DNA from: Robiginitomaculum sp.
GTDB lineage: Bacteria; Pseudomonadota; Alphaproteobacteria; Caulobacterales; Maricaulaceae
Length of the DNA: 36,506 bases
NCBI GenBank assembly: GCA_016763185.1
Contig: JAESUG010000024.1
Span: forward strand, 1 to 36,506
Direction: 5' to 3'
This document shows positions 1-36,506 of this stretch, in pieces. The translations under genes were made by a program, and so were the position numbers. Under the pieces are notes generated by a model that was given only the letters and a program-made list of their open reading frames with translations, did no database searches and had not been told where the DNA came from. Each line of letters begins with the position of its first letter. Positions within the stretch are counted from its first letter, which is position 1.

Positions 1-59
1 AGCAAGCAAGTTTTGATGATGTGAGAACATTTCGTTTCTCTCAAGTAAGAAGGTTTTAA
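1..59 (+). CDS. bamA: C-terminal tail of outer-membrane assembly protein BamA (partial, runs off left edge)
   Basis: Frame from nt 3 reads QASFDDVRTFRFSQVRRF* and stops at 57-59. It ends in a beta-signal-like ...FRFS...RF with terminal Phe, and sits immediately before ompH/lpxD as in usual bamA-ompH-lpxD order. Confidence 0.72.
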   Translation, partial: QASFDDVRTFRFSQVRRF

Positions 60-61
60 CT

Positions 62-649
62 ATGAAAATTTTTCACACTATTTTGCTGGCTTCGCTCATT
101 GTGATGGGCGCTAGTGCCTCAGTCCAAGCGGCCTCTAAAGTTGCAGTTATCAGTCAAGAAATTGCGATAGCAAAATCAAAAATTGGCACTAATATTGCGC
201 AGCAAGTAATTGCAATTGAAAAGCAAATTGACTCAGAGTTAGAACCAGAAATGCTGCCTTTGCGTAGCCAAGCACAACAATTGAGCGCGGAAGTATCCGC
301 ATTGTCGCCAGAAGTTTTACGCACACGCAACGATTTATTACGGCGCGAGCAAGATTTGCGGCAAAAAATCGGCGCGTTGATCAACTGGAAACAACGCCAA
401 TTGGAGGCCACTGGAGCACAGGCGGAAGGCCCGTTGCTTCAGGCATATGAGAGCGCAGTAAATGCCATCATCGCCGAAAAAGAAATTGATATTTTGCTAA
501 ATGGTTCCACGGTTTTGTATCGAAACGCAGCATCTGATATTACGGAAGCCGTTATGCAAAGAATGGACCTGGAGGCCACAACATCGGTCGTCACCCGCGT
601 TCGCGTACCGCGCCAAGCTCCTCCTCAACAACAAAGGCCCTCTCGCTAG
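62..649 (+). CDS. OmpH/Skp-family periplasmic chaperone
   Basis: 195 aa ORF with signal peptide (MKIFHTILLASLIVMGASASVQA), VAVISQEIAIAKSKIG start of mature domain and coiled-coil; located between bamA tail and lpxD. Confidence 0.85.
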   Translation: MKIFHTILLASLIVMGASASVQAASKVAVISQEIAIAKSKIGTNIAQQVIAIEKQIDSELEPEMLPLRSQAQQLSAEVSALSPEVLRTRNDLLRREQDLRQKIGALINWKQRQLEATGAQAEGPLLQAYESAVNAIIAEKEIDILLNGSTVLYRNAASDITEAVMQRMDLEATTSVVTRVRVPRQAPPQQQRPSR

Positions 650-665
650 TCCCATTGGTTCATGC

Positions 666-1682
666 ATGATTGATAATCGCTTTTATAGATTTGCGCCTCC
701 AGTTCATTTGGCTGATTTAGTCGAACAAACCGGGGCGGAACTAGTAAAGGGCGATTTGCGCGAACAGGTTCATACCGTGTCAGCGCTTTCAAATATCCAA
801 GCTGGCGTTTTTTCATTCGCGCGAAGTATGAAATCCTTACCTGCAATCCCACCAACCGGTGGCGTGGTGATTGCGGCTGCATCCGATGTAATAGATCAAA
901 TTCGTCAATGGCCAATTGCGGTTCTTCGTCATGCTCACCCTGACTTTGCCTTTTCAAGTGCCGCCCGTAAACTGATTGCCGAACGAGACTTTATGACCTC
1001 GATTGCCGATCATGCTGATTTCCACGAAACTGTACAATTGGGGGCCGGTGTTGTTATTGCTCCAGGTGTGGAAATTGGCAAAGGCACGCAAATTGGCCCC
1101 AATGCGACCATCGGCTGTGGCGTGCATATTGGCGAGAATTGTACGATTGGACCGAATGTCCATTTAGGTTTTTGCGATGTAGGCGATCATGTGAAAATAT
1201 CACCGGGGGTCGTGATCGGGGGCAATGGATTAGGCGTTGCCACGGGCGATAATGAGCTTGCGGATATTCCACATTTTGGCTCCGTTGAAATCGGAAATAA
1301 TGTCACAATCGGCTCAAATACTACGATCGATCGCGGCGTGTTCTCTGCCACCAAAATCGGCAACGGTACAAGAATTGATAACCTTGTTCAAATTGCTCAT
1401 AATGTAGTGATTGGCGAAAACTGTATATTCGCGGCGCACGTTGGAATTTCAGGTAGTGTCACGATCGGCAATCGAGTTTTGATGGGGGGTAAGGTGGGAA
1501 TTACTGACCACCGAACCATTGGCGATGACGCGGTTATCGTTGCTTGCTCGGCGACGATGCGAAATGTACCGGCCAATGAAACATGGAGCGGTACACCTGC
1601 CCAACCTTTGCGCCAACATATGAGAGAAGTTGCGTTTCTACGCAAGTTGCTGAAAGATCATCAGGAAAGTAAATCTACATGA
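666..1682 (+). CDS. lpxD: UDP-3-O-(3-hydroxymyristoyl)glucosamine N-acyltransferase
   Basis: Left-handed beta-helix hexapeptide repeats (VVIAPGVEIGKGTQIGPNATIG...). Start set to MIDNRFYRFAPP at 666; the ORF track start at 501 overlaps ompH. Confidence 0.93.
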   Translation: MIDNRFYRFAPPVHLADLVEQTGAELVKGDLREQVHTVSALSNIQAGVFSFARSMKSLPAIPPTGGVVIAAASDVIDQIRQWPIAVLRHAHPDFAFSSAARKLIAERDFMTSIADHADFHETVQLGAGVVIAPGVEIGKGTQIGPNATIGCGVHIGENCTIGPNVHLGFCDVGDHVKISPGVVIGGNGLGVATGDNELADIPHFGSVEIGNNVTIGSNTTIDRGVFSATKIGNGTRIDNLVQIAHNVVIGENCIFAAHVGISGSVTIGNRVLMGGKVGITDHRTIGDDAVIVACSATMRNVPANETWSGTPAQPLRQHMREVAFLRKLLKDHQESKST

Positions 1683-2137
1683 GCGCGAGTTCAACGACGA
1701 TCGACGGCGATGAAATTATTTCATGGCTGCCGCATCGACACCCGTTTTTGCTGATTGATCATGCAACTGGGTTCATTGCAGGTGAAAAAATTGTTGGACA
1801 TAAAGCACTACAACATAACGACCCTTGGTTCGAAGGGCATTTCCCCGGGAACCCGATCATGCCGGGGGTGTTGTTAATTGAATGCATGGCGCAAGTCGGA
1901 GCATTGCTTGCGGCAAAATCTTGGAACATTCAGCCTACCGATGCCACTATTTTTTTCTCATCCGTAGAAAAAGCAAAATTTCGCCAAGCTGTAAAACCAT
2001 TAGATACTTTGGAAATTCCGGTGCAGATCATCGGTCGAAAACGTGATTTTGTCCGGTTTGAAGGAAACGTGTTGGTCAGCCAGAAAACCGTGGCAAGTTG
2101 CACGTTCATGGCAGTTACCGTAGAGAATACGCAATGA
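1679..2137 (+). CDS. fabZ: 3-hydroxyacyl-ACP dehydratase FabZ
   Basis: LPHRHPFLLIDHATGF...GHFPGNPIMPGVLLIECMAQVGA; 4-nt overlaps with both neighbours. Confidence 0.95.
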   Translation: MSASSTTIDGDEIISWLPHRHPFLLIDHATGFIAGEKIVGHKALQHNDPWFEGHFPGNPIMPGVLLIECMAQVGALLAAKSWNIQPTDATIFFSSVEKAKFRQAVKPLDTLEIPVQIIGRKRDFVRFEGNVLVSQKTVASCTFMAVTVENTQ

Positions 2138-2928
2138 GCAAAGCCCAAATTCATGCCTCCGCACTGGTCTCCAACAAAGCTGAACTGGGGGCTGACGTAG
2201 AAATTGGGCCATTTAGTATTGTTGAAGCTGGCGCTGTCATTGGTGATGGTACAAAGTTACACGGGCATAGTTATATTTGTGGACCTACGGTATTGGGTAA
2301 AAATTGCGAAGTTTACCCCTACGCCGTACTCGGCCAACCGCCGCAAGACACCAAATATAAGGGCGAGGATACCAAGCTAATTATTGGCGATGAAACTATT
2401 ATTCGTGAACATGTGACCATGCATCCGGGCACGAAGGAAGGCCGAGGCGAAACCCGGGTCGGCCGAGGCGGCGTTTTTATGGTTGCCTCACATATAGCCC
2501 ATGATTGTCGGGTGGGGGATTACGTAGTTTTTGCCAATCATGCGGCATTAGCAGGACATGTCAGCATCGGTGATGGTTGCATTTTGGGTGGTCTTAGCGC
2601 GGTTCATCAGTTTTGCCGAGTTGGAAACTATGCTTTTGTTGGGAGCATGGCGATGGTCACCAAAGATGTCATTCCCTATGGTTCAGTGCTGGGCAATCAT
2701 GCTCATTTGGCTGGATTAAATATTGTTGGATTAAAGCGCCAAAACGTATCCAAGGCGACCATCCATGAATTGCGCTCGGCCTATAAGGCATTGTTCGTGG
2801 ATGACGATGTTTTTGAGAACCGCCTAAAGCATGTCGCCAACAGTTTTTCGTCCAGTCCTGAGGTAATGCAAATTGTTGATTTCATTCGTGATATCAACGT
2901 TCGCTCATTGTGTATGCCAAATGGCTGA
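2134..2928 (+). CDS. lpxA: acyl-ACP--UDP-N-acetylglucosamine O-acyltransferase
   Basis: Hexapeptide repeats, IREHVTMHPGT, LNIVGLKR; start MSKAQIHASALV at 2134 (ATGA overlap with fabZ). Confidence 0.94.
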   Translation: MSKAQIHASALVSNKAELGADVEIGPFSIVEAGAVIGDGTKLHGHSYICGPTVLGKNCEVYPYAVLGQPPQDTKYKGEDTKLIIGDETIIREHVTMHPGTKEGRGETRVGRGGVFMVASHIAHDCRVGDYVVFANHAALAGHVSIGDGCILGGLSAVHQFCRVGNYAFVGSMAMVTKDVIPYGSVLGNHAHLAGLNIVGLKRQNVSKATIHELRSAYKALFVDDDVFENRLKHVANSFSSSPEVMQIVDFIRDINVRSLCMPNG

Positions 2929-3781
2929 TCGCCAAATATCGAAACTAAATTGCGGCAAACTCGGCTTAATTGTCGGCGGCGGTGATTTGCCCCTACACGT
3001 GGCTCAAATTGCTGCGGCCGGGGATATTCCAATTCATGCGGTAAATTTGTTGGGGTTGGCGCACACTTCTTCGATTGTTTCCAATGGTGACTGGATAGCG
3101 CTTGGTTCAATCGGCGGCATTATAAAGTCAATGAAAAGCGCCAATGTACAACGCATATGTTTTGCGGGTCAGGTGAGTAGGCCTGATTTTTCGACACTAA
3201 AACTTGACCTGCGCGGGGTAAAGGAATTACCAGCTATTTTACATGCCGCCAGTAAGGGTGATGATGCATTATTGCGGGCGGTTATCGCGATATTTGAACG
3301 AGAAGGTTTTATGGTGGTTGGCGCTGATGAAATTGCAACGGATCTATTGGCCCCAATTGGCCCGCTGGGTGCTGTTTTAGTGGATGCGAAACACAGTCTT
3401 GATCTCGAAAAAGCAAGAGCGATAGCCGAAAACATTGGCACACTTGACATCGGCCAAGGTGCCGTGGTTTGCAATGGTTTGGTCTTAGCCGTCGAGGCCC
3501 AAGAAGGCACGGATGCCATGCTGCGGCGTTGTTTAAAACTACCGGCTCATTTACACGGAACTCGTTCAAAGCGCGCTGGTGTTTTTGCCAAAGTTCCAAA
3601 GCCAACCCAAGAAACCCGAATTGATCTTCCTACATTGGGATTACAAAGCGTGCAATTAGCCGATGAATTGGGTTTAGCCGGTATTGGCTATGCGGCTGGG
3701 GCTACTTTTTTATTAGAAAAAGACGCCATGCGCGAGGCAGCGGACAAAGCTGGCCTATTTTTATTTGGCCTAGAGCGGTAG
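2921..3781 (+). CDS. lpxI: UDP-2,3-diacylglucosamine pyrophosphatase LpxI (DUF1009)
   Basis: LGLIVGGGDLPLHVAQIAAAGDIPIHAVNLLG ... GLEAGATFLLE-like C-terminus; position between lpxA and lpxB. Confidence 0.9.
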   Translation: MADRQISKLNCGKLGLIVGGGDLPLHVAQIAAAGDIPIHAVNLLGLAHTSSIVSNGDWIALGSIGGIIKSMKSANVQRICFAGQVSRPDFSTLKLDLRGVKELPAILHAASKGDDALLRAVIAIFEREGFMVVGADEIATDLLAPIGPLGAVLVDAKHSLDLEKARAIAENIGTLDIGQGAVVCNGLVLAVEAQEGTDAMLRRCLKLPAHLHGTRSKRAGVFAKVPKPTQETRIDLPTLGLQSVQLADELGLAGIGYAAGATFLLEKDAMREAADKAGLFLFGLER

Positions 3782-3788
3782 TGCAACA

Positions 3789-4973
3789 ATGCCCATTACC
3801 AGCACTCACAAAATATTTGTCGTAGTCGGGGAACCTAGTGGCGATCAACTCGGCGCCCAACTGATTACCGCCCTTCGATCGGCACGAACTGAACATTTGA
3901 GTATCCATGGTGTTGGTGGCCCCAAAATGAAGGCTATTGGTGTTTCTTCTATCGTTGATATTACGCCGCTTGCTGTTATCGGTCCGATCGACGGGTTGCG
4001 GGTCTATCCAAAAGTTCGAAAAATTGTTGCGCAAACCGTACAGCAAATCAACGAGTTTCAACCGGATATCGTCGTGTTGATTGATGCCTGGGGGTTCACG
4101 TTGCGGGTGGCGCAGGCGGTCCGAAAAATCCTACCCGATTGCGTGTTGGTAAAATATGTCGGTCCTCAAGTTTTTGCGAGCCGACCAAAACGGGCGCGAA
4201 CTACCGCCCAAGTATATGACCACCTTCTGACCATTCATTCTTTTGATGCTCCTTTTTTTGAAGCGCAAGGGCTGCCAACCAGTTTTGTCGGCAATCCTAC
4301 TTTGTTTGAAAACAAAGTAGGCGATAGCGCTGGTTTTTGTAAAAAATACCAACTGCAAGACCAACCGGTGCTTTGTGTTTTATTTGGCTCGCGCAATAGC
4401 GAAATTCTTCATTTGATGGAACCGTTTTTAGCGGCGCTGGCACAGCTCAAAACCAAATTCCCTAAACTGATTATGATGGCGCCGCTATCAGATAATATCG
4501 CGACACGAGTTCGCTCGATGGCCGCAAGTGACAGCAGACTACAAGACATTATTTTGCTGCCTGAAGAGGAAAAAAACAACGTTTTTGCTGTATCCGATTG
4601 CGCGTTGGCTTGCTCTGGCACCGTTACATTACAATTGGCCAGAGCCGGAGTGCCGATGATTGTGGCATATCGTTTTGGTGCAATTTCAAATTGGTTGTTA
4701 CGTCATATTGTGTTTAAGGCAAAGTTCGCCAACCTGCTTAATCTATCGATGGATGAGGAAATTATACCTGAGTTATTATTGGAAAACTGTACGGCATCAT
4801 CGATATATGCCGCACTTGAGCTTATTTTATCCAACCCAGATATCCAGGCTATCCAGAAAAAGAAAATGGCAATCGCCATAAACCAAATGCGCGGCACAAC
4901 CAAAAACGCCAGTGGGGCCGCCGCGCAACAGGTGTTGCAATTACTCGATCAACGGCCAGCGATAGAGGTATAA
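3789..4973 (+). CDS. lpxB: lipid-A-disaccharide synthase
   Basis: [79 protein letters not shown]. Confidence 0.93.
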
Positions 4974-6256
4974 TCGCGCAATTTCGCACCGGTGTATACT
5001 TGGCGCGGGCGCCCAATTTTTTGACTAGGATCACTTAGCATTTCTGACCATTGTGCGATCCAACCCACTGTTCTGGCCACAGCAAATAGGACGGTGAACA
5101 TGGTGGTTGGAAAACCCATCGCGTTTAAGGTAATACCAGAATAAAAGTCGATATTGGGATACAGTTTTCGTTCGACAAAATACTCATCGCTTAAGGCAAT
5201 TCGCTCTAACTCTAAGGCAATTTTAAGAATAGGGTCATTTTTCTTGCCGGTAACCTCAAGCACTTCATGGCAAGTTTCCTGCATGACCTTGGCTCTGGGG
5301 TCGTAGTTTTTATAAACACGGTGTCCGAAACCCATCAACCGGAACGGGTCGTTTTTGTCTTTGGCGCGGGCAATATACTCCGGAATTCGATCCACAGAGC
5401 CAATTTCATGTAACATATTTAGCGCAGCTTCATTGGCTCCGCCATGGGCCGGTCCCCAAAGGCAAGCCACACCGGCAGCAATGCATGCAAATGGATTTGC
5501 GCCCGAAGAACCTGCCAAGCGCACCGTTGAGGTCGAGGCATTTTGCTCATGATCGGCATGTAAAATAAAGATACGATCCATGGCACGAGCCAAAACATCG
5601 TCAACTTTGTAATCTTCACAGGGTACCGCAAAACACATGCGTAAGAAATTTTGCGCATATGACAATTCGTTGCGCGGTTCTATAAACGGTTGCCCAATGC
5701 AAAATTTGTAGGCACGGGCCGCAATTGTCGGCATTTTGGCAATCATCCGCAAGCTGGCAATCCGGCGTTGGACCGGGTCGTTAATGTCAGTCGAGTCGTG
5801 ATAAAATGCCGATAGTGCGCCAACTGCACCGCAAACAATTGCCATTGGATGGGCATCGCGGCGAAATCCATTAAAAAACGCATCAAATTGGGCATGCAAC
5901 ATGGTGTGATAGGTGACAGAATTGGTAAAATTACCCAATTGCTCAGATGATGGCAGTTCGCCATTTAGCAACAAATAGCTAACTTCAAGAAAGCTTGATT
6001 TTTCAGCCAATTGCTCAATCGGATACCCACGGTACAACAAAGTACCTTTGTCGCCATCAATATAGGTAATTTGCGACTCGCAACTCGCCGTTGAGGTGAA
6101 CCCTGGATCAAAGGTGAAAAGTCCGGTTTGTTGGTACAGTTTACGAATATCAATCGCATCGGGGCCTACGGATCCAGAGTAAACCGGTAAATCCATATCC
6201 GCGCCCGATGGCAATGAAAGTTTGGCAGTTCCAGCTTGTTTGATTTTGATTTCCAT
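4949..6256 (-). CDS. gltA: citrate synthase
   Basis: 435 aa; [81 protein letters not shown]. Confidence 0.96.
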
Positions 6257-6277
6257 CGGTCTCGCCTTCTTGTTTTT

Positions 6278-7708
6278 TTATGTTTTGATTCGTTCCCCCG
6301 ATGATACCTGACTAGTAAGCAGATCGTCTACACGCCCTAAGGTTTCTTCTCGCCCCAATAACATGCAAGCCACAGCCAAATCCGGGGCCGAAGCACCGCC
6401 GCTAATGGCAGCCCGTAAAATAGGGCCAAATTTTCCAAATCCAATATTATTGGTCACGGCAAATGCTTGGAGACTTGCATGAATTTGTTCAGTATTCCAA
6501 GTTTTGATACCTCGCAGGTCTATCACAAGAAGTTCCAAAAAACGCACGGTTTCTTCTCGCACTGATTTGCTTGCCTTTTGCGTTAGCTCGATAGGGCGTT
6601 TGGCTAGCAGAAATGCTATTTCGCCAATTAAATCCGATAGCAAATTAGCGCGGGCTGTGACGTGGGGAAGGGCGGTTTGAATTTTCGTTTTCTCGAAGTC
6701 ACTTAAACCAGTTCCGGTTTTTTCCTCCATGAATTGAAATAACAACTTAGCCAATTGGCTAGGGTCTGCTATTCGTAAATAATGGTTGTTAACATGGCCC
6801 ATTTTATCAAAATCAAGACGTGCGGGGCCTTTGTTGATTTTGGTAAGGCAAAACGCATTGATCGCTTGCTCCATGCTAAAAAATTCTTGATCACCATGGG
6901 ACCAACCGAGCCGAAGCAGATAATTCAACAGAGCCTGCGACAAGTACCCCATGTCACGATAGGCGTGAATACCAAGAGCGCCGTGCCGTTTCGATAATTT
7001 TTTACCATCGGGTCCGTGAATTAAAGGAATATGAGCATAAACCGGTAGCGCCCAACCCATGCCCGCGTAAATCAAAGTTTGACGAGCGGCATTGACCAAA
7101 TGATCATCACCTCGAATGACATGGGTGACACCAGCATCATGATCATCAACGACAACGGCTAGCATATAGGTGGGGGTTCGGTCCGCCCGTAACAAAACCA
7201 AATCGTCCATGACGCTATTTTCAAATGTAACATTCCCCTGCACCTGATCCGCAATAACAGTTTGCCCGGTCATCGGCGTTTTTAGGCGCACTACATAGGG
7301 TAGGTTTGTCGGACATTGGTTTGGTTTCGTATCGCGCCAGGGCGATTGAAAGTTACGTTTCTGCAGCCGGGCCTGTTGTTTTTCGTGTTCTAGTTGCTCA
7401 CGGGTTAGGTAACATGGGTAGGCTTGCCCGTTGCGCAATAATTCGTCAGCAATTTCCACATGCCGCGCGCTAGCGTTGCTTTGAAATATTGGCGGCTCAT
7501 CACCGGCTAACCCAAGCCAATCTAAGCCGGAAATAATCGCCTCAATCGCTTCGGGTGTAGAGCGAGCACTGTCGGTGTCTTCAATCCGCACAAGATATTT
7601 TCCGCCATGGTGACGGGCAAATAACCAATTGAACAATGCGGTTCTGGCCCCGCCAATATGTAAATATCCAGTAGGCGACGGCGCAAAGCGCGTTACGATT
7701 TTTGTCAT
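6278..7708 (-). CDS. gltX: glutamyl-tRNA synthetase
   Basis: RFAPSPTGYLHIGGARTALFNWLFAR (HIGH), KLSKRHGALG (KMSKS-like). Start chosen at MTKIVTRFAPSPTG (7708). Confidence 0.94.
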   Translation of the reverse strand: MTKIVTRFAPSPTGYLHIGGARTALFNWLFARHHGGKYLVRIEDTDSARSTPEAIEAIISGLDWLGLAGDEPPIFQSNASARHVEIADELLRNGQAYPCYLTREQLEHEKQQARLQKRNFQSPWRDTKPNQCPTNLPYVVRLKTPMTGQTVIADQVQGNVTFENSVMDDLVLLRADRTPTYMLAVVVDDHDAGVTHVIRGDDHLVNAARQTLIYAGMGWALPVYAHIPLIHGPDGKKLSKRHGALGIHAYRDMGYLSQALLNYLLRLGWSHGDQEFFSMEQAINAFCLTKINKGPARLDFDKMGHVNNHYLRIADPSQLAKLLFQFMEEKTGTGLSDFEKTKIQTALPHVTARANLLSDLIGEIAFLLAKRPIELTQKASKSVREETVRFLELLVIDLRGIKTWNTEQIHASLQAFAVTNNIGFGKFGPILRAAISGGASAPDLAVACMLLGREETLGRVDDLLTSQVSSGERIKT

Positions 7709-7784
7709 CTCATTTTCCCTTGCCAAGTGCCGCGCTTTGGGCGCTAAAGCGTGATAACATGGAGGCTAGTTTAGGCAAGGGGGT

Positions 7785-9920
7785 TTGATTCTGTCCATTT
7801 TACAACTACCCATTTTTGCCAACACTGATCAAGCGTCGCTGTTGCGTATGGTAACAGATCTCGTCCCGGCGCCCCAGCGTGGTAGCGTAACATTATGGGG
7901 GCCGTGGGTATTTTGCTTTGGCATTGCCTTTTGGTTTGCACCGGCAAGCGAGCCGGTAATTTGGCTAGCACCAGCGCTGTTTCTGGTGGCTTTGAGCTTG
8001 CTATTTGGGTTGATGCGACTGTGCTTCACTCAGGTGCGGTTGATATTTTTTGTGACCATGATTTGTGCGTTTTTGTTTGGGTTGGTGGTCGCTGAAATTC
8101 GTTCATTTGCCCAATCCACCCCAATTTTACCGGCCCAGTCCAACTCGTGGATGGTAACCGGAGAATTACACCGCATTGATCGTGAAACAAAGAGCCGCGC
8201 TCGCTACCTGATACGAGTGACGCAAATTGAAGGATTGACGCCGGAAGAATACCCAAAATTTGTTCGGGTTGGCGGCTGGCGCAGTCCGGCAGAAGTCGGG
8301 GCCTTGGTTCGGTTTCGCGCGACTTTACAACCGCCGCAGTCGGTAATGGTTCCGGGCGGGTTTTCATTTGCACGAAATGCTTGGTTTCAACAAATTGGTG
8401 GCACTGGTTTTACCTTGGGGCATTTGGAAATTATCAACCCGGCAGCTCATGTGTCGGTGCAATTACATATCAACAGATTTCGGTATGGTCTTGCCAAAAC
8501 CATCCGTGAACGAGTGCCCGGAAATTCGGGCGCGGTGGCTGCCGCCTTGGTTACTGGCGATCGAAGTGCGATTTCACCTAAGCAGGTGTCCGCTTATCGC
8601 GAGGCCGGGCTTGGGCATTTAATGGCAATATCCGGTTTGCACATGTCCTTGGTTGGCGGGTTGGCATTTTTGGTGGCAAGCATTATTTTTGCGATGATCC
8701 CAGCCATTGGTGCGCGGATGGATGCCCGAAAACCGGCGGCTATTTTCGGGCTTTGCGTTGCGGCGAGTTATTTATTGGTCTCTGGCGCCGCCGCGCCAAC
8801 CCAGCGTGCATTTATTATGTTATCGTTGATTTTCTTGGCTGTGTTATTGAACCGCAAAGCGCTGTCCATTCGTACCATTTCGGTTGCGGCGTTTGTGGTT
8901 GCGTTGATTTCCCCTGAATATGTAGCCAGTGCCGGGTTTCAAATGTCATTTGCGGCCAGCTTGGCCCTCATTGCCGTATATCAACGCGCCGGACGGTTTT
9001 TTGGCGAACAAAAGTCTATGCAAAAAATAGATGGCCCAATCGTTCGTTTTGTACGCGGGCTGAGTATATTTATAATTGGTATTTTGCTGACCAGTCTGGT
9101 CGCGGGCATTGCAACCGCGCCGTTTGCCAGTTGGCATTTTCACAAAATCGCCGTGTATTCATTACTAGGGAATTTGTTAGCAATGCCGGTGTTTACGATT
9201 TTGGTAATGCCGTTTTTATTGATCGGCATGTGTTTGCTGCCCCTTGGGTTGGATGGGCCGTTTATGTGGGTGGCCGGGTTTGGTTTGGATGTTATTGCCA
9301 GCATATCAACCATGACCGCCAGTTTGCCCGGCGCAATTTATGGGGTGCCATCCGCTTCACCCATCACATTATTACTAGAAGCTGTCGCCTTAATTTTACT
9401 CTGTATTGGTTTTTCGCGGTTTAAGTATATCGCGCTTTTATTGGTATTGGTTGCGTTTGCGTTTCGGTTACAAGTTTCAACGCCAGTGATTTGGAGTACT
9501 GATGATGGCGGGGCGTTTATTTTACCAAATGGGCCGTCTAATCAAATCATTACGTTTGGGAGCCCAAGTAAATTTGCCTTACGCCAGTTTACGCAAAGCG
9601 TTGGGCTTTCGAAACCGGACATTCAAAAAATTGAAACTCTGCCACAAGCAAAGTGCGATCAAAATGGTTGCGGTATACGAATTGCTGACAAACTAATTTC
9701 CATTCGTAATTTCACCGATGACATTGAAACCGACTGTCAGTTGGCAGATTTGGTGATTATCAGGTTTCCATTGCTCTCACGCCAACAGCCATCCTGTGCC
9801 GACACGGAACTTTTGATTTTATCTGAAAATAAAGATACGGTAGTTTATTTCAATAAAAACAAATGGATAACACAAAAACCTAATCACGACCGTTTATGGG
9901 ATCGTGCGGGTGCTTTGTAA
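7785..9920 (+). CDS. comEC: ComEC/Rec2-family DNA-uptake channel protein
   Basis: 711 aa polytopic protein; VTGDRSAISPKQVSAYREAGLGHLMAISGLHMSLVGG is the competence-domain signature; N-terminal DUF4131-like OB region. Confidence 0.88.
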   Translation: MILSILQLPIFANTDQASLLRMVTDLVPAPQRGSVTLWGPWVFCFGIAFWFAPASEPVIWLAPALFLVALSLLFGLMRLCFTQVRLIFFVTMICAFLFGLVVAEIRSFAQSTPILPAQSNSWMVTGELHRIDRETKSRARYLIRVTQIEGLTPEEYPKFVRVGGWRSPAEVGALVRFRATLQPPQSVMVPGGFSFARNAWFQQIGGTGFTLGHLEIINPAAHVSVQLHINRFRYGLAKTIRERVPGNSGAVAAALVTGDRSAISPKQVSAYREAGLGHLMAISGLHMSLVGGLAFLVASIIFAMIPAIGARMDARKPAAIFGLCVAASYLLVSGAAAPTQRAFIMLSLIFLAVLLNRKALSIRTISVAAFVVALISPEYVASAGFQMSFAASLALIAVYQRAGRFFGEQKSMQKIDGPIVRFVRGLSIFIIGILLTSLVAGIATAPFASWHFHKIAVYSLLGNLLAMPVFTILVMPFLLIGMCLLPLGLDGPFMWVAGFGLDVIASISTMTASLPGAIYGVPSASPITLLLEAVALILLCIGFSRFKYIALLLVLVAFAFRLQVSTPVIWSTDDGGAFILPNGPSNQIITFGSPSKFALRQFTQSVGLSKPDIQKIETLPQAKCDQNGCGIRIADKLISIRNFTDDIETDCQLADLVIIRFPLLSRQQPSCADTELLILSENKDTVVYFNKNKWITQKPNHDRLWDRAGAL

Positions 9921-10069
9921 ATCATGATGTGAAATGGCTGCTATGATCCGCCCCTTGGATCACCCGGACGAGCCGTGTGATGACAGGTTTGAGAAATACC
10001 TGACTTGGGTGCGTGTGATGACAGATTTCTTTATTATTACTTTGCACTGAAAGATATTCATCATTTTTT

Positions 10070-10762
10070 CTAGTGATAGGTACGCATCAATCCCACCAAT
10101 GTACCTTGTACTTTTATCCGGTCTGGCCCGAAAATTCGAGTTTCGTAATCGGGATTAGCGGCTTCTAGTGCAATGGTGTCACCCTTTTTACGGAACCGTT
10201 TTAGGGTTGCTTCTTGGTCATCGACCAAGGCCACCACGATATCACCATTTTGTGCGGTGTCGGTTCGTCGAATGACAACCGTATCACCATCATGAATGCC
10301 AACGTCGATCATCGAGTCACCTTGAATGATCAATGCATAGTGATCGCCACGGCCAATCATCTCGGCCGGTACTGTGAAGCGGTCGGTTTCATGTTGAATG
10401 GCTTCTATGGGAGTTCCCGCCGCAATTCGCCCCAATAACGGGATATCTACTACATTGGCCGGCGTATTCGCCGCAGGCGGCGCAATATTTGGATTACTGG
10501 AGACAATATTGGGCTTAAACCCACCAATGGTTTGCGCTGGTATACTGGCTTCGGGCAGTTTGATAACTTCTAGTGCCCGCGCTCGATGGGCCAATCGCCG
10601 AATAAAGCCACGTTCTTCCAATGCGGTGATTAACCGATGAATACCCGATTTGGAGGCCAGTCCCAGCGCGTCTTTCATTTCATCAAAAGACGGTGAAACC
10701 CCGGTATCAGTCAGGCGTTGATTGATAAAAACCAACAGTGCGTGTTGTTTGGCAGTAAGCAT
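10070..10762 (-). CDS. lexA: LexA SOS repressor
   Basis: N-terminal w[48 protein letters not shown]; Ala-Gly cleavage site in [33 protein letters not shown] catalytic Ser; ATLKRF catalytic Lys. Confidence 0.95.
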
Positions 10763-10798
10763 GAAACCCTCAAGAACAAATAGCTAACAGATATCGAT

Positions 10799-10813
10799 GT
10801 TCTACATGTGTTC
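10799..10813 (-). promoter_or_regulatory. Alphaproteobacterial-type SOS (LexA) box upstream of lexA
   Basis: GTTC-TACATGT-GTTC, an exact match to the GTTC-N7-GTTC consensus (read on + strand), 37 nt upstream of the lexA ATG. Confidence 0.82.
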
Positions 10814-11004
10814 CGCTATTTGGTCAAGGGTTATTCAAAACGCTCTATGATATTTCGCTGGAAACTCCTGAAAATCACTTATTTTTAACTGATTTTTTGC
10901 TTCGAAATAAATCAAACCACAGCCTGAATAATTCATATATCCGTGCAGACTATTGCTATTTTTTAACGGTTATTCGAATCAAGCATATGCTTTTTGATAA
11001 GGTA

Positions 11005-11790
11005 TTATACCAGTAAATCGCGCGTTGCCGTGCGTATGTCTGCTTGGCGCATCAGGTGTTCGCCAACCAAAATGCCCTTGGCCCCGGCTTGGCGGAGCAA
11101 TGCCACGTCTTCGGGCGAGGTAATTCCGCTTTCTGAGATGACAATCCGGTCGGGCGGTATGGTTTGGCACAAATTTACGCTGGTCTGTAAGTCAGTGGTA
11201 AAATCGTGTAGGTTTCGATTGTTAATGCCAATCATAGCCGTGGCGGGCAGGGTCATTGCTCGTTCTAATTCGACTTGGTTATGAACTTCGAGCAATACAT
11301 CAAGACCACACGCGCTTGCAGCTTTAAATAAGCTGGATGCTTGGGGGTCGGATAGCACGGCCATGATCAACAATACACAATCGGCACCCATCACTCGTGA
11401 TTGCCATATTTGCCACGGGTCAATCATGAAATCCTTGCGTAACATCGGTAATTTGCTTGAATTTCGCGCGAAGGTAAAATGCTGGTTATCGCCAAAAAAA
11501 TGCGTATCCGTGAGTACAGAAAGACAAGCTGCCCCTCCAATTTCATAGTCTTTGGCGTGTTCGGCGGGGTCAAAATCCTCTCGGATTAAGCCTTTGGACG
11601 GACTGCCCTTTTTAATTTCAGCAATCAGGCCCATTTTACCGGCCCTAGCGCAGCGCCGTATCGCATCAGCAAACCCACGAGTGGGGGCGCAATCTTGGAC
11701 TTGCCCTTGTAGCTCGCGTAAATTTTGCTGCATCATCTCTACACCCAATTGCAGGCGTTTTTTTGCGACGATATCGTCCAAAATCGTCAT
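11005..11790 (-). CDS. trpC: indole-3-glycerol-phosphate synthase
   Basis: LIAEIKKGSPSKGLIREDFDPAEHAKDYEIGGAACLSVLTD, LRKDFMIDPWQ, GINNRNLHDF, ISESGI. Confidence 0.95.
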   Translation of the reverse strand: MTILDDIVAKKRLQLGVEMMQQNLRELQGQVQDCAPTRGFADAIRRCARAGKMGLIAEIKKGSPSKGLIREDFDPAEHAKDYEIGGAACLSVLTDTHFFGDNQHFTFARNSSKLPMLRKDFMIDPWQIWQSRVMGADCVLLIMAVLSDPQASSLFKAASACGLDVLLEVHNQVELERAMTLPATAMIGINNRNLHDFTTDLQTSVNLCQTIPPDRIVISESGITSPEDVALLRQAGAKGILVGEHLMRQADIRTATRDLLV

Positions 11791-12809
11791 TGCGGGTCTC
11801 GATTGGAAACCAACACCAATTTGGCTAAGGCGGCTTTGGCTTTACCACTATCAATGGCTTGATTGGCCATGGCAATGCCTTGGTGCAAATCTTTGGCAAG
11901 GCCGGCCACCAACAAGGCCGCACCGGTATTTAGCAGTACAATATCTCGAAATGCACCGGGTTTGCCGTCCAATAATTGTGTAATCGCATCGGCGTTATCT
12001 TGCGGCTCGCCGCCGGCCAATGCTTCAGGTTTCGCCAATGCAAACCCAAATTCACGAGGGTCCAGCGAAAACGTAAAGAGCGTACCGTCGCGCAATTCAG
12101 TGACAGTTGAGCTGGTAGTGGTAGTCAGCTCGTCCATGCCGTCATCGCCGCACACCACCCAAGCGCGCACCGCGCCCAAATTGGCCAAGGTTTGCGCCAT
12201 TGGCTTTGTCCATTTGGCATCAAACACACCCAGCAATTGTCGTGTTGTACCGGCCGGATTGGAAAGCGGGCCTAATAGATTAAAAATCGTCCGAATACCC
12301 AGTTGCGCCCGCGCCGGTGCCGCATATTTCATCGCGGCATGATGGGCTGGTGCAAACATAAACCCGATGCTGGCTTGCTTCATGCAACGCTCGACACCAC
12401 CAGCCGGCTGGTCCAGGCGCACCCCTAGCCGTTCTAGCACCTCGGACGAGCCAGAGCGTGAGGAGAGCGCCTTATTGCCATGCTTGGCCACCACGGCACC
12501 GGCCCCGGCGGCAACAATGGCGCTGGCCGTAGAGATGTTAAACGAACCCTTGGCATCGCCGCCAGTGCCACAGGTGTCAATCGCATTTTTTGGTGCTTGT
12601 ACTGGGGTCAGGCGGGCGCGTAACACTTTGGCGCCGGCGGTAATCACCTCACTGGTTTCACCAATAGCCCGTAGCGCCGTTAAAAACCCGCCAATGGATA
12701 CATCATTGATTTGCCCCGACATAATCAGTTCAAAAGCTTGTTCGGCGGCGCTGGCCGATAACGCGCCAGTGCTACACATTTCATCCAATATGTCGCGAAA
12801 CCGGTTCAT
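11787..12809 (-). CDS. trpD: anthranilate phosphoribosyltransferase
   Basis: DTCGTGGDAKGSFNISTASAIVAAGAGAVVAKHGNKALSSRSGSSEVLERLG. Confidence 0.95.
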   Translation of the reverse strand: MNRFRDILDEMCSTGALSASAAEQAFELIMSGQINDVSIGGFLTALRAIGETSEVITAGAKVLRARLTPVQAPKNAIDTCGTGGDAKGSFNISTASAIVAAGAGAVVAKHGNKALSSRSGSSEVLERLGVRLDQPAGGVERCMKQASIGFMFAPAHHAAMKYAAPARAQLGIRTIFNLLGPLSNPAGTTRQLLGVFDAKWTKPMAQTLANLGAVRAWVVCGDDGMDELTTTTSSTVTELRDGTLFTFSLDPREFGFALAKPEALAGGEPQDNADAITQLLDGKPGAFRDIVLLNTGAALLVAGLAKDLHQGIAMANQAIDSGKAKAALAKLVLVSNRDPQ

Positions 12810-13396
12810 GGCGCTGGCTTTCGAGGCTTACACAAGTTTAGGAAATTAGCCAGCAATTCATGGCCCATTTCCGAGGCAATTGATTCTGGATGGAACTGTA
12901 CGCCGTGAATGGGCTTATTTTTATGGCGCAGTCCCATAATCTCGCCGTCTTTGGTCCACGCGTTGAGCGCTAGACAATCGGGTAGGCTGGAACGCTCGAC
13001 GGATAGGGAATGGTATCGGGTGGCAATAAACGGATCGGGGAGCTTTGCGAACACGCCGGAGCCATCATGACCAATGTCGCTGGTTTTACCGTGCATGATG
13101 GTTTTGGCGCCGATGACGTGACCGCCAAAGGCTTGGCCAATGGCTTGATGGCCCAAACAAACCCCCAGCAATGGCAAATCATCGGGCAGGTGCCGGATTA
13201 ACTCAAGACAAACCCCGGCCTCATTGGGCGTGCACGGGCCGGGGGACAGCAATATCCCATCCAGCGGCAGCGCCAAGAACTCCTGTGCGGTTCTGGCGTC
13301 ATTGCGCTCAACCAAAGTACTCGCCCCTAATTCTTGCAAATAGTGGACGAGGTTAAAGGTAAAGCTGTCATAATTATCGATCACCAAGATCATCAA
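12806..13396 (-). CDS. trpG: anthranilate synthase component II (glutamine amidotransferase)
   Basis: ILVIDNYDSFTFNLVHYLQELG, LLSPGPCTPNEAG, LGVCLGHQAIGQAFGG, GVQFHPESIASEMG. Confidence 0.93.
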   Translation of the reverse strand: MMILVIDNYDSFTFNLVHYLQELGASTLVERNDARTAQEFLALPLDGILLSPGPCTPNEAGVCLELIRHLPDDLPLLGVCLGHQAIGQAFGGHVIGAKTIMHGKTSDIGHDGSGVFAKLPDPFIATRYHSLSVERSSLPDCLALNAWTKDGEIMGLRHKNKPIHGVQFHPESIASEMGHELLANFLNLCKPRKPAP

Positions 13397-13417
13397 TATA
13401 TTCCTGTTGGTTTGCTT

Positions 13418-14914
13418 TTAACAAAAACGCCAAGCTTCGGCGGCCGCATCAAACAATGCTTGTGATTTGTGTAAGGTTTCTTGTCGTTCAGCTTCTTCGT
13501 CACTGTCCAGTACATTGCCGCCGCCAGCTTGCACATACATTTGTCCATCCTTAATCACAGCGGTACGAAGCGCAATACAGGTATCCAAATCACCATTGGC
13601 CGAGAAATAACCAACCGCTCCACCATAAATCCCCCGGCGGTCATGTTCTAGCTCACTGATGATTTGCATGGCCCGGATTTTTGGAGCGCCCGAAACCGTA
13701 CCATGCGGAAAGCCAGCAAACAAAGCATCCAAGCTATCTTTGTCATCGGCCAGATCTGCCTCAACATTAGAGACAATATGCAATACTTTGGAATAGCGCT
13801 CGATGACAAATGATTTGGTGACGCAAACCGAGCCGGGTTTGGCCACGCGCCCAGCATCATTTCGCGCCAAATCCAGTAACATTAAATGCTCGGCGCGTTC
13901 TTTGGCATCATTTAGCAAGTCATGTTCCATTTGCAAATCTTCTGCACGGGTCTTGCCGCGAGGGCGGGTGCCAGCAATGGGCCGAATGGTAATGCGTTTA
14001 TCGCGAACCCGCACCAGGATTTCGGGGCTGGAACCAACAATGGTAAACCCGTCCATCGCAAAAAAGAACAAGAAAGGTGAGGGGTTATTTTTGCGCAATG
14101 AACGATAAAACGCAAAGGGCGGCAACGTAAACGGTGTGCTAAATCTCTGACTGAGCACCACTTGGAACACATCGCCATCGACGATGTATTTTTTGGCACG
14201 AGTGACCCTATTATGAAATTGTTCGATACTGGTATTGCTATTTCGCACAAGCTTACGCGCTGGTTTTTTCGTTTGCAATACGGATGATTTGGGCTGGGGG
14301 CCAAGAATTTTGTCTTGTAATTCATCCAGTTGCGCACTGGCAGTTTTCCACTGGGCCGCACAATTTTCTATTGCGACAGGCTCCAAGCGCCGTGACAGAA
14401 TGATCTCTTGATGGACGCTGTCAAACACGGCCATCAATGTGGGCCGCAATAACAATGCATCTGGTGTATCAAGGCCATGGCCCTTGGCTAACTCGATGTC
14501 TTCAATCCATGAAACAGCGTCATACCCCACATAGCCAAAAACGCCGCTTAACATCGGTGGCAAATGTGCAGCCACCGCAACCTCGGCATTTTGCACGAAC
14601 AGCCGCAGCTCAGCCAATGGCTTTCCGGCTAACTTAGAATAGGTGGAGCCGTTGGTGGAAAGCTGTGCGCTGCCATCGACAATTTTAAATTTCTGATCTG
14701 GGCTGAGGCCAATGACCGAATATCGGCCACGGGTTTCCCCGCCTTTTACCGATTCCAGTAAAAAAATATTGTTTTGCTCCGGGCCGATCTTTAACAATGC
14801 GGCAACGGGCGTGGTCAAATCATCAATAATCGTCCGGGTGACCAAATATGGCTCACCGCGTAGGCAAGCGGCTCGAAACGCCTCAAAACTATTTTGGGTG
14901 TGCTGATTAGCCAT
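13418..14914 (-). CDS. trpE: anthranilate synthase component I
   Basis: 498 aa chorismate-binding enzyme; PIAGTRPRGKTRAED, DLARNDAGRVAKPGSV, FPHGTVSGAPKIRAMQIISELE. Confidence 0.95.
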   Translation of the reverse strand: MANQHTQNSFEAFRAACLRGEPYLVTRTIIDDLTTPVAALLKIGPEQNNIFLLESVKGGETRGRYSVIGLSPDQKFKIVDGSAQLSTNGSTYSKLAGKPLAELRLFVQNAEVAVAAHLPPMLSGVFGYVGYDAVSWIEDIELAKGHGLDTPDALLLRPTLMAVFDSVHQEIILSRRLEPVAIENCAAQWKTASAQLDELQDKILGPQPKSSVLQTKKPARKLVRNSNTSIEQFHNRVTRAKKYIVDGDVFQVVLSQRFSTPFTLPPFAFYRSLRKNNPSPFLFFFAMDGFTIVGSSPEILVRVRDKRITIRPIAGTRPRGKTRAEDLQMEHDLLNDAKERAEHLMLLDLARNDAGRVAKPGSVCVTKSFVIERYSKVLHIVSNVEADLADDKDSLDALFAGFPHGTVSGAPKIRAMQIISELEHDRRGIYGGAVGYFSANGDLDTCIALRTAVIKDGQMYVQAGGGNVLDSDEEAERQETLHKSQALFDAAAEAWRFC

Positions 14915-16796
14915 CTTCGCCCAGCGCTAACGCCCGCAAGCGCGCATCCTGACGAATGGTGTAGGCGGCACGAAGACCGCTAATGAATTGGTTTTCTAAA
15001 TCTTGAGCCAATTCTCGATCCAAACGTCCGCTCAATACACGCAAAGTTTCATCATCAACAGCAGAAGGCGGGATCACCGATTGCAATCGAGATATCACCA
15101 ATTGATCACCGACGTTTGACAATGCAAAAAACACTTCGCCGGGGGCCAGCTCAAATAATTGACGCGCCAACGCCGGTGGCAAGGAGGGTTCCGGTTCATA
15201 GCGGCTTAAAATAGCGATCTCAATAGAACTGCCCGGATAGGCGGTTAGAAATTGCGCAGTTTCAACACCGGTTTCTAGCGAGGTTTTGATGGTTTCGGCC
15301 ACTTCTTGTATGGCTTTTATGTTGGCGTTGGCCAACCATGCTGCTCGTACAATATCGGTTATCTGCGCTAGTTCCGGTTGGGTTGTTGGAATGATTTGAT
15401 CCACACTTAAGGCATAAAAATCACCATGTTCGGTTTCCTCAATATTACTTTCAACCAGTTCGTCCAGCTCAAAAAGTATGTTCAGCATTTCAGGGTATGT
15501 TTGATAAAGCTGGATAGCTTGCAAGTTTTCATCGCTATTATTTTGCGCCGCTGGCGGCAGAGAAATGGCCACGAGCTGATGGGTTTCGGCCGCTTCCGTC
15601 AACGAGGCACCTCTGGCCCGTTCACCTTCAAAATCACCCATAATTTCATACAATCGATTGCGGGCTTCTTGGCGAATGAACTCGATTTTTAATTGCTCGG
15701 CAACCTCTTCAAAGCTCTGCTCTGTGCCGGGCGTAATGGCGTTTAACTTCCACGCGGCCCATTTAAATCGGCCTTCTGCGGTTCCAGTTTCACCGTTACT
15801 TGCCGCAAAGACGACTTCGGCTATTTGGTCGTCTGGCGAGCTGCTGATATTGGCATCGCTCAGCTCAATTGGCGTACCGGATAATTCTAAATCGGCAATA
15901 ATATCAATGGCCGTTTCGCCGGCGTTTAGACGTTGGGCAACAGTTTCGGCAGTAACTTGGTCATCAACCATGACCTGCACCCATGAGCGGGTTTCTGTTG
16001 TGCTAAATTCTGATTTTCGAAAATCATAAGCATTGCGAAGCTCATCCTCGGTTGGCGCAATATCCAGTTCCAAATCAGTTGCAGAAATCAACACAATGGT
16101 CGCAGCGCGTCGTTCTGGAACGGCAAACTGACCCGGATTTTCGCTCAATATCTGTTCGAGTTGTTCCTGGGTGGGTTCGGGCGACGGCGGTATGATGGCG
16201 GTTGGAACAAAAATACTCTCAACTTTTCGGGTTTCATTGAGGAAATTCATCATGTTACGGGTGTACGATATTGGAGATATAACCCCTTCGATTACCGCCG
16301 ATAATACTTGCTGACGGCCCATATCAGCGCGGGCTTCGGCCTCGAAAAGTTTAGGTGTTAGTTCCGCTTGGGCCAGAGTTTGCACATATTGCTCATCGCT
16401 AAAATTGCCCGTGAACGGGTCTTTGAAAGCTTCATAGCCGGCGGCGTACTCAAAGATCATCCGAGCCGACACCCCAATGCCAAGCTCGTCTTGTTTGGCG
16501 CTAAGGGCGGCTTCGGAAACCATTCGTTGTAGCAATTGCTCGTCTAAACCTTGTGCTTTGGCATCGGTTTCTGAAAACTGTCCGTTGCTAGTTCGGATGC
16601 GATAATTGATCTCACGGTTCCACGCGGCAGCAAATTCCTCAACGGTAACTTTTTCAGGCCCCACGACCACAACCGCATCGCCGGTTCCACCTCTGAATAT
16701 ATCGCCGGTTCCCCAGACCACAAAACTAAGGACGATCAACAACATAAACGCAATCGCAATCGGGGAACGCAAGGAATTTCGCATGGATTCGAGCAT
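14907..16796 (-). CDS. ppiD: PpiD-like SurA-N/parvulin-domain membrane-anchored periplasmic chaperone
   Basis: Single N-terminal TM (MLESMRNSLRSPIAIAFMLLIVLSFVVWGTGDIFRGG) and PpiD-like architecture; 8-nt overlap into trpE. Confidence 0.82.
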   Translation of the reverse strand: MLESMRNSLRSPIAIAFMLLIVLSFVVWGTGDIFRGGTGDAVVVVGPEKVTVEEFAAAWNREINYRIRTSNGQFSETDAKAQGLDEQLLQRMVSEAALSAKQDELGIGVSARMIFEYAAGYEAFKDPFTGNFSDEQYVQTLAQAELTPKLFEAEARADMGRQQVLSAVIEGVISPISYTRNMMNFLNETRKVESIFVPTAIIPPSPEPTQEQLEQILSENPGQFAVPERRAATIVLISATDLELDIAPTEDELRNAYDFRKSEFSTTETRSWVQVMVDDQVTAETVAQRLNAGETAIDIIADLELSGTPIELSDANISSSPDDQIAEVVFAASNGETGTAEGRFKWAAWKLNAITPGTEQSFEEVAEQLKIEFIRQEARNRLYEIMGDFEGERARGASLTEAAETHQLVAISLPPAAQNNSDENLQAIQLYQTYPEMLNILFELDELVESNIEETEHGDFYALSVDQIIPTTQPELAQITDIVRAAWLANANIKAIQEVAETIKTSLETGVETAQFLTAYPGSSIEIAILSRYEPEPSLPPALARQLFELAPGEVFFALSNVGDQLVISRLQSVIPPSAVDDETLRVLSGRLDRELAQDLENQFISGLRAAYTIRQDARLRALALGEDG

Positions 16797-16951
16797 TGTT
16801 TAAGTCTCCAGCAACTGGGAAAAGAAAGCGGGAATATATGTGCAGAACTAGCCACTCGCAAGCATGTATTGTAGTTGTTGCGAAGTTTCACCTTGCCTGC
16901 TAGGGACCAGGGTGTTGCCTCGCAAAGATGGAGAGAATTGTGACCCGAAAA

Positions 16952-17689
16952 ATGCTAATCGCCGGAAATTGGAAAATGAACGGTCTGCGCAATCAAAAGG
17001 CTGAATTTCGAGAAATGATCTCGTGTATTTCACCACAACAATTTGCACGAAATGATATTTTGATTTGCCCACCGGCGACATTATTGACTAGCTTTGCCGG
17101 TGTTGCCGATGGGACTGGCATGAAGGTGGGCGGCGAAGACTGTCACCCAAACCGTTCCGGCGCGCACACCGGTGATATTTCTGCTGAAATGTTGGCTGAT
17201 GCTGGCGCTAGCTATTGCATTGTCGGCCATTCCGAACGCCGCGCTGATTATCAAGAAACCGACGAATTGGTTAAAACTAAAGCGATAGCTGCAATCCGCG
17301 CCGGGTTGATTGCCATTGTCTGCGTTGGCGAAACCCTAACCCAACGACAATCCGGCCAAGCCATTGCAACCGTAGGACAACAAATTCGAGGCTCGCTACC
17401 CGATGGAGCTAATGCGGACAATTGCGTCATTGCCTATGAGCCAGTGTGGGCGATTGGCACCGGTGAAACGGCAACTTTGGACGATATTACCGAAGTCCAC
17501 GGCGCCATTCGCTCATTATTGTTTGAACTTGGTGGTGATGATCTAGCGCAAACTCGTATTTTATATGGCGGTTCAGTAAAACCCGGTAATGCCAAGCAAA
17601 TTTTTGGATTGCTTGACGTTGATGGCGGTTTAATCGGCGGCGCTAGCCTAAAAGCCGACGACTTTTGCGCGATTGTCGCTGCGGGTTAA
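16952..17689 (+). CDS. tpiA: triosephosphate isomerase
   Basis: [48 protein letters not shown]. Start chosen at 16952. Confidence 0.95.
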
Positions 17690-17829
17690 GGTAAGCGAAG
17701 CAGAGGGCAAACCCGATACAAATCCTCCTCTGGCATCATTCTAGTATAAATCCAATCTACCGTCACCCCAATACAAATCGGGGTCCAATTTTGCGGGGGG
17801 AAGGACTTTCTAGTCACGTATTCACTGCG

Positions 17830-18009
17830 GGCGGCTTCGCCAACTTCTTAGCAAGAAGCACCCCCTCCGCCGGCTTCGCCAAGTTTTTGCTAAGAAGCAC
17901 CCCCTCCGGCGGCTTCGCCAACTTCTTAGTAAGAAGCACCCCCTCCGCCGGCTTCGCCAAGTTTTTGCTAAGAAGCGCCCCCTCCGACGGCTTCGCCGCC
18001 ACCTCCCCC
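17830..18009. repeat. 39-bp tandem repeat array (4 full units plus a degenerate 5th), alternating A/B subtypes giving a 78-bp superperiod
   Basis: Units start at 17830, 17869, 17908, 17947 and 17986 (partial). Core GGCGGCTTCGCC..AAGAAGCACCCCCTCC. Units 1/3 differ at one base and units 2/4 differ at one base. Confidence 0.93.
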
Positions 18010-18045
18010 ATCAAGAGGGAAGATAAGAAGAGTTCGGGCATTCAA

Positions 18046-18141
18046 CCCCGGTCCCCGGCCCTCGCGCCGGGGTCCAGCCTTTTGAGAAATTTTTCATACG
18101 GCACAAAGAACTGGACCCCGGCTCAAGGCCGGGGACCGGGG
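18046..18141. repeat. Large GC-rich inverted repeat (arms 18046-18077 and 18111-18141)
   Basis: CCCCGGTCCCCGGCCctcgcgCCGGGGTCCAG ... CTGGACCCCGGctcaaGGCCGGGGACCGGGG; arms complementary except for the short centre, loop about 33 nt. Confidence 0.92.
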
Positions 18142-18182
18142 TATGGGAATAGGATTGCTGAATCAACCGGCTCTCGGCTGTG

Positions 18183-18262
18183 CCAAATTCCTGGGAAACT
18201 AAATTCCTAGGAAGTCAAATTTCTAGGAAGCCAAATTCCTAGGAAGCCAAATTTCTAGAAAA
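18183..18262. repeat. 16-bp tandem repeat, 5 units
   Basis: Units at 18183, 18199, 18215, 18231 and 18247; consensus CCAAATTCCTAGGAAG, with CCTAGG palindrome in two units. Confidence 0.9.
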
Positions 18263-18733
18263 AACGTCATCAAAAAGGACGAGCACACCTTTGGTCGGGA
18301 GTGATTTGAGATGAGCCATTTCGCTTGCCAATGAAAGCATTGTTTCGCCATTTATTGCACCAAAAAAGCTTAAAAACGCCATTTTTATCCATTAATTGCT
18401 GATAATATCGAGGATAAGTTGCAAGCATCACCGCTTATGGTTCAACCGGTATAATGGATGTTGAACTTGGATATTACGAATTTCAATATGGCTCTTTGAT
18501 ACGGTAAATACTGCACAAACCATAGCTATAGATGGGTTGTCTATCCATTGTACAAAAACATCACGAATATAAAAACCAGTCCTTTTGCTCTTCTTTCACG
18601 ACTTTTGCTTACGCTTCTATCGAGGGATAGGGCTAAATATGTTTAAGTCTCTTAATGTGCAGAAATTACGAAACCCCTTGTGTTGCGCGATGGCTGGCTT
18701 ACATCTAGGGCTGAACCAATATTTGGGCTGATT

Positions 18734-19693
18734 ATGGCAACGCTGATTAACATCCACGATAAACCAACCATTCGGCATCCGGAAAAGCAAAAACGGGCCG
18801 ATAGTGAGGTATTGCGCAAACCGGCATGGATCCGGGTGAAGGCTCCGGTGGGCAAAGGCTATGCCGCGACCCGTAAAATTGTTCACGACAAAGGGTTGCA
18901 CACAGTTTGCGAGGAGGCGGCTTGTCCTAATATTGGCGAGTGCTGGGAAAAGAAACACGCGACTTTGATGATTATGGGTGATATTTGCACCCGCGCCTGT
19001 GCATTTTGTAATATCCGCACTGGAATGCCGGGGCCATTGGACGCAGATGAACCACAAAAGGCGGCCCTAGCTGTGCAAGAAATGGGGTTAAACCATGTGG
19101 TCATCACCTCGGTCGATCGTGATGATTTGGCCGATGGCGGCGCTGAACACTTTGCGCAAACGGTGCGGGCCATTCGGGTGGCCAATCCAAATACGACGAT
19201 TGAAATCCTGACACCGGATTTTTTGCGTAAACCCGGTGCGGCGGAAACCATGATTGATGCCAAACCAGATGTGTTTAATCACAATTTGGAGACCGTGCCG
19301 TCGAATTATTTAAAAATTCGTCCGGGCGCTCGTTATTTTCATTCGTTGCGATTGTTGCAAATGGTCAAAGAGCGCGACCCGGAACAATTTACCAAATCCG
19401 GTATTATGGTTGGCCTTGGCGAAACCAAACAAGAGATCATGCAGGTGATGGACGATATGCGGGCGGCGGATGTCGACTTCATTACCATCGGCCAGTATTT
19501 GCAGCCGACCCGCAAACACGCGCCTATTTCTAGGTTTATGCCCCCGGACGAGTTCAAGGCATTGGAAGTTATTGCCCGCTCCAAAGGGTTTTTAATGGTG
19601 TCTAGCAGTCCGTTAACGCGCTCCAGTCACCATGCGGGCGAGGATTTTGCCAAACTAAAATTGGCCAGATTGGCCAAGTACGACAGCAGATGA
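18734..19693 (+). CDS. lipA: lipoyl synthase (radical SAM)
   Basis: [13 protein letters not shown] and [10 protein letters not shown] cluster motifs. Start chosen at [12 protein letters not shown] (18734). Confidence 0.95.
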
Positions 19694-20190
19694 CGGTTCG
19701 CCATGTTTTTCGACATTTGCCGTATCCGCCAGATGATTTGCACAATCTGGCGTGGGATGTGGAAGACTATCCAAGCTTCATCCATTTCATTACGGCATTA
19801 CGAATATTAAAGAAAACACCCACCAATATGCGGGCCGAAGTTCGGGTTCGCTACAAGGTGTTACGGGAATCCTTTATCACGGACGTAAGGCGGGATTTGG
19901 ATACAAAAGAAATATTCGTATCCCTAGCCCACGGGCCGTTGCGGACTTTAGAAAATCATTGGCGGTTTCACCCGCTATCTGATGGTTCGACCTTGGTTGA
20001 GTTTTGGGTGGAATTTTCGTTTTCAATACCTTGGCTAGGTAAGATATTTCGCAATAAAGCACTAAGAGCCGAGCATCAAATCTTGCAGGCCTTTGAAACC
20101 CAAGCCAGCAAACGCTTTACGCCCATATCAACCAGCGCCCTGATGGACAAAGAAATTGCGGATTTACAGGCTCTTCGCCAACATGGATAA
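19690..20190 (+). CDS. COQ10/START-like (type II toxin RatA family) ubiquinone-binding protein
   Basis: [37 protein letters not shown]...; position after lipA; overlaps lipA stop. Confidence 0.85.
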
Positions 20191-20655
20191 GGCTTGGCGC
20201 ACACTGTTCATGCGGATGATGGCCCGGCCTTCATCATCGAAAATATGTTCAATGGTCTGGGTTTTATAGCCAATTTTGGCTAGGCCGAAACAAACCAGTC
20301 CAACGGGTTTGTCGATGGTTCCGCCGCCCGGTCCAGCAATACCGGTGATGGCCACGGCAATATCGGCGCTGGAGGCGGATAACGCGCCTTCAGCCATGAA
20401 TGCGGCGACTTGTTCACTTACGGCACCGTGTTCGACCAACATGCCTTGTGGCACACCCAATAGGGAGGTTTTCGCCTTGTAGGAATAGGTGGTGAAGCCA
20501 CAATCGAATACTTCGGACGACCCATCGACGGCGGTAAGGGCCGCGCTTAGCAAACCACCGGTACAGCTTTCGGCAGCGGCGATCATGTTCTTGCCATTTC
20601 TGGCCCGTGATAACACATCTGTGGCCAGTCCTAAAATATCATCGGGGAACATCAC
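20164..20655 (-). CDS. CinA C-terminal domain / nicotinamide-nucleotide amidase-like protein
   Basis: IAAAESCTGGLLSAALTAVDGSSEVFDCGFTTYSYKAKTSLLGV, AVAITGIAGPGGGTIDKPVGLV. Confidence 0.9.
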   Translation of the reverse strand: MMFPDDILGLATDVLSRARNGKNMIAAAESCTGGLLSAALTAVDGSSEVFDCGFTTYSYKAKTSLLGVPQGMLVEHGAVSEQVAAFMAEGALSASSADIAVAITGIAGPGGGTIDKPVGLVCFGLAKIGYKTQTIEHIFDDEGRAIIRMNSVRQALSMLAKSL

Positions 20656-21117
20656 TTATCCTAAACTTGTCACAAACAACTGACATACCAACATCAACAC
20701 CCCGGCGACAAGGCCCGCTAACATATCATCGGACATTATCCCCCAACCCTTTGGAAGTTTTTCCAAACGGCCTATCCACCATAGTTTCGTAATATCAAAA
20801 AACCGGAACAATACGAAGGCACCAACCACTTGCCAGATGACCGGCCCCACAAACACCAAAGCCAGCCACATGCCGGCAACTTCGTCTATGACCACTTCGG
20901 AGGGGTCTTTGCCGCCGGTGGTGGTGACGTACATGCTTGATGTCCAAACACCAATTGCAAATATAAGGAGACTTAGGAACAACAAGACCGGCCAACCCGC
21001 ATTGATCAACACCCATATCCCAATAGGCAACGCCGCCAACGAGCCCCATGTCCCTGGTGCCGGACGTAATAACCCAATTCCAAAAAAGGTAACGATCAGT
21101 TTGACAATCAATTTCAT
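20656..21117 (-). CDS. pgpA: phosphatidylglycerophosphatase A
   Basis: FFGIGLLRPAPGTWGSLAALPIG, DPSEVVIDEVAGMWLAL, FRFFDITKLWWIGRLEKLPKGWGIMSDDMLAGLVAG. Confidence 0.9.
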   Translation of the reverse strand: MKLIVKLIVTFFGIGLLRPAPGTWGSLAALPIGIWVLINAGWPVLLFLSLLIFAIGVWTSSMYVTTTGGKDPSEVVIDEVAGMWLALVFVGPVIWQVVGAFVLFRFFDITKLWWIGRLEKLPKGWGIMSDDMLAGLVAGVLMLVCQLFVTSLG

Positions 21118-22274
21118 GGGCGGTCTTTCTCGATGGTGACACAAGCTTGGGCCATAATGCCTTCGCCTCTGCCGGTAAAGCCAAGCTGTTCAGTGGTGGT
21201 AGCTTTGACGCTGACTTGGGTAATGTTCACCCCCAAGATATTGGCAACGCGCTCACGCATGGCCTGGCGGTGTGGTTTGATTTTCGGTGCTTCACAAACC
21301 AAGGTAACGTCGACATGAACCAATGTGCCGCCATGTTGCTCCGTTAGCTGTTGGGCGTGGCGCAAAAACAAACTGGAATTTGCGTTCTCCCATTGCGGGT
21401 CAGACGGTGGAAAATGATCGCCAATATCGCCCAAGGCCATCGCCCCCAGTATCGCATCTGTAATCGCATGCAAACCAACATCGGCGTCTGAATGACCGCG
21501 CAAGGACAACTCGCCATCAATGAAAACACCACACAAGGTCATGCCATCGCCTTGGCAAGTTTGATGAACATCAAAACCAGTACCACTGACGTAAATTTTT
21601 GCGGGTCTGTTCATGATGAGCTCTGCTTGTTCAAGGTCGTGGCGGGTGGTAATTTTAACATTTTGTGGGTTTCCAGCAATGGTGTTGCACAGCAACCCCG
21701 CCGCTGCGGCCACGGCTAAATCATCATGAAAGTCGGCGGTTTGATCGAGGGCAGCATAGGCGGCAACCAAGGGTAAAAACCCGAACCCTTGGGGGGTTTG
21801 CACACGTTGGAACTGGTTGCGATCGGCATCCGCTAAAATCTCACCGGTTGCACCGTCAACCTGTTTGATGGCATCCACCAGCGGTAAGGCAGGCGCACAG
21901 GCCACGCCTTGTTGTGTCATTTGCAGCACATTGCTGATGTCTTGGGCGTGAACAAATGGGCGAGCGCCATCATGGATGAGCACATAGTCCGGCGCACGGT
22001 TTTGCAAGGCCTGCAAGCCAGCTTGTACCGACTGACACCGGGTTGCGCCGCCAAAGACATAAGCGGGTTCAACGCCATCAAAAGCCTGTTGTAATAAGGG
22101 CAGGGCGTCTGCCGCAATCACAATAACAACGTCGTCAATATCAGGATGGTTTGCAAACGCAGCATAGCTATGGCGCAAAATGGCTTGGCCGCCCAATACG
22201 CAATACTGTTTGGGCAGTTCCCCGCCAAATCGGGTACCTGATCCTGCGGCAACGATAATGGCTGCTGTTTTCAT
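21114..22274 (-). CDS. ispDF: bifunctional 2-C-methyl-D-erythritol 4-phosphate cytidylyltransferase / 2,4-cyclodiphosphate synthase
   Basis: N-terminal IspD (AAIIVAAGSGTRFGGELPKQYCVLGG; VLIHDGARPFV) fused to IspF (GTGFDVHQ; LRGHSDADVGLHAITDAILGAMALGDIGDHFPPSDP). Confidence 0.95.
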   Translation of the reverse strand: MKTAAIIVAAGSGTRFGGELPKQYCVLGGQAILRHSYAAFANHPDIDDVVIVIAADALPLLQQAFDGVEPAYVFGGATRCQSVQAGLQALQNRAPDYVLIHDGARPFVHAQDISNVLQMTQQGVACAPALPLVDAIKQVDGATGEILADADRNQFQRVQTPQGFGFLPLVAAYAALDQTADFHDDLAVAAAAGLLCNTIAGNPQNVKITTRHDLEQAELIMNRPAKIYVSGTGFDVHQTCQGDGMTLCGVFIDGELSLRGHSDADVGLHAITDAILGAMALGDIGDHFPPSDPQWENANSSLFLRHAQQLTEQHGGTLVHVDVTLVCEAPKIKPHRQAMRERVANILGVNITQVSVKATTTEQLGFTGRGEGIMAQACVTIEKDRP

Positions 22275-22353
22275 TCAAAGTTTGCTTCCAAAATGTTTCA
22301 TCAACCCGTACAAGACTGCATAAGCTGCCACACTAGCCATTGTCCACCTGCAC

Positions 22354-23355
22354 ATGACATTTCACATCGAAGATATTTATCTACAAAACCCGGTATTGCT
22401 GGCACCGATGTCTGGCGTGACGGATCTACCCTTTCGCAATCTGGTGCGCAAATTGGGCGCAGGCTTGGTGATTAGCGAAATGACCGCGAGCGAGCAATTG
22501 GTATTGGGCCGCACTGATATGGTCCGTAAAATCACTCAAGATAGCTCAGGGCCATTTGTGGTGCAATTGGCTGGCCGCGAGGCGAAATGGATGGCAGCGG
22601 GCGCAAAGCTCGCCGTTGCTGCCGGTGCTGATATAATCGACATGAATATGGGCTGTCCGGCCCGCCATGTAACCAAAGGCGCATCTGGCTCGGCATTGAT
22701 GCGTGATTTGGACCACGCCATGACCTTGGTCGAGGCGGTGATCGGTGCGGTTGAGGTGCCGGTTACGTTAAAAATGCGCTTGGGCTGGGACCACCAATCG
22801 CTCAATGCTCCAGAATTGGCGCGCCGGGCCGAGAGTGCCGGGATTGCGATGATCACCGTTCATGGGCGAACCCGGTGCCAGTTTTACAAGGGCCAAGCCG
22901 ATTGGAACGCCGTTCGCGCCGTTCGCGAGGTCATTGATGTGCCTTTGGTGGTCAATGGCGATATTGGCACCACGGCCGAGGCCAGAGCCGCCCTTGCGCA
23001 ATCGGGAGCAGACGGCGTAATGGTCGGGCGCAAAGCTTGTGGGCGGCCTTGGTTGCCGGGCTATATTGCCAATGAGTTGGCTGGAAAATCAGCAGGTGTT
23101 CCAAACCTTTCGCAGCAACTTGACTTTTTGCTAGAGCAATTCTCTGGGAGTTTGGATTTATATGGGCCAATTCTTGGGGTAAAAATGTTTCGCAAACATA
23201 TTGCTTGGACGGTCGATGCCGCATTTGCCGGCGCTATGGATTGTGCGAAATACACGAAACACCGAGGTCTCTTGTGCCGGTTGTCAGAGCCAGAACAAAT
23301 TCGGGATGGTTTGAGCGAAATGTTTCTTCAACCCAATCATCAGGCATGGATGTAG
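22354..23355 (+). CDS. dusB: tRNA-dihydrouridine synthase (DusB/NifR3 family)
   Basis: NPVLLAPMSGVTDLPFRNLVRKLGAGLVISEM, DIIDMNMGCPARHVTKGASGSALM, ITVHGRTRCQFYKGQADW. Confidence 0.94.
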   Translation: MTFHIEDIYLQNPVLLAPMSGVTDLPFRNLVRKLGAGLVISEMTASEQLVLGRTDMVRKITQDSSGPFVVQLAGREAKWMAAGAKLAVAAGADIIDMNMGCPARHVTKGASGSALMRDLDHAMTLVEAVIGAVEVPVTLKMRLGWDHQSLNAPELARRAESAGIAMITVHGRTRCQFYKGQADWNAVRAVREVIDVPLVVNGDIGTTAEARAALAQSGADGVMVGRKACGRPWLPGYIANELAGKSAGVPNLSQQLDFLLEQFSGSLDLYGPILGVKMFRKHIAWTVDAAFAGAMDCAKYTKHRGLLCRLSEPEQIRDGLSEMFLQPNHQAWM

Positions 23356-23356
23356 T

Positions 23357-24685
23357 ATGCCAACCAAACCCAAAATCATCATTGCGAATGGCGAGCCAAT
23401 CGGGCGAGCCAATCTGTCTCGTGATATTGCCGCATTGGGGTATCAGGTGCGCGCAACTGATGATTTGTCTAGGGTGCTTGAATGGGTAAAAAACGATGTA
23501 TTTCAATTGGTTTTGCTGGATGTTGACCTGTTTGATGCCCAGCGCAATGCATTTGATGTATTACAAGAAATTTGCCGCAAACAGCCCCATTGTCCGGTCA
23601 TCGCTCTTGGCGGTAAAAATACAGTATTGTCATCCTTGCTGGCGGCACGTTTTGGGGCGATAGATTTTTATGCGAAACCCTATAGTTTTTCCCAATTGGC
23701 CTCGTCAATTGCCAATGCATTGGCCAAGCCAAAATCTAATTTGCTAAAACCATCCATGTCGCAATCGGTTCCACTGGAAGGCAAGTCACCAGCCATGCAA
23801 TTGGTGTTTCGCTTAACTGCCAAAGCCGCGATGTCTAACCATCCATTGCTGATTGATGGAGCAGGGGGGTCAGGTAAATTTCTGTTGGCACAGATCATCA
23901 GCAGGTATGGCAAAGCTGAAAAAGGGGTGCAGTGCACATTGCTCCCCAGCACCAAAATCACCCAGATCGAACAGAAATTGGATCAAGACAATACCGGTCC
24001 GGGCGGTGTTGTGCTGCTTCGTCGGCTTGAGCATTTCTCACCAGATGTACAAGTTTGGCTATGCGATTGGTTCGATCAAAATGAAAATCACAGAAACCCG
24101 ATGCGAGTGATTGCAACATGTTCGGATCAAGAATTGCTTGGTGATGAGCCTAAATCCATTATGCCAGATTTACTAAATAGACTTAATGTATTGCGAATTC
24201 GAATGCCCGATTTGCATGATCGGCAAGAAGATATTCCAGATTTGGCACTGCTTTTCCTTGGCGCCGCATCGAACTATCAAATGAGTATAAGCGTCCCAGC
24301 GCAAAAAATGTTGCACCAGCTTGCATGGCCCGGAAATGTTCGTCAGCTAAAGAATGTAATGACTTGTGCCGCAACTATGTTTGATCAATCGGTCATCGGA
24401 ACAAATGAGCTGATGGAGCTATTAGAACAACCAACACCAAGCAACCAGCCGCCATCATCGTTTATCGCCAATATCGCGCTTCATTTACCACAAGAGTTAG
24501 AACTACGTCGGGACGCGCGATACCCTCATTTACACCAAGAAATTTTAGGCGCGGTGGAGCGGGTTTTACTGCAAATGGTGCTGGAACACGTGAACTATAA
24601 TCAAGTGCAAGCGGCAAGAAGGCTCGGTATCAATCGAAACACCTTACGCAAGAAAATACTAGAGTACGGGTTGAACAATACATAG
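23357..24685 (+). CDS. Divergent NtrC-like protein: receiver + degenerate AAA+ + Fis-type HTH
   Basis: Receiver keeps LVLLDVDLFD and AKP. AAA+ has P-loop GAGGSGKF but no GAFTGA, and Walker B reads GGVVLLRRLEHF. C-terminal Fis HTH QAARRLGINRNTLRKKI. Sits in the dusB-(ntrB)-ntrC-ntrY-ntrX locus. Confidence 0.88.
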   Translation: MPTKPKIIIANGEPIGRANLSRDIAALGYQVRATDDLSRVLEWVKNDVFQLVLLDVDLFDAQRNAFDVLQEICRKQPHCPVIALGGKNTVLSSLLAARFGAIDFYAKPYSFSQLASSIANALAKPKSNLLKPSMSQSVPLEGKSPAMQLVFRLTAKAAMSNHPLLIDGAGGSGKFLLAQIISRYGKAEKGVQCTLLPSTKITQIEQKLDQDNTGPGGVVLLRRLEHFSPDVQVWLCDWFDQNENHRNPMRVIATCSDQELLGDEPKSIMPDLLNRLNVLRIRMPDLHDRQEDIPDLALLFLGAASNYQMSISVPAQKMLHQLAWPGNVRQLKNVMTCAATMFDQSVIGTNELMELLEQPTPSNQPPSSFIANIALHLPQELELRRDARYPHLHQEILGAVERVLLQMVLEHVNYNQVQAARRLGINRNTLRKKILEYGLNNT

Positions 24686-24764
24686 TGACATTGGTGCAAC
24701 AATGTGTTGATATTAAGCAACACCTAATGCATAGCCTTCGTTGTTATCGGTACGTATTGAGCAT

Positions 24765-26990
24765 ATGAGCATTGTATCCGCATCTAATCCTGTTGCTGAG
24801 AGATTTTTTCGGCCACTTACTTTGTTGTCGTCAGCCTTTTTCGGGACGCTGTATGCGCTGAGCATTACGGTGGCCATTTTATGTGCTTATTTTGCATTGT
24901 CCGGCGCGGGTAGGCTGGGGCCGGCCAGTCAGTTATTGTTTTTAATTTTATTGGCAAATTTATTCCTTATTCTTGGGTTGGCTGGGTATCAGGCGATCCG
25001 ATTATTTCGATTAATGCGCCCGGCACCCGGCGATCAATTTGCGCCAAGACTGCACGTTCGATTTGCCATATTGTTTAGTGGCGCAGCTATTTTACCGGCC
25101 ATTGTTGTTGGCGTTTTCTTTGCCGTAGTTTATTCGCAAGGCATTGAAAGTTGGTTTTCGCCCGTTGTTGAGACCGCCGTTGATCGTGCTGAAACAGTTG
25201 CTGAGGCCGCCTTTAATGCCGAGCGTGATGAAGTGGTAAGCGAAATCCGGCCAATGGCCATTGATTTAAATCACCCGCAGGCTGCCGCTTACCTACAAGA
25301 CGGGCCAATTGTTTATACCAGCTATTTGAAGCTACAAGCGGAACGACGTTTTTTTTCGGCGGCGTATATTATTAATGGTGCGGGCACCATTTTGTCGGCG
25401 GTTGAGCTTGATGATGCACCGTCATTTGCTGCGCCAACCATTGAAGCCCTCGAAGCAGCGACTACAGGTAGTATCAATTTGCATTTTCAAAACGAACAAA
25501 ACCTGATCCGAGGTCTGTACCGGCTACGTGCTTATGATGATGCGTATCTGTACGTGGCCCGATACGCCACCAGCGGCAGTTTGTTCAACCTGGTCGCTGC
25601 CCAAGAAGCACGCAATGCATATCGCGAGGCCAACTCACAACGAGGACGGCTGACCCGTTCCTTTGCCTTAGTGTATTCGGAGATTGCACTGCTGGTATTG
25701 ATCGGCGCAATTTGGGTTGGATTGCTCGCGGCGAACCAAATCGTCTACCCTATTGGCCGCTTGGCCCAAGCCGCGCATCGGGTTCGGGATGGCGATTTAA
25801 ATGTACGCGTACGGCCCGGCACCCAAAATGATGAAATGGCTAGCTTGGCTCGTGATTTTAATGAAATGACCAGCAGATTGGCGACCCAACGTGACGAGTT
25901 GATTGCGGCCCGCGATGATTCAGAACATCGAAGACGATTTACGGAGACGGTTTTGTCTGGTGTGAGCGCGGGGGTTTTTGGGATTGATCAAAATTTTAAT
26001 ATTACATTGGCTAATGTATCGGCTTGCGAATTATTAGACTTGGATATCGAAACCATTATTGGGCAGGATATTCATGATATTGCCCCGTTTTTTGGTGGGC
26101 TATTAGACCAAGTGTCGTCATCGGGGAAAACTCCAATTCATGGGTTTATTGAGTTATCCGAAAACAAACGAAATCTGATGCTGAACGTCAATATCACTCC
26201 CGAAGGCGATAAGGGTGCCAAGGGCTTGGTGATTACCTTTGACGATATGAGTAAGCTGGTATCCGACCAACGAAGTGCAGCATGGCGCGAAGTGGCCAAG
26301 CGCATTGCTCATGAAATCCGTAACCCACTAACGCCCATCCAGTTATCAGCGGAACGGTTGCGTCGAAAATACCGTAATGAAATCACCACCAATCCAGCTG
26401 TTTTTGATCGTTGTATAGACACCATTGTGCGACAAGTTGGGGATATTGGCCGGATGGTTGATGAGTTTTCGTCTTTTGCGCGGATGCCAGTGCCAAAAAT
26501 TGAGACGGTAGAATTACGTGAGCTGATCCAAGAAACCCTGTTTGGCCAGCAAGTCGCTTTCCCGGACGTGGAATTTGTATCCACGCCCGCAGAGTTTGAA
26601 ATTTTGGTTGATTGCGACGCACGTCTTTCAGCGCAGGCGCTGTTAAATATCTTAAAAAATGCAGCAGAATCAACGTCGACTATGCTTACCCGTCCAAAAA
26701 ATAGCAAACCAATGGTAGAAGTTCAGGTGTCATGCCAAGGCGAATATGCCTTGGTTGATATTATCGACAATGGACCCGGTTGGCCAACAAGTCATCGCCA
26801 ACGATTGGTCGAGCCATATTATACAACCCATCAAAAAGGTACGGGTCTTGGTTTAGCTATCGTGAAAAGAATTTTGGAAGACCATAACGGAAAGCTCGAA
26901 TTGTTAGATCGCAAGGACGGCAATACCGGCGCTGTGGTTCGCCTTAGCTTTCCTCTTAGTAAAATCAATGTAAATCAGGAGGTAATCTGA
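24765..26990 (+). CDS. ntrY: NtrY-family membrane sensor histidine kinase
   Basis: N-terminal TMs, HAMP (ANQIVYPIGRLAQAAHRVRDGDLNVRVRPG), PAS, HisKA (AKRIAHEIRNPLTPIQLSAERL), HATPase (DNGPGWP, GTGLGLAIVKRI). Start probably MSIVSASN at 24765. Confidence 0.9.
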   Translation: MSIVSASNPVAERFFRPLTLLSSAFFGTLYALSITVAILCAYFALSGAGRLGPASQLLFLILLANLFLILGLAGYQAIRLFRLMRPAPGDQFAPRLHVRFAILFSGAAILPAIVVGVFFAVVYSQGIESWFSPVVETAVDRAETVAEAAFNAERDEVVSEIRPMAIDLNHPQAAAYLQDGPIVYTSYLKLQAERRFFSAAYIINGAGTILSAVELDDAPSFAAPTIEALEAATTGSINLHFQNEQNLIRGLYRLRAYDDAYLYVARYATSGSLFNLVAAQEARNAYREANSQRGRLTRSFALVYSEIALLVLIGAIWVGLLAANQIVYPIGRLAQAAHRVRDGDLNVRVRPGTQNDEMASLARDFNEMTSRLATQRDELIAARDDSEHRRRFTETVLSGVSAGVFGIDQNFNITLANVSACELLDLDIETIIGQDIHDIAPFFGGLLDQVSSSGKTPIHGFIELSENKRNLMLNVNITPEGDKGAKGLVITFDDMSKLVSDQRSAAWREVAKRIAHEIRNPLTPIQLSAERLRRKYRNEITTNPAVFDRCIDTIVRQVGDIGRMVDEFSSFARMPVPKIETVELRELIQETLFGQQVAFPDVEFVSTPAEFEILVDCDARLSAQALLNILKNAAESTSTMLTRPKNSKPMVEVQVSCQGEYALVDIIDNGPGWPTSHRQRLVEPYYTTHQKGTGLGLAIVKRILEDHNGKLELLDRKDGNTGAVVRLSFPLSKINVNQEVI

Positions 26991-28384
26991 TGTCAGCAGA
27001 TATTTTAATTGTTGATGACGAAGAAGATATTCGAGAGCTGGTTAGCGATATTTTGGAAGATGAAGGCTTCCAAACCAGAACTGCGGCTAATGCTACTCAG
27101 GCGTTAAACGAGGTGAAAACCCGTAAACCAGCATTGATTATATTGGACGTCTGGCTGCAAGGCAGCGAGCTGGATGGATTAGGCGTGCTTGAAGAAGTAA
27201 AGCGACTGGACCCGCTGTTGCCGGTGATTTTAATTTCAGGCCATGGCACTATCGAGACCGCAGTTGCGGCTATTCGCAAAGGGGCTTTTGATTTTATTGA
27301 AAAGCCGTTTAAGAGCGAACGGTTATTGCTGTTGATTAGGCGCGCGTTGGAGCTTCGCAAATTACAACGAGAAAACACGGCTTTAAAAGCCAAAGATATC
27401 GCCAATCTTGAATTGATTGGTACGTCATCGGGGATCAATGGTATTCGCCATATTATTCAAAAGGTCGCTTTGGCCAATTCACGGGTCATGGTGCTAGGTG
27501 GCTTGGGTGTTGGTAAGGAAACCGTTGCCCGTAAAATCCACATAGAGTCTCATCGTAAGGATGCAGAATTTGTGGTGGTCAACGCCGCGGCCCTAAGTCC
27601 AGATACGGTGGAGCAAGTGCTGTTTGGGGTTGAGGACCAACAGGGACGTACCACTAAAACCGGATTATTTGAGCAAGCGCATATGGGTACCTTGTATATT
27701 GATGAAGTGGCTGAAATGCCAATGCAAACCCAAGGCAAATTATTGCGCATATTGGTGAGTCAGCGCTTTTACCGAGTGGGCGGTAAAACGCCGGTTGATG
27801 TTGATGTTCGGGTGATCAGTTCTACGTCCCGCGATTTACGGATTGAAATTGCCAATGAGCGGTTTCGCGAGGACTTATATCACCGTCTAAATGTTGTTCC
27901 AGTGGTTGTGCCTTCACTAAATGAACGTCGTGAAGACATCCCTGATTTGGTACGGTATTTTGCAGACCGGATTGCGCAAGGCTCTGGATTGGCCAAGCGC
28001 GAAATTGCTGAAGATGTGATGGGTTGGATACAGGCCGCGCAATGGCCGGGGAATATCCGTCAATTGCGTAATTATGTTGAACGATTGATGATATTGGCCA
28101 AGGGAAACAATGATCAAGCCATTACGTTAGCCTTTATGCCCAAAGAAAACGATGCATCATCCCAGCCTAACGGCATCCGTGTGGACCGTTTGGTTAGTTT
28201 AAGTTTACGCGATGCCCGCGTTGAATTTGAGCGCGAATATCTAGCCGTTCAAATCAACCGGTTTGGCGGCAATATTTCACGAACTGCCACCTATATCGGT
28301 ATGGAAAGATCTGCGTTACACCGCAAATTAAAAACATTAGGTATCGGCTCAAACAAGCAGCAAAATCAGGAGGCAGAAGAATGA
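26990..28384 (+). CDS. ntrX: NtrX-family response regulator
   Basis: Canonical receiver (ILIVDDEEDIREL...LIILDVWLQ...EKPF), AAA+ with Walker B GTLYIDEVAEMP, no GAFTGA, Fis HTH. Confidence 0.92.
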   Translation: MSADILIVDDEEDIRELVSDILEDEGFQTRTAANATQALNEVKTRKPALIILDVWLQGSELDGLGVLEEVKRLDPLLPVILISGHGTIETAVAAIRKGAFDFIEKPFKSERLLLLIRRALELRKLQRENTALKAKDIANLELIGTSSGINGIRHIIQKVALANSRVMVLGGLGVGKETVARKIHIESHRKDAEFVVVNAAALSPDTVEQVLFGVEDQQGRTTKTGLFEQAHMGTLYIDEVAEMPMQTQGKLLRILVSQRFYRVGGKTPVDVDVRVISSTSRDLRIEIANERFREDLYHRLNVVPVVVPSLNERREDIPDLVRYFADRIAQGSGLAKREIAEDVMGWIQAAQWPGNIRQLRNYVERLMILAKGNNDQAITLAFMPKENDASSQPNGIRVDRLVSLSLRDARVEFEREYLAVQINRFGGNISRTATYIGMERSALHRKLKTLGIGSNKQQNQEAEE

Positions 28385-29754
28385 AGGTCATTCTGTGCGG
28401 CGCTGGGCGGGTTGGCTATGGTATTGCTGAAAAGCTGTGTTCCGAAGACAACGAAGTCACAGTCATCGACGTCTCGGCGCAGTTGGTACAACAAATTAGT
28501 ACCAATTTAGATGTTCGCGGCATTGTCGGCCACGGCGCCCATCCTGAAGTTTTGGTTCGGGCAGGGATTGAAAGCGCCGATATGTTTATTGCCGTTACCC
28601 ACTTAGATGAAGTCAATATGGTGGCGTGCCAACTGGCGCATTCATTGTTTGACGTGCAAACTAAAATCGCAAGAGTGCGCGCCCAAAGCTATTTGGATCA
28701 AGCATGGCAGGATATATTCTCGCGCAACCACATTCCGATTGATGTGGTGATTTCACCGGAATTGGAAGTCGCCAAGGCCATCCTCCAGCGGATAAAAACG
28801 CCCGGAGCATTTATGAATACACCGTTCTTTAATGGGAGGGTTAGTCTCTTGGGCGTTCGGTTGCTTGACAGTTGTCCGGTCGCGAATACGGCCCTTACCC
28901 AATTGACTGAGTTATTTCCAGATCTAAAGTCAATGGTCGTCGGGGTAAAGCGTGCCGGTAGTGTATTCGTCCCCAAAGGCGAAGACCAAATTATGGCAGG
29001 TGACGAAATTTATGTTATTGCCCATGCGGAACAAATAGCTCGTACACTAGATATTTTGGGCCGAAACGAAGCTCGGGGTCAAAACATTGTTATGATCGGT
29101 GGTGGTAATATCGGCGTTCATTTGGCCAAAGAATTAGAGCATTTGCCCGGTGTGCGGGTTCGAATGATTGAAATTAACAAAGAGCAGGCGCAAAAAGCGT
29201 CCATAGCATTGCAAAAAACCGTTGTATTACACGGCGACGGTCTAGACCGCGATACGTTGATTGAGGCCGGTGTGAATGGTGCTGATATTGCGATCAGTCT
29301 CAGCAATGATGATCGGGTCAATGTGTTGTCTGCTGGCTTGGTCAAAGAGGCAGGGGTGCGCCGCACTTTATGCTTGGTCAATGACCAAACCTTGAACTCA
29401 TTAAAAGAGCCTTTGCGTGTGGATGTATTTATTGATCCTCGCCAAACTACCATTTCAACTATTTTACAACATGTACGCCGTGGCCGAATCTTGGCGGTTC
29501 AAAGCCTTGAAAATGGCCAAGCGGAAGTCATTGAAGCCGTTGCACTATCTACATCGCCTTTAATTGGTAAATCATTAAATGAACTTGATATTCCAGATGG
29601 TATTCGTGTTGGTGCTGTTGCCAGAGGTGACGAAATTTTATTTCCCAGCGGTTCGTTTGTGATCAGAGCCGATGATCAAGTTATTTTATTCGTCGAGCGC
29701 GATAAAATTCCGGTGGTCGAGAAAATGTTTCGGGTAAGTGCTGACTATTTTTAA
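28381..29754 (+). CDS. trkA: Trk system potassium uptake protein TrkA
   Basis: Two RCK_N/RCK_C halves: MKVILCGAGRVGYGIAEKLCSEDNEVTVID and NIVMIGGGNIGVHLAKELE. Confidence 0.94.
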   Translation: MKVILCGAGRVGYGIAEKLCSEDNEVTVIDVSAQLVQQISTNLDVRGIVGHGAHPEVLVRAGIESADMFIAVTHLDEVNMVACQLAHSLFDVQTKIARVRAQSYLDQAWQDIFSRNHIPIDVVISPELEVAKAILQRIKTPGAFMNTPFFNGRVSLLGVRLLDSCPVANTALTQLTELFPDLKSMVVGVKRAGSVFVPKGEDQIMAGDEIYVIAHAEQIARTLDILGRNEARGQNIVMIGGGNIGVHLAKELEHLPGVRVRMIEINKEQAQKASIALQKTVVLHGDGLDRDTLIEAGVNGADIAISLSNDDRVNVLSAGLVKEAGVRRTLCLVNDQTLNSLKEPLRVDVFIDPRQTTISTILQHVRRGRILAVQSLENGQAEVIEAVALSTSPLIGKSLNELDIPDGIRVGAVARGDEILFPSGSFVIRADDQVILFVERDKIPVVEKMFRVSADYF

Positions 29755-29775
29755 TCCTAATTAGGGGGCGTTGCG

Positions 29776-31185
29776 ATCATTGGGATTTTAAAAATTCTGG
29801 CGTATTCTTGCCTCGGATTAACCGTGCTAGCCATGCTGTGCGCCGGGCTAGCACTGACTTGGGATGAACCGGCAGCGTTTACTAGTTTTGGTTTTGCTAC
29901 CGTAGTTTGCGCGACATTAGGGCTGGTTTTTGCTCTTATTTCGAAAGGCGGCGATATTCAGTTGTCTTTGCGGCGTTCGATTATTCTACTTGTATTTTTT
30001 TGGTTGGCTGTTCCCTTGTTGGGCGCGGTGCCGATGATGGGTATTCAAGGTAATGATGGCTGGCTTCGTGCCTATGCGGATGCGATGTCACAGATGACGA
30101 CAACAGGTGCAAAAATCGTTGATCCAGCACTATTGCCCTTGTCATTTTCTTTGTGGCAAGCTGGCTTGCAATGGCTGGGGGGCTACGCCAGCATTGTCAT
30201 GGCCTTATTGGTGTTAGCACCGCTAAATATGACAGCGCCGGGGGTGCACAGATCACCATTTCTAACCATTGACAAAGGTAATGTTGCCGGGGGCGTCGGA
30301 TTGATCGCCCGAGCCATGTTATTGGTCTATGGCGGTGCTTCTGCGCTTATTTGGCTCGGGTTGATTGTTACCGGCACTCCAGCTTTTTCGGCGGTTTTAT
30401 TGACGATGGGGTCAATATCCACGGGTGGTTATTGGCCGGAAGTTGGCGGGGAACCTAGTCATATCGGACAGATTGGTATGTGGTTTTCAATGTTAGCCAT
30501 GACGTTTGGCGCACTGGGCTTTGCGCTGCATTGGGATGTGATCCAGCGCCGCGTAAACTATCTACGCGATCCAGAAACAATTGGGTTGTTTATTTTAATC
30601 ATCAGCGCCGGGATTTTGTTTTTTCTGTTAGGAAAAGAGATAATTCCATCCATTCAAAACGCTATATCATTGATCACCACGACGGCTGTGCCAATTGGCC
30701 CAAACGGTTATACCGACATTCCTGCACCGATTGTCATGGCGTTAATTTTGGTTGGTGGCGCTGCGGTTTCGACCGCAGGTGGCGTAAAAATCATCAGGTT
30801 TTTGCTATTGTTTCGACAAACCGGCGTAGAGCTGGCCAAATTATCGCATCCATCTAGCATCCAAGCTATCCGGTATCAACAAGTGGTCATTGGCCCACGT
30901 GAATTGGTTGGTTTATGGGCCTATGTTTTTGGCTATGCTGTGGTTATTTCAATTTTGGTAATTTTATTGGGCTTAGGCGGGACCGGATTTGCCGAAGCTA
31001 GCCAATTGGCAATCGCCACCATATCCAATGCTGGCCCAGCTTTTACTCCTGCAAGCGGAATTGCAGGTGATTTCTCGGCGCTCTCCGATCCAATGGTATT
31101 GCTCTTGGCACTGGCCATGGCATTGGGGCGTATTGAGATATTGGCTGCCGTGGCCATTCTTTCGCCAGAATTTTGGAGAAATTAG
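29776..31185 (+). CDS. trkH: TrkH/KtrB-family potassium transporter subunit (start uncertain, 29776-29824)
   Basis: Polytopic protein with P-loop-like TTTGAKIVDP, SISTGGYWPE, TTAVPIGPNGY, ISNAGPAF; directly downstream of trkA. The ORF track starts at GTG 29824, which truncates TM1. Confidence 0.85.
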   Translation: MIGILKILAYSCLGLTVLAMLCAGLALTWDEPAAFTSFGFATVVCATLGLVFALISKGGDIQLSLRRSIILLVFFWLAVPLLGAVPMMGIQGNDGWLRAYADAMSQMTTTGAKIVDPALLPLSFSLWQAGLQWLGGYASIVMALLVLAPLNMTAPGVHRSPFLTIDKGNVAGGVGLIARAMLLVYGGASALIWLGLIVTGTPAFSAVLLTMGSISTGGYWPEVGGEPSHIGQIGMWFSMLAMTFGALGFALHWDVIQRRVNYLRDPETIGLFILIISAGILFFLLGKEIIPSIQNAISLITTTAVPIGPNGYTDIPAPIVMALILVGGAAVSTAGGVKIIRFLLLFRQTGVELAKLSHPSSIQAIRYQQVVIGPRELVGLWAYVFGYAVVISILVILLGLGGTGFAEASQLAIATISNAGPAFTPASGIAGDFSALSDPMVLLLALAMALGRIEILAAVAILSPEFWRN

Positions 31186-31189
31186 CCGT

Positions 31190-32047
31190 ATGTCCAGAAT
31201 TGCATACGTAAACGGTCGCTATGTTGCGCATCAAACAGCCCGTGTCCACGTGGAGGATCGGGGCTATCAATTTGCTGATGGCGTGTACGAGGTATGGAGT
31301 GTTCGAGGCGGCGTGTTACAAGATCATGCGTCACACATGGACCGACTACAACGTTCGTTACGTGAATTGGGCATCCCATTCGTTCATAGCGTGGGCTCAC
31401 TAAATATTTTATTATACGAGGTTTTGCGCCGCAATCAGATTGTTGAGGGCATTGTTTATTTGCAAATCACCCGTGGGGTAACGTCTCGCGATCATGCTTG
31501 GCCCGCAAATTTACTACCTAGCCTGATCATTACCGCCAAAACCATCAATCCCATTATCGCCGAGGCTCAAGCAAAAATCGGGGTGTCAATTATCACGACA
31601 CCTGATTTGCGCTGGAAACGTTGCGATATTAAATCCATATCATTATTACCCAATGTGTTGGCAAAACAACTGGCCATATCTGTGGGTTGCACCGAGGCAT
31701 GGTTGGTGGATGAAGAGGGCTTCGTCACGGAAGGAACTTCGACCAATGCTTGGATTGTCACCCATGATGATGTGTTGGTCACCCGCGACCTTAGCCATCA
31801 GATACTAAGCGGGGTCACTCGATTGGCATTGCTTGAATTAGCGACCCAACATCAGTTAAAAACCGCCCAACGCAAGTTTACAGTTGAAGAAGCTTGCCAA
31901 GCCAAAGAAGCATTTATCTCGGCTGCGACGACATGGGTGCTGCCGGTCGTTGCCATTGATGGTACCAAGATTGGTACGGGAAAACCTGGGCCGCTTGGAA
32001 CTTTACTACGCCAAGCTTATTTAGCGGCATCGATTTCAGTGCGGTAA
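31190..32047 (+). CDS. PLP class IV aminotransferase, D-amino-acid transaminase-like
   Basis: MSRIAYVNGRYVAHQTARVHVEDRGYQFADGVYEVW, RCDIKSISLLPNVLAKQLA, EGTSTNAWIV. Start reset from the track's 30989 to 31190. Confidence 0.9.
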   Translation: MSRIAYVNGRYVAHQTARVHVEDRGYQFADGVYEVWSVRGGVLQDHASHMDRLQRSLRELGIPFVHSVGSLNILLYEVLRRNQIVEGIVYLQITRGVTSRDHAWPANLLPSLIITAKTINPIIAEAQAKIGVSIITTPDLRWKRCDIKSISLLPNVLAKQLAISVGCTEAWLVDEEGFVTEGTSTNAWIVTHDDVLVTRDLSHQILSGVTRLALLELATQHQLKTAQRKFTVEEACQAKEAFISAATTWVLPVVAIDGTKIGTGKPGPLGTLLRQAYLAASISVR

Positions 32048-32124
32048 ACCTATTCACATCTGGTTAGCAATAGCGTAAATAGTAGAAATCGAATCGCTCA
32101 AAAAAACAAAAATGGAGCTAAACT

Positions 32125-32391
32125 ATGCCGGCGGAAAAGAAACCGAACCTACAAGATACGTTTCTAAACACAGTGCGTAAGACCAAGACCCCACTGACAA
32201 TTTTCTTGGTAAATGGTGTCAAACTACAAGGGGTTGTCACTTGGTTTGATAATTTTTGCATGTTGTTACGACGCGATGGTCATTCGCAATTGGTCTATAA
32301 GCACGCTATTTCGACCATTATGCCATCGGCACCCGTTTCTTTGTTCGAAGCTGAGGATGACGGCGGCATAGATGAAGAAGGCGAAGTTTGA
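32125..32391 (+). CDS. hfq: RNA chaperone Hfq
   Basis: [60 protein letters not shown] (Sm1/Sm2 with YKHA). Confidence 0.97.
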
Positions 32392-33701
32392 AAACGGTCC
32401 AAGACGCGCCAAATGGTGCAATCATCGTTCATCCCTTCACCCGCCTCAGTCAACGGAGCCATGACCCTGAAGCCGCATTAAGTGAAGCCATTGGCTTGAG
32501 CTGCGCATTGAATTTGGTTGTGTGTGACGCTCTGTGTCTGAATGTAAAGAAAGTCATCCCTGCCACATTTATCGGGGGCGGCGCCATTGAAAATTTAGCC
32601 GAACGGCTGGGGAAATATAACGCCAAAATCTTGGTATTTGATGGCCAACTTACACCGGTGCAACAGCGCAATTTAGAAGAGCGATTACAGGTTAAGGTTT
32701 TGGACCGCACCGGCCTAATTCTTGAAATTTTTTCCCTCCGTGCCAAAACCAAAGAAGGACGGCTTCAGGTGGAATTGGCGCGTATCGCGTATGAGCGCTC
32801 ACGGTTGGTTCGCACATGGACTCATTTGGAACGGCAACGAGGCGGAAAGGGCTTTTTGGCTGGCCCAGGAGAACGACAGATTGAATCAGATCGTCGGGAG
32901 CTGGCCGATGAAGCGATTGTATTGGGTCGGCGCTTAGATAAAATCAAACGCACCCGTTCCTTGCACCGAAAAGCGCGTATAAAACGCCACGTACCCATGG
33001 TCGCCTTAGTTGGCTATACCAATGCTGGTAAATCAACACTATTTAACCGACTAACCGATGCCGATGTGTTGGTAAAAGACATGTTGTTTGCCACATTGGA
33101 CCCGACCATTCGTGATGTGCAATTGCCGGGAAGAACCAAGGCTGTGTTGTCGGATACGGTTGGGTTTATCTCAAATTTGCCAACCGAATTGATCGCCGCA
33201 TTTCGGGCGACACTCGAAGAGGTCACGCAAGCTGATTTGGTGTTGCATGTGCGAGATATTGCGTGCTTGCAATCCGAAAAACAAAAACATGATGTAGAAG
33301 AGGTGCTAAAACAACTTCATCCTGCGAACGGAAAAATGCCGACAATGGTCGAGGTTTGGAACAAAATGGATTTACTGACGGAAGAAAATCAAAATTTCCT
33401 GCGGGAGCGGGCCGCCAAGCTATCCGTGCCACCCATTTTAATATCAGCAGAAACCGGGGAGGGGACGCAAAACCTATTGGAACGGGTTGCAAGTATCCTG
33501 CATGGCGATCAACAGACCATCATCATTACCTTACCGGCCAAAGACAGCTCCGCTTTGAATTGGTTACACCAACACGGGCGCATTGTACGCTGTGATGCCG
33601 CAAAAAACCAAGATTTGGAATGCGAAGTTACACTGGATGTAGCGGCAATGGGCCGATTTCAAGCGCAGTTTCCCGAACTAATGGCGGGCATCGCTTCATA
33701 A
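32388..33701 (+). CDS. hflX: GTPase HflX
   Basis: [60 protein letters not shown]; directly after hfq. Confidence 0.95.
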
Positions 33702-33740
33702 TAAGGCTGCCATTTTCGTTGCACCAGCCGTCATTGCGGA

Positions 33741-34535
33741 TCATTCGTTCTCGTGCTGTTTTGCTTCATCCCATAGGCGATCCATTTCTTCCAAGGTTGA
33801 GGTGTCAGGCGTTTTCCCCAATTTCATCAAAGCCTGTTCGATATATTGAAACCTGGCAACAAACTTTCGATTTGTTTGCCGTAAAGCGGCATCTGGATTT
33901 ACATCAAGTTTTCTGGATAAATTCATGCAAACAAATAAAATATCTCCAAGTTCTTTTTCTATTTTAATTGAAGATTTATCCGTACGTAAAACCTCTTGCA
34001 ATTCTTCAATTTCTTCTTGGAGTTTGGCAAACACTGGTTCGAGGTTTGGCCAATCAAAGCCGACCCTGGCGGCTCTGGTTTGCAGCTTTACCGCTCGTTG
34101 GCTGGCGGGTAAGGCGACAGGTATGTCGTCCAGCAAGCCGGTCGCTCCTTTTTCGTTACGTTCCTTGGCTTTTTGTTGTTCCCACGAGCGGGTTTGCGCC
34201 GCTGCCGTAATTGTTTTTTTATTACCAAAAACATGGGGGTGACGCCGAACCATCTTGTCGCAAACGGCCTGCACAACATCATCAAAACCAAAAGCACCAG
34301 CTTCTGCCGCCAGTTGCGCGTGAAAGACAGTTTGAAGCAATAGATCACCTAATTCATCGCGTAAATCATCCATATTCTCACGCTCGATAGCATCGGCAAC
34401 CTCGTAGGCTTCTTCGATGGTGTAAGGCGCGATACTGGCGAAATCTTGCTGTAAATCCCAAGGGCAACCGTCGATTGGATCGCGCAGTTTTTGCATTATT
34501 TGCAGTAATCGGTTGATTTGTGATGATGTTTGCAT
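33741..34535 (-). CDS. mazG: nucleoside triphosphate pyrophosphohydrolase MazG
   Basis: LRDPIDGCPWDLQQDFASIAPYTIEEAYEVADAIE, DLRDELGDLLLQTVFHAQLA, RRHPHVFG, EKELGDILFVCMNLSRKL. Confidence 0.94.
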   Translation of the reverse strand: MQTSSQINRLLQIMQKLRDPIDGCPWDLQQDFASIAPYTIEEAYEVADAIERENMDDLRDELGDLLLQTVFHAQLAAEAGAFGFDDVVQAVCDKMVRRHPHVFGNKKTITAAAQTRSWEQQKAKERNEKGATGLLDDIPVALPASQRAVKLQTRAARVGFDWPNLEPVFAKLQEEIEELQEVLRTDKSSIKIEKELGDILFVCMNLSRKLDVNPDAALRQTNRKFVARFQYIEQALMKLGKTPDTSTLEEMDRLWDEAKQHENE

Positions 34536-34570
34536 TTGACTCTTCCAACTCGCAAAATCTGTACAGGCAA

Positions 34571-35803
34571 ATGGAACTTGAAGCTGCCAAATTTCTAAAC
34601 ACTCTCATGCAAAAGGCATTGGCCGCCGTCAAGCCTGATCAATTGATCCGCGCACATCTAGCGGACTTGCATAACCAGCCACAGACCGTTGTTGGGTTTG
34701 GTAAAGCAGCCGCTCATATGGCGCTAGCGGTGGAGCAAGAGCTGGGCAAGGCCGCTCAAGGACTGGTGGTGGTTCCATACGGTTATGAGGCTTCGTGCAA
34801 ATGGATCAAGGTGATGTCAGCGCGCCATCCCGTGCCCGATACGGCAGGTGTTTTGGCTACCACCAAAATTATTAAAACTCTAAACCATAGCGACGGGCCT
34901 ATTTTAGCACTGGTTTCTGGTGGGGGTTCCAGTGTGTTATGTGCGCCCGCTGATTTCATCACACTTGAAGAGAAACAAACTATTATTTCCCAGTTGTTAG
35001 CCAAAGGCACGCCGATTACACAGCTAAATTCGGTTCGTGGCGCATTGTCGAAGGTAAAGGTCGGCGGTTTGGCCCAAATTATTGGCAATCGGCGGGTGCG
35101 AGTTTTAGTTTTATCCGATGTTGCGGGCGATGATCCACATGTGGTTGCGTCTGGTCCATTTTTTTCACAAACGCCAAACGGCGCGCAGTGCTTGACCATT
35201 TTGGACAAAGCGAAGATCACCATATCCAATCATATTCGTCAAAATTTACACAGATTGGACGGGCAGGCTGTTCATCAATCCAATATGGACACAAAAATCA
35301 TCGGGTGCGGTGCTACCGCATTATCTGCCGCCGAAAACTGGGCTATTTCACAAGGGGTAAGGGTCCACAACCTATCAGATACTCATGAAGCCAGCGCCGA
35401 AGAATTAGCCAAAACTCATCTTGAGCAAATCAATCAACACCGCAGCCAACACATTCAGCTGTTCCTGTCCGGCGGTGAGGCAACCGTCGAGGTGGTCGGT
35501 GGCGGGCAGGGCGGGCCGAACCGTCATTTTTTGTTACACTTGGCCGCCATATTGCCTGTGGATCAAAACATTGCGGCACTTGCCATTGATACGGACGGGC
35601 GCGATGGCTCCGATGCCGAGGCCGGCGCTTGGTTTACCAACGAAATGTTAGGCGTTGACGGGTTAGGCCTGCAAGAGGCCTTGATCAATTGCAATTCCGG
35701 CCCATTTTTCAAAAATCTAGGCACCAGTATTCACTTAGGCGCAACCGGTACCAATGTGAATGACTTTCGAGCCATTCTTACATGGCCGAAAACCGCACCA
35801 TAG
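34571..35803 (+). CDS. glycerate 2-kinase (MOFRL/TtuD/GckA family)
   Basis: VVGFGKAAAHMALAVEQEL, SGGGSSVLCAP, LSDVAGDDPHVVASGPF, LSGGEATVEVVGGGQGGPNRHFLLHLA, DGRDGSDAEAGAW. Start chosen at 34571. Confidence 0.9.
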   Translation: MELEAAKFLNTLMQKALAAVKPDQLIRAHLADLHNQPQTVVGFGKAAAHMALAVEQELGKAAQGLVVVPYGYEASCKWIKVMSARHPVPDTAGVLATTKIIKTLNHSDGPILALVSGGGSSVLCAPADFITLEEKQTIISQLLAKGTPITQLNSVRGALSKVKVGGLAQIIGNRRVRVLVLSDVAGDDPHVVASGPFFSQTPNGAQCLTILDKAKITISNHIRQNLHRLDGQAVHQSNMDTKIIGCGATALSAAENWAISQGVRVHNLSDTHEASAEELAKTHLEQINQHRSQHIQLFLSGGEATVEVVGGGQGGPNRHFLLHLAAILPVDQNIAALAIDTDGRDGSDAEAGAWFTNEMLGVDGLGLQEALINCNSGPFFKNLGTSIHLGATGTNVNDFRAILTWPKTAP

Positions 35804-35814
35804 CTGTGATAATT

Positions 35815-36102
35815 TTAGCTAAGAAGGAATTTTAATTGTTCATTGGTTTTCGATGGGCTGATTTCAATGATTTCGGCGCTTACGACTTCCTTTGCCACAA
35901 ATGGGTCTTCGTTCACCCTCTGTTGCAAGTCTGATAGCGACGTATTGTGCGCCAAAACGGCACCGCCCATCTGTGGCTGTAAAGACCCAGCCAGCAGAAA
36001 GATATTTTCGTCAAACCCCTGTTTGATCCATTTCTTATGGCCTTCCATAAGCTGATTGGCTTGATCTTTATTCTTGGAAAATTTTAGTAGAACGATAAAC
36101 AT
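35815..36102 (-). CDS. YciI-family (YCII domain) protein
   Basis: MFIVLLKFSKNKDQANQLMEGHKKWIKQGFDENIFLLAGSLQPQMGGAVLAHNTSLSDLQQRVNEDPFVAKEVVSAEIIEISP. Confidence 0.8.
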   Translation of the reverse strand: MFIVLLKFSKNKDQANQLMEGHKKWIKQGFDENIFLLAGSLQPQMGGAVLAHNTSLSDLQQRVNEDPFVAKEVVSAEIIEISPSKTNEQLKFLLS

Positions 36103-36455
36103 TCGGCTTTCTCCTGCCATGATAATTTGGACGGGCGCTCAGTCTATATTCTTGCAAAGAATAATACGTGTCAAAGAGTATAAAGAGTGTGCCATTGAGC
36201 AGATCGTAAAATCAATGGTCTTCGAAGGGGAGGCGACCGGGAAATTGAAATTTCTTTTGACCAGTGCTCAACATGATCAAGAAGTTGTGCTTAACTGACA
36301 AATTTTCTACCACATTTTTTGTATGGGCAGCACTCATTATCTTCATCATCTTCTATGATTAGGACTTCCTCATTTTTCATTGTTTTAAATCCCTTACTTG
36401 ATCTAAAAGGAGTTTTCTTTTCTCTATTCTAAGCCTTTGCCATCATTTCTTGATG

Positions 36456-36506
36456 TTATTTAATTTCGTATTCCTCCCTTGCCTTTTCTTTGGCTCTTTC
36501 CTCTTC
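36456..36506 (-). CDS. C-terminal tail of an unidentified ORF entering from the right edge (partial)
   Basis: Minus-strand frame from the window edge reads EEERAKEKAREEYEIK* (stop at 36456-36458); too short to identify. Confidence 0.35.
   Translation of the reverse strand, partial: EEERAKEKAREEYEIK

Follow-up and report, generated by a model that had tools for sequence, protein, structure and literature searches.

The ntr locus

The window, i.e. the whole stretch of 36,506 nucleotides analysed here, is part of a 2.47-Mb draft genome (93.6% complete) from a Robiginitomaculum-like genus of the Caulobacterales. In this window cinA-ispDF lies divergent from dusB-ntrC-ntrY-ntrX-trkA-trkH. The following parts of the locus are considered:

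22275..22353, no strand: divergent intergenic region ispDF/dusB; the best match to an NtrC-type box has 4 mismatches, and the sister subclade has a box
22354..23355 (+): dusB (nifR3), first gene of the ntr operon (TIGR00737, 310.8 bits, cut-off 293.3)
23353..23359 (+): dusB/ntrC junction with one base between stop and ATG; site of ntrB in other genera (gene order, 40 relatives)
23357..24685 (+): orphan, degenerate ntrC, 442 aa (ORF, Pfam, equivalog scores, alignment to relatives)
24741..26990 (+): ntrY, sensor kinase; the domain content is as usual and the H-box reads HEIRNPLTP (Pfam)
26990..28384 (+): ntrX; receiver, P-loop and Walker B (YIDE) are normal, GAFTGA is absent (NF051870, 693.8 bits, cut-off 600)

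Position between dusB and ntrY-ntrX, together with closest homology to NtrC, identifies the 442-aa product as the NtrC orthologue. TIGR01818, the equivalog model for NtrC / NR(I), was still the best family for it, with a score of 202.7 bits that lies below the cut-off of 558.6. With Pfam, the receiver, AAA lid and HTH_8 domains all scored above their cut-offs, and PF00158 barely passed (23.3 bits vs 20.2) and matched in its P-loop half only. NtrX likewise has no GAFTGA (VLFGVEDQQGRTTK) and keeps its P-loop, Walker B and receiver residues.

Motifs of the window NtrC

The initial annotation had described the protein as an NtrC-like regulator with an eroded AAA+ engine. Upon checking the sequence we found the reading frame to be open and all of the motifs quoted there to be present (D55, AKP, GAGGSGKF, a Walker B without DE, IMPDLLNRLN and the Fis HTH). 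Their positions are:

23387..23395 (+): receiver acidic cluster N11-G12-E13, DDD or EDD in NtrB-bearing relatives (alignment)
23519..23521 (+): D55, phospho-acceptor position, present in 17/17 genus members (alignment)
23609..23611 (+): G85 where the receiver switch Ser/Thr is expected (alignment)
23858..23881 (+): P-loop GAGGSGKF (residues 168-175), K174 kept; GK[F/Y] is peculiar to the subclade of the window (alignment)
24005..24034 (+): eroded Walker B GVVLLRRLEH, R222-R223 replacing DE (alignment)
24158..24187 (+): arginine-finger region IMPDLLNRLN; first Arg replaced by M269, second kept as R275 (alignment)
24341..24343 (+): sensor II R329 in GNVRQL, kept (alignment)
24596..24658 (+): Fis-type HTH with recognition helix GINRNTLRKK (HTH_8, 48.4 bits, 7.8e-13)

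Within the receiver the active site, which comprises two acids, the Asp, the Ser/Thr and the Lys, is incomplete. We assigned the two acids through D11 and D12 of E. coli NtrC, which we take to be their counterparts; the first is then a Gly and the second a Glu. The acidic pair that had been reported as replaced is thus only half lost. The switch Ser/Thr is lost in addition (G85), a change beyond those described before, and D55 as well as the AKP lysine (K107) are present. In the AAA+ domain the Walker-B stretch reads GGVVLLRRLEHF with R222-R223 at the position of DE, and the GAFTGA loop is absent. An AlphaFold model calculated from 35 NtrC sequences (mean pLDDT 85, pTM 0.67) suggests that the receiver, AAA and HTH folds are kept; its domain placement is unreliable and ATP binding lies outside what it shows. 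The best PDB matches to the model (Foldseek) were NtrC1, NtrX, NtrC4 and LuxO, followed by VpsR and FleQ.

Absence of the kinase gene ntrB

The sample contains 24 ntrC-bearing genomes from outside the genus, and each of them carries ntrB, which separates dusB (if there is one) from ntrC. No ntrB was found at the locus in any of the 17 genus members (window species and 16 congeners), in which dusB and ntrC abut. Since the relatives are mostly draft genomes, several of them less than 90% complete, this survey rests on the agreement among them. An NtrB encoded elsewhere in the genome was ruled out with a profile built from 12 relatives: genome-wide, none of 18 genus members held a true NtrB, the best matches reaching E values of 1e-25 to 1e-36 and being NtrY in most members, while true NtrB elsewhere scores 1e-84 to 1e-156. 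Within our sample only this genus keeps ntrC alone. Both ntrB and ntrC were apparently lost in several genera of the order (G019, G020, G023, G033, G060, G062, G064, G066 and others).

Stepwise erosion in genus and order

The loss of GAFTGA is ancestral and already known from Caulobacter: none of the NtrC proteins sampled from the order has the motif, and those of the family lack the whole loop-1 block. Further losses are common to the genus. In all 17 members D55 is kept, and both the leading acid of the receiver pair and the first arginine of the finger region are gone. In a tree of DusB, NtrY and NtrX the genus and its two subclades, A and B, each obtained a bootstrap of 100; in the tree of NtrC itself subclade A is not monophyletic. 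The ten species of subclade A keep the P-loop, and DE is exact in eight of them, the other two having EE and DN, respectively. Subclade B, i.e. the window species and six congeners, has lost DE throughout (7/7; RR or QR) as well as the receiver switch Ser/Thr (7/7). Its P-loop is GK[F/Y] wherever the residue is readable, and the receiver lysine is replaced by Arg in 4/7. With an open frame and a Walker-B loss common to seven species, a frameshift or assembly error is ruled out and the eroded state is a real feature of the gene.

A second clade without the Walker-B DE consists of seven NtrB-bearing genomes (L067, L068, L070-L074), with RR in five of them and a P-loop changed to GKR or GRA. Because this clade stands apart from subclade B in either tree, loss of DE probably arose at least twice. 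Among 121 NtrC sequences DE was kept in 20/20 with GAFTGA and missing in 33/101 without it (Fisher p=0.0016, not corrected for relatedness).

Selection on the gene

For six congener pairs from both subclades, which do not include the window lineage, dN/dS of NtrC was 0.08-0.13 (0.10-0.13 for the pairs of subclade B), compared with 0.02-0.035 for NtrX and 0.08-0.10 for DusB in the same six pairs. Such low values argue against a pseudogene in the congeners. The domains of NtrC diverge to different extents. Within subclade B the AAA domain is 44% identical in NtrC vs 83% in NtrX of the identical genomes; for ntrB-bearing relatives the corresponding values are 74% vs 76%. The receiver (65%) and the HTH (59%) of NtrC are better kept in subclade B than its AAA domain. 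The recognition helix is near-invariant in the genus, GINRNT being invariant in 17 species.

Dyad boxes at nitrogen genes

A search for classical GCAC/GTGC NtrC sites before glnB gave a single match (G003) in 14 genomes and no pattern. In the output of this search a dyad, TGCCTAAAATTTAGGCA, was spotted by eye upstream of glnB in the genus. This 17-bp dyad, TGCYTA-W5-TARGCA, is present upstream of glnBA, amt and, in subclade A, dusB-ntrC. Given how it was found at glnB, independent tests come from amt and dusB, where it recurs, and from ntrC-less genomes, in which it is absent. Exact TGCYTAWWWWWTARGCA matches in congeners (n=22) were all located at glnB (9), dusB (8) or amt (5). With up to one mismatch, 48 matches were obtained in congeners vs 14 for a backwards control; 3000 random stretches gave no exact match and 14 that deviated at one position. 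Each of the ten main-type Amt genes of congeners is preceded by a copy that is exact or off by a single base, and in subclade A the dyad lies within ~40 bp before dusB. No dyad was found before glnB in ntrC-less genomes (10 loci). The match at glnB was better than at these 10 loci both for 16 loci of ntrC-bearing genomes outside the genus (Mann-Whitney p=0.0013; one locus with a misplaced start is left out) and for the genus (p=3e-5), where the tests are not corrected for relatedness.

In geometry the dyad, TGC-N11-GCA, equals the enteric NtrC sites, and the Caulobacter ChIP motif has been described as related to the Fis and E. coli NtrC motifs. From sequence and distribution we consider the dyads candidate NtrC boxes.

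Among congeners of subclade B the box is present at amt in 4/4 amt-bearing genomes and at glnB in 4/6; none was found at dusB in the subclade. G012 and G016 have no box before glnB. The window species has a glnB box with two mismatches (TGCCTATTTTTTATACA) and no box before dusB. The only Amt gene of its genome (L316, contig C6) has a MiaB-like gene as neighbour and is unlike the Amt genes of the congeners; we set it aside as a native target since this contig looks foreign and could be contamination in the draft assembly. With a degenerate glnB box, no dusB box and no native Amt found, the regulon of the window species itself is uncertain. Upstream of its glnB (L239, ~2440-2490, contig C181) a perfect palindrome, TTTTTATACA-ATTAG-TGTATAAAAA, overlaps the degenerate box. 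In addition to GlnB, many genus members encode another one or two proteins that are weakly PII-like.

Proposed mode of action and alternatives

The nearest well-studied relative, NtrC of Caulobacter crescentus, shares the order, the operon position and the lack of a GAFTGA loop. It works at sigma-70 promoters (PMC10274813), binds the glnBA and glnK promoters and acts as activator and repressor (PMC10274813, PMC12421884). Growth on ammonium requires ntrB, D56, Walker A K178 and Walker B D235, while in complex medium cells without ntrB or D56 grow at an undiminished rate (PMC10274813), such that the unphosphorylated protein has some function. The window species differs in that it has no NtrB, no Walker-B acids and a damaged receiver pocket.

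We consider it probable, at roughly 0.6, that in this Robiginitomaculum-like genus the NtrC orthologue has turned into a one-component DNA-binding regulator without NtrB phospho-switch or ATP hydrolysis. In a first step the GAFTGA loop would have been lost in an ancestor whose NtrC acted, like that of Caulobacter, at sigma-70 promoters. Loss of ntrB in the genus would have followed, accompanied by loss of the first pocket acid of the receiver and of the first finger arginine. The subclade of the window would further have lost the Walker-B DE, the receiver switch Ser/Thr and the box before its own operon. Most likely the Fis HTH would bind the 17-bp dyad at glnBA and amt as a dimer or small oligomer, and the bound protein would alter transcription by contact or occlusion, without NtrB-driven phosphorylation or ATP hydrolysis.

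Individual parts of this scheme differ in strength. Inability of the window NtrC to hydrolyse ATP is strongly predicted from its sequence, because the single Walker-B substitution D235A inactivates Caulobacter NtrC for ammonium growth (PMC10274813). The claim that the protein cannot activate sigma-54 is well supported by the missing GAFTGA, though this state is ancestral in the order. A loss of sigma-54 from the genome was ruled out: the rpoN search proposed in the initial annotation found the gene together with three GAFTGA activators, so sigma-54 activation can proceed without the window NtrC. We favour a DNA-binding regulator at sigma-70 promoters since the unphosphorylated Caulobacter protein has some function. 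Activation by the window NtrC would need a changed mechanism because the ancestral activation, as in Caulobacter, needs NtrB and Walker B. In subclade A the position of the dusB box near the start codon suggests repression there. Of the role as DNA-binding repressor or architectural factor proposed initially, DNA binding is supported by the intact recognition helix, purifying selection and the boxes at nitrogen genes of congeners; the protein may act as repressor, activator or architectural factor.

A more far-reaching version holds that NtrC, once an AAA+ motor switched by a kinase, was remodelled genus-wide into a one-component regulator of nitrogen genes that does without phosphorylation or ATP hydrolysis. 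The change from DE to RR, independent in two lineages of the family, would then suggest that the arginines may have a positive role, such as retaining nucleotide or shutting the pocket while no hydrolysis takes place. We regard this version as tentative and rather doubtful.

Since the window NtrC retains D55 and K107 in the receiver as well as the P-loop lysine, R275 and R329, weak phosphorylation or nucleotide binding may still occur. The protein could still be switched, with ATP bound unhydrolysed and NtrY or acetyl phosphate acting on D55 to tune the oligomer. D55 is invariant in the genus, NtrY is intact and adjoins ntrC, and NtrC of Rhodobacter capsulatus reportedly needs ATP binding and not hydrolysis (cited in PMC10274813). 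However, the first pocket acid is lost in 17/17 and the switch Ser/Thr in 7/7 of subclade B, K107 is replaced by Arg in four of the latter, both Walker-B acids are lost and the cognate kinase is gone, which leaves such switching unlikely.

Alternatively, the gene may be on its way to being lost, decaying after the loss of ntrB and functionless in the window species. The complete absence of ntrBC from several genera of the order would agree with this, as would the weakened glnB box and missing dusB box of the window species. Decay is nevertheless hard to reconcile with an open frame in 17/17 species, a dN/dS of 0.08-0.13 in both subclades (congener pairs, not the window lineage alone), the near-invariant recognition helix and amt boxes in 4/4 amt-bearing congeners of subclade B, and we judge it quite improbable. 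Least probable is a non-hydrolysing partner in mixed oligomers with NtrX that gives only arginine finger and DNA tethering: ntrX with normal motifs including P-loop and Walker B is in the same cluster and the window NtrC keeps R275 and sensor II, but the AAA domain of NtrC diverges fast and that of NtrX does not, which is unexpected for an obligate interface.

Relation to known systems

The preferred reading, a DNA-binding regulator without NtrB-driven switching or hydrolysis, has partial counterparts elsewhere. NtrC of R. capsulatus has a large loop 1 deletion and activates at sigma-70 promoters; it differs, as cited in PMC10274813, in having its NtrB and in needing phosphorylation and ATP binding. 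The atypical bEBPs of the VspR/VpsR type from Vibrio cholerae also lack GAFTGA and act at sigma-70 promoters, and VspR reportedly needs neither ATP nor phosphorylation (cited in PMC10274813). Their targets are unrelated, and VpsR binds c-di-GMP. ChxR and HP1043 are orphan or pseudo-receiver regulators that have no cognate kinase or full pocket and bind DNA as dimers; they differ from the window NtrC in being OmpR-type without AAA+ domain. In a literature search of limited coverage no description of an orphan NtrC of this kind turned up.

The order thus provides a natural series from an NtrB-driven NtrC without GAFTGA through an orphan with intact Walker B to an orphan with an apparently dead ATPase. 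This series makes testable which role the AAA+ domain of a sigma-70-type NtrC has once sigma-54 is no longer remodelled, and whether a regulator can work without hydrolysis, with the dyad boxes as ready targets.

Elsewhere in the window, positions 17791-18210 hold an ORF whose translation consists of repeated peptides (SAGFAKFLLRSTPS...); it may represent a short repeat array or be non-coding.
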